Shown here: positions 1-64,000 of the stretch, in pieces
Numbering within the stretch: the first letter of the stretch is position 1
How the letters are laid out: the number at the start of each line of letters is the position of its first letter
Source: Rheinheimera sp.
GTDB lineage: Bacteria > Pseudomonadota > Gammaproteobacteria > Enterobacterales > Alteromonadaceae
Length of the DNA stretch: 64,000 bases
Assembly (NCBI GenBank): GCA_003543135.1
Contig: DPJG01000025.1
Span: 62,001-126,000 of the forward strand
Direction: 5' to 3'
Notes under the pieces: generated by a model
The model's database searches: none
What the model was told of the DNA's origin: nothing
Seen by the model: only the letters and a program-made list of their open reading frames with translations
Position numbers and translations under genes: made by a program

Positions 1-587
1 AACGTCTGGCTGTTCAGCAGTTTGAAGGTGGCATGTTCGCCACTTTTTACGAGCGGAACGTGAAAACTTAACGCATCGACCTGTTTGAGCAAGTCTGCAA
101 ATGGCGTATGCGCAAAGTCCGACTCAACAGCCGCACGCAGCGGGTCGCATTGCAACACCTTTACCTGCAAAGCCTGTAAAGCTTTGACCAGGCGCGAGCC
201 AATTTGCCCAACACCCACCACACCTATAGTCCATTGCTGCAGCGGTTTTTGTTGTTGCTCGGCCAATAAAAATAAGCTGCTGAGCACGTATTCCACCACC
301 GACTGCGCATTACAGCCTGGCGCGCTGCTAAAATGGATGCCCTGCTGTTGCAAATAAGACTGGTCTATATGGTCAACCCCGATAGTGGCTGTGCCAACAA
401 ACTTTAACTTGTTGTTTTGTGACAATAATTCAGCGTTAACTTTGGTAACTGAGCGCACCAGCAACACATCGGCATCAGCCACTTGCGCTGGCGTCAGATT
501 GCGGCCATCCACCAGCTGCACCCGCCCAAGCCCAGCAAAAAAATGCTGCACATAAGGCATATTTTCATCAGCATAAATTTTTAACAT
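1..587 (-). CDS. pdxB: Erythronate-4-phosphate dehydrogenase, C-terminal part cut off by window edge
   Basis: PdxB oxidises 4-phosphoerythronate in the DXP-dependent pyridoxal 5'-phosphate pathway, in the cytoplasm. About 195 N-terminal residues are visible of a family that is usually about 370-380 long; the rest lies beyond base 1. The start MLKIYADENMPYV is typical of PdxB. An AHCY/2-hydroxyacid dehydrogenase fold follows: LLVRSVTKVN and the segment FVGTATIGVDHID belong to the N-terminal catalytic part, and the Rossmann motif GVGQIGS lies in the segment after VVG near residue 125. The ATG is preceded by a CAGGAG ribosome site. PdxB beside fabB and mnmC is a conserved gammaproteobacterial neighbourhood, which supports PdxB over other dehydrogenases of the superfamily. 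Confidence 0.93.
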   Translation of the reverse strand, partial: MLKIYADENMPYVQHFFAGLGRVQLVDGRNLTPAQVADADVLLVRSVTKVNAELLSQNNKLKFVGTATIGVDHIDQSYLQQQGIHFSSAPGCNAQSVVEYVLSSLFLLAEQQQKPLQQWTIGVVGVGQIGSRLVKALQALQVKVLQCDPLRAAVESDFAHTPFADLLKQVDALSFHVPLVKSGEHATFKLLNSQT

Positions 588-670
588 CAGCGCTCCTGCC
601 AGAGGTTTTATCGGCGAGCTGTAACCATAGAGATTACAAGTCAGGCCGGCATTCTAAAACGCTGCCAAAA

Positions 671-696
671 ACAAAGCCACCTGTTGGTGGCTTTGT
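671..696 (-). terminator. Intrinsic terminator of fabB
   Basis: A perfect 11-bp stem (ACAAAGCCACC / GGTGGCTTTGT) encloses a TGTT loop. On the minus strand it is followed by a short T run (TTTTGG). It lies about 70 bases past the fabB stop. Confidence 0.85.
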
Positions 697-767
697 GGTT
701 CCGTTTTGCAGCTTAGACTTAAGAGCAACGTTGTTAACAGCGGTGCAGTTATTAAGCGCGGTATTTT

Positions 768-1985
768 TTATGAACTGCGATATTTTTGCATCACTAAAGT
801 GGCATTGGTGCCGCCAAAACCGAAGCTGTTTGACATCACCGTATTTAAATCGGCCGGACGGGCTTCGGTCACTATGTTCAGACCTTTGGCCGCTTCATCC
901 AACTCGCTGATGTTAATAGATGGCGCAATAAAACCGTGCTCCATCATCAGCAGTGAATAAATGGCTTCATGCACACCGGCAGCGCCTAAGGCGTGGCCTG
1001 TCATGGCTTTGGTGGCGCTAATCGCAGGTGATTTACCGGCAAATACTTCCTGAATAGCACCCAGCTCTTTTACATCCCCCACTGGCGTACTGGTACCATG
1101 GGTGTTGACGTAGTCTATAGGTGCATTGACACCTTGCATCGCCATTTGCATACAACGCACAGCGCCTTCACCACTTGGTGCCACCATATCGTAACCGTCT
1201 GAGGTTGCGCCATAACCGACGATTTCCGCATAAATTTTTGCGCCGCGGGCTAAAGCGTGTTCCAGCTCTTCAATCACCAGAATACCGCCGCCACCACTGA
1301 TGACAAAACCATCGCGGTTCGCATCATATGTGCGTGACGCAATTTCCGGCGTGTCGTTATATTTGCTCGACAGTGCGCCCATAGCGTCAAATTCCATCGC
1401 TAAGGTCCAGTGCACTTCTTCACCACCACCGGCAAAAATAATGTCTTGTTTGCCCAGCTGAATCAGCTCTACCGCATGGCCAATACAATGAGCACTGGTA
1501 GCACAGGCTGAACTGATGGAATAGTTCACGCCTTTAATTTTAAATGGTGTGGCTAAACAGGCTGAACAGGTGCTCGACATGGTTTTTGGCACCACATAAG
1601 GGCCTACTCTTTTGACGCCTTTTTCGCGCAGAATGTCAGCGGCTTCCACCTGAGTTTTTGATGAAGCACCACCTGAACCTACCACTAAACCGGTGCGGGG
1701 ATGTGACACCTGCTCTTCGGTTAAACCAGCATCTTCAATGGCTTGTTGCATGGAGATATAAGCAAAAGCGGCAGCGTCGGCCATAAAACGTAAGGCTTTG
1801 CGGTCAATCAGCTCGCTGGTGTCGAGTTTGATATTTCCCCAGACTTGCGAACGCAGGCCCAGATCGGCAAATTCCTGTGAATAGGTGATCCCTGAGCGGC
1901 CGGCTTTTAATGACGCCAATACTTCCGCCTGATTGTTACCGATGCTGGAGACTATGCCCAATCCGGTGATCACTGCTCTTTTCAT
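768..1985 (-). CDS. fabB: Beta-ketoacyl-ACP synthase I
   Basis: FabB condenses malonyl-ACP with acyl-ACP and is the elongation enzyme needed for unsaturated fatty acids. The protein has 405 residues, close to E. coli FabB (406). The catalytic set is complete: nucleophile Cys161 in [12 protein letters not shown], His296 in NTHGTST, Lys326 and His331 in [12 protein letters not shown], and a glycine-rich C-terminus ([14 protein letters not shown]). The reading frame continues 67 codons upstream, but [10 protein letters not shown] is chosen because it begins at the first conserved strand and has a TCAGGAGT ribosome site. The gene is transcribed away from mnmC across a 171-base shared promoter region and ends at a strong terminator. 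Distinguished from FabF by length and by sequence around the active site. Confidence 0.96.
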
Positions 1986-2066
1986 TCTGACTCCTGAAGC
2001 TGGTCTGAGACCGAAAAACGTTGGATAAAAAATTAACGAAAAACATTGTACGGACTTTTCATGCCG

Positions 2067-2083
2067 AACTGGTCCAATTTCAG
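2067..2083. promoter_or_regulatory. Possible FadR-type half-site in the fabB/mnmC promoter region
   Basis: AACTGGTC matches one complete half of the FadR operator consensus (AACTGGTCNGACCAGTT); the other half is degenerate. It sits about 80 bases upstream of the fabB start. In E. coli FadR activates fabB, so placement fits, but the match is only half a palindrome and could be chance. Confidence 0.25.
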
Positions 2084-2156
2084 CGCACAGTTGTACACTA
2101 TTATCCAAACAAATGACAATCAGGTTAAACTGTGGCGTTTTTTTTGAGAGCCCGTT

Positions 2157-4106
2157 ATGCAACCTATTCAAAGCGCCATTATTCATTACAACGAACAGGG
2201 AACCCCGGTTTCTGATTTATTTGATGATGTGTATTTTTCCAACGAAAGCGGGCTGGAAGAAACCCAATACGTGTTTCTGCAGCAAAACGGTTTGCCACAA
2301 CGTTTTTTTAATCACCAGCGCCGTTATTTTCATATTATCGAAACCGGTTTTGGCACCGGACTGAATTTTCTGCTGGCCTGGCAAAATTTCCGTGTGGCAC
2401 AAAAAGAAGCGCCATCCGTTTGTTGTGAACGTCTGTATTTCAGCACCTTTGAAAAATATCCGCTGAAAAAACAAGATCTGGCCAAAGCGCTCGAGAGCTG
2501 GCCGCTGCTGGCTGAACTTGCCGCTTTGTTAGTGTCGCAATATCCGGAGCCTGTAGCTGGTTGTCACCGGCTGCAGTTTGACGAAGGCAGAGTCACGCTC
2601 GATTTGTGGCTTGGCGATGTACATGATTCTATGCCACAACTGAGCGCGCAAAACAGCGCCGATGCCTGGTTTTTGGATGGTTTTGCGCCCAGTAAAAACC
2701 CGCAGATGTGGCAACCTGAATTATTCAGCCAGATGGCGCGCTTAAGCCAAACCGGCACTACAGTGGCCACTTTTACCAGCGCAGGTCTGGTCCGCCGCAG
2801 TTTAGCCGACGTAGGTTTTGCCGTAAAAAAAGTCAAAGGTTATGGCCGCAAACGCGAAATGTGTATTGGTATTTTTCAGCCTGATATTCCATCCCCACCT
2901 CAACTGCCAGAACAGCCTGAGCAAGCCGCTGAATCCTCAGCCTCCACCCAAACCGCAGCACAACCGGACTTGATCACTATTGTTGGTGGCGGTCTGGCGG
3001 CAATCAGTCTGGCACTGACACTGCACCAGCACGGCCGTCAGGTGAGGTTATTGTGTATGGATGATGCTGTAGCACAACAGGCTTCCCATAACAGACAAGG
3101 TGCTTTGTATCCGCAGCTGCAGGCCAGCTGGAGCCCTGTGTCTATGCTGCATGCACTGGCCTTTGGTTTTGCGGCTCGGTTTTACCAGAACCTAAAACAA
3201 CAATTTGATTTTCCTGCGGATTTTTGTGGAGTGCTCACACTCGCCTGCAATCAGACTCTGACATTGCGCCAACAGAAAATGGCCGCAGAGCCCGCTTATC
3301 AGGGTTGTTTATTTCAACAGTTTGATGCAGATCAAGCGTCCGCTGTCGCAGGTTTATCCCTGCCCTTTGCTGGTTTGTATTATCCGGCCGGGGGCTGGAT
3401 AGCCCCTCAGGCTTTTTGTCAGGCGGCACTGAAGTATTTACAGCAACAAAGCGGTTTTGAAGTTATTTTTGGCTGCAAGGTCAATCGGTTAGAGTGGCAG
3501 GCCAACAGCGCAACCTGGCAGCTTGATGCAGAAGATGTGCATCGCCATCAACCACAACTTTTGTATACAAAAAACCTGGTGCTGGCTTGTGGCAGCCAAA
3601 TCCACAGTTTTGCCCAAACTCAGTTTTTGCCACTGAACCTGGTGCGTGGCCAGGTCAGTCATGTGAGATCCCAGGCTATGGCGCGTTTAAAAACAGTAAT
3701 TTGCCATCAAGGTTATCTGACGCCAGCGCTGGATGGCTTACATTGTGTCGGCGCTACTTTTGACCGCAGCAGGCAACAAGCACTGCTGCTGGAGAGCGAC
3801 AACCAAGCCAACCTGGCACTGGTGCAGCAGGTATTACAACAACCGGCCTGGTTTAACGATGCCAAAGTGGAGTCGGCAAAAGCCGGGCTTCGCACTACAG
3901 TGCCGGATCATCTGCCGGTTGCAGGCTTTATTGCGCCAGGCCTTCACCTCTTTGGCGGTTTGGGCGCCCGAGGTTTGTTATTTGCACCTTTGCTTGCACA
4001 GCAACTGGCGGCACAGTTGTGCAACGAACCCTTGCCCCTTTCGGAAAAGCTTAGTGTGCTGATCCATCCGGCACGGTTTTTAACCAAACAAAAGGCGTCT
4101 TTATAA
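2157..4106 (+). CDS. mnmC: Bifunctional tRNA mnm5s2U34 biosynthesis protein MnmC
   Basis: MnmC finishes 5-methylaminomethyl-2-thiouridine at the wobble position of tRNAs. Its FAD-dependent oxidase half removes the carboxymethyl group from cmnm5U, and its methyltransferase half methylates nm5U using SAM. The protein has 649 residues (E. coli 668). Residues 1 to about 240 are the MnmD/DUF752 methyltransferase, with the SAM-type segment [17 protein letters not shown] and [15 protein letters not shown] Pro/Gln/Ala-rich linker follows. The FAD oxidase starts at about residue 275 with [14 protein letters not shown] and ends with the glycine-rich FGGLGARGL region. The order methyltransferase-oxidase is the usual fused form. 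Divergent from fabB, as in E. coli. The stop codon lies inside the terminator stem. Confidence 0.96.
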
Positions 4107-4117
4107 GACGCCTTTTT
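4090..4117 (+). terminator. Terminator overlapping the end of mnmC
   Basis: A 12-bp perfect stem (AAAAGGCGTCTT / AAGACGCCTTTT) with a TAT loop is followed by T residues. The mnmC stop codon TAA is part of the loop and 3' arm. Because A and T runs flank both sides it can also serve motY, which converges from the right. Confidence 0.85.
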
Positions 4118-4143
4118 GATTTGTCTTGTGCGCTTGCGTTGGG

Positions 4144-5043
4144 TTAAAGCCGGGCCAGCTGGATCACCGCCCTGCGGTTAACCCCCCGCCCTCTTGGCGT
4201 GTCGTTCGGTGCCACATGACGTTTTTCGCCAAAACCTTCAGTATCAATTTTGCTTTCCTCAATACCGGCTTCAACAAAAAAGGCTTTTAAGGTCGCCGCT
4301 CTTTTACGCGACAATTCTTCGTTGCTCCAGCGCCCGCCATAACTGTCGGTATAGGTATCAATCCGGACCGAAACTATGCTCTTGTCATGCTGCAGATATT
4401 CAGCAATTTGTTTTAGCCTTGCTTCTGACTCCCGTGTCAGCTCGTCGCTGTTGGACTGATAGTTCAGCACTGTCATGGCAATATCGTCAAAGGTATAACG
4501 TAATAAACCCGCCATACACTGATTAAACTTCTGATAAGGGCCGGCAAACTGCACCGGATTGACCGCAGCTGCAATTTGGTCAAAGGGGCTGTGCCAGTCT
4601 GCAAAATAAAAGGTTGGGCTAAAGCCCTGCTCCAGCTCTGTAAGTAAAGTCCAGGCTTCTTTTTTGGCCAAATCACCGTCAAATTGTTTTAGCAAGGTAA
4701 AATCGGTGATGGCTTTGGCTTGCTCACCGGCACGCCAGGCCGGCGGCACCGACAATACTTTAGCGAGCCCATAGTCATCCGGCATCCGCGTCATTTTCAG
4801 TGCAAATAGTAAATTCAGTTCTTTGCCGGAATGACTGACAAAACTCACCTCGCCAAAATTAGGAATGGTGTGACTGAGTTCACATTGCAGCGCTGTGGCT
4901 GTTTTTACTGACCAGTTTGCCTGTTCAATAGTGGCAACATATTGCCGCACGTTTTGCCGCTCAGCCGGCAATGGCGATTGTTCACTGCTGGCCAGAAGCT
5001 GCAGGGAACACAGGCTCAGACACAGATAACCAACAAATTTCAT
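4144..5043 (-). CDS. motY: Sodium-type flagellar motor T-ring protein MotY
   Basis: MotY is a periplasmic protein that, with MotX, forms the T ring around polar flagellar basal bodies and recruits the PomA/PomB stator. The protein has 299 residues (Vibrio MotY about 293). A signal peptide is visible ([19 protein letters not shown]). The N-terminal MotY-specific domain has [26 protein letters not shown]-like and PPAWRAGE segments. From about residue 190 there is an OmpA-like peptidoglycan-binding domain with [21 protein letters not shown] and NRRAVIQL. The upstream in-frame extension is rejected because MKF has a GGAGG-type ribosome site and begins the signal peptide. motY divergent from rnt is the classical Vibrio/Shewanella arrangement. 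No other flagellar gene lies in the window, as expected for motY. Confidence 0.93.
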
Positions 5044-5195
5044 TGCACCTCCAGCCTTCACACGCTGTTCTCCAGTTGGGGCATTGCCAGCATTTGCTGG
5101 CTGATAAGATTTTTCCTGCAAAGGCTGTGCCGCAACAAGACGACCGGCGTTTTTTTTGGCATACTGCGTGCCCCCATAGTCAGGCTGGTTTGGAT

Positions 5196-5882
5196 ATGAC
5201 ACAAACAACATTATTTTCGCAACGATTCCGCGGTTATTATCCTGTAGTTATCGACGTCGAAACCGCAGGCTTTAATGCCCAAACCGATGCGTTACTGGAA
5301 ATTGCAGCCACACTGCTGACCATGGATGATAATGGCAATCTGTGCATCGACCGCACTTTGCATTTTCATGTAGAGCCTTTTGAAGGCGCAGTACTGAATC
5401 CAAGCTCACTGGCTTTTAATGGCATCGACCCCTACAACCCGCTGCGTGGTGCTGTTTCTGAACGCGAAGCGCTGACTGAAATTTTTAAAGCGGTCCGCAA
5501 AGCGCAAAAAGACGCTGGTTGCCAGAGATCAGTGATGGTCGCTCATAACTCGGCTTTTGATCAGGGTTTCTTAAATGCAGCTGTTGAACGTAATAATATC
5601 AAACGTTCACCCTTTCATGCTTTTGTGTCTTTTGACACTACAACTTTGGCGGCACTGGCGTTAGGTCAGACAGTGCTAGCCAAAGCCTGCAAGGCGGCAG
5701 GCATTGCCTTTGATAACAAAGAAGCACACAGCGCCTTGTACGACACTGAGCGCACTGCAGAACTCTTTTGTTACATCGTTAATCGCTGGCACGCCCTTGG
5801 TGGCTGGCCTCCACCATTATTTGCCGACGACAACAGCGATGACGAAATCTCAGAACAAGACTCAGATACTGACGCTGCCTGA
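5196..5882 (+). CDS. rnt: Ribonuclease T
   Basis: RNase T is a 3'-5' exoribonuclease that trims tRNA CCA ends and matures 5S and 23S rRNA 3' ends. The protein has 228 residues (E. coli 215). DEDDh exonuclease motifs are present: Exo [11 protein letters not shown] (Asp20, Glu22), Exo [12 protein letters not shown] and Exo [13 protein letters not shown] with catalytic His and Asp. The reading frame is open further upstream, into the motY promoter region, but the ATG of [16 protein letters not shown] matches the family start. An acidic, probably disordered C-terminal tail ([16 protein letters not shown]) extends past the core. Shares its upstream region with motY and ends at a strong bidirectional terminator. 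Confidence 0.95.
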
Positions 5883-5942
5883 GACGGGCATGTTATTCAG
5901 GTTTTAAGCCTGCAGCAAATCCAGGCTCAGACTAAACCGCAT

Positions 5943-5970
5943 AAAAAAAGCAGCTGACGCTGCTTTTTTT
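5943..5970. terminator. Bidirectional terminator between rnt and grxD
   Basis: A 12-bp perfect stem (AAAAAAAGCAGC / GCTGCTTTTTTT) with a TGAC loop and seven A/T pairs at the base works on both strands for the converging rnt and grxD genes. Confidence 0.9.
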
Positions 5971-6017
5971 ATCAGGCTAACCACAGTGATGACTGAAGCA
6001 ACAACACTTTATGCTGC

Positions 6018-6356
6018 TTATTCTGCATCCGGCTTTTTGTATTTAGCCGCAGTTTCTTTAATTAACGGCTGTAATTCACCACGCTGAAACATTTCCAGCA
6101 TAATGTCACAACCACCAATCAGCTCACCTTCCACCCACAATTGCGGGAAAGTTGGCCAGTTGGCAAATTTTGGTAATTCAGCACGGATATCCGGGTTTTG
6201 CAGAATATCGACATACGCAAATTGTTCACCACAAGCGATCAGCGCCTGAGAGGCCTGGGCAGAAAAACCACAGCTTGGGAATTTTGGCGACCCTTTCATA
6301 AACAGAATAATTGGGTTATCAGCCAGTTGTTGTTTAATTTTGTCGATAGTTTCCAT
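6018..6356 (-). CDS. grxD: Monothiol glutaredoxin 4
   Basis: Monothiol CGFS glutaredoxin that binds a glutathione-ligated [2Fe-2S] cluster as a homodimer or with BolA and passes Fe-S clusters to targets. The protein has 112 residues (E. coli 115). The CGFS motif is at residues 29-32 (SPKFPSCGFSAQA), with the cis-proline/TFPQLW segment and GGCDIMLEM glutathione-binding segment after it. The frame extends eight codons upstream, but METIDKI is chosen for homology and an AGAGGT ribosome site. Single-gene unit next to rnt and sodB, a frequent gammaproteobacterial order. Confidence 0.96.
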   Translation of the reverse strand: METIDKIKQQLADNPIILFMKGSPKFPSCGFSAQASQALIACGEQFAYVDILQNPDIRAELPKFANWPTFPQLWVEGELIGGCDIMLEMFQRGELQPLIKETAAKYKKPDAE

Positions 6357-6420
6357 AAAAACCTCTGCCCTGGGGCACATAAAAAGTTAGCGCATTTTAC
6401 CAGATGAATTATGGCCGGCC

Positions 6421-6539
6421 ACTTGAGTTTTCAAGTTTTGCCCCAAAAATTAATGCCAGCAGAAAGAGAGCATCAACAGGTGAAGAAACCGGCAAAACCT
6501 CAGGTAAAACTTGAGTATTTTAGTCAGGTTTTGTAGTCT
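6421..6539 (+). promoter_or_regulatory. sodB promoter region with repeated ACTTGA motifs
   Basis: A plausible sigma70 promoter is TTGAGT (6511-6516), 17-base spacer, TAGTCT (6534-6539), about 43 bases before the sodB ATG. A near-palindrome CTCAGGT-AAA-ACTTGAG (6499-6515) overlaps the -35. A second inverted repeat ACTTGA-GTTT-TCAAGT lies at 6421-6436. The repeated ACTTGA half suggests an operator; the regulator is unknown. No convincing Fur box is visible. Confidence 0.4.
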
Positions 6540-6581
6540 ACGCGATGCAGAAACCATAAACAATGTCAGTGGAGAATTACA

Positions 6582-7166
6582 ATGGCCTTTGAATTACCAG
6601 CATTACCATACGCAAAAGATGCGTTATTACCTCATATCTCCCCAGAAACTCTGGACTACCACCACGGCAAACATCACAACGCTTATGTGGTGAAACTGAA
6701 CTCTCTGATTGAAGGCACTGCATTTGCTGGTAAATCACTGGAAGATATCATCAAAACTTCAGAAGGCCCGGTATTTAACAACGCCGCCCAGATCTGGAAC
6801 CACACTTTTTACTGGCACAGCCTGGCTCCAAATGCCGGTGGCGAACCAACAGGTGCTTTAGCTGACGCCATCAACGCCAAATGGGGTTCATTTGCTGCTT
6901 TCCAAACTGCTTTTAACGATAAAGCAGTGAACAACTTTGGTTCTAGCTGGACCTGGTTAGTGAAAAAAGCAGACGGCACTCTGGATATCGTCAATACCAG
7001 CAACGCCGGTACACCATTAACAGACGCCAGCCTGACGCCTGTTCTGACTGTAGATTTATGGGAACATGCTTATTACATCGATTTCCGTAACGCCCGTCCA
7101 ACTTACCTGAACGCCTTCTGGGCGCTGGTGAACTGGAAATTTGCCGCCGAAAACTTCGCCAAGTAA
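6582..7166 (+). CDS. sodB: Iron superoxide dismutase
   Basis: Cytoplasmic Fe-dependent superoxide dismutase converting superoxide to hydrogen peroxide and oxygen. The protein has 194 residues (E. coli SodB 193). Metal ligands are His27 (YHHGKHHNAYV), His74 (NHTFYW), Asp158 and His162 (VDLWEHAYYIDFRN). FELPALPYAKDAL at the N-terminus and the NNAAQIWNHTFYW block indicate the iron rather than manganese subfamily. GTGGAG precedes the ATG at good spacing. No signal peptide. Monocistronic with its own terminator. Confidence 0.97.
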   Translation: MAFELPALPYAKDALLPHISPETLDYHHGKHHNAYVVKLNSLIEGTAFAGKSLEDIIKTSEGPVFNNAAQIWNHTFYWHSLAPNAGGEPTGALADAINAKWGSFAAFQTAFNDKAVNNFGSSWTWLVKKADGTLDIVNTSNAGTPLTDASLTPVLTVDLWEHAYYIDFRNARPTYLNAFWALVNWKFAAENFAK

Positions 7167-7202
7167 TTTTTTACTCTGGCGTAACTTCAGGTTGCCAATC
7201 AT

Positions 7203-7230
7203 AAAAAACCCGGTTTAAACCGGGTTTTTT
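7203..7230 (+). terminator. sodB terminator
   Basis: A 28-base perfect palindrome (AAAAAACCCGGTTT and its complement) forms a GC-core hairpin followed by six T residues, about 36 bases past the sodB stop. Confidence 0.9.
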
Positions 7231-7417
7231 ATTGCCTTCACCTCTGCTTTTCTTCAGCTACGCTTGTTGCCAATCAGACCAAACTGAAATAACGCTTTAT
7301 CGAAAATTGCATAAAATTCTGTGAATTAGCCAAGCAAAGCGTAGTTTTACTGTCTAACCTTGAATTACAGCATCAGTTTCAGTCTCAAGTTTCTTTGACA
7401 AGGTTGCGGAGGTGCAT

Positions 7418-9340
7418 ATGGGCATTTTTGAGCACTATAAGTCTAGGTACGAAGCGGCCAAAGAAGAGGAATACAGCATTTCTGAATTCCTCGCTTTGTG
7501 CAAAAACGATAAAAGCTGTTACGCCAGTGCTGCTGAGCGGTTATTGATGGCCATAGGTCAGCCGGAATTTATTGACACAGCACAAGATCCGAAATTAAGC
7601 CGGTTATTTTCCAACAGGGTCATTGCCCGTTACCCGGCTTTTTCTGAATTTTACGGCATGGAAGATGCGATAGAACAAATAGTTTCTTATCTGAAACACT
7701 CAGCTCAGGGGCTGGAAGAGCGCAAACAAATTTTGTATCTGCTAGGTCCTGTGGGCGGTGGTAAATCATCACTGGCGGAAAAACTCAAATCGCTGATGCA
7801 ACAGGTGCCGGTGTATTACCTCAAAGGCTCGCCTGTGTATGACCACCCACTTTGCCTGTTTGACGGTCAGGAAGATGGCAATATTCTGGAGCAGGAATAC
7901 GGCATTCCAAAACGTTATTTAAAAACCATTATGTCGCCCTGGGCCAGTAAAAGACTGCATGAGTTTAACGGGGACATCAGCCAGTTCCGCGTGGTGAAAA
8001 AATACCCGTCCATTCTGGATCAAATTGCCATCGCCAAAACTGAACCCGGCGATGAAAACAATCAGGATATCGCCTCTTTGGTCGGTAAAGTGGATATCCG
8101 TCAGCTGGAGCATTTTGCACAGAATGACCCGGATGCCTACAGTTACTCCGGCGCTTTGTGCCGTGCCAACCAGGGCATTATGGAATTTGTTGAGATGTTT
8201 AAAGCACCTATTAAAGTGCTGCATCCACTGCTCACCGCCACTCAGGAAGGCAATTACAACGGCACTGAAGGTTTAGCCGCCCTGCCCTTTGAAGGCATTA
8301 TTCTGGCGCACAGTAACGAGTCTGAATGGCAAACCTTTCGCAACAATAAAAACAATGAGGCTTTTTTAGACAGGGTGTATATCGTTAAAGTGCCTTATTG
8401 CCTGCGGGTGTCGGAAGAAGTCAAAATTTACGAAAAACTGCTTGAGCACAGCGAGTTAAAAGTAGCACCTTGTGCCCCGGGCACCCTGACTTCGCTGGCG
8501 CAGTTTGCCGTGTTATCCCGCTTAAAAATGCCGGAAAACTCCAGCCTGTATTCCAAAATGCGGGTTTATGACGGCGAAAGTTTAAAAGACACAGATCCAA
8601 AAGCAAAATCCTATCAGGAATACCGTGACTACGCCGGCGTTGACGAAGGCATGACCGGGCTTTCTACCCGCTTTGCCTTTAAGATTCTGTCCAGGGTCTT
8701 TAACTTTGACAGCACTGAAGTGGCCGCCAATCCGGTACATTTATTTTATGTGCTGGAGCAACAAATTGAACGGGAACAATTTCCGGCCGATGTGGCGGAA
8801 CGTTACCTTGAACATCTCAAAGGTTATCTGATCCCTAAATATGTTGAATTTATTGGCAAAGAAATTCAGACCGCTTATCTGGAGTCCTATTCTGAATATG
8901 GCCAGAACATTTTTGACCGTTATGTGATTTATGCTGACTTCTGGATCCAGGATCAGGAATACCGCGATCCGGAAACAGGCCAGTTATTTGACCGCTCCGC
9001 CTTAAATGCTGAGCTGGAGAAAATTGAAAAACCGGCAGGCATCAGCAATCCAAAAGATTTCCGCAATGAAATTGTTAATTTTGTGCTGCGTGCCAAAGCC
9101 AAAAACAATGGCAAAAATCCAACCTGGACCAGCTATGAAAAACTGCGCACTGTGATCGAGAAAAAAATGTTCTCCAGCACCGAAGAGCTGTTGCCGGTGA
9201 TTTCATTTAATGCCAAAACCTCGACTGATGATCAGAAAAAACATGATGATTTTGTCGATCGGATGATGGAAAAAGGCTACACCCGCAAACAGGTGCGACT
9301 GCTGTCAGAATGGTATCTGCGCGTTCGCAAGTCTCAGTGA
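7418..9340 (+). CDS. prkA: PrkA-family serine protein kinase
   Basis: PrkA (YeaG in E. coli) is a serine protein kinase with an N-terminal AAA+ domain, linked to stationary phase and nutrient stress. The protein has 640 residues (E. coli YeaG 644). The start MGIFEHYKSRYEAAKEEE matches the family; it has a GCGGAGGT ribosome site, and the in-frame GTG two codons upstream is rejected. Walker A is GPVGGGKSS at residues 110-118; the PrkA AAA domain continues through GNYNGTEGLAALPFEG. The C-terminal kinase-like PrkA domain occupies about 390-640. It heads prkA-yeaH-spoVR, a strongly conserved trio; the next gene starts 24 bases after the stop. Confidence 0.95.
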   Translation: MGIFEHYKSRYEAAKEEEYSISEFLALCKNDKSCYASAAERLLMAIGQPEFIDTAQDPKLSRLFSNRVIARYPAFSEFYGMEDAIEQIVSYLKHSAQGLEERKQILYLLGPVGGGKSSLAEKLKSLMQQVPVYYLKGSPVYDHPLCLFDGQEDGNILEQEYGIPKRYLKTIMSPWASKRLHEFNGDISQFRVVKKYPSILDQIAIAKTEPGDENNQDIASLVGKVDIRQLEHFAQNDPDAYSYSGALCRANQGIMEFVEMFKAPIKVLHPLLTATQEGNYNGTEGLAALPFEGIILAHSNESEWQTFRNNKNNEAFLDRVYIVKVPYCLRVSEEVKIYEKLLEHSELKVAPCAPGTLTSLAQFAVLSRLKMPENSSLYSKMRVYDGESLKDTDPKAKSYQEYRDYAGVDEGMTGLSTRFAFKILSRVFNFDSTEVAANPVHLFYVLEQQIEREQFPADVAERYLEHLKGYLIPKYVEFIGKEIQTAYLESYSEYGQNIFDRYVIYADFWIQDQEYRDPETGQLFDRSALNAELEKIEKPAGISNPKDFRNEIVNFVLRAKAKNNGKNPTWTSYEKLRTVIEKKMFSSTEELLPVISFNAKTSTDDQKKHDDFVDRMMEKGYTRKQVRLLSEWYLRVRKSQ

Positions 9341-9364
9341 TGCCAGGGGTTAGCCGGAGGTTTT

Positions 9365-10645
9365 ATGGCGCATTTTATCGATCGACGCCTGAACGGAAAA
9401 AACAAAAGTGCGGTGAACCGGCAACGGTTCATCCGCCGTTATAAACAGCAGATTAAACAGGCTGTTTCCGATGCCATCAGTAAACGCAGTGTCACCGATA
9501 TCGATAGCGGTGAATCTGTGTCTATTCCTGGCCGAGACATTACCGAGCCGTTTTTTCACCAGGGCAAAGGGGGGCACAGAGAAATGATCCATCCGGGCAA
9601 TGATCAGTTCAGCCCGGGCGACAGGATCAAAAGACCTTTGGGTGGTCAGGGCGGCGGTTCAGGTCAGGGGGACGCCAGTCAGGATGGTGAAGGTGAAGAC
9701 GAATTTGTATTTTCCATTTCAAAAGACGAATACCTGGATTTATTGTTTGAAGATTTAGAACTGCCAAATCTGAAGAAAAATCAGTTAGATAAGTTGGTGC
9801 AATTTAAGAATGTACGCGCTGGTTACCGCTCGGAAGGGGTACCCAGCAATATTGATATTGTCAGGTCGTTGCAAGGTTCGCTGGCCCGTCGTGTTGCCAT
9901 GAGTGCCGGCAAAAAGAAAGATCTGAAGGCACTGGAGCAACAAATTGCAGAGCTGCAACAAGAAGCTGTGCCGGACGAACACAAGTTGCAGCAACTCAGA
10001 GCTGAAGTGGAAGAGCTGAAAAAACGCATCGCCGCCGTGCCTTTTATCGACAGTTTTGATTTGCGTTTTCGCAATTTTGCCAAAAGGCCGGAACCAACCA
10101 GCAGAGCTGTGATGTTTTGCCTGATGGACGTATCAGGTTCAATGGATCAAGCCACCAAAGACATGGCCAAACGTTTTTATATTCTGCTTTATATGTTCTT
10201 AAGCCGAAGCTACAAAAATGTTGATGTGGTCTATATCCGCCACCACACTCAAGCCAAAGAAGTGGATGAACAGGAGTTTTTTTATTCACAGGAAACGGGC
10301 GGCACCATAGTGTCCAGCGCGCTAAAACTGATGGCTGAAATTGTCAAAGAAAGATATGACCCCACTCAGTGGAATATCTACGCAGCTCAGGCGTCGGACG
10401 GCGACAACTGGGCCGACGACAGCCCCCAATGTGCCACTATTCTGACCGAAGAATTGCTGCCCTGGGTGCGCTATTACGCTTATATCGAAATTGCACAAAG
10501 ACCGCATCAAAGCCTGTGGCTGGAATATGAAAAACTGCTGTGCAGCTTTGACAATTTTGCCATTCAGCCTATCCGTCAGGTCAGTGATATTTATCCGGTG
10601 TTCCGCGAACTGTTTCGCAAAAGTGTGAACAGGCAATCAGCCTGA
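9365..10645 (+). CDS. yeaH: YeaH/UPF0229 family von Willebrand A-like protein
   Basis: Partner of the PrkA kinase in stress and stationary-phase adaptation; exact biochemical role unknown. The protein has 426 residues (E. coli YeaH 427). It has a basic N-terminus ([22 protein letters not shown]), a Gly/Gln-rich low-complexity stretch near 92-112, a predicted coiled coil at about 185-225, and a VWA-like MIDAS motif DVSGSM at 255-260, followed by FYILLYMFL and [10 protein letters not shown] segments of the VWA fold. Ribosome site GGAGG just before the ATG. Middle gene of the three-gene unit. Confidence 0.94.
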
Positions 10646-10699
10646 CATGGTGCCAGCTAATCAGAATGCCTGCGGCCCCGTGCTGCTAAGGAGTGCGCT

Positions 10700-12217
10700 A
10701 TGACCGCTAAACGAAAAACCACAGCTGCAACAGTGCAACCGCTGTCTGATGGTCCGGACTGGACTTTTGAACTGCTGCAGCAATATCAGACTGAAATTGA
10801 GCGGGTTGCTAAATTTTATCAGCTCGATTATTACCCGAATCAGATTGAAATTATCACCGCCGAACAAATGATGGACGCTTATTCCAGTGTGGGCATGCCT
10901 ATTGGTTATCACCACTGGTCTTATGGCAAAAAGTTTATACAGACCGAACAAAACTACAAAAGAGGCCATATGGGGCTGGCCTATGAAATTGTCATCAACT
11001 CTAATCCCTGTATTGCTTACCTGATGGAAGAAAACACTATCACCATGCAGGCACTGGTGATGGCTCACGCCTGTTACGGGCATAATTCTTTTTTTAAAAA
11101 CAACTACTTATTTAAAACATGGACAGACGCCTCTTCTATTATCGACTATCTGGTTTTTGCCAAAAAATATATCAGTGACTGTGAAGAAAAATATGGTGTC
11201 AGCGAAGTTGAAGATATTCTCGACTCCTGCCATGCCCTGATGAACTACGGTGTTGACCGCTATAAAAGACCGCAGAAAATCTCGATGGATGAAGAGCAGC
11301 GCCGGCAAAAAGACAGGGAAAGTTATTTGCAGTCTCAGGTGAATCAGCTTTGGAAAACCATTCCAAACAAAGAGCAGCATGCTGTCACACAAGAGCGTCA
11401 CTTTCCGGCCGAGCCACAGGAAAACATCCTGTATTTTATTGAAAAAAACGCCCCATTGTTAAAACCCTGGCAGCGCGAGATAGTGCGGATAGTGCGCAAA
11501 ATTTCACAATATTTTTATCCACAAAAACAAACACAGGTGATGAACGAAGGCTGGGCAACTTTCTGGCATTACACCATTTTGCAGCATCTGTATGGTGAAG
11601 GCCTGGTTACCGACAAATTTATGCTGGAAGTACTGCATAACCATACCAATGTGGTGTTTCAGCCCGCCTATAACTCAAAATATTATTCCGGCATCAACCC
11701 TTACGCACTTGGTTTTGCCATGTTTACTGATATCCGCCGTATTTGTGAGCAGCCAACAGCCGAGGATAAACAATGGTTTCCGGATATTGCCGGCTCTGAC
11801 TGGGTGCAAACCTTACACTTTGCAATGCAAAACTTTAAAGATGAAAGTTTTATCAGCCAGTATTTATCTCCAAAAGTAATCCGTGATTTTCACCTTTTTG
11901 CCATTGTCGATGATGACAAAGACAACTCACTGGAAGTTGCCGCTATTCATAACAACGAGGGATATCAGAAGATCCGACAAATGCTGTCGGCTCAATATAA
12001 TTTGAGTAATATCGAACCCAATATTCAGGTGTGGAATGTCGATGTCAGTGGTGACCGCTCACTAACCTTACGTTTTATCCCCAATAACAGGGTACCGCTT
12101 GCCGAAAGTTATCCGTCAGTGCTGAAACATCTGCACCGGCTCTGGGGTTTTACCGTCCGGCTTGAGCAACTCAATGACGATAACTCAGTAACTCAACTGA
12201 TGATGGTGCCGGTGTAA
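10700..12217 (+). CDS. ycgB: SpoVR family protein (YcgB)
   Basis: SpoVR-like proteins take their name from a Bacillus spore-cortex gene; in gammaproteobacteria they accompany prkA-yeaH and belong to the general stress response. The molecular function is not established. The protein has 505 residues (E. coli YcgB 510). Family signatures include WTFELLQQYQTEIERVAK near the N-terminus, the HACYGHNSFFKNNYLF segment with clustered histidines, NEGWATFWHYTI, and YNSKYYSGINPYALGFAMF. The start MTAKRK follows AAGGAG. Third gene of the unit, 54 bases after yeaH, and followed by a bidirectional terminator. Confidence 0.94.
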   Translation: MTAKRKTTAATVQPLSDGPDWTFELLQQYQTEIERVAKFYQLDYYPNQIEIITAEQMMDAYSSVGMPIGYHHWSYGKKFIQTEQNYKRGHMGLAYEIVINSNPCIAYLMEENTITMQALVMAHACYGHNSFFKNNYLFKTWTDASSIIDYLVFAKKYISDCEEKYGVSEVEDILDSCHALMNYGVDRYKRPQKISMDEEQRRQKDRESYLQSQVNQLWKTIPNKEQHAVTQERHFPAEPQENILYFIEKNAPLLKPWQREIVRIVRKISQYFYPQKQTQVMNEGWATFWHYTILQHLYGEGLVTDKFMLEVLHNHTNVVFQPAYNSKYYSGINPYALGFAMFTDIRRICEQPTAEDKQWFPDIAGSDWVQTLHFAMQNFKDESFISQYLSPKVIRDFHLFAIVDDDKDNSLEVAAIHNNEGYQKIRQMLSAQYNLSNIEPNIQVWNVDVSGDRSLTLRFIPNNRVPLAESYPSVLKHLHRLWGFTVRLEQLNDDNSVTQLMMVPV

Positions 12218-12294
12218 GCTCTGCCTTGCTGTTGTTCACGGCAAGGCTGAGAATGTTTTAAGGCGCAAGCCACCGGGATTTTGCCCAAATCCAT

Positions 12295-12322
12295 AAAAAA
12301 CACCGCTATTGCGGTGTTTTTT
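12295..12322. terminator. Bidirectional terminator between ycgB and the PAS-GGDEF gene
   Basis: A 12-bp perfect stem (AAAAAACACCGC / GCGGTGTTTTTT) with a TATT loop lies between converging genes. Confidence 0.9.
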
Positions 12323-12350
12323 ATAGTCTGCTGTATTTGGCTATTGTTGC

Positions 12351-13328
12351 TTAAGAAGACGCTTTGAGCTGAGCGCTACACAAAGTCACCTGATTGCGGC
12401 CATTAGCTTTGGAGGTATACAACGCTTTATCGGCAGCTTCCAACCATTGTCGGTGTTCCAACATATCACTGTGATATTCAGCAATACCAACACTGACTGT
12501 CACTTTTAGAATTTGCTGGTTATATTCAATAGCCAGATTTTCTACTGTTTTTCTCAGACGTTCGGCAAAATACATCGCCTGATCTTCAGTGGTGTCTACC
12601 AGCAACACCGCAAATTCTTCGCCGCCAAACCGCCCTGCCACATCGGTTTCCCGCAGATTTTTTTTCACCGCCTGCGCGACCGCCTTGATCACCGCATCGC
12701 CAGCGGCATGACCAAAGGTGTCGTTGACTCTTTTAAAGTGGTCGATGTCACACATCAGTAAACTGCTGCGATGGCCACTGCGTTTGAGCCGCTTAAACTC
12801 ATGCATCAGCGCATCTTCCCAATGGCCTCTGTTATTAAGCTCCGTCAGAAAATCAGTTTTTGACAGCTGTTTCAACTGGCCGTTCATCGACTCCAGCTCA
12901 AGCCTGCTGACTGCCACGTCTGTGACATCGTAAATAATCATACAAAGGTGGGTCACTAAACCACGCACATCGGTGATTGGGAATATGGTGCTGTTCTGGT
13001 ACATATAGTCAGCAGAGCCTGTGATGGGCCTGTAGTTGCGGAACTTAAAAATGTAAGGGCGCTGCTCCCAGATAGTAAAAGCGCGGTTTTTCAGCAAAAT
13101 CACCGGATCACATTTACGTTTTAACCAGCCTTCATCAATTTCAGAAAACAAATCAAACAAATACCTGTCGCGCACCTGGCGTGGTGTTAAACCACTGTGG
13201 TTTTCCATAAAACCATTCCAGACCTGAATTTTATAATCGGCAGTCAGCACCACCAGACCCACATCAACGGTCTGGAACATATCTAATAACCAGTGAACTT
13301 CGGCAACATCAGAGTTTATTTGTGACAT
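12351..13328 (-). CDS. PAS domain diguanylate cyclase
   Basis: Predicted cytoplasmic diguanylate cyclase making c-di-GMP from two GTP. The protein has 325 residues and no membrane segment. A PAS-like sensor covers roughly residues 10-140 (VDVGLVVLTADYKIQVWNGFMENHSGLTP is a typical PAS opening), followed by a short helix and a GGDEF domain from about 155. The active site is GGEEF at 235-239, within FGGEEFAVLL; the inhibitory I-site RETD is at 226-229, correctly five residues upstream, so product feedback is expected. DIDHFKRVNDTFGHAAGD is intact, so activity is likely. It starts two bases after the stop of the REC-CheX-like gene, so the two are one transcription unit and very likely one signalling pathway. 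Confidence 0.9.
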   Translation of the reverse strand: MSQINSDVAEVHWLLDMFQTVDVGLVVLTADYKIQVWNGFMENHSGLTPRQVRDRYLFDLFSEIDEGWLKRKCDPVILLKNRAFTIWEQRPYIFKFRNYRPITGSADYMYQNSTIFPITDVRGLVTHLCMIIYDVTDVAVSRLELESMNGQLKQLSKTDFLTELNNRGHWEDALMHEFKRLKRSGHRSSLLMCDIDHFKRVNDTFGHAAGDAVIKAVAQAVKKNLRETDVAGRFGGEEFAVLLVDTTEDQAMYFAERLRKTVENLAIEYNQQILKVTVSVGIAEYHSDMLEHRQWLEAADKALYTSKANGRNQVTLCSAQLKASS

Positions 13329-13330
13329 AA

Positions 13331-14362
13331 CTACTCTTCTAACAAAAATTCGACTTTGTAATTCAGCGTTTTAATGCTGTCTTCGGTAAAAAGCAGCAGC
13401 AAATCACAATTAATATTGTAGTTTTCGATGCCATAGCTGATTTCAATCGCCAGTGTTCTTTTCCAGCGTTTGGCATTGGCTTTAATCATCTCACTGACCG
13501 GCGCATGTTGACCCAGAACCACCGGATGTCCCTGACTGAACGACATATCAATCTGCTCAGCCAGCCCCTTAAGTACAGCTCCTATCAAAATATTGCCAAT
13601 ATCCATTAATAATTCGAGTTCGGCTTTGGTATTGAGTTTGCCTTCGTAATTCATCAGTTTGGCAATATCAACAAAACTGGAATCATTCAGGATAAGCAAA
13701 GCTTCACCCGACACCCCGCCCCCGATAAAACCCTGACACACTGCCGAAGTGGTTTCTTTTTGTTCCACCGAAGCGATAGCCATATGCAGTTCACTGACTT
13801 CAATGACATTGACATTAGGGATGGGTAACTTAACAAATACTTTAAGAAGCCTTGCCAGCAGATCACCGGCCTGGCCCATAGCCACGTTGGTCAGCTCCTG
13901 AAATACATCCCGCAGTACAGGGTCAAGCACAAAACTTTTGCTGGCTTGATTGAGCTCAATGGCTCTTTCCTGCACTTTTTTACTGTCTGACACTGTATGC
14001 TGAGCTTCAAACTGCGCCAGAACTTCGGTGAGCTTATCGGCTGCAACAGGTTTACGGATAAAATCCAGAGCACCAAAAGCCATCACCCGCTCGCGGGCTT
14101 CGGGCTGTACATCACCGGATACCACAACAACTTTGACCGGTATTTTTTGCTCACCAATTGCCTGCAACACTTCGTAGCCGTCGAGGATCGGCATATTTAA
14201 ATCAAGGAATAATAAATCGATAGGCTGACGCTTTAAAACTTCCAGAGCTTCCTGACCATGACCGGCAAAATAAATTCTATCCTGCCACTGCGCTGGCAAA
14301 CTGCGGGCCATTTGTTTGCGTGCCAGATTTGAATCATCACAGATTAATACCGCTGCTACCAT
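13331..14362 (-). CDS. Response regulator with C-terminal CheC/CheX-like domain
   Basis: The protein has 343 residues. The N-terminal receiver domain (about 1-120) has the acidic pair DD at 9-10, phosphoacceptor Asp54 in FLDLNMPILDG, a VVVSGD switch segment and the conserved lysine in FIRKPVAAD. The C-terminal half (about 145-343) resembles CheC/CheX/FliY phosphatase-type domains, with ELTNVAMGQAGDLLARLL and ELLMDIGNILIGAVLKGL, both showing the helix with an Asn reminiscent of the E-x2-N phosphatase motif. It could dephosphorylate a partner receiver or itself, with output through the adjacent diguanylate cyclase. No dedicated histidine kinase is adjacent. Faces the thiol peroxidase gene across a 142-base divergent region. 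Confidence 0.85.
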   Translation of the reverse strand: MVAAVLICDDSNLARKQMARSLPAQWQDRIYFAGHGQEALEVLKRQPIDLLFLDLNMPILDGYEVLQAIGEQKIPVKVVVVSGDVQPEARERVMAFGALDFIRKPVAADKLTEVLAQFEAQHTVSDSKKVQERAIELNQASKSFVLDPVLRDVFQELTNVAMGQAGDLLARLLKVFVKLPIPNVNVIEVSELHMAIASVEQKETTSAVCQGFIGGGVSGEALLILNDSSFVDIAKLMNYEGKLNTKAELELLMDIGNILIGAVLKGLAEQIDMSFSQGHPVVLGQHAPVSEMIKANAKRWKRTLAIEISYGIENYNINCDLLLLFTEDSIKTLNYKVEFLLEE

Positions 14363-14408
14363 TAGACACCTGATTCACGTATTGTTAAATCCAGTGTAGC
14401 GCTGAACC

Positions 14409-14427
14409 TTTGATTGTGCGAATCAAA
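14409..14427. promoter_or_regulatory. Inverted repeat between the response regulator and thiol peroxidase genes
   Basis: TTTGATT-GTGCG-AATCAAA is a perfect 7-bp inverted repeat with a 5-base spacer, about 78 bases upstream of the peroxidase ATG. The spacing differs from the FNR consensus (TTGAT-N4-ATCAA), so the binding protein is unknown. Confidence 0.35.
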
Positions 14428-14504
14428 ACAACGGCTTTTTTCCTCAAAATCATCGACATAAGCAATTGTATTTACATTATTTTCAAGGATAACAGGAACA
14501 AAAG

Positions 14505-15113
14505 ATGAAAAATTTATCTGCGGCCTTCAAATACAGTGTCTGTTTTGCCCTGATGCTGAATACAGCACTGGCTGCCGACTTAACAGCCAATTTGCCGGTC
14601 AGGCTCTCTGAAGTCAAAGCCGGCGACCGACCATTGGAGCTGCAAGGCTCGCCAGCGCAACTGATGCAGCAGGCGCCCGACTTTAAAGTGGCCGATCAAG
14701 CATTTAAAGCGGTTAAACTCAGCGATTTTGCCGGGAAAACTGTGTTGCTCAGCGTAGTGCCAAGTATCGACACCGGTGTCTGCTCCATTCAGACGAAAAA
14801 ATTTAACGAACAAGTCGTGAGCTTGCCTAAAGATGTGGTGCTACTCACTATTTCCACCGATTTACCCTTTGCACAAAAACGTTTTTGCCAAAAAGAACAA
14901 GTGGATAAGCTGCGGGTGTTGTCAGACGCTGTCTGGGGTGATTTTGGCAGTAACTATGGTTTAAGAATCAAGGACATGGGCATTCTGACCCGGGCCGTGC
15001 TCATTATCGATGCCAAAGGTACTCTGGTGTATCAACAGCTGGTACCGCTGCTGTCACAAGAACCGGATTATCAGGCCGCACTGAATAAACTCAAAGAAAT
15101 CACCAAAAGCTGA
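14505..15113 (+). CDS. tpx: Exported Tpx-type thiol peroxidase
   Basis: Atypical 2-Cys peroxiredoxin reducing hydroperoxides. The protein has 202 residues, longer than E. coli Tpx (168) because of an N-terminal signal peptide (MKNLSAAFKYSVCFALMLN, cleavage predicted near TALAA-D) and a short spacer. The Tpx core follows: LSEVKAGDRPLELQGSP-like opening, peroxidatic Cys93 in VPSIDTGVCSIQT, and resolving Cys128 in KRFCQKEQ. The ATG follows AAGGATAACAGG. The signal peptide indicates periplasmic action, which would need a periplasmic reductant; cytoplasmic Tpx is the norm. Monocistronic and divergent from the response-regulator gene. Confidence 0.88.
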   Translation: MKNLSAAFKYSVCFALMLNTALAADLTANLPVRLSEVKAGDRPLELQGSPAQLMQQAPDFKVADQAFKAVKLSDFAGKTVLLSVVPSIDTGVCSIQTKKFNEQVVSLPKDVVLLTISTDLPFAQKRFCQKEQVDKLRVLSDAVWGDFGSNYGLRIKDMGILTRAVLIIDAKGTLVYQQLVPLLSQEPDYQAALNKLKEITKS

Positions 15114-15195
15114 TGAACTCTAATGCACAGGCTGAAGCCAGCGCTAAGCCAACTTTGAGCAACTTTGGCCTGTGTTAGAAATTTTGCCCCGCCCT

Positions 15196-15223
15196 CTTGA
15201 AAGCAAAAACAACGCCCCTATTT
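15196..15223 (+). promoter_or_regulatory. Sigma32 heat-shock promoter of the Hsp20 gene
   Basis: CTTGAA (15196-15201), 13-base spacer, CCCCTATTT (15215-15223) is a close match to the sigma32 consensus (CTTGAA, N13-17, CCCCATNT). It predicts a 5' leader of roughly 95 bases before the Hsp20 start. Confidence 0.75.
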
Positions 15224-15304
15224 TATGAAGCAGGATGCCTAAGCAGGGTCCTGTTCTGTGGAATTCACGCGAATACCACCTTGTAAAACAGTTATTTAAC
15301 TAAT

Positions 15305-15321
15305 TTGCTTCAGAAGAGGAA
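15305..15321 (+). promoter_or_regulatory. Candidate ROSE-type RNA thermometer hairpin over the Hsp20 ribosome site
   Basis: UUGCU (15305-15309) can pair with AGGAA (15317-15321) with a central G-G mismatch, masking the Shine-Dalgarno sequence seven bases before the ATG. UUGCU opposite the SD, including the G-G pair, is the signature of ROSE elements in the leaders of small heat-shock genes. The loop is seven bases. Upstream leader pairing was not modelled. Confidence 0.5.
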
Positions 15322-15327
15322 TTGGAT

Positions 15328-15825
15328 ATGACAACTTTAGATTTTTCTCCTTTTTATCGTTCATTTATTGGTTTTGATCACCTGGCATCGTTAATGGATG
15401 CAGCAGCCCGCAATGAAAAACAGCCGGCTTATCCACCATACAATATTGAAATTACCGGTGAAGATCAGTACCGCATCACCATGGCGGTGGCGGGTTTTGA
15501 ACAACACGAATTATCACTGGAAACCGAACACAACACCCTGCTGGTGAAAGGGCAAAAAGCCGACAAAACCGAAGGTCGCCGTTTTGTGCATCAGGGCATT
15601 GCCGAGCGCAACTTTGAACGTAAATTCCAGCTGTCGGATTATATCCGCGTGACAGGCGCCAATGTGCACAATGGTTTGTTGCATATTGAACTGGTGCGGG
15701 AAATTCCGGAAGCGTTAAAACCACGCAAAATTGCTATTGGTCAGGCACAACCCACCACTTTACTGAACCAACAAACCGCTGCTAATTCAGAGCCTGCGGT
15801 GCTGACAGTAGCAAGCGGTAGCTAA
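15328..15825 (+). CDS. Hsp20 family small heat-shock protein (IbpA-like)
   Basis: ATP-independent holdase chaperone that binds unfolding proteins for later refolding by DnaK/ClpB. The protein has 165 residues (E. coli IbpA 137). An N-terminal arm MTTLDFSPFYRSFIGFDHL resembles IbpA. The alpha-crystallin domain covers about 35-125 (YNIEITGEDQYRITMAVAGF, RRFVHQGIAERNFERKFQL and the NGLLHIELVREIPE strand). The C-terminal tail is longer than in IbpA; an R-K-I-A-I segment stands in the place of the usual IXI motif. The ATG at 15328 is preferred over the in-frame TTG two codons earlier because AGAGGA is spaced seven bases from it. Sigma32 promoter upstream. Confidence 0.92.
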   Translation: MTTLDFSPFYRSFIGFDHLASLMDAAARNEKQPAYPPYNIEITGEDQYRITMAVAGFEQHELSLETEHNTLLVKGQKADKTEGRRFVHQGIAERNFERKFQLSDYIRVTGANVHNGLLHIELVREIPEALKPRKIAIGQAQPTTLLNQQTAANSEPAVLTVASGS

Positions 15826-15840
15826 CAAACAGAAATAACG

Positions 15841-15868
15841 GCCGGGTTTTGTGTTGTTATAACCCGGC
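15841..15868 (-). terminator. Weak hairpin between Hsp20 and hydrolase genes
   Basis: GCCGGGTT / AACCCGGC form an 8-bp stem with a 12-base loop that contains the hydrolase stop codon. The minus-strand tail (CGTTATTTC) is only moderately T-rich, so termination may be partial. Confidence 0.4.
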
Positions 15869-16681
15869 TAAAAAATCCATAATTTGCTGATTCACTAACT
15901 CCGGCGCTGTCAGCGGTCCCATATGGCCTGTTGGCAGCGTTGTGGTTTGCACCTGAGTTAAACTCTGTGCCAGCAGCTCAGCCACCAATAAGGCAGCCCT
16001 TCGGCTATCGGCACCACGCATTAACAACACCGGCATCTGCAGCCTGGCGTAATCGGCCTGAGTGGCGTCTTCACCTATCAATGCGGCAAAATCCTGCGGC
16101 ACTTTCCATACCTGGGCAGCCATTTGCTGCTGCATTCTGACCGGCAAAAAACGGAAATAATCTTTTTGTTGCCAATAATCGACAAAAAGCCGGGCCGCAT
16201 CCCAAGCTTCTAGTGTCGGCATCTGCTGCGAGAGCGCTTTAACTTCCGCCGTTAAGGCCAAAGCTTCTGCTGAACTTTCGGCCGCCAGCAGGTGAAAAGC
16301 CACAGGCTCAAATAACACCATGGCTTTGACGTTCAGCCTTTGCGTACGCGCCAGATGAAGCGCCACTGCCCCGCCATAAGAGTGTCCTATCAGGATAAGC
16401 TCAGCGTTTTTTTGCTCAGGACTTAACAACGCCATAATAGCATCCGCTTCAGCAGCCAAAGACCATTCAGGTGTTGCACTATATGTCAGCGCCTTGTTGC
16501 TGCCATAACCTTGTAAGTCGGGTAACCACAGACTGTATTGCTCAGACAATAATGCAGCGAGCGGTAACCACTGTTTATGGCTACTGAGTGAACTGTGCAG
16601 CAGCAGTATAGGCGCTCCCTGACCTGTGACCTTCAGCTTTGGCTGCTGCTCTGCCGGAAACACCTGTGACACGGCCATCAT
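15857..16681 (-). CDS. Alpha/beta hydrolase
   Basis: Alpha/beta-hydrolase fold enzyme of unknown substrate. The protein has 274 residues, no signal peptide. The oxyanion-hole segment is LLLHSSLSS (the usual HG is HS here), the nucleophile elbow is GHSYGG with the serine near residue 100, the acid is probably in LLMRGADSR, and the catalytic His in PTGHMGPLT near the C-terminus. Two consecutive ATGs begin it; the first shares one base with the stop codon of the upstream MAPEG gene, so the two are translationally coupled. Third gene of a hemH-MAPEG-hydrolase unit. Confidence 0.85.
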   Translation of the reverse strand: MMAVSQVFPAEQQPKLKVTGQGAPILLLHSSLSSHKQWLPLAALLSEQYSLWLPDLQGYGSNKALTYSATPEWSLAAEADAIMALLSPEQKNAELILIGHSYGGAVALHLARTQRLNVKAMVLFEPVAFHLLAAESSAEALALTAEVKALSQQMPTLEAWDAARLFVDYWQQKDYFRFLPVRMQQQMAAQVWKVPQDFAALIGEDATQADYARLQMPVLLMRGADSRRAALLVAELLAQSLTQVQTTTLPTGHMGPLTAPELVNQQIMDFLAGL

Positions 16682-17058
16682 TAGAGCACTAAAAATGCGG
16701 CGGATGCCAATAAAGCGACAAAAGTAGACACCATGCCAAGAAAGCGTGGCGCCGAAGTGCCCTGGGTTTTATTCAATCCAATGGCATGCAGCACGCGACC
16801 AGCCAGCGTCAGGCCACCAATCAGATGCAACTGCCACAGTGGAGCCTGCTGAATTTCCAGCAGCAATAGCAGCACCAACAGCAGCGGCACATACTCGGCA
16901 AAGTTGCCATGTACCCGGATGGCTGTGACCAGCGCCGGTTTTTGACCGTCGCCTAAACCAACACGGTTTTTCAAACGTTGGCGGATCACCAGCGCCGCTA
17001 GACCCACATAAAATACGGCCAGTGCCGCGGCATAATAAGGAGTGATCAATAAAGTCAT
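16681..17058 (-). CDS. MAPEG family membrane protein
   Basis: Member of the membrane-associated eicosanoid/glutathione metabolism family (YecN-like in bacteria), an inner-membrane protein of unknown substrate. The protein has 125 residues with about four hydrophobic helices. The MAPEG signature is VTAIRVHGNFAEYVPLLLV, with N-F-A-E-Y/P characteristic of the bacterial branch, and GLTLAGRVLHAIG after it. The frame runs 22 codons upstream, but MTLLITPYY begins the first membrane helix. It starts one base after hemH ends and its stop overlaps the hydrolase start. Confidence 0.9.
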   Translation of the reverse strand: MTLLITPYYAAALAVFYVGLAALVIRQRLKNRVGLGDGQKPALVTAIRVHGNFAEYVPLLLVLLLLLEIQQAPLWQLHLIGGLTLAGRVLHAIGLNKTQGTSAPRFLGMVSTFVALLASAAFLVL

Positions 17059-17059
17059 A

Positions 17060-18064
17060 CTACCAACCCTGTAATTGTTGTAATGCCAGCTGCGCAAACA
17101 GCTGAATATGGCAAGGCGAGTCATTTAACGCCTTGATGTACTGATAACTTTCGCCTCCAGCATGCAGAAAAACTTCGCAGTTTTCTACCGCAATTTCTTC
17201 CAGAGTCTCCAGACAATCCGCCGAAAATGCCGGACATAACACCTGTAACTTTTTAATGCCTTTGCCCGGCAATTGCTCAAGCAACTGATCGGTATAAGGT
17301 TGCAGCCACTTTTCTTTGCCAACCCTGGATTGAAAACTCACCAGCACCTGCTCAGCATTCAGGCCTAAATCGGCCGCCAGATTGGCTGCGGTTTCTCGGC
17401 AATGCCGCTCGTATGGATCACCAAGCCTGACAAAACGCTCCGGAATACCATGAAATGACAATAACAATGCATCAGCCTGGCCATGTTGTTGCCAATGGGC
17501 CCGTACTGAGCCCGCCAGTGCCTGACGATAAGTCAATTCGTGATGATAGTTTTTCACCAGCCGGATCTGCGGCAGATCCCGCTGTTGCAGCTGATAGTGC
17601 GCCAGCTGATCGGAGATAGCTGCAGTGGTGGTGGCCGAATATTGTGGATAAAGCGGCAACACCACAAAACGCTCAACCCCTTGTGCACGCAGCTCGTCCA
17701 GCACAGAACTGATCGAAGGGTTACCGTAGGTCATGGCATATCTGACCTGCACCGGCATGCCAGCCATCATTAAACGGGACGAAAGCGCTGCTGTCTGACG
17801 TTCGGTGATCACCCGAAGTGGCGAGCCTTCAGGCCACCAGATCGACTGATACAGTTTGGCCACCCGGCGGCCACGAAAAGGTAAAATAATGCCACGTAAA
17901 ATGATTTGCCACAGCCAGGCCGGATAATCGACGACCCTTTGGTCGGACAAAAACTGTTTTAAATAACGCTGAATGGCCGGTACCGTTGGCTCATCCGGTG
18001 TACCCAGATTAACCAACACCACCGCATATTGAGACAAAGGTAAACTGAGGTGCCTGGATGTCAT
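17060..18064 (-). CDS. hemH: Ferrochelatase
   Basis: HemH inserts Fe2+ into protoporphyrin IX, the last step of haem synthesis. The protein has 334 residues (E. coli 320). VVLVNLGTPDEPTVPAIQRYLKQFLSD is the conserved N-terminal block; LLLSFHGIPERFV contains the metal-binding His, and CPAFSADCLETLEEI the conserved Glu. The internal ATG MTSRHLSLPL is used because homology starts just after it; upstream extension is unsupported. The position next to adk and htpG matches E. coli. First gene of a compact three-gene unit; MAPEG follows after one base. Confidence 0.95.
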   Translation of the reverse strand: MTSRHLSLPLSQYAVVLVNLGTPDEPTVPAIQRYLKQFLSDQRVVDYPAWLWQIILRGIILPFRGRRVAKLYQSIWWPEGSPLRVITERQTAALSSRLMMAGMPVQVRYAMTYGNPSISSVLDELRAQGVERFVVLPLYPQYSATTTAAISDQLAHYQLQQRDLPQIRLVKNYHHELTYRQALAGSVRAHWQQHGQADALLLSFHGIPERFVRLGDPYERHCRETAANLAADLGLNAEQVLVSFQSRVGKEKWLQPYTDQLLEQLPGKGIKKLQVLCPAFSADCLETLEEIAVENCEVFLHAGGESYQYIKALNDSPCHIQLFAQLALQQLQGW

Positions 18065-18165
18065 ACAATGGCAATCCCTATAAATCAAACTGTTGCGAAG
18101 TTTAACACTATGCAAACTGACAGTGCTGACAAAAATTGCATTGCGCTTTCCGTTATTTCAGGGAT

Positions 18166-18195
18166 AAAAAAACCCACCTGAAGGTGGGTTTTTTT
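18166..18195 (-). terminator. adk terminator
   Basis: A stem of up to 14 bp (AAAAAAACCCACCT / AGGTGGGTTTTTTT) with seven A/T pairs at its base; minus-strand T run follows. Lies just downstream of adk. Confidence 0.9.
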
Positions 18196-18208
18196 ACACA
18201 GTGCCGGC

Positions 18209-19280
<1,072 letters not shown>

Positions 19281-19313
19281 AAAAAAGGATGAGCACAGGG
19301 GCTCATCCTTTTT
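19281..19313 (-). terminator. htpG terminator
   Basis: AAAAAGGATGAGC / GCTCATCCTTTTT form a 13-bp stem with an ACAGGG loop; the minus strand continues with a long T run. Confidence 0.9.
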
Positions 19314-19332
19314 CGCTGCATCACAACAAAGG

Positions 19333-21258
19333 TTATTTTGCCAGATCTAACAACAAGGCATTTAACCGGCCGACGAAACTAGCCGGGTTTTTCAGGCTGC
19401 CACGTTCTGCCAATAAGGCTTGTTCAAACAGCACTTCAGCCCACTGCTTAAAGCGGCTTTCATCCTGCTCATCGGCAATATGTTTGACCAGCTGATGCTC
19501 TGGGTTCAGTTCAAAAATGGGCTTAACATCAGGCACTTTCTGACCCACTGATTCCATCAGTTTGATCATCTGAGTGCTCATATCAAACTCATCGGTCACC
19601 ACACAAGCAGGGCTGTCGGTCAAACGGTGACTGACTTTGACATCTTTTACCTGCTCGCCCAGAGCGGTTTTAAAACGTGCCACCACAGCGGCAAATTGCT
19701 GCTCAGTTTCGGCCTGGGCTTTTTTCGTTTCTTCATCATCCAGTTTCGATAGATCCAGCCCGCCTTTGGCCACTGAACGTAACTTTTTGCCGTCAAATTC
19801 GGTCAGATGCTGCATCAGCCATTCGTCAATACGATCCGACAACAGCAACACTTCAATGCCTTTTTTGCGCAGTACTTCCAGATGCGGACTGTGTTTGGCC
19901 GCTTCATAACTGTCGGCCACCAGGAAATAAATCTCATCCTGGCCTTCTTTCATCCGGCTGACATAAGCTTCCAGCCCAACTTTTTGCTCGCTGCTGTCTT
20001 CGTGCGTTGAAGCAAAACGTAATAATTTGGCAATAGTTTCTTTATTGGCAAAGTCTTCGGCCGGGCCTTCTTTCATCACCTGACCAAATTCATTCCAGAA
20101 GGTCTGGTATTCAGTTTGATCTTCCGCTTTGGCCATTTTTTCCAGCATTTTCAGCACGCGGCTGGTGCAACCTTTACGCAGGCTCTGGGTCACTTTGGTG
20201 TCTTGTAAGATTTCACGAGACACGTTCAGCGGTAAGTCGCTGGAATCCAGTACACCTTTGATAAAACGCAGGTAACTTGGCATAAACTGCTCTGCGTCAT
20301 CCATGATAAATACACGCTGCACATAAAGTTTCAGGCCATGCCGGGCTTCACGGTTCCATAAATCAAAAGGCGCTTTTTTCGGCACATACAACAAACTGGT
20401 GTAGTTGCTGTTGCCTTCCACTTTGTTGTGGCTCCAGCTCAGCGGCTCTGTCCAGTCGTGTGAAATATGCTTATAAAATTCCTGATATTCGTTATCAGAC
20501 ACTTCGGATTTGTCGCGCATCCAAAGGGCTGTGGCTTTGTTCACTGCCTTCCAGTACCCTTCGGTGGCCGGAATTTTCTCGCCGTCTTCACCTTCACGCT
20601 CTGGGGTGCCTTCCTGCCACATTTGCACCGGGATAGAGATATGATCTGAGTATTTAGTGACAATACTTTCCACTTTCCACGGGCTTAAAAACTCGGTTTC
20701 CGCTTCGCGCAGGTGCAGAATAATGTCGGTACCACGGCTGTCTTTGACAATAGGACTGATGCTGTATTCGCCTTCACCGGCAGATTCCCATTCCACAGCG
20801 CTGTCAGCTGGCATGCCGGCTTTGCGGGTACGTACTGTCACTTTGTCAGCCACGATAAAGGCTGAATAAAAGCCCACACCAAACTGACCAATCAGCTGCG
20901 AATCTTTGCTGGCTTCACCGGATAATTGTGAGAAAAACTCTTTGGTGCCGGATTTGGCGATGGTGCCTAAGTGGCTGATCACTTCATCGCGTGTCATCCC
21001 GATGCCGTTATCACTGATGGTGATGGTTTTGGCGTTATCATCCAGACTGATCCGGACTCTTAACTCACCGTCATTGTCATACAGGCTGCTGTCAGATAAG
21101 GCTAAAAAGCGCAGCTTGTCGGCAGCATCTGAGGCGTTGGATACCAGTTCACGCAGGAAAATTTCTTTATTGGAATACAACGAATGGATCATTAACTGCA
21201 GCAGTTGTTTCACTTCAGCCTGAAAGCCATGCGTTTGTTTTTGTGTTGTTTCAGTCAT
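19333..21258 (-). CDS. htpG: Molecular chaperone HtpG (Hsp90)
   Basis: Bacterial Hsp90, an ATP-dependent homodimeric chaperone. The protein has 641 residues (E. coli 624). GHKL ATPase motifs are present: [38 protein letters not shown] and [13 protein letters not shown]; the middle-domain arginine segment is [14 protein letters not shown]. The frame is open 23 codons upstream, but [20 protein letters not shown] is the family start and has AGGAGCGGT upstream. Monocistronic between recR and adk as in E. coli, with its own sigma32 promoter. Confidence 0.97.
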
Positions 21259-21402
21259 GTACCGCTCCTGTTTAACAGTGTGATAGCCAAAGGCGCCACA
21301 CAATCCGGACTTCAAATGAAAAACCACCGGCCGTTTTGCATCGAATGCAGTTTTTTATTGCGCAGTGTTACGCCAGGCCGGTGAAGTTTTGGGCTGACAG
21401 CT

Positions 21403-21431
21403 ATATGGGGGAGGTGAAAAAAACTTTCAAG
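21403..21431 (-). promoter_or_regulatory. Sigma32 promoter of htpG
   Basis: On the minus strand CTTGAA (21431-21426), 15-base spacer, CCCCATAT (21410-21403) match the heat-shock consensus closely. The leader would be about 140 bases. Confidence 0.75.
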
Positions 21432-21461
21432 GGGAAGCCCTGCGTTTTGCAGGGTTTTCCC
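21431..21461 (-). terminator. Hairpin downstream of recR overlapping the htpG promoter
   Basis: CCCTGC / GCAGGG with outer GGGAA / TTCCC form a hairpin about 35 bases past the recR stop. It lacks a T run, so it is at most a weak terminator. It abuts the -35 of the htpG heat-shock promoter. Confidence 0.35.
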
Positions 21462-21495
21462 TCAGCAGAGCGCGACGGCTTTGATGTTCAGAAGC

Positions 21496-22098
21496 TTAAA
21501 AAGGTTTGCGACCACTTAAGGCATAAGACAGGGTGCTGCCGTCAACATATTCCAGCTCACCACCCACAGGCATGCCCTGGGCCAGACGGGATACCTGAAT
21601 TTGGTGTTTTTTACAAAGCTCAGCAATATAAAAAGCGGTGGCATCCCCTTCAATGGTTGGGTTGGTGGCCAGGATCACTTCCTGGATCGCACCTTGCGCC
21701 AATTGGCTTGCCAGTAAGTCCAGCCCCAGCTCAGCCGGGCCTATGCCATCAAGCGGCGATAACTGACCGCCCAGCACAAAATAACGGCCGGAAAAAAGGC
21801 CTGTTTGTTCAATGGCGTATAAATCTGCCGCACTGGCAACCACACAAAGCAAAGCACTCTGGCTGCGGCTGTTGTCCTGACAAATAGGACACAGTGGCTC
21901 TTCGGCAAAAGTACGGCATTGCTGACAATGACCGACTTTTTCCATGGCATTGGCCAGCACTTTGGCCAGCATCACCCCACCTTCGCGGTTACGTTCCAGT
22001 AACTGATACGCCATACGCTGGGCCGATTTAGGCCCAACTGAAGGTAAAACCCGAAGTGCATCAATCAGTTGCTGCACCATGGCTGTATGTTTTGCCAT
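21496..22098 (-). CDS. recR: Recombination mediator protein RecR
   Basis: RecR acts with RecF/RecO to load RecA onto SSB-coated gapped DNA. The protein has 200 residues (E. coli 201). Helix-hairpin-helix [19 protein letters not shown], four-cysteine zinc finger [16 protein letters not shown], and Toprim domain ([37 protein letters not shown]) are complete. It follows ybaB by 33 bases, the standard dnaX-ybaB-recR order. Confidence 0.97.
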
Positions 22099-22131
22099 AC
22101 CGGAACGTCCTTAACTTAACCAGCAACCAGA

Positions 22132-22458
22132 TTAAAACGGCATCTTAAAACCTGGCGGTAATTGCATACCACCGGCCACACCAGCCATTTTTTCTTTGCT
22201 GCTTTCTTCAACCCGGCGCACTGCATCGTTAATGGCTGCGGCAATCAGATCTTCCAGCATTTCTTTGTCATCCTGCATCAGACTGTCGTCGATGCTGACT
22301 CGGCGCACGTTGTGATTGCCAAGCATCGTCACTTTAACCATGCCGGCACCTGCTTCACCTGTCACTTCCATCCGGGCGATTTCTTCCTGGGCGCGCTGCA
22401 TTTTTTCCTGCATAGCCTGCGCCTGTTTCATGATATTACCCATGCCACCTTTAAACAT
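22132..22458 (-). CDS. ybaB: YbaB/EbfC family nucleoid-associated protein
   Basis: Small dimeric DNA-binding protein of the nucleoid. The protein has 108 residues (E. coli 109). [20 protein letters not shown], the Met/Gly-rich start, and the central [18 protein letters not shown] with [15 protein letters not shown] define the family. A long in-frame extension upstream lacks homology and is rejected. Lies between dnaX and recR, but here separated from dnaX by 192 bases that include a nested hairpin, unlike the tighter spacing common elsewhere. Confidence 0.96.
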
Positions 22459-22608
22459 AATTGTGCTCTCTTTTGTTTTCAGACCGCGTGCGGCTGTTTG
22501 TCTGTTCGCAGCCGCCGAACCGGCACTGCAGTGGACTGCAGGGCTGCACCCTGCGTTATTTATAGTGGCGACACGATAATCAGAATACGCTGAAAATACA
22601 AGAGAGCG

Positions 22609-22649
22609 CCTGCCAAGCGCTGGCTTTGCCAGCACATCGGCTTGACAGG
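22609..22649 (-). repeat. Nested inverted repeat immediately downstream of dnaX
   Basis: Outer arms CCTGCCAAG / CTTGACAGG (one mismatch) enclose an inner GCTGGC-TTT-GCCAGC hairpin. It begins right after the dnaX stop and lacks a T run. It may stabilise the dnaX mRNA 3' end or attenuate transcription into ybaB. Confidence 0.45.
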
Positions 22650-22650
22650 G

Positions 22651-25158
22651 TTAGCTGACGCTCAGCGTCTCTGCCAATAATTCAGCGCCAAACTGTTGTT
22701 GCATCGCCAGCACCAAAGGGTCTTGCGCCAGCAGTTGCTGTACATAGAGCCTGCGGGCGTCATCGATGCGTTGTTGAATGGCCTGCGGACAATCCGGCAC
22801 TTGTTCAGCAAACTCCACACTGACCAAAAGTTCGGTGCCATAAGAAGCTGATAATACTCTGGCCAGCGTCTGACGGTTTTTTTCGTTGTCCAGATGTCGC
22901 TGACTATTGCTGACAGTTAACACTAACTGATTGTCCTGTAGTTTTGGACTTGAGTGCAGCAGGAATAACCGCATCAGGCCGCCGATGGCGAGCTGATCTA
23001 TACGTGCCGCCCAGCTGTCAACCTGACTGGCAGTGCGAACGGCAAAATTGTGGGCGCCTATCACACCATCAAACTCCATCACCTGCCCCAGGGCTTCGGG
23101 CGATAATTCCGGCTGAGCTATGGCTTCGCTTTCAAAATCGGTGTCCTCTGCCACAGGTTGTAAACTTTCCAGCAGAGCATGGCGAATAGGTGCTGCTGTG
23201 TTTTGGCTGCTTTGTGCTACGGCCGCTGTTTCTTCGGCGGCCTGATATTGTTGCCAGGCCCAGTCGCCACCGGCGCTGTCAGCCACAGGATCGGGTTCAT
23301 CTTCAGAATCATCGGTATTGACCATGGCAGCAGCAGGCGCATGGTGACTCAGCGCTTGGGCTTCTTCACTATCCTCATCGACCACAGCTACCGGATTGGT
23401 GATCGCCAAAGTATGCTCAGTAGCTAAAGGTTCAGTGGCGAAAGGCTCAGAGGGCACTACCTGAATAGCAGTAGCGGGAAGAGTGCCGGTATCGCTGATA
23501 GCAGCGCCAGGCACTGGCGTGAGGGCTGGTTCAGAGACTGCAGCGCCCCCCCATGATGTTGTCGTGACGGGCTGAATTTCTGGGGTTGAGGTTGGGGTTG
23601 CAGCGGCGGCAGGTTGTAGCTGTGCTGTTGGCCTTTGCGGCTGAACTTGCGCTGCTGCAGCAGGTGTTGTGACTCGGCTAGCTGCGAACTGCTGAACAAC
23701 CGGCGCCGGCTGGCGCTCAGACTTTTTTCCGTCATCGGCTCCTGGTAAAGCTGCTGAAAGTCCACGCCTTGCCAGAATGCTGGCAGTCACAGGATCGACC
23801 GCTGGTGCTGCTGTGGCTTGAGTTACCGCTGATGCTCCCGGTTGGTCTGCACCAAGATGCTGTGCAGAAAAATTTTCTGCAGCAGCGGCATCACCCTGAG
23901 CAGTTTCGGCCTCTGTATTCTGGCTTTGTTGCTGAGCGTTTGTATGATCAGCCGCCTGGCCTGACGCAGCTTGTTGTTGTGTTTGCACCTGCGCTGTCTG
24001 CGCCGGAATACCGGCTGCACTTAGCGCTGCCGCTCTGGCACTGTGGGCTGAGTCCTGTACCGGCTCGTTGCCACTGGCCGGCACAAAAGCAATAGCACGC
24101 AGCAACGCCATTTCGAGGCCAATACGCTGATCCGGCGCATAAGCTAAATCTTTTTTGCCACTTAACAGCAACTGGTAATACAGCTGGATCATTTCCGCTG
24201 AATGGGTTTTGGCCACGGCACGGACAAAAGCCGATTCGGTCAGCGCCAGTTCGGCAGCATTGAGCTGGAACTGACACAAAGCCGCAAGATGCAGCAGCGC
24301 CAGCATATCATCCAGCACTGATTGGTATTGGCTGTGCTGGGCTATTAATTGCAGCAAATGTTGTTGCATCGCGGCAAGGTCGCGGTTTAATACATCCTGC
24401 AGCAACAGCTCGGCCCAGGATTGTTCCAGTAGGCCCAGCATTTCCCGCACCGGCCCGAGCGCAATCTGGCCATTGGTCTGGGCTATCGCCTGATCAGTTA
24501 AACTCAGTGAGTCGCGCAAACTGCCTTTGGCAGCACGTGCCAGCAAGGCCAGTGCTTCGTCTTCGGCCTGAATATGTTCTTGCCCCAGGATATAGGCTAA
24601 ATGTTGTTTGATCTGGCTTTGGCTTAAGGCTTTTAAACTGAACTGCAAACAACGTGATAACACTGTAATCGGCAGTTTTTGTGGATCTGTGGTCGCCAGT
24701 AAAAACTTTACATGAGGTGGCGGTTCTTCCAGCGTTTTAAGCAGTGCATTAAAACTGTGTTTAGACAGCATATGCACTTCGTCGATCAGATAAACCTTAT
24801 AACGGCCACGGCTGGGCGCATATTGCACATTGTCGAGTAAATCGCGGGTGTCTTCCACTTTAGTGCGGGATGCGGCGTCAATTTCCAGTAAATCAACAAA
24901 ATAGCCTTTATCAATTTCGACACAGGCACTACAGACACCACAAGGAGTGGCAGTGACTCCTTTTTCGCAGTTTAAGCTTTTGGCAAAAATACGGGCTATG
25001 GTGGTTTTACCGACACCCCGGGTGCCGGTAAACAGATAAGCGTGGTGCAGACGATTTTGGGTGAGCGCGTTGATCAAGGCAGCTTTAACATGATCCTGCC
25101 CGACCAGCTGGGCAAAATTTTGTGGCCGCCATTTGCGCGCTAACACCTGATAACTCAT
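22651..25158 (-). CDS. dnaX: DNA polymerase III subunits tau and gamma
   Basis: The clamp-loader ATPase (tau; shorter gamma by frameshift). The full frame has 835 residues, longer than E. coli tau (643). The AAA+ domain has Walker A GTRGVGKTT at 45-53, zinc-binding cysteines in NCEKGVTATPCGVCSAC, Walker B LIDEVHM near 125-130, and SRC sensor LSRCLQFSL. Residues about 370-660 form a very Ala/Gln/Pro/Thr-rich linker; the C-terminal 150 residues resemble the tau domain that contacts the polymerase alpha subunit (DnaE, also in this window). A complete programmed -1 frameshift signal at codons 477-479 would yield a 480-residue gamma. Confidence 0.96.
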   Translation of the reverse strand: MSYQVLARKWRPQNFAQLVGQDHVKAALINALTQNRLHHAYLFTGTRGVGKTTIARIFAKSLNCEKGVTATPCGVCSACVEIDKGYFVDLLEIDAASRTKVEDTRDLLDNVQYAPSRGRYKVYLIDEVHMLSKHSFNALLKTLEEPPPHVKFLLATTDPQKLPITVLSRCLQFSLKALSQSQIKQHLAYILGQEHIQAEDEALALLARAAKGSLRDSLSLTDQAIAQTNGQIALGPVREMLGLLEQSWAELLLQDVLNRDLAAMQQHLLQLIAQHSQYQSVLDDMLALLHLAALCQFQLNAAELALTESAFVRAVAKTHSAEMIQLYYQLLLSGKKDLAYAPDQRIGLEMALLRAIAFVPASGNEPVQDSAHSARAAALSAAGIPAQTAQVQTQQQAASGQAADHTNAQQQSQNTEAETAQGDAAAAENFSAQHLGADQPGASAVTQATAAPAVDPVTASILARRGLSAALPGADDGKKSERQPAPVVQQFAASRVTTPAAAAQVQPQRPTAQLQPAAAATPTSTPEIQPVTTTSWGGAAVSEPALTPVPGAAISDTGTLPATAIQVVPSEPFATEPLATEHTLAITNPVAVVDEDSEEAQALSHHAPAAAMVNTDDSEDEPDPVADSAGGDWAWQQYQAAEETAAVAQSSQNTAAPIRHALLESLQPVAEDTDFESEAIAQPELSPEALGQVMEFDGVIGAHNFAVRTASQVDSWAARIDQLAIGGLMRLFLLHSSPKLQDNQLVLTVSNSQRHLDNEKNRQTLARVLSASYGTELLVSVEFAEQVPDCPQAIQQRIDDARRLYVQQLLAQDPLVLAMQQQFGAELLAETLSVS
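23703..23743 (-). promoter_or_regulatory. Programmed -1 frameshift signal in dnaX
   Basis: Reading along the minus strand: an internal Shine-Dalgarno AGGAG (23743-23739), exactly 10 bases, the slippery heptamer A AAA AAG (23728-23722) in the correct phase, a -1 frame of GTC then TGA stop, and a 5-bp GC hairpin GCGCC-AGCC-GGCGC (23716-23703) beginning five bases after the heptamer. This is the same set of elements, with the same SD spacing, as in E. coli dnaX. It predicts gamma ending ...GKKV at residue 480. Confidence 0.85.
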
Positions 25159-25213
25159 CTGCCTTCCTTTTATGCCTGAATGCCGGGCGGCGCAATAAGC
25201 GCCACCACATCAC

Positions 25214-25765
25214 TTAATGACCGGCAAAATCAATCAGGGCGTATACCTTTAATTGTAATGCCGCCAGACGTTTGTCACCGCCAAGGTCGGGCAGATTCAC
25301 GACAAAAGCCGCATCAGCCACTTCACCACCTAAACGGCGTACCAACTGGGTTGTGGCATCAATAGTACCACCAGTTGCCAATAAATCGTCAACTAACAAT
25401 ACTTTATCACCAGGTACTATGGCGTCGGTATGAATTTCCAGTGTGTCTTCGCCGTATTCCAGCTGATAACTCTGGGCAATACGCTCACGGGGCAATTTAC
25501 CTGGCTTGCGCACCGGCACAAAAGCAACACCCAGCGCATAAGCCAGCGGTGCACCAAAAATAAAACCACGGGACTCTGTGCCGATGATCTTGGTAAACCC
25601 CTGGTTGGCGTAATGTTGTTTAAAGTTATCAATCACTGCGGCAAAAGCCTGCGGATCCTGCATCAGACTGGTGACATCACGGAATAAAATGCCAGGTTTT
25701 GGATAATCCGGCACTGATTTAATCACTTGTTCCAGCATCCGGGTAAATTCTGTAGGGTTATTCAT
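25214..25765 (-). CDS. apt: Adenine phosphoribosyltransferase
   Basis: Salvages adenine with PRPP to AMP. With the ATG chosen here the protein has 183 residues, as in E. coli. Family blocks: [42 protein letters not shown] and the PRPP-binding motif [17 protein letters not shown] eight codons upstream is in frame but has no advantage. Lies upstream of dnaX on the same strand (55 bases), the E. coli apt-dnaX order. Confidence 0.96.
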
Positions 25766-25817
25766 TAAACCATCACTCTCATTATTCAATCGTTATCAGG
25801 TCAAAAGTTGTACTGAC

Positions 25818-25842
25818 AAAAAAACCGCCAAACGGCGGTTTT
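25818..25842 (-). terminator. Terminator after the 39-residue membrane protein gene
   Basis: AAAACCGCC / GGCGGTTTT, 9-bp stem, AAAC loop, with an A run giving a minus-strand T tail. It begins 18 bases past the stop of the small gene and separates it from apt. Confidence 0.85.
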
Positions 25843-25859
25843 GCTGACTCAGGGTTCAC

Positions 25860-25979
25860 TTAACCGAGAATTTGCAGCCAGCGTAAAATGGGTACCAGAC
25901 ACAGCAGGCCCACAAACACCGCGATAAAACCTAAAAATTGAGCCACACCAAAAGACTCTTTAAAATTCTCGTCTGCCAT
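25860..25979 (-). CDS. 39-residue single-pass membrane protein, unknown function
   Basis: A short frame encodes MADENFKESFGVAQ followed by one strongly hydrophobic helix (about residues 15-32, FLGFIAVFVGLLCLVPIL) and a short RWLQILG tail. I do not recognise a family. Support for it being real: a clear charged N-terminus plus membrane-helix pattern, a strong terminator 18 bases downstream that serves no other gene, and position 53 bases after hvfC on the same strand without an obvious terminator between. Ribosome site is weak (GTGGGA). It may be the last gene of the hvfABC unit or have its own promoter in the 53-base gap. If in the operon, a role in export or membrane docking of the peptide is possible but purely inferred. 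Confidence 0.65.
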   Translation of the reverse strand: MADENFKESFGVAQFLGFIAVFVGLLCLVPILRWLQILG

Positions 25980-26032
25980 TGTGTTTTCCCACTGCTAAAG
26001 GGCTAAAAGAAAGGCCGATATGGTAATGAATT

Positions 26033-26788
26033 TTAGTCCGCTTGGAAAGCTCGGATCACGCCTTTTCGTGCAAATTTGCTGAATAATTCAGCGGTGCCAA
26101 CCTGCAATGCCGCAGGTTCTGCAGCAGGCAATAACTGCTGCAGTTTTGTCAGTACCGCATTGAGTGACAACCTGGGTTCAGTGGCCAGAATTTGCAACGC
26201 AGTGGCGCTCAGTTCATTCAGACTGACAAACTTAATTTCATCGGTGTCGTTCCGGTACATCAATAAATAATAAGGTCCGTCGGCCTTAGTTGGCTGAAAA
26301 TCCGGGCTGATTTGCATCACCGGATACTGATAACACAGCACCAATGCCAATGCAGATAACTGCAGTGGCAGATCTGGCGTGACCGTTGTTAAAGAAGGTG
26401 CTGTATCTTCCATGGTGCTGGTCGCCAGATAAAGCTCCAGCCATTCATAATGGGCGAGCTCAATGGCAAATGCCGGATCCTCAGCGCTCAGCCCCTTGCT
26501 GCTGAACCATTGAAAAAAGCCGGCGGCAATATCGAGAAAATAAGGGCTTGAAAGTGCGCTCTGCGCAAAAAACTGTCTTAACTTTTGCCGCCACAAAGAC
26601 GCCGGATAAAGCGACTTTAAGACCGGAAAAGCACTGTTGACAAAATTCTGCACATTATTAAAAAACAGCTGCTGGTATACCGCCATACGTTCAACGCTTA
26701 TATCGTCAGGCGCAGGATTGGCCGGATCACGGATGGCGGCGGCAAACTGCTGTTGCACTACCTGAAAATCAAGGCTGCTTTTTGTCAT
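26033..26788 (-). CDS. hvfC: HvfC/BufC-family RiPP maturation partner (DUF2063)
   Basis: Partner of the MNIO enzyme in RiPP cysteine modification; characterised relatives bind the precursor and the MNIO enzyme to form the active complex. The protein has 251 residues, cytoplasmic. The N-terminal DUF2063 domain (about 8-100) has QQQFAAAIRDP, ERMAVYQQLFFNNVQNFVNSAFPVLKSLY and the FLDIAAGFFQWF helix; a second domain from about 150 has YPVMQISPDF, YYLLMYRNDTDEIKFVSLNELSA, resembling RRE-like peptide-binding folds described for these proteins. Its ATG overlaps the hvfB stop by four bases (ATGA), so production is coupled. Confidence 0.88.
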   Translation of the reverse strand: MTKSSLDFQVVQQQFAAAIRDPANPAPDDISVERMAVYQQLFFNNVQNFVNSAFPVLKSLYPASLWRQKLRQFFAQSALSSPYFLDIAAGFFQWFSSKGLSAEDPAFAIELAHYEWLELYLATSTMEDTAPSLTTVTPDLPLQLSALALVLCYQYPVMQISPDFQPTKADGPYYLLMYRNDTDEIKFVSLNELSATALQILATEPRLSLNAVLTKLQQLLPAAEPAALQVGTAELFSKFARKGVIRAFQAD

Positions 26789-27603
26789 CGCCCTGCCCTT
26801 TGCTGGCAGGCTTTAATTTGCCAAAGCTCCGCTTCTAACTCCGGCATTGGTGGCAGATTAAAATCACGTTCCAGCACAGTGGCAAAGACCCCATGACAGT
26901 CATACGCATGTTGCAGCAACTGCCATACAGGATCACAAACCGCAGTGCCGTGAGTGTCTATTAATAAAGATTCATGCTCAGTGTAATGGCCGGCAATATG
27001 ACCATAAACAATACGTTCGGAAGGCAAAGCCGCAATAAATTCGTGGGCGTTATACCCATGATTGACGCTGTTCACATAGACATTATTGACGTCCAATAAC
27101 AAACCACAATCGGCTTGATGCAAGACTTCGAGTGTAAAATCCAGCTCAGACATTTCCTGACCAGGTGCCGCATAATAAGACACGTTCTCCACCACCAGCT
27201 GCTGATCCAAAATATCCTGCACCTGCAAAATACGCTCAGCTGTATATCGGGCGGCGGCTAAGGTAAAAGGAATAGGCATTAAGTCATACAGATGACCACC
27301 AGCAGAACAATAACTTAAATGTTCGCTGTAGCGCTTGATTTGGTGTTGCTGCAAAAACTGTTTTACCGCTTTGACAAAATCCAGATCCAGCGGATCCGGA
27401 CTGCCAAGCGATAAACTTAAACCATGACAGGCAAAAGGATATCTTTCGGTCAGGGCACGAAACTGCTTACCCAGCGCCCCGCCAAAAGGTAACCAGTTCT
27501 CTGGTGCTACTTCAAAAAAATCAATCACTGCAGATTTTTCCTGGCTAACAGACGCCAGCATTTCGCGCCGCAAGCCCAGGCCAACACCAGACAACTGTGT
27601 CAT
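26785..27603 (-). CDS. hvfB: HvfB/BufB-family MNIO enzyme (DUF692)
   Basis: Multinuclear non-haem iron oxidase that in characterised relatives modifies cysteines of a RiPP precursor (oxazolone/thioamide or thiooxazole), creating copper-binding groups. The protein has 272 residues, a TIM-barrel. Expected metal and substrate ligands are visible: Glu in FFEVAPENW, His in ACHGLSLSLG, Glu-His in RYSEHLS, Glu-Asn in VVENVSYY, Asp-x-Asn-Asn in LLLDVNNVYVNSVNHG, His in YGHIAGHYTE, Asp-x-His in IDTHG and Glu-Arg-Asp near the end. It starts one base after hvfA ends with no clear ribosome site of its own, implying coupling to precursor translation. Confidence 0.92.
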   Translation of the reverse strand: MTQLSGVGLGLRREMLASVSQEKSAVIDFFEVAPENWLPFGGALGKQFRALTERYPFACHGLSLSLGSPDPLDLDFVKAVKQFLQQHQIKRYSEHLSYCSAGGHLYDLMPIPFTLAAARYTAERILQVQDILDQQLVVENVSYYAAPGQEMSELDFTLEVLHQADCGLLLDVNNVYVNSVNHGYNAHEFIAALPSERIVYGHIAGHYTEHESLLIDTHGTAVCDPVWQLLQHAYDCHGVFATVLERDFNLPPMPELEAELWQIKACQQRAGR

Positions 27604-27604
27604 G

Positions 27605-27985
27605 TTAGTTCATACCACCACATTTCCCTTCGCCACACTTGCCTTCACCACATTTACCTTCTTTGGTTTTGTCGGTGGCTTTATCAGCGGCCTTGTCAGC
27701 AGCTTTGTCGGCCATTTTTTCAGCACCGCATTTGCCTTCGCCGCACTTTCCTTCACCACATTTGCCTTCTTTGGCTTTGTCCACTTTGTCGGCGCCACAT
27801 TTGGCTTCTTTGCTTTTACCGTCGGTTTTTACTTTGTCAGCACCGCAGGACGCTTCAGCGGCCGACAACTGATAACCTGCTGCCAATTCAGTCGCCTGAA
27901 AGGTACCGGCGCTGGCTGTGCTGCTGATAGAGCCCAAAACCAGAACACCTACCGCAGAAACAACTTTTTTATGAAGCATGCTCAT
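27605..27985 (-). CDS. hvfA: HvfA-type RiPP metallophore precursor with EGKCG repeats
   Basis: Precursor peptide of 126 residues. A Sec signal peptide (VVSAVGVLVLGSISSTASA, cleavage near residue 26) serves as leader. The core is Gly/Lys/Cys-rich with eight cysteines: two in xKCGADK/ASCGADK contexts (47, 63) and six in EGKCG motifs in two cassettes of three (Cys76, 81, 86 and Cys112, 117, 122). The cassettes are separated by an Ala/Asp/Lys helical spacer (MADKAADKAADKATDK). HvfA-type peptides modified by HvfB/HvfC have EGKCG motifs and bind copper; export to the periplasm is expected. The ATG at 27985 has AAGGAA seven bases upstream and starts the signal peptide, so the longer frame is rejected. 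Confidence 0.9.
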   Translation of the reverse strand: MSMLHKKVVSAVGVLVLGSISSTASAGTFQATELAAGYQLSAAEASCGADKVKTDGKSKEAKCGADKVDKAKEGKCGEGKCGEGKCGAEKMADKAADKAADKATDKTKEGKCGEGKCGEGKCGGMN

Positions 27986-28032
27986 GTTGATATTCCTTAT
28001 GATCTGTCGATAAACCCTGATGATAAAACCCA

Positions 28033-28061
28033 ATATCAATGCCAGACAAGCTGTCCGGCAA
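28033..28061 (-). promoter_or_regulatory. Candidate hvfA promoter with inverted repeat in the spacer
   Basis: On the minus strand TTGCCG (28061-28056), 17-base spacer, TGATAT (28038-28033). An inverted repeat TGCCAGACA-AGC-TGTCCGGCA (28040-28060, one mismatch) fills the spacer. This places a dimeric operator exactly over the core promoter. The sequence does not match the CueR consensus. Confidence 0.35.
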
Positions 28062-28178
28062 TTACCCTGATAAAGACCCTGCAGTGTGTCGGAAAATTTC
28101 AGTGGCCGGAATAATTCTTTGGCGACGTCATCAGGGCTCTACAGAATTAGCACAATAGTGGCGCTTTTTCAGCAAGTT

Positions 28179-28192
28179 TTGATCTGCATCAG
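28179..28192 (+). promoter_or_regulatory. FNR/CRP-type box upstream of the DksA-like gene
   Basis: TTGATCTGCATCAG matches the FNR consensus TTGAT-N4-ATCAA at nine of ten positions. A weak -10 (CACAAT, 28215-28220) would put the box centre near -41.5, the classical activating position. It also lies upstream of divergent hvfA. Confidence 0.45.
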
Positions 28193-28257
28193 AGCAGCAT
28201 TTTGCTGCACGCTGCACAATCAGACCATTATTGCCCCCAATCTCATTGAGGTTTGTT

Positions 28258-28620
28258 ATGCCACAGTCTTTGACTCCAATGCTCAGAGCCCAGTTACTGG
28301 AAGAAATTCAGCAACAACGTGCTGCTATTTATCAGTATCTGCAACAAGCCGGATACAGCAACCTGCTACTGAAACTTGATAGTCACCCGCTGAGCCACTG
28401 GCCTGAATTACTGAATCAGTGGCTCACGCCGGAACTAGAAGCAAAAACCCGGCGACTGGAAGCAATTCAGGCGGCGCTGAGCCAAATGGATATGGGGCTT
28501 TATGGTTTATGTTGTGACTGCGACAGCAGAATTGAACGACATTTGTTACAACAGGATCCGGCACGCCAGCGCTGTGCACACTGTGACAAACTATATTCGG
28601 CCGCTAAAAAGCAGGCCTGA
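28258..28620 (+). CDS. TraR/DksA family zinc-finger protein
   Basis: Small RNA-polymerase-binding-type regulator. The protein has 120 residues (DksA is about 151). An N-terminal helical region (about 5-80) is followed by a C4 zinc finger: Cys85-x2-Cys88 (LCCDCD) and Cys106-x2-Cys109 (CAHCDKLY), with an extra Cys86. DMGLYGLC is the family hallmark (usually D-x-G-x-Y-G-x-C). Acidic residues at the coiled-coil tip needed for DksA action cannot be assigned with confidence. ATG at 28258 preferred for its GAGG ribosome site; an in-frame ATG nine codons earlier is possible. Divergent from hvfA. Confidence 0.85.
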   Translation: MPQSLTPMLRAQLLEEIQQQRAAIYQYLQQAGYSNLLLKLDSHPLSHWPELLNQWLTPELEAKTRRLEAIQAALSQMDMGLYGLCCDCDSRIERHLLQQDPARQRCAHCDKLYSAAKKQA

Positions 28621-29214
28621 GATTGTTCCGGAAAAAAAACTCTCAGAACCACAAATGATTTGATCTTGTCACTGTGGTTTGTTTGCCTATTAGCCGCTTA
28701 TGCATGCTGCATTCAGTCTGGCATTCACGGGACTATTTAACTGCATCCTGTCCCCGCTGCCTGGCTATCAGCTGTTTGGGCTGCATATAGCAGGATAGAA
28801 ACATTCAACATTAACCTCTGCTTATACACACCTCCATCAAGCGCATAACAATGAACAAGACAGCCCTGCTCCCTGCCGGTTGCCACAGCCGGGTTAGTGA
28901 CAACTGTCATAAAGCTGATTTGTAAATCAACCGCGAATCCAGACTTTGACATTGAGTACAGGCGGCAACACTTTCAGTACAATCAGGGGGATTTGCTAAC
29001 AAGCGGCACAGTTGCAGCTGTGTGGGGCGCCGCTCAGTTGGCTGGTGCAACATAAAACAGCGCGTGCAATCTTGAGGTCAGCGACCATTTTTAATGTTCA
29101 AGGTTGCACATAGCGCTGTTGGAGAACAAAGCCAGCAGCCCTTTGATGAAAAATCAATTACAAAACACTGTCACTGGCTCAATCAAGCTATTGCTGTAAT
29201 GGCAGAATCGCTTT
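28621..29214. other. 594-base gene-free interval
   Basis: Holds a weak hairpin after the DksA-like gene (AACCACA at 28647-28653 with TGTGGTT at 28673-28679, 19-base loop, then GTTTG) and the long imperfect inverted repeat at 29056-29120. The frame of 71 codons on the minus strand at 28737-28952 looks non-coding. No RNA gene recognised. Confidence 0.5.
29056..29120. repeat. Long imperfect inverted repeat downstream of the oxygenase gene
   Basis: The left arm (29056-29075: AACAGCGC, GTGCAA, CTTGA) and right arm (29098-29120) are complementary except for a 3-base insertion and one mismatch; a small GGTC-AGC-GACC hairpin sits in the loop. There is no T run on either strand. Could be a cruciform, a processed RNA structure or the remnant of a small mobile element. 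Confidence 0.5.
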
Positions 29215-29892
29215 TTAAGAACCGTAACGTTGAGTCCAACAGTTCACTGCAACAGTAATCCGCCGATCTGTGCCAAAAAAAGGCGCCACTTCATGCTGCA
29301 GGTAGGACGGAAACACAATCAATTGTCCGCCTTTTAATTTGAAGTTATGACTATAGGTATTATAAACACCGGTAAGATTTGCATTGCCGCTGTCCAGATA
29401 GGTATTACAGTGCGGCCTTGGATCATGAAATCTTAAAACGCCACTATCAGGTTTACCTTCCACATCTTCCCCAGGGTTCACACAGTACACTGCTGACCAG
29501 GACGCCATAGGGTGATTGTGGGTATAAAAATATCCGCCAAATTCGGTGATATGAAACCATGCATCACTAAACAGCTGAATCTTTTGCATTTGCTCATGAT
29601 CATAACCATTGAGTCGTGCAATAACCCATGCCACTGTCTGTAAGACAAAGAGTCTGAGCTGTTGTACTGCCGGGTCAGGATAATGAAATAAATCAAAATT
29701 ACTTTCGAACAGATTGTCCTGAACGTAGTTCTGCGGCCGTGGATTTTTGTGTTTAACGCCCTGCGAAACCAACACATCAAAATATTGTTCCAGCTTGATA
29801 TTTAATTCTTCCGGATTGGGAAAATCAATCACTGCAAAAGGGGTCGCAAACATGGGAAAAACTGAAGGTTCAAATGGTTTATTCATCATCAT
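29215..29892 (-). CDS. Putative 2OG-Fe(II) oxygenase (TIGR02466-like)
   Basis: Predicted 2-oxoglutarate/Fe(II)-dependent oxygenase of unknown substrate. The protein has 225 residues, no signal peptide. The double-stranded beta-helix core shows FHITEFGGYFYTHNHPMASWSAVYCV (metal His region), SGVLRFHDPRP, GQLIVFPSYLQHEVAPF (second metal His) and DRRITVAVNCW (2OG-binding Arg). Three successive ATGs; the first is given. It is separated from the TonB receptor by a terminator and only about 50 bases, so it depends on read-through or a very short promoter. Oxygenases of this type often sit beside TonB receptors in marine gammaproteobacteria; a joint nutrient-uptake role is inferred. Confidence 0.8.
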   Translation of the reverse strand: MMMNKPFEPSVFPMFATPFAVIDFPNPEELNIKLEQYFDVLVSQGVKHKNPRPQNYVQDNLFESNFDLFHYPDPAVQQLRLFVLQTVAWVIARLNGYDHEQMQKIQLFSDAWFHITEFGGYFYTHNHPMASWSAVYCVNPGEDVEGKPDSGVLRFHDPRPHCNTYLDSGNANLTGVYNTYSHNFKLKGGQLIVFPSYLQHEVAPFFGTDRRITVAVNCWTQRYGS

Positions 29893-29944
29893 TCAACTTA
29901 AAAACGTCAGTTTAACGGAGACAATTTTATTGATAAAAACAAAT

Positions 29945-29972
29945 AAAAAGCCCCCGTTAGGGGGCTTTTTTT
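29945..29972 (-). terminator. Terminator of the TonB receptor gene
   Basis: AAAAAGCCCCC / GGGGGCTTTTT, 11-bp stem, GTTA loop, with a minus-strand T tail; 15 bases past the receptor stop. Confidence 0.9.
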
Positions 29973-29986
29973 GTTAGCAGTTCAGA

Positions 29987-32809
29987 TTAGAACTTCATGG
30001 TCGCTCTTAAATAAACAAAGCGGTCCATGTTTACGTCGTATTCAGTTACAGAGAAGTTGTTGGTAGAAGCTGAGAAGCCATTGTTAAGACCTTCTGGCTT
30101 AGGTTCTTTAGCAAACAAGTTCTCAACACCAAATGTTAACTTAGTATTGTAATCACTTAAGTTATAACCCACAGAAATATCGTGGATTACATAAGTCGGC
30201 AGACGTTCTGTATAACCATCTGCGCCTGTTACGCCATATGTGTAGCTGTAGAAACCTTTCATAGCGTGAACATAACGGGCGGTGTAGTGAGCGTCCCAAT
30301 CACCTAACATCCAGTCAACACCGAAGCTACCTTTTAAGCGAGGATAACCAGCGTCACCCCATTGCACGCCTACGTATTCTTCATCATCGATTTCACTGTC
30401 AGTGACGTATGAGAAGTCCAGGTAAGTTTTGAAGGTACCAAACGACGTTTCTGGCAGGCGGTATGCCATATAGGTATCGACACCTTGTACGTGTAATGTA
30501 CCTTGGTTCTGCAGACCGTTGCGTAAGTCTACAACGTTACCGTTTGAGTCGCGGTCAACCAGGCCACAGAATTCTGAGCTTGGGCCACCGGTCGCACAAC
30601 CAGCCAGGATGATACCAGCACCGATACGTGAAATTGAGTCTTCAACTTCAATGTCATACCAGTCCACTGTCAACTCTGCGCCATCCAACCAGCTTGGGTT
30701 GTACACAAAACCGATAGTTTGTGATGTTGAAGTTTCTGGCTTCAGATCTGGAGATGACTGTTGTGTCACACGGATCTGTGGGTTTGACTGACGGTAACCT
30801 GCAGGAACACCAGCACAACCAGGAACCTTAGATAAATCTAAAGTGATTGGAGCACCAGCTGCAGTCAGAGTGTTACAAGGGTCAGTTAAACCAGTGTAAG
30901 AATCTGAGTTACCAGCAAATAAGTTAGACAGTGACGGAGCACGGTAACCTTCAGCCCAGGTAGAACGAACTAATAAATCTTCGATTGGGCGGAATTCAAC
31001 ACCAACTTTTGCAGTGCTGTTGCTACCGTAAGAGCTGTGGTCAGAGAAACGTACTGCCGGGCTGATTAACAGGTTTTCAAGAACCGGAATTGACACCTCA
31101 GCATAAGCTTCGTCCAGACGGAAACCACCAGCTGTTGCATCACGTTGGTTGCCTGATGATTCACCAGTCACAGTCAGCGGATCCGGGTTATCATAGCCAG
31201 TTTCTTCACGGCGTTCAAAACCAACAGCTAAGCCCATAAAGCCTGATGGCAGCTCGAACAGTTCGCCTGAAGTGTTAAAGGCGTAGTCTTTTAACTCACT
31301 ACCAGATGAGGCAATGCTGTCAAAGGTAATGTAATCAAGCATCTGCTGCGTGATTGTACCTGGGCCGCCAAATAAGTTTAATGGCACACAGGCAGTTGAC
31401 GCATTACAGTTTGCGCCTAAGGCAGAGTTGATACGGGTCAGGTTTAATAAACCTGTTGTTTTTTCATCTTGTGAGTTCTGACCGAAGATGTAGTGAGCAT
31501 CCCAAGTCCATGATGAATCACCGAAGGCACCTTCTAAACCAACCATACCACGGTAGGTGTTGTCATTTTGGTTATAACGGCGTGGACCAGCTTCCACCAT
31601 ACGGCGTTGCAGTGAGTATGGGTTGTAGGTAGCATAACCAGCAGCTTTCGCGCGTGATGCGTGACCGTACAGAGTCTCTTTGAACGGGTTGTAAATGTTG
31701 TTAGCGTGAATATCTACACGGCTAGCTGCTGCACCGAATGCTGCACCCAGAGTTACCGGCATTGGCGCTAATTCTTGCGCAGACTTACGGTTTGTCATGA
31801 CAAAGTCAGAAACCAAACGCAGGTCGTCAGTCAGGTTGTAGTAACCCTGAACATAAAACGCATTACGGTTCTGTGGAGTCACTAAGTAGTTATCAGGTGC
31901 GTAGTTATAGTTGTCACCGTTACCAGCAGCACGCTGACGGAACTTATCCAGACCAGTAGCAGCACCTGTGCCTTCTTTGGTCATTAAGTCATAACGACCA
32001 GATGTGGCAGTAGTGGTTTTGTAACCATTGGCGATCATTGCAGCCTGGTTGGCAGCGCTTAAAGTGCTTGCGCTAACGCCTAAACGGGTGTTCATACCAG
32101 TTGAGCTGTAACCAACTGAAGACACTTCGCGGTCACCGGCCCAAATTGGCTGTTGTGTGGTGTGAGTAGCATTGAACAGGATACCGCCTTTGTCAGTGCT
32201 GGTACCTAAGGTCATTTCAGCTGTGTACTGACGGCCGTCACCTTCACTCATGTTTTCGCCAACATAAGAAGATAATTCAACGCCTTCGAAATCTTTGCGT
32301 GTGATGATGTTTACTACACCGGCAATGGCGTCAGAACCATATAACGCAGAGGCGCCGTCTTTTAATACTTCAACACGTTCAATTGCAGAAGTTGGGATTG
32401 TGTTTAAGTCAACAGTTGCGCCTAAAGATGAAACCCAACGTCTGCCGTTTACTAAAACCAACAGGCGTTGTGAACCTAAGTTACGCAGGTCCATGTTGGT
32501 AGAGCCGTTACCACCGTTGTTAAAAGCGGTGTTTAACGCAGCACCAGCAGCAGGGATCTTTTGCAGAATATCACCGATACTGATTTGACCAGATACGTCG
32601 ATAGCTTCACGGTCCATAACCAGAATTGGACTTGCGTTTTCGACGTCAGTGCGCTTGATCCGAGAACCAGTCACTTCGATACGTTCAACTTTTTTGGCTT
32701 CTTCTTCTTCAGCTGCCATCGTAGTTGCAGAAAAAGCTGCTGTGGTGCCAACTGCACCGAACATTACAGCTAAGCGCACTGCATTAGATATTTTGGTATT
32801 TCTAAACAT
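29987..32809 (-). CDS. TonB-dependent outer-membrane receptor
   Basis: Energy-coupled outer-membrane transporter. The protein has 940 residues. The signal peptide is MFRNTKISNAVRLAVMF...TTMA; the mature N-terminus has an acidic/Lys patch then VERIEVTGSRIKRTD, the TonB-box-like start. The plug covers about 55-165 (ISIGDILQKIPAAG, DLRNLGSQRLLVLVNGRR, IERVEVLKDGASALYGSDAIAGVVNIIT). The rest is a 22-strand barrel ending in an aromatic residue (FVYLRATMKF). It has the long barrel loops of Alteromonad receptors for sugars, peptides or chelates; substrate cannot be assigned. I see no convincing Fur box. Ribosome site AGGGAG. Preceded by a small leader hairpin. Confidence 0.93.
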   Translation of the reverse strand: MFRNTKISNAVRLAVMFGAVGTTAAFSATTMAAEEEEAKKVERIEVTGSRIKRTDVENASPILVMDREAIDVSGQISIGDILQKIPAAGAALNTAFNNGGNGSTNMDLRNLGSQRLLVLVNGRRWVSSLGATVDLNTIPTSAIERVEVLKDGASALYGSDAIAGVVNIITRKDFEGVELSSYVGENMSEGDGRQYTAEMTLGTSTDKGGILFNATHTTQQPIWAGDREVSSVGYSSTGMNTRLGVSASTLSAANQAAMIANGYKTTTATSGRYDLMTKEGTGAATGLDKFRQRAAGNGDNYNYAPDNYLVTPQNRNAFYVQGYYNLTDDLRLVSDFVMTNRKSAQELAPMPVTLGAAFGAAASRVDIHANNIYNPFKETLYGHASRAKAAGYATYNPYSLQRRMVEAGPRRYNQNDNTYRGMVGLEGAFGDSSWTWDAHYIFGQNSQDEKTTGLLNLTRINSALGANCNASTACVPLNLFGGPGTITQQMLDYITFDSIASSGSELKDYAFNTSGELFELPSGFMGLAVGFERREETGYDNPDPLTVTGESSGNQRDATAGGFRLDEAYAEVSIPVLENLLISPAVRFSDHSSYGSNSTAKVGVEFRPIEDLLVRSTWAEGYRAPSLSNLFAGNSDSYTGLTDPCNTLTAAGAPITLDLSKVPGCAGVPAGYRQSNPQIRVTQQSSPDLKPETSTSQTIGFVYNPSWLDGAELTVDWYDIEVEDSISRIGAGIILAGCATGGPSSEFCGLVDRDSNGNVVDLRNGLQNQGTLHVQGVDTYMAYRLPETSFGTFKTYLDFSYVTDSEIDDEEYVGVQWGDAGYPRLKGSFGVDWMLGDWDAHYTARYVHAMKGFYSYTYGVTGADGYTERLPTYVIHDISVGYNLSDYNTKLTFGVENLFAKEPKPEGLNNGFSASTNNFSVTEYDVNMDRFVYLRATMKF

Positions 32810-33311
32810 TATCTATCTCCCTGGATCACGTTATCGTGATTTTGTTGTGTAGTAAGTCACGTTCGCAGCCTGCTGCTGACGACTCCGCGCAAGCTGCCGG
32901 AGTTGGACTGCCCGATAATAAGGTGATTTTTTTGCGAGGGTCAATCGCTTTTACATAAATTCCTACAAAAAAAGTGCAGATGAATTGAACTTTTTATGTG
33001 AGCGATACGCCAACCTGCCGATTTTTTCAGCAACAATGTAAAAAAACCAATCCCCTCGCCATCATTTTCTGGCGGTTCTTCTGATGCATTCAGTATACTT
33101 TTTATGAAAAAATGAAAAATATCTGATTTTAAACATGCAGTTAGCTATCGAAAATAACAAATACCAAGGATTCGTACACAAATGAGTACAAAGCTCGGTA
33201 TCATGCAGAGTCTCACTGCTCTGATCTGTTGCAGAGGTGTCAAAAATCTTATTTGCCTGAGCAGTTTTGCCTTTGTACAATGCCAGAACTGTAAATTTAT
33301 ACAGAGTATTT
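32810..33311. other. Divergent 500-base region between the TonB receptor and dinG
   Basis: Contains the receptor leader hairpin ATCACG-TTAT-CGTGAT (32825-32840) just upstream of the receptor ribosome site and the candidate receptor promoter. The dinG-proximal half is AT-rich to about 33180. Frames in both strands here look non-coding. Confidence 0.5.
32915..32944 (-). promoter_or_regulatory. Candidate sigma70 promoter of the TonB receptor
   Basis: On the minus strand TTGACC (32944-32939), 18-base spacer with an A run, TATTAT (32920-32915), about 105 bases upstream of the receptor ATG. Confidence 0.5.
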
Positions 33312-35357
33312 ATGCTCAGCAGCGCCAGCAAAAGCCAGATCAAAGCCATTCACCAACAGATCAAAGCCGCATTGCCCGGTTATCAACCCAGGCCTTCACA
33401 AAACAAGCTGGTGGCAGAAATGGCCAATATAGTGGCCGGCAGTTACCACAGTTATGACCGCATTGGCCTGATTGAAGCAGGCACCGGCACAGGTAAATCG
33501 CTGGCTTATCTGATGGCGGCTTTGCCTTTGGCGCTGGAGAAGAAAAAAACGCTGATCATCGCCACTGCAACCGTGGCGCTGCAAGAGCAGCTGGTGAATA
33601 AAGACCTGCCCTTTTTTCAACAGCATGCGGCTTTACCTTTTGAATTTACCCTGATCAAAGGCCGGCAGCGTTATGCCTGCATCGAAAGGCTGAATCAGCA
33701 AATTCAGCAACCTGAACTGCTGCCAGCCTGGCTGGATAAAGCCAGTCCGGCAGATTTGGCCAAACTGGCCACAGCCTGGCAGGAAAGGCGTTGGCTCGGT
33801 GATAAAGACAGCCTGCCTTTTGCCGTGCCGGACAAACTCTGGTACAGCATTCAGGCCGACAGTTATTATTGCCATAAACAACACAGGGCTCATCATCACT
33901 GCCCTTTTCATCTGGCCAGAGCCGAAATTGACAGCTCACAGGTGCTGGTGGTGAATCACGCTTTACTGCTGGCTGATTTAGCCTCGGGCAACAGCATTTT
34001 GCCCAAACCCGAAGACTGCATTTATGTTATTGATGAAGCCCATCATCTGGCCGACAGCGGCCGTGATTTTTTCTCGGGCGATGCGCTGCTCAACTTTGAC
34101 AGCGCGGCCTGGCAACAACAGAGTGAGCAGCTGTATCAACAGTTGCAAAATCAGCTGCCACAACACAGTGCTATTAAAGAAACCCTGAAGTTGCTGGATT
34201 TGTCGCAGGATTTTATCGCTACCATCAAACCACTGCAGCAACAGCTTAAAAAACAGCAACATGACTGGTTTGGTAAAGAACCCCATTATCGTTTTACCGA
34301 TGCAGTCTTGCCTGAACTGTTTCAGCGTCAGGCCGACACCCTGGCCGAACAAAGCGGAAAATTGCTGTCTTGTATTGAAAAACTGTTTCAGCATCTGCTG
34401 GACGCCCAGAAAGACGGCAAGCTAAAAAGTAAACAATTGTTACCGCTGCAACATGAACTACAAAGCCTCGAGCAAAAATATACAGCGCAGCATCAGCTGT
34501 GGCAGCTGTGGTCTGTGCCACAACATCCTTATGTCAATCAGGCGCGCTGGTTAAGCCGCCATGAGCAGCAGCTCAGAGCGCATGCCTGCCCACTGTCAGT
34601 CAGTTTTCAGCTGGATGATTTGTTATTTAGCAAAGCCCATGCGGTGCTGCTATGTTCAGCCACCCTCACCTCGCTCAATTCCTTTGATTATGCCAAAAGA
34701 GAACTGGGGCTGACTGAGCATCCGGGTTTGCAGACTTTACAGGTCAATTCGCCTTTTGCTTATGCCGAACGAGGGGTGATCCATATTCCCAAACTACGGA
34801 CTGAGCCCACCTCCGATTTATTCACCGACGAATTAATAGAAGTGTTGCCAACATACCTTGATAACAGTCAGGGTAATCTGGTGCTGTTTGCCTCTTACTG
34901 GCAAATGGAGCAAGTGGCGGCAGCCCTTCGCAAACAACACTGGACCTTATTGGTGCAGGGGGAAGCCAGCCGTCAGTCACTGCTGGATTTACACAAAATG
35001 AAAATTGAAGGTGGTGGCGGCAGCATTTTATTTGGCACCCAAAGTTTTTCCGAAGGACTTGATTTACCGGGGAAACTGCTGACCAATCTGATTATCACTA
35101 AACTGCCTTTTGCTGTCCCCACCAGCCCCTTTGAAGAGGCGATGGCCGAAGCTGTAACCAAAAGAGGCGGTAATCCGTTTTTACAACTGACAGTGCCTGC
35201 TGCGGCGAAAAAACTGGTGCAATCCTGTGGTAGACTGCTGCGCCAGGAGCAGGACCAGGGCCGGATTGTGATCCTGGACCGGCGTCTGGTCACCAAATCA
35301 TACGGCAGTGCCATGCTCAAAGCCTTGCCGCCTTTTCGCCAACAGATTGACGGGTAA
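33312..35357 (+). CDS. dinG: DinG-family ATP-dependent DNA helicase
   Basis: XPD-like superfamily 2 5'-3' helicase that unwinds R-loops and repair intermediates. The protein has 681 residues (E. coli DinG 716). Walker A IEAGTGTGKS near 54-63, TATVALQEQL, DEAH box VIDEAHH at 239-245, and motif VI-like QSCGRLLRQEQDQG near the end. The Fe-S region is unusual: Cys123 (RYAC), Cys187 (YYC) and Cys197 (HHHCPF) are present, but the fourth cysteine expected six residues before Cys197 is His191. The ATG at 33312 is chosen from homology (ASKSQIKAIHQQIKAALPGYQPRPSQ); the ribosome site is weak. First gene of a four-gene unit. Confidence 0.9.
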   Translation: MLSSASKSQIKAIHQQIKAALPGYQPRPSQNKLVAEMANIVAGSYHSYDRIGLIEAGTGTGKSLAYLMAALPLALEKKKTLIIATATVALQEQLVNKDLPFFQQHAALPFEFTLIKGRQRYACIERLNQQIQQPELLPAWLDKASPADLAKLATAWQERRWLGDKDSLPFAVPDKLWYSIQADSYYCHKQHRAHHHCPFHLARAEIDSSQVLVVNHALLLADLASGNSILPKPEDCIYVIDEAHHLADSGRDFFSGDALLNFDSAAWQQQSEQLYQQLQNQLPQHSAIKETLKLLDLSQDFIATIKPLQQQLKKQQHDWFGKEPHYRFTDAVLPELFQRQADTLAEQSGKLLSCIEKLFQHLLDAQKDGKLKSKQLLPLQHELQSLEQKYTAQHQLWQLWSVPQHPYVNQARWLSRHEQQLRAHACPLSVSFQLDDLLFSKAHAVLLCSATLTSLNSFDYAKRELGLTEHPGLQTLQVNSPFAYAERGVIHIPKLRTEPTSDLFTDELIEVLPTYLDNSQGNLVLFASYWQMEQVAAALRKQHWTLLVQGEASRQSLLDLHKMKIEGGGGSILFGTQSFSEGLDLPGKLLTNLIITKLPFAVPTSPFEEAMAEAVTKRGGNPFLQLTVPAAAKKLVQSCGRLLRQEQDQGRIVILDRRLVTKSYGSAMLKALPPFRQQIDG

Positions 35358-35359
35358 CC

Positions 35360-36139
35360 ATGGAATTTGTACTTGATCCCACAGTCATGCTGCTGCTGTG
35401 CAGTGTGGCTTTTCTTGCCGGTTTTATTGACGCTATTGCCGGCGGTGGTGGCCTGCTGACGGTACCGGCTTTGCTGACAGCCGGTTTACCGCCTCATCTG
35501 GTGCTGGGCACCAATAAACTGGCAGCCACTTTTGGCTCTTTAACCGCTTCTGTTACTTATTACCGCAAAAAATTGTTTGACCCTTATTACTGGCGCCACG
35601 CGCTAATTGCCACGGCCATCGGTGCCTGTATTGGTGTGCTGGTGGTAGACCAAATCAGTAAAAGTACCCTGGAAAAGGTGCTGCCGGTGCTGATCCTCAT
35701 TGCCGCTATTTATAGTTTATTTGCCAAAGTGCAGGCCGATGATCAGCTGCAGCTGCCCAGAGACACCCCAAAGAACCGCTTAAGCCAAAGATTACAGGGG
35801 CTTGGGCTTGGTTTTTACGATGGCATTGCCGGGCCTGGCACCGGGTCGTTCTGGATGGTGTCGACTATGGCGCTTTATAAAATTAATTTGCTGCTCACCA
35901 GTGGTGTCGCCCGTTCGATGAATTTTGTCTCCAATGGTTTTGCGCTGGTGACTTTTGCTGTGCTTGGCCATATTCATTATCAGCTGGGTATTGCGATGGG
36001 GCTTTGTCTGATGGTTGGCTCTTATTTTGGCGCCCATACCGCCATCCGTTTTGGCAGTAAATTGATTAAACCGCTGTTTATGCTGATGGTGATGGCGATT
36101 GCACTGCGGCTGATTTGGCAAACCTGGATCAACCCATGA
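35360..36139 (+). CDS. yfcA: TSUP family membrane transporter YfcA
   Basis: Member of the TauE/SafE/YfcA sulfite/organosulfur exporter family, inner membrane; substrate unproven. The protein has 259 residues with about eight hydrophobic helices. The duplicated signature AGFIDAIAGGGGLLTVPALLTAG at the N-terminus and GFYDGIAGPGTGSFWMV in the middle match E. coli YfcA closely. It starts two bases after the dinG stop; its own stop overlaps the priC start (ATGA). Confidence 0.92.
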   Translation: MEFVLDPTVMLLLCSVAFLAGFIDAIAGGGGLLTVPALLTAGLPPHLVLGTNKLAATFGSLTASVTYYRKKLFDPYYWRHALIATAIGACIGVLVVDQISKSTLEKVLPVLILIAAIYSLFAKVQADDQLQLPRDTPKNRLSQRLQGLGLGFYDGIAGPGTGSFWMVSTMALYKINLLLTSGVARSMNFVSNGFALVTFAVLGHIHYQLGIAMGLCLMVGSYFGAHTAIRFGSKLIKPLFMLMVMAIALRLIWQTWINP

Positions 36140-36798
36140 GCCCCCTTCTGAGCCAACCCGGCCAACTGGCAACACTGGAGCAGCAACTGCTGCAACTGGC
36201 CAAACAGGCCAGCCGTATTGATGAAGCAGCACCGGCCTGGCAACGCCGCGACTGGTTTGACTCTGAACTTTTTCAATGTCATTCGCCACAGCTGCTTGAT
36301 TATGTGCAGGAAGCGATGCAGATATTAAAAAGGCTACAACAAAATTCACCGCAACAAAGTTCTCTGCCCAAAAATCCGCAGCACGGCAGTAGCAGCTATC
36401 TACTCATACAACAGCAAAATCAGCAGCGCCTTGCCGTCAAACTGGCAGCCCAAATGCAGGCGCTGGGTCGTGCTTTTGCCTGCCTGGACATCCGAAAACG
36501 CGAAAACGGCAAATGGCGTCCGGCCAAAACTGCAAAAACTGAAGCCACAGCACCACAACGCCACAAAGCAGGTCAGCTGCTGGCAGAACTTGGCGGCACC
36601 CATCAGGCCTTGTATCAAAAACTCAGCGAAACCCATGAATTTGAGCGCCGGCTGTTACAGATGATCCATGAAGCTGCACAGCAGCAACAAGCACCAGAGC
36701 TGCAGCTGGCGTTACACGCAAGGCTTGGTCGCTGTCGCAAAGCTATTAGTCAGCTCGAAGCAGAAATTCAGTGGCTGGAACAAAAAAGAGAACGCTGA
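36136..36798 (+). CDS. priC: Primosomal replication protein PriC
   Basis: Helps reload DnaB at stalled forks by remodelling SSB. The protein has 220 residues (E. coli 175), mostly helical and Gln-rich. Family landmarks: WFDSELFQCHSPQLLDYVQEA, a central LAVKLAAQMQALGRAF helix, HEFERRLLQMIHEA and the C-terminal ARLGRCRKAISQLEAEIQWLEQ. The extra length is a Gln/Ser/Pro-rich insert around residues 65-85 and longer helices. The start overlaps the yfcA stop by four bases and the stop overlaps the next start by one base (TGATG). Confidence 0.85.
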   Translation: MSPLLSQPGQLATLEQQLLQLAKQASRIDEAAPAWQRRDWFDSELFQCHSPQLLDYVQEAMQILKRLQQNSPQQSSLPKNPQHGSSSYLLIQQQNQQRLAVKLAAQMQALGRAFACLDIRKRENGKWRPAKTAKTEATAPQRHKAGQLLAELGGTHQALYQKLSETHEFERRLLQMIHEAAQQQQAPELQLALHARLGRCRKAISQLEAEIQWLEQKRER

Positions 36799-37754
36799 TG
36801 CCCTGGCCTGCCCTGCTTTATCATCCTTGTTACAGCGCGCTGCAACTGCCGCCCAATCACCGTTATCCTATTGGCAAATACCGCGCTTTATATCAGGCAC
36901 TGCAACAAGCAGAGGTGCCGGCCAGCTGTTTTGATGAGGCGCCGCCAGCCACTGAACAACAACTGGCATTGGTCCATCAGGCGCAATATATCGATTCACT
37001 GAAACAGGGCAGCATAGATGCAAAAGCGATGCGCCGTATTGGTTTTCCCTGGTCGCCCGAGCTGTATCAGCGCAGCCTGCAGTCGGTGGGCGGCACTATC
37101 AAAACGGCAGAACTTGCTATGGCACAAGGTTTAGCCCTGCATTTAAGCGGCGGTTATCACCATGCTTTTGCCGCTGAAGGCAGCGGTTTTTGTTTATTTA
37201 ATGATTTGGCGATAGCGGCAAAAGTGCTGCAACAGCAAGGCGTTGATAAAATTCTGATCTTTGATTGTGACGTGCATCAGGGCGATGGCACAGCGCTGAT
37301 TTTCCAAAAGGACCCGCAGATCATCACCGCCTCTTTACATGGCGATAAAAATTTTCCGGCGCGTAAACAACAGTCCGACTGGGATCTGGCGCTACCCAAT
37401 GCCACAGACGATGGCGCTTATCTGGAAGCTGTACAGCAAAGCCTGGATTATCTGCTGGCTTTACATCAGCCAGATTTAGTGTTGTACGACGCCGGCGTCG
37501 ATATTCATCAAAATGACGATTTAGGCCTGCTGCATATCAGCACCGAAGCTGTGCTGGCGCGCGACAGTTACGTGATCAATAGCTGCCGCGACCGCCAGAT
37601 TGCGCTGGCCGCTGTGATTGGTGGTGGTTATCAGCGTGATTTAACGGCACTGACGGCGGTGCACCTGCAACTTTTTAAAGCAGCTTTTAACAGCAGGCAA
37701 TTACCCCATCAGATAGATCAAGTACTGACCCAAAGTGCCGCCAGCCGAAGCTGA
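36798..37754 (+). CDS. Histone deacetylase superfamily amidohydrolase
   Basis: Zinc-dependent deacetylase of the class II/acetoin-utilisation-like type, probably acting on small acetylated amines or acyl-lysines. The protein has 318 residues. Catalytic elements: LSGGYHHAFAAEGSGFCLFNDLAIAA (tandem catalytic histidines), FDCDVHQGDGTA (zinc-binding Asp and His) and DLVLYDAGVDIHQND (third zinc ligand region), with GGGYQRD near the end. Start shares one base with the priC stop. The unit ends at a terminator. Its job beside replication genes is not obvious; the overlaps may reflect packing only. Confidence 0.9.
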   Translation: MPWPALLYHPCYSALQLPPNHRYPIGKYRALYQALQQAEVPASCFDEAPPATEQQLALVHQAQYIDSLKQGSIDAKAMRRIGFPWSPELYQRSLQSVGGTIKTAELAMAQGLALHLSGGYHHAFAAEGSGFCLFNDLAIAAKVLQQQGVDKILIFDCDVHQGDGTALIFQKDPQIITASLHGDKNFPARKQQSDWDLALPNATDDGAYLEAVQQSLDYLLALHQPDLVLYDAGVDIHQNDDLGLLHISTEAVLARDSYVINSCRDRQIALAAVIGGGYQRDLTALTAVHLQLFKAAFNSRQLPHQIDQVLTQSAASRS

Positions 37755-37788
37755 TTTGATCACAACACTTTGACTGACACAAAAAAAT

Positions 37789-37816
37789 AGCCCGGACATA
37801 AACCCGGGCTTTTTTT
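37789..37816 (+). terminator. Terminator after the dinG-yfcA-priC-deacetylase unit
   Basis: AGCCCGG / CCGGGCT, 7-bp stem, 8-base loop, followed by seven T. An A run on the left lets it also act for converging kynA. Confidence 0.85.
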
Positions 37817-37920
37817 GGTGGTGCCGAACTGCTGGTGTTATCAAGTGCCAATCTCAAACCAGGAGCCAACCCGCAGTATCAGCCACCTGGTGTAAACAGC
37901 AGCCAGGCTTAGTGCGCGCC

Positions 37921-39024
37921 CTAGGCGTTTTCGCTACCTGCAAAATAAAAACCAAGCTGACGTTTCACCGCTGATGGCAACAACGGCAGGCTGGCTTTGG
38001 GCACTAAAAAAGTGGCCATATTAAATAAGTCAGTGAAAATACGGTTTTTTTCGGTAGTGCGTTTTAAATATTCGTGGCCTGAAGAGCCGCCGGTGCCTAT
38101 TTTGGTGCCCAACATACGCTGCACCATCATGGCGTGTTTGTAACGCCAAATCGTAAAATGTTCATCAATTTCGGTCAGGCAAGTCAGTACCTGAAATGGC
38201 AGGTTAAATACCGGCTCTTCCTGATACAAACTGATAAAAAGCGCCGCCAGCATAGCGCGCTGACTCAGTCTGAAAGTGCCTTCCTGTTGTAATTGCTGAT
38301 ACTTTTCTGTGTCGAGCAAAGCAGCAAATTTAGCGCGGGTTTTCTCAATTTCATCCAGCTGCATCTGCCGTTCATGCTCAGCGATTTGAATAATAGAACG
38401 TACTGTCAGCTCGTCTTCATTAAGCATCTGCGCTGTGGTGTGCTGATACATCTGCCAGAAGCTAAAGTCACCAAACTCCAGAAAGGGCATGCGTTCCAGC
38501 CATTTCTCCACCTGTTCAAACAAACTGAGCTGTTGCTCTAAACTTTCCAAAAACAAACGATCTTTTTCATTGAGGCGGCTGTAAAAAGAGTTTTTATCAA
38601 AGTCGATGCGATAACCACTTTTTAGTCCCAAGCCAATTTCCAGCATTTTAAACTGCACACTCTGAAAACCTGAGGCCGGCACCAGGTAATCGCGAAACGA
38701 CATAAAATCCTGTGGTGTCATAGTTTCCATCACACCAATTTGCTGATTCATCAGCTGCTGAATGGTGATGATCCTTTTCAGTTTATGCACCACGCCGGTC
38801 AGCTGTTCGTCTTTCACCACATCGGCGGCAAAAACGCTCAGCACTGCTTTTAACTCGTGCAGCACCTGCTTAAACCACAGCTCGTACACCTGGTGCACAA
38901 TAATAAATAAAGTTTCGTCATGGGCTTCGCTGCCATATTTGGCACTTTCAGTGGCCTGCGCCGTCAGAATTTTATCCAGCTGCAGGTAGTCACCGTAATA
39001 ACATGGCGTAGTATTTTTTTGCAT
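37921..39024 (-). CDS. kynA: Tryptophan 2,3-dioxygenase
   Basis: Haem enzyme opening the tryptophan indole ring to N-formylkynurenine, first step of the kynurenine route. The protein has 367 residues, nearer the length of animal TDO than the about 280-residue type known from Xanthomonas. Active-site segments: TLFIIVHQVYELWFKQ (substrate-side His), DFMSFRDYLVPASGFQS, the haem-ligand His in RYKHAMMVQRMLG and GTGGSSGHEYLKRT. No kynurenine formamidase or kynureninase is adjacent, so the rest of the path must lie elsewhere. Single-gene unit. Confidence 0.95.
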   Translation of the reverse strand: MQKNTTPCYYGDYLQLDKILTAQATESAKYGSEAHDETLFIIVHQVYELWFKQVLHELKAVLSVFAADVVKDEQLTGVVHKLKRIITIQQLMNQQIGVMETMTPQDFMSFRDYLVPASGFQSVQFKMLEIGLGLKSGYRIDFDKNSFYSRLNEKDRLFLESLEQQLSLFEQVEKWLERMPFLEFGDFSFWQMYQHTTAQMLNEDELTVRSIIQIAEHERQMQLDEIEKTRAKFAALLDTEKYQQLQQEGTFRLSQRAMLAALFISLYQEEPVFNLPFQVLTCLTEIDEHFTIWRYKHAMMVQRMLGTKIGTGGSSGHEYLKRTTEKNRIFTDLFNMATFLVPKASLPLLPSAVKRQLGFYFAGSENA

Positions 39025-39187
39025 AACAAGAAGTTCCGGCCTATGGCCTTAATTGCGACCCTGCATTGTAACAGCGGCTTTCCCCTGTTGTCAGCTTTGG
39101 GAGCTGTGGCATTTTCAGCCATTAATGTTTATGCTTAGCCGAACAAAAAAACCAGTCCGGTCAAAAGCTTTGACCAGGGAGCAGTGA

Positions 39188-39493
39188 ATGAAACTACATG
39201 ACGATATCCATAACTATTATGAAAAACTGATGCTGGACCATCTGATGGAACTGGGGCTGAATGAAGAGCATGACAGTGAATATCTGGCCGACTTATGTTG
39301 TATTGTGCTGAACCAGCTGCCTTGCAAATATATTCGTTATGAAGTGGATATGGCGTTTTACCTGCCCCAGACTGAACGTTTTGAGATGGTAACCCGCGTC
39401 AAGGAAGCTGTTGCTAAAGCGCGCAGTTTTTTAGACAGCCCGGACAATAAAAAAATGCCACAAGCACCACAAGCAACTGACGTTGAAGCCTGA
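39188..39493 (+). CDS. ComFB-family protein
   Basis: Late-competence ComFB-like protein (PF10719 type); some members are reported to bind cyclic dinucleotides. The protein has 101 residues. Family blocks: DDIHNYYEKLMLDHLMELG, YLADLCCIVLNQLPCKYIRYEVDMAFYL. These include the paired Cys-Cys and the P-x-K/R-Y-I-R-x-D/E-V-D motif. The C-terminal 20 residues are Pro/Gln-rich. AGGGAG precedes the ATG. Two diguanylate cyclases are encoded in this window, so a c-di-nucleotide link is possible but inferred. The following ybaM-like gene starts inside its last codons. Confidence 0.85.
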   Translation: MKLHDDIHNYYEKLMLDHLMELGLNEEHDSEYLADLCCIVLNQLPCKYIRYEVDMAFYLPQTERFEMVTRVKEAVAKARSFLDSPDNKKMPQAPQATDVEA

Positions 39494-39686
39494 ACAATCC
39501 CAAAAATCTGAAAAAAACAGCAAGCCTGTGCCGCTGGCGCAGGCGCCCACCGAAGTACAGCTGGCTGTTGATCTGATTATGTTATTGGAACAACAGCAAC
39601 TGCCTGTGGCTACAGTGCTTGCCGCCCTTGCGATAGTACAAAAAGATTTTCAGCGCCAGCTTGAACTCAACGACAAAGCAGATTAA
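39483..39686 (+). CDS. ybaM: YbaM-like DUF2496 protein
   Basis: Small conserved protein of unknown function. The protein has 67 residues from a TTG start (E. coli YbaM 53). The conserved part is TEVQLAVDLIMLLEQQQLPVATVLAALAIVQKDFQRQLE, a direct match to YbaM. The start is uncertain: TTG at 39483 overlaps the ComFB gene by 11 bases and lacks a good ribosome site; a GTG at 39528 would give a YbaM-sized protein. The stop codon is inside the first unit of a 9-base tandem repeat. Confidence 0.75.
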   Translation: MKPEQSQKSEKNSKPVPLAQAPTEVQLAVDLIMLLEQQQLPVATVLAALAIVQKDFQRQLELNDKAD

Positions 39687-39722
39687 GCAGATTAAGCAGA
39701 TTAAGCAGATTAAGCAGATTAA
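39678..39722 (+). repeat. Five tandem copies of GCAGATTAA
   Basis: Five perfect 9-base units in a row plus a partial sixth (GCAGA). The first unit carries the last two codons and stop of the ybaM-like gene (GCA GAT TAA); as the period is a multiple of three, each later unit repeats the same in-frame stop. Confidence 0.97.
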
Positions 39723-39795
39723 GCAGAAAATTAAAAAGACTAAGCCGACTATTCAAGCGACTTTTTACAAGGGTTACAGAGGAGCTGAGAGATTT

Positions 39796-39909
39796 GGGTG
39801 GTAGCCTTACCAGCCACATCCCGGCACATACGTCATACGCTGCGGCTGCTTCCTTCCGGACCTGACCGGGTTCACGTACTAGTATTGCGGGAGGACCAAT
39901 AAGGCCACC
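39796..39909 (-). ncRNA. ffs: Signal recognition particle RNA (4.5S)
   Basis: RNA scaffold of the bacterial signal recognition particle with Ffh. The minus strand carries the universally conserved apical loop GGTCAGGTCCGGAAGGAAGC followed by AGCC, and the distal helix with CCTCCCGCAA and GTGCCGGGATGTGGCTGG as in E. coli 4.5S. The ends pair (GGTGGCC with GGCTACCACC), giving 114 bases, the same as E. coli. Ends are set from this terminal helix and could differ by a few bases. Confidence 0.95.
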
Positions 39910-39990
39910 ATAGTGTCGTCAGAACAGCGCTATGTGGCGCTGTGACAATGCGGGCGCATTATGCTTAAAACTTGGCGCCTGTGCAAGGCA

Positions 39991-40578
39991 TTATGCAAAT
40001 TCAGGATTTTTTGCCTGCATTTGCTGAAAAAACAACCGCATCTGGGCACAATCCTGCTCAAAACTTTCCCCCGGCAGCATCACAGGGCCAAACACCAGTT
40101 GTTTGCTGGCAAAATCCAGCCCCAACAGCTGTATCGATACCTGCGCCTGTTTGGCAATTTGCCAGAAACCGGAGCGGTATTGGCTGACTTTACGTCGGGT
40201 GCCTTCCGGCGCTACCCCTAAAATCAGCTGCGGCTGCTGTTGAAACTCAGTCACTATTTGTGTGACCACACCATGAGCACTGTCACGACGCACAGGTATA
40301 CCCCCCCAGCGCAATAACCAACTGCGTAGCGGCCAGACAAAAATACTGTGTTTGCCTAAAAAGGATATTTTTACGCCAAGCGCCAGACTGGCCGCCATCG
40401 CCACCACAAAATCCCAGTTGGACGTATGAGGGGCGACAGCTACCACAAACTTGGGCACAGCCGGTAGTTCACCTTTGATTGTCCAGCCAAGTTTGGTTAA
40501 TAACCAGCGGCCAAAACGCTGCGCTCTGTCGCTTTGATGTCGGGGAGCCGTTGCCGGCAGTTGTGGCCAGTACTGCAT
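39991..40578 (-). CDS. PlsC-type 1-acyl-glycerol-3-phosphate acyltransferase family protein
   Basis: Predicted lysophospholipid-type acyltransferase. The protein has 195 residues, shorter than E. coli PlsC (245). Motif H-x4-D is HTSNWD at 51-56 and the substrate motif is EGTR at 125-128 (APEGTRRK). There is a hydrophobic segment (VVAMAASLALGV). Belongs to the short subgroup often annotated acyltransferase without known substrate. It follows the DUF3014 gene by six bases on the same strand, so the two are co-transcribed. Confidence 0.88.
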   Translation of the reverse strand: MQYWPQLPATAPRHQSDRAQRFGRWLLTKLGWTIKGELPAVPKFVVAVAPHTSNWDFVVAMAASLALGVKISFLGKHSIFVWPLRSWLLRWGGIPVRRDSAHGVVTQIVTEFQQQPQLILGVAPEGTRRKVSQYRSGFWQIAKQAQVSIQLLGLDFASKQLVFGPVMLPGESFEQDCAQMRLFFQQMQAKNPEFA

Positions 40579-40584
40579 CAGTGA

Positions 40585-41472
40585 TTACCTTTTGGCAAGC
40601 AGTGGCTGATAAGCCGCCAGCAACAGTTTTAAACGTTGCTGATTTTTCTGGCCCAGCCGGATCATTTGTTTAGCAGCAAGGCCCAGCTGTTCAAGCTCGG
40701 CATCAGCAAAAGAATATTGCACTGAATCCAGCACTAACATCGGGCTGTCTGCCACTTCAGGAGAGGCCAGCAACACCTTAATGGCCTGCTGTACTCGGTC
40801 GCGGAACTGTTGCTCCGGATAACCCAGCTCCTGATAAGCCGCCTGCATCAGCGGATACAGCTGGTTAAACAAAGCAACCACCTGCTCTTTAGGTGCACTT
40901 TCAAGTAGGTCCAGATACAGGTTGTAACGGGCATAGTTGGCACTATCAAGCTGATACTGAGCACCATTTTTTACTACTTTAAAATCCTGTTTTAATCCTT
41001 TAAAAATGCCTTGTTGTGGTACCAGCTGACCCTGGGCAATATTGTCAACTTGCACCACAAAACGGCGGATCATCTCTTCATTAACAAAAAGTGCCGCTAA
41101 ACCCGGTTTCCAGTTCAGCTTTAATAATTCCTGTTGTACCAAAGCGTCTGATTCATCAAGCGCAGGCAGTTGTGGCAATGCTGCAACTTCCTGCTCTGCT
41201 GGCAGCGTCTGCCCGTCTACTCCTGCATCAGCAGCCTGAGCGCTGATTTCATCCACAGGTTCTTCTGTGGTCGTTAATACATCTTCCGGCTCTTTAACCG
41301 GCTCTGGTTGAGTGTCAGCGGCTGGCGCTGTCACCGCAGTGGCCGGTGTTGGCGCTGGTTCCGGCTCTGGTTTTAATAAATACCAGGCACTGGCGGCAAT
41401 AATCGCCAACAACACCACAGGTGCCAGCCAGTTATTGTTTTTCGGCTGTTGTTCGGTTTTTTGTTCGCTCAT
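40585..41472 (-). CDS. DUF3014 membrane-anchored protein
   Basis: Unknown function. The protein has 295 residues: a cytoplasmic N-terminus (MSEQKTEQQPKNNN), one membrane helix (WLAPVVLLAIIAASAWYLL), a Pro/Ala/Thr/Glu-rich linker (about 35-105), then the DUF3014 domain with RRFVVQVDNIAQGQLVPQQG, YARYNLYLDLLESAP and a helical C-terminus. Topology suggests a periplasmic domain. The start MSEQ is chosen since the membrane helix follows and GGGGGA precedes; seven upstream codons are open. Co-transcribed with the acyltransferase. Confidence 0.85.
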   Translation of the reverse strand: MSEQKTEQQPKNNNWLAPVVLLAIIAASAWYLLKPEPEPAPTPATAVTAPAADTQPEPVKEPEDVLTTTEEPVDEISAQAADAGVDGQTLPAEQEVAALPQLPALDESDALVQQELLKLNWKPGLAALFVNEEMIRRFVVQVDNIAQGQLVPQQGIFKGLKQDFKVVKNGAQYQLDSANYARYNLYLDLLESAPKEQVVALFNQLYPLMQAAYQELGYPEQQFRDRVQQAIKVLLASPEVADSPMLVLDSVQYSFADAELEQLGLAAKQMIRLGQKNQQRLKLLLAAYQPLLAKR

Positions 41473-41575
41473 GTTATTTCCCCCATCGCACACTAAAAAG
41501 TTGCATTGTTATCTTGTGTTTACTCTACCTGATCCACCGGGTCCTTACCACGACTCTGATAGGCTAAGTGCTTGG

Positions 41576-41606
41576 TTGTGGTGAAAAAGACCACAAAAAA
41601 CCACAA
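41576..41606 (+). promoter_or_regulatory. Phased ACCACAA heptamers upstream of the patatin gene
   Basis: TTGTGGT (41576-41582) is the inverted copy of ACCACAA (41590-41596), and a second direct copy follows exactly 10 bases later (41600-41606). One-helical-turn phasing suggests protein binding; no known consensus matches. Confidence 0.35.
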
Positions 41607-41697
41607 AAATTCACAATCAAAAGTGCGGCGTTGCTTTGTCGGATAAAGTCAGTAATAGTTAGCAAATCCCCTTTTGTTGTCAGGTCTTTTTTGCTGT

Positions 41698-42840
41698 ATG
41701 ACAAACCACAAAACCAATAAAAAAGTTGCCTTGTTACTGACAGGTGGCGGCGCCAGAGCCGCCTATCAGGTTGGTGTACTCAAAGCCATAGCCCAGCAGT
41801 ATCCACGCAACAGCAAAGTACCTTTTCAGATCATCTGCGGCACTTCTGCTGGCGCCATTAACGGCACCGCTGTGGCCTGTTATGCCAGCTGTTTTCATTT
41901 AGGGGTGCGTAAACTGGAATGGGTGTGGAAAAACTTTCACACCAGCCATGTGTATTATTCCGATTATCTGCGTGCCACTTATCATTTGGTGCGGGGTTTT
42001 TTGAGTGCTTTTCAGGCCGATTACGCCAATCATAAGCCGGTGTCTTTGCTGGATAACAAACCGCTGAAAATTTTGCTCAATGAACTGCTGGATTTAAAAC
42101 GGCTGGACCGTAATATTATGGGCGGTTATCTCGACAGTGTGTCTGTGACCACCAGCTGTTACAACAGCGGCGATTCGATTACGTTTTTTCAGTCCAGAGA
42201 TGCGTCGGAATGGCAAAGGTCGCGCCGCTGCGGCCAGCGCACTTTATTGGGCATCCATCATCTGATGGCCTCGGCCGCTATTCCGCTGGTGATGCCGTCG
42301 GTGCGTATTAACCAGCATTATTACGGTGATGGCTCGGTCAATCAGTTGTCGCCACTCAGTGCCCCTATTCATCTGGGCGCCGATAAAATTCTGATCATTG
42401 GCCTGGAACAACCGCGTAAATACGATGCCACCCAGCAATTGCCCCATCATCCGAATTTATCCACCATTGCCGGTCATTTACTGGACAGTATTTTTTCTGA
42501 CACCCTGACCGCCGATCTGGAGCGGATGGAAAGGGTCAATAAAACCATCCGCACCCTGAACGAACATCAGATTCAAAGTGAACTAAAGCCGATCCAGAGC
42601 CTTTTAATTAACCCGTCCACCAATTTTAATCAGCTGGCCAGTGAACATTTTTTGGCTTTGCCAATGGCGGTGCGCACCCTATTACGCACTATCGGCATTA
42701 AACAACATTCAGATTCGAGTCTCGCCAGTTATCTGCTCTTTGAAAAGTCTTTTACCCGCCGCCTGATTGAACTGGGTTATGAAGATGGCATCCGGCAAAT
42801 GGACCAAATCATGGCGTTATTAACCCCGGAGCAGAGCTAA
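41698..42840 (+). CDS. Patatin-like phospholipase
   Basis: Predicted Ser-Asp dyad lipid acyl hydrolase, cytoplasmic or membrane-peripheral. The protein has 380 residues. Oxyanion loop TGGGARAAYQVG (15-26), nucleophile Ser50 in GTSAG, catalytic Asp211 in YYGDGS. No signal peptide. The ATG at 41698 is preferred; the frame opens with TTG codons eight residues upstream. The C-terminal 100 residues (helical, with SLLINPSTNFNQLA) are typical for bacterial patatins of this size. Single gene followed by the diguanylate cyclase. Confidence 0.9.
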   Translation: MTNHKTNKKVALLLTGGGARAAYQVGVLKAIAQQYPRNSKVPFQIICGTSAGAINGTAVACYASCFHLGVRKLEWVWKNFHTSHVYYSDYLRATYHLVRGFLSAFQADYANHKPVSLLDNKPLKILLNELLDLKRLDRNIMGGYLDSVSVTTSCYNSGDSITFFQSRDASEWQRSRRCGQRTLLGIHHLMASAAIPLVMPSVRINQHYYGDGSVNQLSPLSAPIHLGADKILIIGLEQPRKYDATQQLPHHPNLSTIAGHLLDSIFSDTLTADLERMERVNKTIRTLNEHQIQSELKPIQSLLINPSTNFNQLASEHFLALPMAVRTLLRTIGIKQHSDSSLASYLLFEKSFTRRLIELGYEDGIRQMDQIMALLTPEQS

Positions 42841-42993
42841 ACCGGCCGCCCTGGGCATAAATTTGCCGTCAAAAAGTTGTCTGTTGACGGCAATACTGAA
42901 CAGCTAATAGCTAAGCTGCTGTATTTCATAAGCATTACAGAATGGCACAAAACCTGCTTTGCTCAGTTATCATTCGATCACAGGAGCAAGCTG

Positions 42994-43938
42994 ATGGATA
43001 TGTTCAGCTTCCACGATATGTCGTTGGACCATGTGCCCAGTTATGCCGGCATTGCCAGTAAGCCCAACTGGTCTGCGCTGACCAATACTGTTGGTCAGGG
43101 CCTGGTAGAGCAACTGCAAACCAGCCTGGATCTGGCACAACAATTACAAATTTTTTCCATGGCCGCCGGCAAAATTCTGCCGATCGCCACTTTGGAAATG
43201 CACACAGCTGTGGGGATCTTCCGCGCGGCCGGCTCTTATCCGGCCAGTCAGGAATATCGCAGTATGCTGGTGTTAAACGATCAATGCCTGGCCGAGCTGG
43301 TGTACCAAAGTGAAAGTAGCTTTACTCCGCTTTTGCAGCGGCGTTTGCTGGAACTGGAAACCCAGTGGTTATTTGCACTGCGTAATGCATTGGTGGTCAC
43401 CCGCCTGCAACAACTGGCGCTCAGGGATACCTTAACAGGCCTTGGCAATCGTCGGTTTTTTGACGATTCTTTTAGCAAAACAGTGTTGATGGCAGAGCGT
43501 AAACAACAAGGTTGTGCGCTGATTTTACTGGATTTGGATAACTTTAAGCCGGTCAATGATAATCACGGTCACCATGCCGGTGATGAAGTTCTACTGGCAG
43601 TAGCCGATGCGATGCGCAGCACTTTACGAGTGAGCGACAATTTATTCCGTTTTGGCGGTGATGAATTTGCCGTGTTATTAACAGCTGAAGATGCCCAGAG
43701 TGCAGAGCTGGTGGCACACAGGTTAGTCAAAGCCATTAGCCAGCATCATATCTGTGAAAAATTTATGGTGTCGGCCAGTGCCGGTTTAGCACAGCTCAAT
43801 CCGGGTGAAAGCAGTAAGCTTTTGTTTGCAAGGGCTGATCAGGCGTTATATCAGGCCAAACAAAGTGGCAAAAATGCCGTGCGTCAGGCGCCAGTACAAA
43901 CCGCAATTTCCGAAGTGGCGGAGCTGATTAAAGCTTAA
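42994..43938 (+). CDS. GGDEF diguanylate cyclase
   Basis: Predicted soluble diguanylate cyclase. The protein has 314 residues: an unclassified N-terminal sensory region (about 1-135, with helical LVEQLQTSLDLAQQLQIF) and a GGDEF domain with DTLTGLGNRRFF, LLDLDNFKPVNDNHGHHAGD and the active site GGDEF at 221-225. The I-site RVSD at 212-215 is correctly placed, so feedback inhibition is expected. AGGAG sits seven bases before the chosen ATG; a 39-codon upstream extension is rejected. Its last 11 bases overlap the 3' end of tilS on the opposite strand. Confidence 0.9.
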   Translation: MDMFSFHDMSLDHVPSYAGIASKPNWSALTNTVGQGLVEQLQTSLDLAQQLQIFSMAAGKILPIATLEMHTAVGIFRAAGSYPASQEYRSMLVLNDQCLAELVYQSESSFTPLLQRRLLELETQWLFALRNALVVTRLQQLALRDTLTGLGNRRFFDDSFSKTVLMAERKQQGCALILLDLDNFKPVNDNHGHHAGDEVLLAVADAMRSTLRVSDNLFRFGGDEFAVLLTAEDAQSAELVAHRLVKAISQHHICEKFMVSASAGLAQLNPGESSKLLFARADQALYQAKQSGKNAVRQAPVQTAISEVAELIKA

Positions 43939-45292
43939 CCGCCGCAGCCTGCAGCAGCCAGCTTTTGGCTTCAGCCGCAGTACAACTACTGGCATAACCC
44001 AGCACCCCGACTATCTGCTGCCCGGCAATAACAAGAGGCACAGCGCCACGTTGCCAGGGCGGCACCTGCCACAGCTGCAGCCATTGTTTTAACGGTTTGT
44101 GCATGCTGGCACCTGCTGGCTTAAACTTGCGGCTAAAACCACCAAACTCCAGCCTGAGTGGCTCTGTGATGCCAACCGGCAACGGCCAGCAGGCGGAAGA
44201 TTGCTGCGCTGCACCGATATTTTCCTGCCAGCATAAAATACGGCCATCCTGAAGTTTTAGTTGCTGCCCGGGCTGCAGCCATACAGCAGCATTGTGCTTT
44301 TGCTGCAACTGCATCATGGCCAAATCGGCGGCGGTAAACAGATACAACTGCTGCTGATAACGACGCAGTTCAATATCACCAAGCCGGATCAAGGGCTTCG
44401 CATCGGCTTTGGCCGCAACCAGATTGTGTATCAGCTCAGCCAGTACGCTGCTTGACGGATTAACACCAAATTGTTGTAAAAAAGCACGCAACAGCAGTTG
44501 TTGCACCGGCAACGGATGTTGTTGTAATCCGGCTAAATCCAGCTGCTGCTTTTGTTGCAACCGGGCTAATAAAGGTTGCAGCAGATAATCATTGGCCTGC
44601 TGCACCTCACCCAGTAGCTGCATACTGCGGCTGCTGGTTTTAGCAATAGCGGGAAATCTGCTGGTCAGCGCCGGCAGTACATGTAACCGCAAAAAATTAC
44701 GGTCAAAGGCCGGGTTCTGGTTACTTTCATCCTGTATAAAAGGCACTGCTGCAGCTTCTGCCAGCGCTCTGAGTTCATCACGGCTAAAATCCAGTAAGGG
44801 CCGCAGCAACCAGCCCGCGGCAAAAGGTTGCTGTGTTGCTATGCCGGCAAGACCTGCCACACCGCTGCCGCGTTTTAGCGCCAGCAATAAAGTTTCCAGC
44901 TGATCATCGGCATGATGGGCGGTACAAAGCGCAGTATCTGAGGTGGACACATAAGACTGCAGCGCCTGATAGCGGGCACTGCGCGCTTTGGCTTCCAGAT
45001 TTTCACGTCCCTGAATGCTGACGTTTTCCACCAAAAAAGGCAGTTGCAACAAAGCACACTGAGCAGCACAAAAATCGGCCCAGGCGCTGGCATTGGGGCT
45101 TAACCCATGATGCACATACACTGCTTTAAGCTCTCGCCCGGCCTGCTGCATTTGCCATTGTTTCAGCAGATACAACAGCACCATTGAATCCAGCCCGCCG
45201 CTCAGCGCCAATACCACCTGATGACAACCAAGGGCACTGAGTTTTTGCGTAATGCTGTCTAACATGGGCTGGGCTGTGGCTGGTAATAACAT
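43928..45292 (-). CDS. tilS: tRNA(Ile)-lysidine synthase
   Basis: Converts C34 of the CAU-anticodon isoleucine tRNA to lysidine, so that it reads AUA. The protein has 454 residues (E. coli 432). PP-loop SGGLDS at 31-36, YVHHGLSPNASAWADFC, TAHHADDQLETLLLALKRG, the specificity segment ESNQNPAFDRNFLR and the C-terminal TilS domain with FGGFSRKFKPAGASMHKPLKQWLQ are present. Downstream of accA on the same strand but behind a terminator. Confidence 0.96.
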   Translation of the reverse strand: MLLPATAQPMLDSITQKLSALGCHQVVLALSGGLDSMVLLYLLKQWQMQQAGRELKAVYVHHGLSPNASAWADFCAAQCALLQLPFLVENVSIQGRENLEAKARSARYQALQSYVSTSDTALCTAHHADDQLETLLLALKRGSGVAGLAGIATQQPFAAGWLLRPLLDFSRDELRALAEAAAVPFIQDESNQNPAFDRNFLRLHVLPALTSRFPAIAKTSSRSMQLLGEVQQANDYLLQPLLARLQQKQQLDLAGLQQHPLPVQQLLLRAFLQQFGVNPSSSVLAELIHNLVAAKADAKPLIRLGDIELRRYQQQLYLFTAADLAMMQLQQKHNAAVWLQPGQQLKLQDGRILCWQENIGAAQQSSACWPLPVGITEPLRLEFGGFSRKFKPAGASMHKPLKQWLQLWQVPPWQRGAVPLVIAGQQIVGVLGYASSCTAAEAKSWLLQAAAVKL

Positions 45293-45306
45293 GGATACCC
45301 GATAAA

Positions 45307-45332
45307 TAAAAAAGCCGCTGAAAGCGGCTTTT
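45307..45332 (-). terminator. accA terminator
   Basis: AAAAGCCGCT / AGCGGCTTTT, 10-bp stem, GAA loop, minus-strand T run; 18 bases past the accA stop. Confidence 0.88.
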
Positions 45333-45349
45333 ATAACACAAAGTGTGAT

Positions 45350-46306
45350 TTAGCAATAACCAAAGGACATCAGACGTTTATAACGACGGTCCAGTAGCTC
45401 AGGCACCGACATTTTGTCCAGTTTGGCTAGATCGCGGATCAGCGCCTGTTTTAAGCTCGCCGCCATCTGCTCGTGAGCACGGTGGGCGCCGCCTAAGGGT
45501 TCGGCAATCACTTCATCAATTAAACCAAGCTCTTTAATCCGGGCTGCGGTAATGCCCATGGCATCAGCCGCCAGCGGCGCTTTTTCTGCGCTTTTCCATA
45601 AAATGGACGCACAACCTTCCGGTGAAATCACCGAATAGGTGCTGTATTGCAGCATGTTAACCTGATCGCCCACACCAATGGCCAAAGCACCACCTGAACC
45701 ACCTTCCCCAATCACAGTACAAATCACCGGCACTTTTAAACCGGCCATCACTTTTAAGTTACGGGCAATGGCTTCACTCTGACCACGCTCTTCAGCGCCA
45801 ATACCAGGATAAGCCCCAGGTGTGTCGATAAAAGTAATAATTGGCATATTAAAACGCTCAGCCATTTCGAACATTCTGAGCGCTTTACGGTAACCTTCAG
45901 GGCGTGGCATGCCAAAGTTACGTTTGATTTTTTCGTGAGTGTCGCGGCCTTTCTGATGACCAATCACCATCACAGTACGTTCACCCAAACGGGCAGTACC
46001 ACAGACAATGGCAGCGTCATTGGCAAAAGCACGGTCGCCGGCCAGTTCGTCAAAATCAGTAAAAATATGTTTGATGTAATCCAGTGTGTAAGGACGCATT
46101 GGATGACGGGCTAACTGGGCCACCTGCCAGGCGCCCAGTTCAGCAAAAATCTTTTTGGTCAGTGTCAGGCTTTTTTCTTTAAGCTTGTTCACTTCTTCTT
46201 CCAAGCCGAGATCAAAATCTCCGTTACGGCTGACTTTGCGCAGTTCTTCTATTTTTGCTTCAAGTTCCGCAATCGGTTGCTCAAACTCTAAATAATTCAG
46301 CATCAT
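45350..46306 (-). CDS. accA: Acetyl-CoA carboxylase carboxyltransferase subunit alpha
   Basis: With AccD transfers the carboxyl group from biotin to acetyl-CoA to give malonyl-CoA. The protein has 318 residues (E. coli 319). [20 protein letters not shown] start, [69 protein letters not shown] and [15 protein letters not shown] are conserved. Two adjacent ATGs start it. It follows dnaE by 17 bases and closes the lpxB-rnhB-dnaE-accA unit. Confidence 0.97.
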
Positions 46307-46323
46307 CGACTGTCACTACCTAC

Positions 46324-49300
46324 CTAATTAAATTCAAGTTGTATTGTTGCTAATTGTTTTAACTGATGCAACAAAGCGTCTGTGGGTGTCACCCACCATT
46401 CTGTGCCCAGTGCCATGGTTATTGCGCCTTCAGGCCGCTGATAACGCAATTGCACCGGTACTGTGCCGGCTTTAAATTCTGCCAGCACCTGCTGTAATCT
46501 GGTTAAATAATCCGGTCCTGTCTGCGCCGAATCTACGGTGATAAACAACGACTTCAGACATTTTTCCCTTGCCTCTGTGATCTCAACCACCTCGCGGCCG
46601 GTCATTGTAAGGCCACCGCTGAAATCATCAAAGCTGACCTGTCCGGAAATCACCAAAACCTTGTCTTTTTGCAGCAGATGCTCGAAGTTCTCGAACTGTT
46701 CGGGGAAAAAACGAACATCTAACCGCGCTGATTTATCGTCCAGCTGCACCAAAGCCCAGCGCCGGCCTTTTTTGTTGATCAGCACCCGTACCGACACCAC
46801 TAAACCACAGGCTTTGACGGTTTGGTCACGCCGGCCCGGTTGCATTTCCACTAAACGGCAACTGGCATAATGCGGTAGTTCTGCCAGATAACGGTTTATA
46901 GGGTGACCTGTTAAATATAAACCGAGCGTTTCACGCTCCCCTTCCAGCCAGACTTCATCCGGCCAAATCGGCACCTGTTTAAAGGCTTTGGCGGCCATTT
47001 GTGGTTCAGGCGCCAATAAACCAAATAAATCACTTTGGCCCACAGCTTCGGCTTTGGCATGTTGCTCCGCCGCTTTCATCGCTTCTTCCAGGCTGGCCAT
47101 AGTGGCAGCTCTGTGCGGCCCGAGTTTATCCATAGCACCGGATAAAATCAGTTTTTCAATCACACGGCGATTGAGTTTTTTCAGGTCAACCTTGGCGCAA
47201 AAATCGAATAAATCAACAAAAGGGCCTTTTTGCGTGCGGGCTTCAATAATGGCTTCAATCGGGCCTTCGCCCACGCCTTTTATCGCGCCAATACCATAGA
47301 CAATATGGCCTTGTTCATTAACAGTGAACTTATATAAACCCTCGTTGACATCAGGCGGAATCAGCTTGAGTTTCATATGCTCACACTCATCCACCAGAGT
47401 GACGATTTTATCTGTGTTGTCCATATCGGCCGACATCACCGCCGCCATAAACTCGGCCGGATAATGGGCTTTCATCCATAAGGTTTGATAAGACACCAGC
47501 GCATAAGCGGCGGAGTGTGATTTGTTAAAACCGTAACCCGCGAACTTCTCGACCAAATCGAAGATTTTCATCGCAAGTTCTGGGTCCACCCCATTGGCTG
47601 CAGCACCGTTCTGGAAGGTGTCCCGCTGTTTGGCCATCTCTTCGGGTTTTTTCTTACCCATAGCACGGCGTAATAAGTCGGCGCCGCCCAGTGAATAACC
47701 GGACAGCACCTGCGCTATCTGCATCACCTGCTCCTGATACAGAATAATGCCGTAGGTAGGTTCCAGAATGGGCTTGAGCGATTCGTGCTGCCAGGTGGCA
47801 TCCGGATAAGAAATGGCTTCGCGGCCACGTTTACGGTCGATAAAGTTATCCACCATGCCCGATTGCAGCGGGCCAGGCCGGAACAGCGCCACCAAAGCTA
47901 TCATGTCTTCAAAACAGTCCGGTTGCAGACGGCGGATCAGGTCTTTCATACCCCGGGATTCCAGCTGGAACACCGCAGTGGTTTCCGCTTTCATCAGCAT
48001 GTCGTAACTTTTTTTATCAACCAGCGGAATTTGTGTGATATCTACCAGCGGCTTGCCTTCTTTACGGTGACGCTCGTTCACCATATTGACTGCCCACTGC
48101 AAAATAGTCAGGGTCCGAAGGCCTAAAAAGTCGAATTTGACGAGACCGGCATATTCAACGTCGTTTTTATCAAACTGGGTAACAGGGTTATTGCCTTCGC
48201 TGTCACAATACACAGGCGCAAAGTCGGTAATTTTGGTCGGCGCTATCACCACACCACCGGCGTGTTTACCGGCGTTACGGGTCACGCCTTCAAGGCGGCG
48301 TGCCATATCTATCAGATCTTTAACTTCTGAGTCGGCGGCATACAGCTCCGGCAAGCGTGGCTCTTCAATAAAAGCCTGTTCGAGCGTCATCCCAGGAGTG
48401 GGTGGGATCAGTTTAGAAATGCGGTCGACAAAACCATAAGGATGCCCCAGCACCCGGCCCACGTCGCGAATGACCGCTTTGGCCGCCATGGTACCAAAGG
48501 TAATAATTTGTGACACAGCCTCACGGCCGTACATGTCAGAGACGTGTTCTATCACCTCGTCGCGTCTGTCCATACAGAAGTCGACGTCAAAGTCGGGCAT
48601 CGACACCCGCTCCGGGTTCAAAAAGCGCTCAAAGAGTAAGTCGAATTCAAGCGGATCTAAGTCAGTGATTTTCAGCGCATAAGCCACCAGAGAACCGGCG
48701 CCTGAGCCCCGGCCCGGGCCCACCGGAATATCGTTATCCTTGGACCACTGGATAAACTCCATCACCACCAGGAAGTAACCGGGGAATCCCATCTGGTTAA
48801 TCACGTCGAGCTCAATTTGCAAACGTTCGTCGTATTCACCCCGCTTTTGTGCCCGCACTTTCTCATCCGGAAACAGAATTTTTAACCGCTCTTCCAAACC
48901 TTCACGCGACTTTAACACCAGAAAATCGGCATCTGTCATGCCCCCTGTCGGGAAAGCCGGCAGGAAATATTCGCCTAAACGGATAGTGACATTACAACGT
49001 TTGGCAATTTCAACTGAGTTGGCAAGGGCTTCAGGGATGTCGGCAAAGAGCGCCTGCATTTCTTCCGCAGAACGTAAGTACTGCTGCTCACTGTAATTTT
49101 TCGGCCTGCGTTTATCTTCCAGCGTGTAACCGTCGTGAATGGCCACCCTAATTTCATGGGCAGAAAAATCATCCGGTGTTAAAAACACCACTTCATTGGT
49201 GGCCACCACCGGCAGGCCGGTGTCTTCTGCCAGCGTCACCGCCTGCTGAATATAAATCTCTTCATCAACCCGGCCGGTGCGAATAAGCTCCAGAAAAAAC

Positions 49301-49791
49301 CGCTCTGGAAAATGCTGCTGATAAAAAGCCACCAGTTGCTCAGTGCTGCTTTTATTGCCTTTGATCAAGGCTTTGCCAAGGGGGCCATCTTTGCCACCCG
49401 ACAGCACAATTAAGCCAGGGCTGTGCTCTATCAGCCAGTCGTGGTCAATTTGCGGTTTGTCGGCAATATGGCCACGTAAATAAGCTTTGGACAACAACAT
49501 GGTCAGGTTCTGATAACCTTCGTTATCGCTTGCCAGCACCAGCAAACGACAGGCTTCACCCGGGAATAGCGGATGCTGCACATAAAGATCTGCACCCACT
49601 ATAGGTTTAATGCCGGCATCGTGAGCCGTGCTGTAAAACCGCACCAAACCACACATATTCATCTGATCAGTCAAAGCCAAGGCAGGCATCAACTGCTTTT
49701 TGGCAGCGCCCACTATAGGTTTGATTTTACTTAAGCCGTCCACCATCGAAAAATCGCTGTGTACGCGCAGATGAATAAATCCGGGTTCCAT
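46324..49791 (-). CDS. dnaE: DNA polymerase III subunit alpha
   Basis: Replicative polymerase. The protein has 1155 residues (E. coli 1160). The N-terminal PHP domain begins [21 protein letters not shown]; the catalytic aspartates are in [30 protein letters not shown] and [19 protein letters not shown] belong to the palm/fingers; the helix-hairpin-helix and OB-fold follow ([17 protein letters not shown]), and an internal clamp-binding type segment [10 protein letters not shown] lies near residue 920. An upstream in-frame extension of 21 codons is rejected in favour of [13 protein letters not shown]. Follows rnhB. Confidence 0.98.
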
Positions 49792-49881
49792 CACATTACC
49801 TTTTCCAAACTGCTTTGAAGCACTGACCAGCGCTGTGTACTCAATTGCATCCAAACCTCAGCTGTTGCACACCAGACGCTG

Positions 49882-50511
49882 TTACAAGTCTGTTTCATGC
49901 TGACGTTCAATGGCGTCGCGCACCGGTTTATAACTGCGCCGATGTTCCGCCAGAATACCGTGTTTGGCAATAGCGGCCAGATGTTCGGCCGTTGGATAAC
50001 CTTTATGGCCGGCAAAATTATATTCAGGATAGAGCTGGTGTAACTGCGTCATTTCAGCATCACGCGCCACTTTGGCCAGAATAGAAGCAGCGCTGATTTC
50101 CGGCACCAGACTGTCGCCTTTTACCACAGCACTGCCTTTGTGTTTTAAGCCATCCGGCACTCTGTTGCCGTCAATCAGCACCCATTCTGGCTGAATGTGC
50201 AGACCATCCACCGCCCTTTGCATCGCCAGCATAGTGGCATGCAAAATATTGATGTCGTCAATTTCTTCCACTTCTGCCCGGCCCAGGCTCCAGCTTAATG
50301 CTTTTTCGCGAATTTCAGCTGCTAATAACAACCGCTTTTTTTCACTGAGCTTTTTTGAATCTGTTAAACCGGCAATGGGTTTATTTGGGTCCAGGATCAC
50401 TGCAGCTGTCACCACAGCCCCCACCAGCGGGCCACGCCCGACTTCATCCACACCAGCCAATAAACTGACAGCAGGTCTTTGATAATCCGGATTTAAATTT
50501 GTATCAGACAT
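49882..50511 (-). CDS. rnhB: Ribonuclease HII
   Basis: Removes ribonucleotides from RNA-DNA hybrids and single misincorporated ribonucleotides. The protein has 209 residues (E. coli 198). Active-site acids in [16 protein letters not shown] (Asp, Glu), LIDGN and the DAEM segment; [10 protein letters not shown] is also conserved. The start MSDTNL overlaps the lpxB end by eight bases. Part of the lpxB-rnhB-dnaE-accA order. Confidence 0.96.
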
Positions 50512-51649
50512 GAATAAGCTCCACCACAGCAGCAGCCGCTTTGGCGCTGGCGTCACAACAAATTTGCTGATGAATAGCGCTAAATTCAGCGCGGGTGTTG
50601 TCACCTTGTTGGCTCAGCAGCGGAGTCATGGCATCGAGTAAATGTTGTTCTGTCACTTCATGCTGCAAAAATTCCGGCACCAGTGCTTTTTTTGCCAGCA
50701 AATTGGGCAGGCTGAAATAATCGACTTTCACCAGACGTTTGGCAATTTGATAAGTCAGCCAGTTGGTTTTATAAGCCACCACCATCGGTGTTTTGGCCAG
50801 CATCGCTTCTAAAGTGGCAGTGCCGGAGGCAATAAACACCGCATCTGCGGCTGTTAAGGTTTGTCTTGCCTGCCCCACCAGCAGTGTCAGCTTGAGACTG
50901 GGCGCTGTTTCTGCCCAAATGGCATTAAAAATATCGGCTTTGGCCTGGGTCACCATATTACACACCAGCTGCAGCTCTGGGTTTTGCTGTTGCAGCTTGG
51001 CGGCAGCACGTAAAAAATCCGGCGCCAGCAATTTAATTTCATTACTTCTGCTACCCGGCATAATGGCCAGCAAAGGCTTATCGGCAGCAAAACCAAGCGC
51101 AACTTTTTCAGCGGTTTTATCCGGAGATAAAGGCATCTGGTCAGCCAATGTATGGCCAACAAAGGTACAAGGTACCTGATGCTGGTCGTAAAAGGCTTTT
51201 TCAAAAGGCAACAACGCCAGCACCATGTTGGTGGCTGCAGCAATTTTAAAAATACGTTTTTGCCGCCAGGCCCAAACCGAAGGGCTGACATAATGTACGG
51301 TTTTAATACCAGCCTGTTTTAATTTCAGCTCCACCGGCAAGTTAAAATCCGGTGCATCAATGCCAATAAACACATCCGGTTTGTGCAGATTAAAATGCGC
51401 CAGAATGTCACGGCGCACCTGTAATAACCGTGGCAGCCTGCCCAGCACTTCCACTATGCCCATCACCGCCAGCTCTTCCATATCAAACACCGCCTGAAAA
51501 CCTTCAGCGCGCATACGTTCACCGCCAATACCGTAAAATTCAGCGTTCGGTAGCCTGAGTTTTAATGCCCGGATAAGATCGGCGCCCAGAATGTCGCCGG
51601 AGTGTTCTCCTGCGATCAGCGCAATACGAACTGGCTTTGTAGTTTGCAT
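50504..51649 (-). CDS. lpxB: Lipid-A-disaccharide synthase
   Basis: Condenses UDP-2,3-diacylglucosamine with lipid X in lipid A synthesis. The protein has 381 residues (E. coli 382). [74 protein letters not shown] and [11 protein letters not shown] are conserved. ATG at 51649 chosen over an adjacent TTG. Unlike E. coli it is separated from lpxA by 180 bases containing a terminator, so it heads its own unit. Confidence 0.97.
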
Positions 51650-51776
51650 CAAAATAACACCAGAAATAACGACGGCTTAAGCGCGGACGTTTAAAAAAAT
51701 GAACGGGATCTTACCCTGCTTTTGCAAGCCAGAGCAAAACATTCAATGCTTTTAGCGAAGTAATACAGCACAAATC

Positions 51777-51802
51777 AAAACGGCGTCACCAGACGCCGTT
51801 TT
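51777..51802 (-). terminator. Terminator between lpxA and lpxB
   Basis: AAAACGGCGTC / GACGCCGTTTT, 11-bp perfect stem, ACCA loop, T-rich tails on both strands; 30 bases past the lpxA stop. Confidence 0.88.
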
Positions 51803-51831
51803 GATTTCGGGATTGTCATCAGCGTATTCGC

Positions 51832-52602
51832 TTAACGGATAATACCGCGCGGCGATTGCACAATAAAATCAGTAAAAACTTTAATTTCAGGCAATTGCTC
51901 TGCTTTTTCAGCAAGAGCCGCCACAGCGTCATTCACCGTCAGACCCTGACGATACAACACTTTATAAGCGCGTTTTATTTCGAGAATAGCGTCGCTGCTA
52001 AAACCACGGCGTTTTAAACCTTCACTGTTAATCCCATGTGGCACTGCGTGCGAGCCATGGGCCATCACGTAAGGCGGCACGTCTTTGACCACAATAGACC
52101 CCCCACCGATAAAACTGTGGGCGCCAATATGGCAGAACTGATGTACACCACTCATACCGCCGATAATCACCCAATCGCCCACATGCACATGGCCTGCGGT
52201 AGAGGCATTATTGGCAAAAATCACATTGCTGCCAATGACACAATCATGCGCCACATGGGTGTAATTCATAAAGAGGTTATTGCTGCCAATAATGGTGACG
52301 CCTTTATCCTGAATGGTACCTCGGTGCACAGTACAACCTTCACGGAAAATATTGTTGTCGCCAATATGCAGTTCAGTGGGTTCGTTTTTGTATTTTTTGT
52401 CCTGGCAGGCTTCACCAATACTGGTGAACTGAAAAAAATGATTGCCACGACCAATGGTGGAAGGCCCTTTAATCACCACATGGGATTCAAGGATACAATC
52501 GTCGCCCAACGTGACGCCTGCACCAACATAACAAAAAGGCCCAATCCGCACGTTGTGACCAATGCGGGCTCCTGCTTCAATGACAGCGGATGAATGGATC
52601 AT
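51832..52602 (-). CDS. lpxA: UDP-N-acetylglucosamine acyltransferase
   Basis: First step of lipid A synthesis, 3-O-acylation of UDP-GlcNAc. The protein has 256 residues (E. coli 262). Left-handed beta-helix hexapeptide repeats start at residue 1 (MIHSSAVIEAGARIGHNVRIGPF); the catalytic His region is NNLFMNYTHVAHDCVIGSNV, and GGMSGVHQFCHIGAHSFIGGG follows; C-terminal helices include AHGINSEGLKRRGF-like segment. Start two bases after the fabZ stop. Last gene of the long upstream unit, ending at a terminator. Confidence 0.97.
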   Translation of the reverse strand: MIHSSAVIEAGARIGHNVRIGPFCYVGAGVTLGDDCILESHVVIKGPSTIGRGNHFFQFTSIGEACQDKKYKNEPTELHIGDNNIFREGCTVHRGTIQDKGVTIIGSNNLFMNYTHVAHDCVIGSNVIFANNASTAGHVHVGDWVIIGGMSGVHQFCHIGAHSFIGGGSIVVKDVPPYVMAHGSHAVPHGINSEGLKRRGFSSDAILEIKRAYKVLYRQGLTVNDAVAALAEKAEQLPEIKVFTDFIVQSPRGIIR

Positions 52603-52604
52603 AA

Positions 52605-53057
52605 TCAGAGTTCTCTTCTTGCACACATCAGTTCAGCTGAACAGACAACCTGGCCATCCACTTTGGCTTCACCGTAGAACTTCCACATATTGCGGCGTTC
52701 TTTTAAAAACTTCACTTCCAGCACCAGTTGATCACCAGGCACTACAGGTTTTTTAAAACGGGCTTCATCAATACCGGCAAACAAATACAGTTCGTTTTCA
52801 GCGCGCTCTGACACAGTTTTAAAACCCAGAATACCTGTGGCTTGCGCCATGGCTTCCAGAATGAGCACACCAGGAAAAATCGGGAAACCCGGAAAATGAC
52901 CGGTAAATATAGGTTCATTAATAGAGACGTTTTTAATGGCGGTCAGATATTCGCCCGGCTTGTAATCCAGCACCCGGTCAATTAATAAAAACGGGTAACG
53001 GTGTGGCAACAACGCCATAATTTCCTGAACTTCTAAGCTATTTAATGAATTCGTCAA
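52605..53057 (-). CDS. fabZ: 3-hydroxyacyl-ACP dehydratase FabZ
   Basis: Dehydrates 3-hydroxyacyl-ACP in fatty-acid elongation and competes with LpxA for the C14 3-hydroxy substrate. The protein has 150 residues (E. coli 151). Hot-dog fold with catalytic His in [22 protein letters not shown] (HFPxxPIxPG) and Glu in that helix; [16 protein letters not shown] and [18 protein letters not shown] are conserved. The start codon is TTG with AGAGGT six bases upstream; E. coli fabZ also uses TTG, so weak initiation is probably conserved. Confidence 0.96.
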
Positions 53058-53106
53058 AATGAACCTCTGACTGATTAGAACTGAACATAAAACACAAAAC
53101 GCAGTG

Positions 53107-54147
53107 TTATTCTGCGTCTTGTGCTTTTAATTGGGCCAGTTGTTGCTCAACGTCCCGCAGGCGTTGATACATCTGGTCAAGCTGGCGATAACGGGCGTTG
53201 TTTTTCCGCCACTCCAGATTCGGACTGGCCGGTACGCCGGAGGAATAAATTCCTTTTTCGGTAATGCCTTTGGTGATCATCGACATACCGGTGATCTGCA
53301 CCCCATCACAAATCTCAATATGACCTGTAATAGCGCAGGCGCCACCAATAATACAATAACGGCCAATTTTGGTGCTGCCAGCCACCACAGTACAACCGGC
53401 AATGGCAGTATGGTCACCTATCTGGGCGTTATGGGCTATTTGTACCTGGTTATCAATAATACAATTGTAGCCAATGATGGTATCTGCCATAGCACCACGG
53501 TCGATCGTGGTATTGGCACCAATTTCGGTGTCGTTGCCAATCACTACGCCACCCACTTGTGGGATTTTTAACCACTGACCACGTTCGTTGGCAAACCCAA
53601 AACCGTCGGCACCAATCACAGCACCACTATGCACAATACAGCCTTCGCCGATTTTTACACCGTGATAAAGCGTCACTTTGGGCCAGATTTTAGTGCCGGC
53701 GCCAATGACAGTGCCTTCACCAATAAAACAGCCGGCGCCTATCTGCACATTGTCACCAATCTCAGCGTTTTTGCTGATCACAGCATAGGCACCAATCTGT
53801 GCACTGGCGGCAACCTGAGCTGATGGGTCAATCAAGGCTGTGGCATGCATACCAGTGGCTACCGCAGGTGTGGTATCCAGCAACTGCGCTACTTTGGCAA
53901 AAGCCACATAGGGGTCTTTCACCACTAAAGCGTTGACCGGACAAAATTCCAGATCTTCGTCTTTAATCAGCACGGCGCTGGCTGTGCTTTGCTGCAGAAA
54001 CTTGCGGTATTTGCTATTGGCGAGAAAACTGATATGACCAGTACTGGCTTCTTCAAGTGTGGCAACGGCGCTGATCATCGCAGCGCCGTCTCCATGCAGC
54101 TGAGCGCCAAGTTGCTCAGCCAGCTCTGTCAAACTGTAGTCCGACAT
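53107..54147 (-). CDS. lpxD: UDP-3-O-(3-hydroxyacyl)glucosamine N-acyltransferase
   Basis: Third enzyme of lipid A synthesis, adding the N-linked acyl chain. The protein has 346 residues (E. coli 341). N-terminal uridine-binding domain ([29 protein letters not shown]), then left-handed beta-helix repeats from about residue 105 ([39 protein letters not shown], catalytic [15 protein letters not shown]) and a C-terminal helix with coiled coil. Its ATG shares one base with the skp stop. Confidence 0.97.
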
Positions 54148-54662
54148 TATTTCGCTTTACTGACCTGAGCAACCACAGCAGAAGAAATATCGTACTCTGG
54201 TTTGGCATACACTGCAGCTTCAGCGTTCAGGATCACGTCGTATTGTTCTTTAGCAGCAATAGCGTCGATAGCGGTTTTTACCAGACCCATTAACTTATTA
54301 CGTTCTTCGTTCTCACGCTGACGGTAAGATTCTTCTAAAGAACGGGCCATTGGCTCATACTGCTGCTGTTGTTTTTCCATGGTCGCCTGCAGTTCTTTTT
54401 TCTGCGCTTCGCTCATGGTTGAACCATCACGCTTATATTTTTCAATATTAAACTTCAGGTCACTTTCCAGCTTTTGCATTTCAGCAAACTTGGCACCAAA
54501 TTCAGTTTTTAAAGTTTCCTGAACTTTTGCCGCTTGTGGCAGCTGAGAGAACACTGCGCGCACGTTGACAAAACCGACTTTCATTTCTTTTGCAGATACA
54601 GCACCAGCCATCAGAACGCTGGCCAGTAATACTGCTGTTTTGGTAAAGCTTGGCTTAAACAT
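54147..54662 (-). CDS. skp: Periplasmic chaperone Skp/OmpH
   Basis: Trimeric periplasmic chaperone for outer-membrane proteins. The protein has 171 residues (E. coli 161). Signal peptide MFKPSFTKTAVLLASVLMAGAVSA, then VGFVNVRAVFSQLPQAAKV and a long coiled-coil tentacle region rich in Lys/Glu/Gln (about 60-140), ending in the beta strand YDVILNAEAAVYA. Located 26 bases downstream of bamA, its functional partner. Confidence 0.95.
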   Translation of the reverse strand: MFKPSFTKTAVLLASVLMAGAVSAKEMKVGFVNVRAVFSQLPQAAKVQETLKTEFGAKFAEMQKLESDLKFNIEKYKRDGSTMSEAQKKELQATMEKQQQQYEPMARSLEESYRQRENEERNKLMGLVKTAIDAIAAKEQYDVILNAEAAVYAKPEYDISSAVVAQVSKAK

Positions 54663-54688
54663 AATGTCCTTTTACCTCAAAATAATAC

Positions 54689-57181
54689 TTAAAACGTTGT
54701 GCCGATATTAAAGCTGAAGTTTTCCTGCTCGTCGCCATCATATTTTTTGATAATTTTGGCAAGGCTGAAAGTCAGAGGGCCCATTGGCGAAATCCACTGT
54801 ACAGTTACACCCGCAGAGACCCGAATCATACCCGCATCTGAATAATCCAGCAAACCTGTTTGCAGATAATTTGGATCCTGATATTGGGTTAATTTGGCGT
54901 ATCTGTTGATGTCAAATTCAGTGTCCCATACGTTACCTGCATCCACAAATAAACTGGTACGGATAGAGTTGGCATAATCTTCTTTGACCAGCGGTGTTGG
55001 TGTGATCAGCTCAAGGGTAGCAATCGCCTGAGCATTACCACCAAATGAACGTTGTGACACGCTATAACTGTCAAAATCCGGTGATGTCGGCAGAGAAGCC
55101 ACTGCACCTACTGTGTAAGGATCCGGTAAGCCCGGGATTCTGTTCACAAAACGGTAGACGGCGCGCGGACCTATCACACGGTTTTCAAAACCACGGAAGT
55201 TCTGACCACCGGCGTAGAAGTTGTCGTTAAAGGGTAAGGTATGGTCGTAACCGTCCTTACTGCCATAACCATTGCCATAACCCAGCTCCAGCTTGCTTAA
55301 GAAAGACCAGCTATGGTCGTTACTGAGCGGAATATAATTGGCCGCTTCAAAAGCAGTTTTGAAATATTGCAAATCTGAGTTTGGCGTGGTGATTTTGCCA
55401 CTGAGAGCCAATCTCAGACCATCAGTTGGGAAAGTACCGCGGTTTAACGTACTGCGAACCCAGCTGATCGCCAGATCGTAGTTGGTAAACTCATAAGAAT
55501 CGTCCGGTTTAGACGGGTCCAGCAACATAGCGCGGAAGTGGCGTAACTGGTCAAATTCCTGGATATAGCTCAGGTCGTTCACACTGATGTTGGTACCAAA
55601 ATTTAACCTGCTGTATTCATTCACCGGGTAACCAAAGCTGACACCAGCGCCATAACTCTTCTGGTTATAAGCCTCAAGACCGGCTTTGCTACCGTCAAAA
55701 TCGGAATAAAACACCGAACCACCGAGGCTGATGCCATCAAGCGTAAAATACGGGTCTGTGTAGCTCAGATTGATCGACTTCTGGTATTTGTTGGTATTAA
55801 AACTGATACCGGCAGAATTACCTGTACCCAAGAAGCTTTGTTGTTCCACACCAAGCTGGAACGCCAGGCCCTGGTAACTACCAAATGACACACCGGCGTT
55901 AAAGCTGCCTGAGGGCCGCTCTTTAATGGTGAAAGTCACATCCACTTTGTCATCTGAACCCGGCACATCTTTGGTTTCAAATTCTACTTTTTCGATATAA
56001 GGCAGACGTTGCACCCAAAGCTTTGAACTTTCCAGCGTGTCATTGGACAGCCAGGCGCCTTCCATTTGCCGGATTTCACGACGAATGACTTCATCTTTGG
56101 TCGAGGCATTGCCTTTGACCGAAATACGGTTCACATAAACCCGCTTGCCTGGATCGACGTTGATGGTTAACGCCACTTCTTTAGTGTCGTCATTAATATT
56201 GGTACTGGTGCGCACTTTTGAGTTGGCATAACCAAAACTGGCCAGTACCTTGGCAATACTTTCTTCGGTATAAGTCACCAGAGCGCCGTTATACAACTGA
56301 CCACTTTTCAGTGGCAGCAGCGCTTTGATAAATTCATCCTGACCAATCAGATCACCGACAAAATCGACGCCGGTGATGGTGTATTGTTCACCCTCTTTCA
56401 CTTGCAAGGTGACATAAACCGATTCTTTATCCGGGCTTACAGCAACCGTATTGGCTTCGATATCAAAACGCAGGTAACCACGATCCAGATAAAAACTGCG
56501 GATTTTTTCCAGATCGCCTTTTAAGGTTTCTTTCTGGTAACGGTCAGACGACATAAAACGCCACCAGGGTAAGTCCACCAGCGACTCGGTATTTTTCAGG
56601 ATGTCTTTATCAGAAAACAGTTCGTTACCGACGATATTGATTTGGCGGACTGACGCAGCATCACCTTCCTTAAATTCCAGTTTCAGGTTTACCCTGTTAC
56701 GAGGCAGATAGGTCAGTTTGATATCAACTTTGGCGTTATATTTACCCACGCCGTGATAAAACTCAGTTAAACCGTTTTCAATTTCACGGATCAGGGTTTT
56801 ATCCAGCTGTTCGCCCACAATAATTTTCTGGTTGGTCAGGCTGTCGTTTAGCTGCTCTTCTTTAATGTCTTTGTTGCCATCAAATTCAATGGCGTTGATA
56901 GTCGGACGTTCTTTTACCCGGTAAATGACGGTTTGACCGTCACGGTACACCGAAATTTCGTCAAAATGGCCGGCAGCATATAACGACTTTACGCCTTTAG
57001 ACAGCGCGTAATCTGACACTGTATCGCCGATATTAAATGGCAGGTTATTCAGGGCCGCGCCTAATGCCACGCGTTGTAAGCCTTCTACCTGAATGTCTTT
57101 TACCGTAAATGATTGTTCAGCGAGCACCGAGTTGCTGGCAGAGGCCAGCAACATCGCAGCTACTAATCGTTTAATTGTCAT
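54689..57181 (-). CDS. bamA: Outer-membrane assembly factor BamA
   Basis: Central subunit of the BAM complex inserting beta-barrel proteins. The protein has 830 residues (E. coli 810). Signal peptide (MTIKRLVAAMLLASASNSVLA), five POTRA domains (about 24-420; e.g. FTVKDIQVEGLQRVALGAAL, YTITGVDFVGDLIGQ, YVNRISVKGNASTKDEVIRREI) and a 16-strand barrel. The loop 6 motif appears as FENRVIGPRAVYRF near residues 660-675, where many homologues have VRGF; FYAGGQNFRGF precedes it. The terminal residue is Phe (FNIGTTF). 27 bases after rseP. Confidence 0.97.
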   Translation of the reverse strand: MTIKRLVAAMLLASASNSVLAEQSFTVKDIQVEGLQRVALGAALNNLPFNIGDTVSDYALSKGVKSLYAAGHFDEISVYRDGQTVIYRVKERPTINAIEFDGNKDIKEEQLNDSLTNQKIIVGEQLDKTLIREIENGLTEFYHGVGKYNAKVDIKLTYLPRNRVNLKLEFKEGDAASVRQINIVGNELFSDKDILKNTESLVDLPWWRFMSSDRYQKETLKGDLEKIRSFYLDRGYLRFDIEANTVAVSPDKESVYVTLQVKEGEQYTITGVDFVGDLIGQDEFIKALLPLKSGQLYNGALVTYTEESIAKVLASFGYANSKVRTSTNINDDTKEVALTINVDPGKRVYVNRISVKGNASTKDEVIRREIRQMEGAWLSNDTLESSKLWVQRLPYIEKVEFETKDVPGSDDKVDVTFTIKERPSGSFNAGVSFGSYQGLAFQLGVEQQSFLGTGNSAGISFNTNKYQKSINLSYTDPYFTLDGISLGGSVFYSDFDGSKAGLEAYNQKSYGAGVSFGYPVNEYSRLNFGTNISVNDLSYIQEFDQLRHFRAMLLDPSKPDDSYEFTNYDLAISWVRSTLNRGTFPTDGLRLALSGKITTPNSDLQYFKTAFEAANYIPLSNDHSWSFLSKLELGYGNGYGSKDGYDHTLPFNDNFYAGGQNFRGFENRVIGPRAVYRFVNRIPGLPDPYTVGAVASLPTSPDFDSYSVSQRSFGGNAQAIATLELITPTPLVKEDYANSIRTSLFVDAGNVWDTEFDINRYAKLTQYQDPNYLQTGLLDYSDAGMIRVSAGVTVQWISPMGPLTFSLAKIIKKYDGDEQENFSFNIGTTF

Positions 57182-57208
57182 TGTTTTGGACTACTTATGA
57201 TTAGTTTA

Positions 57209-58564
57209 TTACAAACGAGAAATATCGTTGAGCAGCGCAATTCCCATTAACATCAGCAGAACGAAGGCTCCGATTTTAAAACCTGTCTCCTGCGCTTTCT
57301 CAGAGACCGGCCTGCCGGTGAGAAGTTCCACCACAAGATACATTAAATGGCCGCCATCCAAAATAGGCAGCGGCAGTAAATTTACCACCCCAAGGTTCAC
57401 ACTGATGAGTGCCAGGAAAGATAAAAATGCAATAAAACCAAGGTCGGCGCTGTTACCTGCCCCCTGAGCAATCGAGATAGGCCCGCTTAAATGCTTCACC
57501 GACACATCGCCAAACAGCAGTTTTTCTACCATCGAAAAGCTCAGCCGTATCAATTGCCATGTGCGCACCACACCTTGCCATACCGCATCGACCGGGCCAT
57601 AACGCTGTTCAAAAAACATTGAATCTTCAAGCGGCTGCACCTTAGGTGCTACTCCTAAAAAGCCCTGATGAAAGCCATCACTGGTTTCACGGCTCTCTGG
57701 TGTCACCTCAAGCTCGAGCATACTGCCATCGCGCTCAATCAGCATAGGCACAGCTTTACCCGGGTTATTCTGGATAATCTGTACCAGCTCGTTCCAGTTT
57801 TTTAACCGCACTGCAGCTGCGGCAATAAACTTATCGCCTGGCTGTAAACCGGCTTTGGCAGCCGCTGAGTTTTCAGATAAGTTGCCTACTTCCAACAGCG
57901 GCACCGCTTGTTTTGGCATCAGCCCCAGGCTTTGGAAAATAGAATCTTTATCAGGGTTAAACTGCCACTGGGTTAAATCCAGCTGATACTCACTGCGGCT
58001 GTCACTATCAAGCGGCTTGACGGTGACAGTCACCGCATCATGGCCAATCTGACCAATCAGCATCAGGCTCACCGCCTGCCAGTCGCGCACTTCTTCATCG
58101 TTAATAGCCACAATTTGCTGGTTGGCAGGCAACTGCGCCGCCGCAGCAATCGAGTTAGGCGTCACATCGGCTACCACAGGTTTTAACGTCGGCACCCCAA
58201 TGATATACATCAGTGCCAGCACCAGAATGGCAAAAATAAAGTTGGCCATAGGACCGGCAGCAATAACAGCCATGCGCTGCAGCACTGTTTTATTGTTAAA
58301 GGCTAAATCTGAAAACTCCGGTAATACTGGGTCGATCCGCTCGTCGAGCATCCGCACATAACCGCCAAGCGGAATGGCCGCTACCACAAATTCTGTACCC
58401 TGTTTATCACGCCAGCTGTACAGAGTTTTGCCAAAACCTATCGAAAACTTTTTCACCAGAATGCCGTTTTTGCGCGCCACCCAGAAATGGCCAAATTCGT
58501 GCACTGTCACCAGCAAACCCAACGCCACCACAAAAGCAAATAAATTCCAGATAAAATCAGTCAC
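57209..58564 (-). CDS. rseP: Site-2 protease RseP
   Basis: Inner-membrane zinc protease that cleaves RseA to release sigmaE and trims signal peptides. The protein has 451 residues (E. coli 450). Zinc motif HEFGH at 22-26 in the first membrane helix, two periplasmic PDZ domains (about 115-305; [13 protein letters not shown] marks the second), [20 protein letters not shown] with the third zinc ligand near residue 397, and the last membrane helix at the C-terminus. Start overlaps the dxr stop by four bases. Confidence 0.97.
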
Positions 58565-59760
58565 GACGATAAACTCCCAAGCTCAGTGCTGGTAAAACGA
58601 CGGGCTTCCTGATCAAGCGCCAGAATATCTTCAAGCGACAGCGCGCTGTGGCCGGCAAATCGGCCAAGTGCTCTGGCATTCAACCGCGCAATGTCGGTAA
58701 AACGAACTTGCCCCTGCAAAAATGCTTCAACCGCAATTTCGTTGGCGGCGTTCAGTGCAGTTGTTGCGCCCTGCCCATGGCGGCAGGCATCGATGGCCAG
58801 CTGCAAACAGGGGTAACGTGCCGGATCGGGTTGAGTAAAAGTAAAATCAGCCACTTCAAAAAAATTCAGCGGTTTTACCTTGCTGGCAATACGCTCAGGG
58901 AAGGCTAAAGCATGGGCAATAGGGGTGCGCATATCTGGATTACCCAGCTGCGCCAGCACAGAGCCGTCACTGTATTGCACCATCGAATGGATAATACTTT
59001 GTGGATGGATCACCACCTGAATATCGTCGGCACTGCAGTTAAATAACCAGCGGGCTTCGATAAATTCCAGGCCTTTATTCATCATAGTGGCGCTGTCGAC
59101 CGAAATTTTCCGGCCCATACTCCAGTTCGGATGAGCAACAGCCTGCGCCGGTGTAATGGCGTCAAAGTCAGTCAGCGGCGTTTGCCGGAACGGACCACCA
59201 CTGCCAGTCAGCAGAATTTTGGCAATACCGGCAGCGGCTAAATTACTCTGATAACAGCTGCGCTGAATAGCTGCAGGCAGACACTGGAAAATGGCGTTAT
59301 GTTCACTGTCGATTGGCAGCAAGGTGGCCTGATGTTGTTTCACGGCGTTAATAAACAACTCACCGCTCATCACCAGCGCTTCTTTATTGGCCAGCAGCAC
59401 TGTTTTACCCTGCTTCACTGCGGCAAGCGTCGGCAATAAACCGGCAGCCCCCACAATAGCGGCCATCACAATATCGGTCTGGACATGCGCTGCCAGATCG
59501 GCAAAAGCCTGTGCCCCATAGAGCACCTGAGTTAAGCTGCCAGCAGCTTTGAGTTGTTGCTGTAATGCTGCTGCATCCGTCGCATCCAGCACTGCGGCAT
59601 ACTGCGGCTTAAACTGCAGACACTGTTGCAATAATTTATCAATCTGCCGCCCGGCGGTCAGCGCAAATACGGCAAAACGTTCCGGATGCTGCGCTATCAC
59701 ATCTAAGGTGCTGCAGCCAATAGAACCGGTCGAACCTAAAATGACTACCTGACGCGACAT
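58561..59760 (-). CDS. dxr: 1-deoxy-D-xylulose 5-phosphate reductoisomerase
   Basis: Second step of the MEP isoprenoid pathway, forming 2-C-methylerythritol 4-phosphate with NADPH. The protein has 399 residues (E. coli 398). NADPH-binding [24 protein letters not shown]-type [13 protein letters not shown], metal-binding [12 protein letters not shown] and [11 protein letters not shown], and [22 protein letters not shown] are intact. Its ATG shares one base with the cdsA stop. Feeds uppS in the same unit. Confidence 0.97.
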
Positions 59761-60620
59761 TAAAACCGACCTAATAAAGCAACAAAAAGCGCAAACAAAG
59801 GTGCCGTTGCCGTCAGACTGTCAATGCGGTCCAGAATGCCACCATGACCCGGGAAAATACTGCCGCTGTCCTTGAGGCCCGCCACCCTTTTAAACATACT
59901 TTCGGATAAATCGCCAAACACCGACAGTAAAGTTAATAACAAGGCAGCCAGATACCAGTACAGTACACCTTCCGGCCATTGCATGGTGGCAGCCACTGCA
60001 GTGACAAACAGCATCACAAAAGTCAGCCCACCCAGCATGCCTTCCAGCGTTTTACCCGGGCTCACGTCCGGCATCAGTTTGCGTTTACCAAAAGGTTTGC
60101 CCACCACATAACCGCCAACATCGGCCGCCCAGACCAAACCTAACAAGGCGAAAATCAGCCAGGCACCGGTAAAGGTTGATTGTTCGTAGTTCACATGACG
60201 CAGCAGCCATAAAGCGGCAAAGCTGGGCACTAACGTCAGCCAGCCCATCAAGGCTTTCAGCAATTTATTGTGTTGCCATACATTTTTGCTGCGACTAAAA
60301 CTCAGCACCAGCAACACCGCCAGCAACCACCAGCCGATTCCGGTCCAGAGCAGCGCCTGTGCCGCACCATTGCTTTGCACAGGCCAGTACAGGTTCAGGG
60401 GCAAGGCCTGATAACAAATCAGATACCAAAGCGCCGAGCCAAACGCAAAACTGCTTTTATGCACCAGGCTACTCCAGCCACAAAAAGCCGCCCATTCCCA
60501 GGCGGCAATCACAAAAGCTGCGCCCAGAAACAGCGCAAAGCCAACAGGTGGCAAATAAAACACTGCACAAAGCGCCAGCGGCGCCAGGATCAGTGCTGTG
60601 ATCAGACGTTGTTTAAACAA
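59760..60620 (-). CDS. cdsA: Phosphatidate cytidylyltransferase
   Basis: Makes CDP-diacylglycerol from phosphatidate and CTP, inner membrane. The protein has 286 residues (E. coli 285) with about eight hydrophobic segments. The CdsA signature is near the C-terminus: [21 protein letters not shown] followed by [14 protein letters not shown] with the metal-binding Asp residues. It begins two bases after uppS. Confidence 0.96.
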
Positions 60621-60622
60621 AC

Positions 60623-61393
60623 TTATTGTCCTTCTGTGGAGCCTGCCGCCAGCTCACGGATTTGTGCGCCGGTGCAGCCAAAACGGCGCTCACGGCGGAC
60701 AAAACTGGCAATAGCATCAGCAAACACCTGGTCGTCAAAATCCGGCCACAAGGTGTCAAGAAAACATAATTCGGCATAAGCGGCCTGCCACAACAAAAAG
60801 TTGCTGATGCGGATGTCGCCGCCGGTGCGGATCATTAAATCAAGTTCAGGCTGGTCGTGCATCTGAATATGCTGACTCAGCAGTTGTTCGGTAATATCAG
60901 CAGCTTTTAAGGTGCCACTCTCAACCTGTTGCGCCAGCTGCTGCGCCGCATTGGCAATATCCCAGCGCCCGCCATAATTGGCCGCCACATTCAGCGTTAA
61001 ACCTGTGTTGCCGGCAGTCAGCGCCTGGGCTTTGGCAATACTTTCTTGCAATCCCGGGCTAAAGCGCGACAAGTCACCAATAATATTCAGCCGCACCTGA
61101 TTTTTGTGCAGCACTTTGACTTCCTGCTGCAGCACAAATAAAAATAACTGCATCAGACTGGAGACTTCATCTTCAGGACGGCGCCAGTTTTCACTGGAAA
61201 ATGCAAATAACGTCAGCGAAGGAATGCCTAATTTACGGCAAAAACTCACGGCTTTACGTACAGCGTCAACGCCCTTTTTATGGCCCCAGACCCGCGGTTT
61301 TCCCTGGCGCTCGGCCCAGCGGCCGTTACCATCCATAATAATTCCGACATGTTGTGGCAAAGCGCTGTTAAACGCTTGTGTCTCTTCTGTCAT
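60623..61393 (-). CDS. uppS: Undecaprenyl diphosphate synthase
   Basis: cis-Prenyltransferase making the C55 carrier lipid for peptidoglycan and O-antigen. The protein has 256 residues (E. coli 253). [27 protein letters not shown] with catalytic Asp, [27 protein letters not shown] and [25 protein letters not shown] are conserved. ATG at 61393 chosen over an adjacent upstream TTG. First gene of a long envelope unit running to lpxA, close after the frr terminator. Confidence 0.97.
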
Positions 61394-61435
61394 CAATGCC
61401 TGCCAAATCTGCTGTTATAAATAATTTACCCGAAC

Positions 61436-61471
61436 AAAAAAGCGCCGCGAAGTGGAGCTGCACGGCGCTTT
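61436..61471 (-). terminator. frr terminator
   Basis: AAAGCGCCG / CGGCGCTTT, 9-bp stem with a 15-base loop, minus-strand T run; 23 bases past the frr stop. Confidence 0.8.
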
Positions 61472-61493
61472 GTTTACAAAGCAATGGCTGGAA

Positions 61494-62051
61494 TTAAACT
61501 TCCATTAATTCTTTTTCTTTGGCTGCCAGTACTTCGTCGACTTTTTTTACCCATACGTCGGTGATTTTCTGAATTTCTTCAGCAGCACGACGTTCATCAT
61601 CTTCACTGATTTCTTTTTCTTTTAACAGCGCTTTTAAATCAGCGTTGGCGTCACGGCGAATGTTACGCACTGCAACACGGGCACCTTCAGCTTCACCACG
61701 CACAACTTTGACCAGGTCGCGACGACGTTCTTCGGTCAGCGGTGGCAATGGCACACGAATAGAAGTACCGGCACCAATTGGGTTTAAACCAAGGTCTGAT
61801 TGCAGAATGGCTTTTTCTACCGCCTGGATCATTGAACGGTCAAATACAGTGATCATCAGAGTGCGGGCATCTTCAGAAGACACGTTGGCAACCTGACGCA
61901 GTGGTGTGTCAGCACCATAATAAGACACCGAAATACCATCAAGCAGGCTTGGATGGGCGCGGCCGGTACGGATTTTAGATAATTGGTTTTTCAGCGCTTC
62001 CACGCTTTTTTCCATCCGGACTTTACTGTCTTTTAAAATATCGTTAATCAC
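61494..62051 (-). CDS. frr: Ribosome recycling factor
   Basis: With EF-G splits post-termination ribosomes. With a GTG start the protein has 185 residues, equal to E. coli. [76 protein letters not shown] and [13 protein letters not shown] are conserved. The GTG is preferred because AAGGAAG lies correctly before it and homology begins there; ten further codons upstream are open. 63 bases after pyrH on the same strand. Confidence 0.96.
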
Positions 62052-62114
62052 CTGATTCTTCCTTTGTGTTGTAAAGGGCACAGCGAACCGTGCCCGGGCA
62101 GGATGGCGGCTAGT

Positions 62115-62855
62115 TTACTGCAAATTTTCGGCGTGGTCGATTACCGTGCCTTCGCTCTCGCCCATAATGACGCGTTTTAACGCACCAGGCTTATTCATAT
62201 TAAACACGCGGATTTGCATATTGTGATCACGTGCCAGTGTAAATGCGGCTAAGTCCATCACTTTCAGTTCTTTATCCAGCACTTCGTCATAAGTCAGCTG
62301 ACTGTATAAAGTGGCTGCAGGGTCTTTCACCGGGTCTGCTGAATATACACCGTCAACTTTGGTGGCTTTTAAAACACAGTCGGCTTCAATTTCAATACCA
62401 CGTAAGCAAGCGGCTGAATCTGTTGTAAAAAATGGGTTACCTGTGCCGGCAGAAAAAATAACCACCCGGCCAGATTTGAGTAAGCTGATGGCTTCTGCCC
62501 AGCTGTAGTTGTCACACACGCCGTTTAGTGGGAAAGCACTCATCAGACGGGCGTTGACAAAAGCACGGTGCAGCGCGTCGCGCATCGCCAGACCGTTCAT
62601 CACAGTAGCCAGCATCCCCATGTGGTCACCAACAACGCGGTTCATGCCAGCTTTGGCCAGACCTTCACCACGGAAAATATTGCCACCGCCAATCACAATA
62701 CCAACCTGCACACCCAATTCAACCAGCTCTTTAATTTCCTGTGCCATGCGGTCTAATACTTTGGGGTCGATACCAAAGCCTTCATCCCCCATCAGGGCTT
62801 CACCGCTCAGTTTTAATAAAATTCTTCTGTAGGTTGGTTTTGGACTTGTGCTCAT
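62115..62855 (-). CDS. pyrH: Uridylate kinase
   Basis: UMP kinase, homohexameric and allosterically controlled by GTP and UTP. The protein has 246 residues (E. coli 241). [78 protein letters not shown] and [13 protein letters not shown] are conserved. [11 protein letters not shown] is chosen (GGGGATCTC ribosome site); 50 upstream codons are open without homology. Forms a pyrH-frr unit, separate from tsf. Confidence 0.97.
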
Positions 62856-63077
62856 GAGATCCCCATCAGGCCGGATTGAAAATTCATCTGTATACATGGT
62901 TGCGCTATCCTTGTTGGCAGTCCCACCTTTGCAGGTTTGACTGCGCCAGTCCGCAGCAACTAAAGCGCTGCAGTGCAGGCTCAGCGGCTTTGCAGCCTCA
63001 GACAAACGTGACCGGTATTGTACCGGAGCGCTTGCTTCAATTTTGCCGAAACCTCTGGTTTCGCAACTTTCAATTAT

Positions 63078-63113
63078 AAAAAAACCGCGACTGGCAAAGC
63101 CAAAGTCGCGGTT
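63078..63113 (-). terminator. tsf terminator
   Basis: AACCGCGACT / AGTCGCGGTT, 10-bp stem, with a GGC-AAA-GCC mini-hairpin in the loop; A run gives a minus-strand T tail. 37 bases past the tsf stop. Confidence 0.88.
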
Positions 63114-63149
63114 ATTTTAGCGGGTTTTAGCCATTAGCTAAAGCTCGCA

Positions 63150-64000
63150 TTATTTTTTAGCAGCAGCAATTTGTGCAGCTACTTCAGCTGCAAAGTCTGT
63201 TTCTGCTTTTTCGATGCCTTCGCCTACTTCTAAACGAATGAAGCTAACAGCTTTAGCACCGTGTTGCTTCAGGAAGTCACCAGTCGTGATGTTAGGATCC
63301 TTAACAAAAGCCTGACCAGTTAAAGAAACTTCACCGGTGAACTTTGTCATACGACCCGCAACCATCTTCTCAGCGATTTCTTTTGGCTTGCCGCTGTTGA
63401 TAGCGATTTCGATCTGGATTTCCTGCTCTTTAGCAACCACTTCAGCTGGTACTGACTCAGGCGTCAGGAATGAAGGGTTGTTGGCAGCAACGTGCATAGC
63501 AACGTCTTTCGCGATATCTTCGTTACCGCCTTCCAGTACGACTAACACGCCGATACGGCCTGAGTGCGTGTACTGACCAATCACGTCACCCTGAGCTACA
63601 GAGATACGACGGATATTGATGTTTTCACCAATTTTGGTCACCAGTGCAGCACGGGCTTCTTCAACAGTAGCGTCGCCCAGCTTGGCAGCTGACAGCTCTT
63701 CTACAGTGAACAGTTTGTTGGCGTGAGCCAGGTCAGCAGCAGCGTTGGCAAAAGCCAGGAAGCTGGCGTCACGGCCTACGAAGTCTGTTTCACAGTTAAA
63801 TTCGATGGCAACAGCATAACCACCGCCAACGCGTGTGATCACAGTACCTTCAGCAGCGATACGGCCAGCTTTCTTGGCAGCTTTGGCCTGACCGTTTTTA
63901 CGCATTAATTCGATTGCGCCTTCGATGTCACCTGCAGTTTCTTCTAACGCTTTTTTGCAGTCCATCATGCCAGCGCCAGTGCGCTCGCGTAATTCTTTTA
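63150..64000 (-). CDS. tsf: Elongation factor Ts, N-terminus cut off by window edge
   Basis: Nucleotide exchange factor for EF-Tu. About 283 residues are visible; only roughly the first nine are missing. The UBA-like start [32 protein letters not shown], the [10 protein letters not shown] motif that contacts EF-Tu (NCETDFV), [30 protein letters not shown] and the Ala-rich C-terminus ([13 protein letters not shown]) are clear. tsf followed by pyrH-frr is the standard order; rpsB is expected just outside the window. Confidence 0.97.

Follow-up and report, generated by a model that had tools for sequence, protein, structure and literature searches.

A 39-residue membrane miniprotein gene behind an oxazolin-type hvfABC operon of Rheinheimera probably belongs to the neighbouring apt-dnaX block

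Gene content of the hvf locus and its predicted product

The window, by which we mean the whole analysed stretch of 64,000 nucleotides, comes from a 4.0-Mb Rheinheimera sp. genome and carries hvfA, hvfB and hvfC on the minus strand at positions 26033-27985, with a 1-base spacing between hvfA and hvfB and a 4-base overlap between hvfB and hvfC. The features of the locus are listed below in the order of their coordinates.

22651..25158, minus strand: the gene that we take to be dnaX, part of the same syntenic block as apt
25214..25765, minus strand: the gene that we take to be apt (adenine phosphoribosyltransferase), with a phosphoribosyltransferase domain (Pfam); start of the conserved apt-dnaX block
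~25816..25842, minus strand: intrinsic terminator, a GC hairpin and T run after the miniprotein gene
25860..25979, minus strand: gene of a 39-residue membrane miniprotein, real and conserved; neighbour of apt/carA
26033..26788, minus strand: hvfC, DUF2063/RRE partner protein, 251 aa
26785..27603, minus strand: hvfB, MNIO (DUF692) iron enzyme, 272 aa
27605..27985, minus strand: hvfA, Cys-rich RiPP precursor, 126 aa, with a likely Sec signal (by eye)
28179..28192, no strand assigned: box with one mismatch (TTGATCTGCATCAG), of a type that we take to be FNR, between hvfA and the DksA-like gene; weak evidence
28258..28620, plus strand: DksA/TraR-like zinc-finger gene, divergent from hvfA

Family models assigned all three hvf products. 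HvfB passed the cut-off of the NCBIfam equivalog NF003818 (426.5 bits against 360) and stayed under that of the NCBIfam BufB equivalog (260.7 against 310). HvfC passed the NCBIfam equivalog NF050145 (249 bits; cut-off 142), matches the Pfam families PF09836 and PF22106, and is a relative of 3DEE (E=8.1e-11). HvfA passed the KCGExKCG domain model NF050137 of NCBIfam (55.3 bits; cut-off 19.5) and scored under the cut-off of the full-length HvfA equivalog NF050188 of the same collection (35 against 95). A hydrophobic stretch with ASA at its end forms the putative Sec signal of HvfA, as judged by eye, and its eight cysteines (residues 47, 63, 76, 81, 86, 112, 117 and 122) are distributed over two blocks of three EGKCG repeats, which hold six of them, and two CGADK units. 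Searches of the whole genome matched the KCGExKCG model at the hvfA locus only and detected HvfB as the only MNIO protein; an Rfam scan of window positions 22000-30000 returned nothing at gathering scores. HvfA relatives lacking EGKCG were seen ahead of hvfB/hvfC at four other loci (L094, 4424-4861; L178, 3632-4132; L181, 7962-8399; L197, 7783-8250), where they carry other Cys-Gly repeats, including ASCGEGACG in L094 and L181, which, being on contigs of equal length, are probably one contig.

HvfB aligned to the solved MNIO structure 3BWW at E=1.4e-66 and more weakly to TglH (8hci) and MbnB (7dz9). Twelve candidate metal-ligand positions (H60, E94, H95, E139, D171, N173, N174, H202, H206, D216, H218 and E245), were identical in 109/109 aligned HvfB sequences, a set found with an HvfB profile that includes the window, leaves out ORFs of 230 aa or less and contains some genomes more than once. 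In a 29-row alignment the same positions were invariant except for E94. The published site-3 residues of H. influenzae HvfB, N175, D242 and H244, have counterparts here and would correspond to N173 or N174, D216 and H218, respectively, as read off the 3BWW alignment (PMC13419390, in its available text). The earlier note on this DNA had named an HvfB without metal ligands as a finding that would speak against its hvfABC reading; judged by sequence, the candidate ligand set is present and none is missing. That reading is thus supported by the family models and the conserved ligand positions, and the same note was right about the gene set, its coordinates and its 1-base and 4-base junctions, as well as about the 39-residue ORF and the terminator, all on the minus strand. 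On these models and repeats, hvfABC appears to be a complete oxazolin-type (Buf_EGKCG) RiPP operon. Its gene content, gene order, family membership and conserved ligand positions are seen directly here. The operon is an ordinary one of a known kind.

Among the closest known systems is, as described in the available text of PMC13419390, hvfABC/HvfX of H. influenzae, which makes oxazolin and likewise combines an exported EGKCG precursor, the MNIO HvfB and the RRE partner HvfC. It differs from the locus in the window in its precursor, which carries six cysteines as opposed to the eight found here (two of them in CGADK units), and in HvfX (DoxX), which has no adjoining counterpart in the window, where the 39-residue neighbour appears unrelated to the system (PMC13419390). 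EGKCG repeats with an MNIO and a DUF2063 partner are also shared with fontiphorin (fon) and other EGKCG MNIO-PME1 clusters; for fon the product has been characterised and a role in copper detoxification has support, both of which are only predicted in the window, and a mass loss of 8 Da for two repeats is reported for FonA (PMC13097082, in its available text). Similarly, mmrABC of Microbulbifer, the bulbicupramide cluster, joins an EGKCG precursor to MNIO and DUF2063 genes (mmrA-C); the main text of that paper describes five to eight repeat cysteines and a characterised peptide product, though one not detected in native cultures, and does not contain the word "DoxX" (PMC12538549). The bufferins (BufABC) share a Sec-exported MNIO substrate and a DUF2063 partner, but the paper on them places the Buf1/Buf2 precursors in other classes than the EGKCG type, and its main text has 0 occurrences of the phrase "small membrane" (PMC12452194).

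The oxazolone/thioamide groups first assigned to oxazolin were later revised to 5-thiooxazole, as given in the available text of both papers, so that of the modifications listed in the earlier note the oxazolone/thioamide option has been superseded by 5-thiooxazole for oxazolin (PMC13097082; PMC13419390). Judging by the published relatives, the HvfA product of the window would most likely be a peptide that binds Cu(I) and carries 5-thiooxazole groups. While still in the cytoplasm, HvfA would have its EGKCG cysteines oxidised by HvfB with HvfC, 5-thiooxazoles being the most likely outcome, and the modified HvfA would then be exported by the Sec route and bind and buffer excess Cu(I) in the periplasm. 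We infer this chemistry, export and copper binding from the characterised relatives, which make a periplasmic copper-handling peptide a sound and probably correct expectation.

The 39-residue gene behind hvfC

The miniprotein ORF starts 53 bp past the hvfC stop. It was found in 22/22 genomes of the genus, the present one included (E <= 3.1e-9), with the gene order hvfB-hvfC-small gene-apt-dnaX at every one of these loci, and the hairpin and T run behind it looked similar by eye throughout the 22. The median dN/dS within the genus was 0.11, calculated over those 63 of the 231 pairs among 22 distinct nucleotide sequences whose dS lay in the range 0.1-1.5. The best 19-residue Kyte-Doolittle mean was 2.49, hydrophobic enough for one predicted membrane helix; a 19-residue stretch with a mean of at least 1.8 was present in 32/32 rows of the miniprotein profile. 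The amino-acid sequence is conserved across families, with a length of ~36-45 aa. Together, these properties mark it as a genuine protein-coding gene under purifying selection.

The window miniprotein had no match in NCBIfam at E<=1 and a single, below-cut-off match in Pfam (E=0.32), and six diverse relatives had none in either collection at E<=0.1. A literature search, with most subscription journals outside its range, found nothing on the miniprotein. It appears to represent an unclassified single-copy family, without a Pfam or NCBIfam family.

Because a terminator scan found none between hvfC and the miniprotein gene, the latter may be co-transcribed with hvf in the window genome. The earlier note had suggested that the small gene might be a variant component of the operon; in such a role it could serve as a membrane part in place of DoxX. 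Within the genus this proposal looked strong, given the invariable position behind hvfC (22/22). The result of the terminator scan and the lack of an adjoining DoxX gene also speak for it. The proposal was dropped after the order-wide survey described below.

Distribution of the miniprotein and its gene neighbourhood

Of the 394 order genomes sampled, 142 matched the 32-row miniprotein profile at E <= 1e-4, each with one copy; in ten of the 142, all in f2/g4, the match was weak (E of roughly 1e-6 to 3e-5, covering positions 10-39). In a sample of the class it was present in 4/369 genomes, one of the four lying outside the order. We read 80 distinct-genome miniprotein loci, of which 79 were picked from various families among the 142 genomes and one came from outside the order; on contigs that were long enough, hvf was sought up to about 5-6 kb away. 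An hvf operon lay upstream of the miniprotein gene at 28/80 loci, with apt, ybaN-apt or, once, only dnaX downstream. The other 52 had no adjoining hvf: here the miniprotein gene was followed by apt or ybaN-apt at 34 loci and by carA at 15, and neither apt nor carA was found at three. The sequence upstream extended for 1.6 kb or more at 49 of these 52 loci; at the three shorter ones (L200, L220 and L232) hvf may be cut off. All 14 loci read in family f21 had the order small gene-ybaN-apt-dnaX and no hvf. An apt gene split into two overlapping ORFs was seen next to hvf in an Alteromonadaceae MAG (L126, 6775-7310), maybe through an assembly or sequencing error.

Among the marker genes sought, the next one downstream of the miniprotein gene was apt, ybaN(-apt), carA or once dnaX at 77/80 loci. 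Such constancy would be expected if the 39-residue ORF were a leader peptide or a chance ORF that controls apt/carA and has no function as a protein, which we nevertheless regard as very unlikely: the amino-acid sequence is conserved across families with the low median dN/dS given above, the hydrophobic helix is present in every profile row, the terminator separates the miniprotein gene from apt in the genus, and the protein is kept while the downstream gene differs between families.

The gene also occurs in genomes devoid of the modifying enzyme. No MNIO gene was found in 8 of the 75 carrier genomes searched, seven of the eight being at least 99% complete, and carriers with two or more MNIO genes still had one miniprotein copy, at apt or carA where the locus was read. 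These genomes, together with the 52 loci without adjoining hvf, make a role of the 39-residue gene as a variant hvf component highly improbable, despite its position behind hvfC throughout the genus and at 28 of the wider set of 80 loci. The gene is conserved after hvfC in the genus, and it fails to track hvf in the order.

A second set of 80 loci, named hvf loci (seven with less than 1.5 kb downstream of hvfC), was read from the side of the operon. The miniprotein was present at 41 of the 42 loci with a detected apt and absent from 37 of the 38 without one, which again speaks against an hvf component; the single exception, L099, has dusC and may represent the same site. This comparison of apt and non-apt hvf loci is confounded by ancestry because many of the 38 loci come from lineages that maybe lack the miniprotein family. 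The within-order comparison of miniprotein loci with and without hvf is not confounded by such a possible absence of the family.

The named loci also bear on the missing DoxX. A DoxX gene (HvfX) is frequent in HvfABC-type clusters without being universal. According to the main text of PMC12452194, most EGKCG clusters combine precursor, MNIO, DUF2063 and DoxX genes in one way or another. As the earlier note had observed, no DoxX gene adjoins the hvf operon of the window; the two DoxX matches of the genome both sit on other contigs, and the translations around them, read by eye, contained nothing copper-like. With detection by one seed and iterated profiles, DoxX was found at 0/42 named hvf loci with a detected apt and at 6/38 without one (not detected at 32/38). 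Lack of DoxX is therefore the rule at apt-site hvf loci and nothing unusual. In one genome of the same genus, a second hvfB/hvfC pair was seen on a 3.8-kb stretch without apt (L045; G017:C39), with a gene downstream on the opposite strand that we presume to be DoxX-like.

In several families, loci that have hvf and loci that lack it agree in a divergent dusC/dksA-like side, and in more families they agree in the (ybaN)-apt-dnaX side. At many apt-site loci a DksA/TraR-like gene is retained on the side of hvfA, and it also occurs at some loci without hvf. Most simply, hvfABC would have been inserted between the dusC/dksA-like and the (ybaN)-apt-dnaX sides: the miniprotein-(ybaN)-apt-dnaX block would be the older arrangement, and in several families hvfABC would have been placed in front of it, next to the divergent dusC/dksA-like side. 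It is also possible that hvf was present earlier and then lost in some lineages.

Taken together, we put the probability at about 0.9 that hvfABC is an oxazolin-type operon and that the downstream 39-residue gene is a separate, single-copy miniprotein of the (ybaN)-apt-dnaX block. As a counterweight, the adjacency in all genus genomes, the short 53-bp gap and the terminator that follows would be compatible with present-day co-expression or with recruitment in the genus, both of which are possible.

FNR-type boxes and a possible role of the miniprotein

A perfect FNR-type box, TTGATNNNNATCAA, lay within 150 nt upstream of the miniprotein gene at 27 of 125 loci; over the same number of loci, dinucleotide shuffling gave an expectation of 0.00, and windows drawn at random from these loci gave 0.50. 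At least three genomes were read twice among the 125 loci (L208/L212, L209/L211 and L210/L239), and some of the named loci duplicate unnamed ones. The 80 distinct-genome loci described above, from which L208-L210 and the named loci are dropped, contain all 27 perfect boxes, in families f1, f2, f6, f9, f11, f12, f15 and f20. The box stays with the miniprotein gene though the gene upstream varies (pepD, dusC or hvfC). No FNR-type box, even with one mismatch allowed, was found upstream of the miniprotein gene at 47 of the 80 loci, at any of the 14 f21 loci read or in the window. An FNR-type operator upstream of the miniprotein gene is likely in many relatives.

Around the hvfA start, perfect boxes were found at 0/78 loci and boxes with up to one mismatch at 9/78, against 2.15 expected; this signal is weak and not independent because five of the nine are in Rheinheimera records.

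Boxes with up to one mismatch were present at 26 of the 52 miniprotein loci without hvf and at 7 of the 28 with hvf (Fisher p=0.035, uncorrected for ancestry). This difference, and in Rheinheimera the short gap behind hvfC and the terminator that follows the miniprotein gene, would fit a miniprotein that began as an independent neighbour of apt and was later recruited to the hvf operon, for example for membrane handling of the peptide. The box contrast leans on few lineages, however, as 14 of the 26 box-less loci without hvf belong to family f21. Moreover, a stretch at the hvfC stop, conserved by eye at 18 of the 22 genus loci, could be the miniprotein's own promoter, and nothing links the miniprotein sequence to copper. 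We consider such recruitment quite unlikely and retain the separate miniprotein of the apt-dnaX block as the preferred reading.

Conjecturally, the FNR-type box in many relatives suggests that the miniprotein may have a role connected with oxygen or respiration. In this possible oxygen link, its very small size and its one hydrophobic helix, it resembles CydX-type small proteins as described in the available text of PMC6005532; the likeness is one of analogy only, and in the loci read we noticed no oxidase gene next to that of the miniprotein. We offer tentatively, as a picture somewhat more doubtful than probable, that the miniprotein constitutes an undescribed single-copy family of the order under FNR-type control through a box near the start of its gene, that it acts in a membrane complex, respiratory or other, as a small subunit or as a partner in assembly, and that its gene keeps its place ahead of apt or carA, while hvf insertion changed its regulation in some lineages.

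For the hvf systems, this analysis removes a false lead for a fourth component, and the missing DoxX is typical of the apt site. Operon-like adjacency within one genus, even at 22 of 22 loci, can mislead as long as synteny has not been read more widely. As a by-product, the analysis yields a modestly interesting lead, an unclassified and conserved membrane miniprotein whose gene probably has an FNR-type operator in many relatives.
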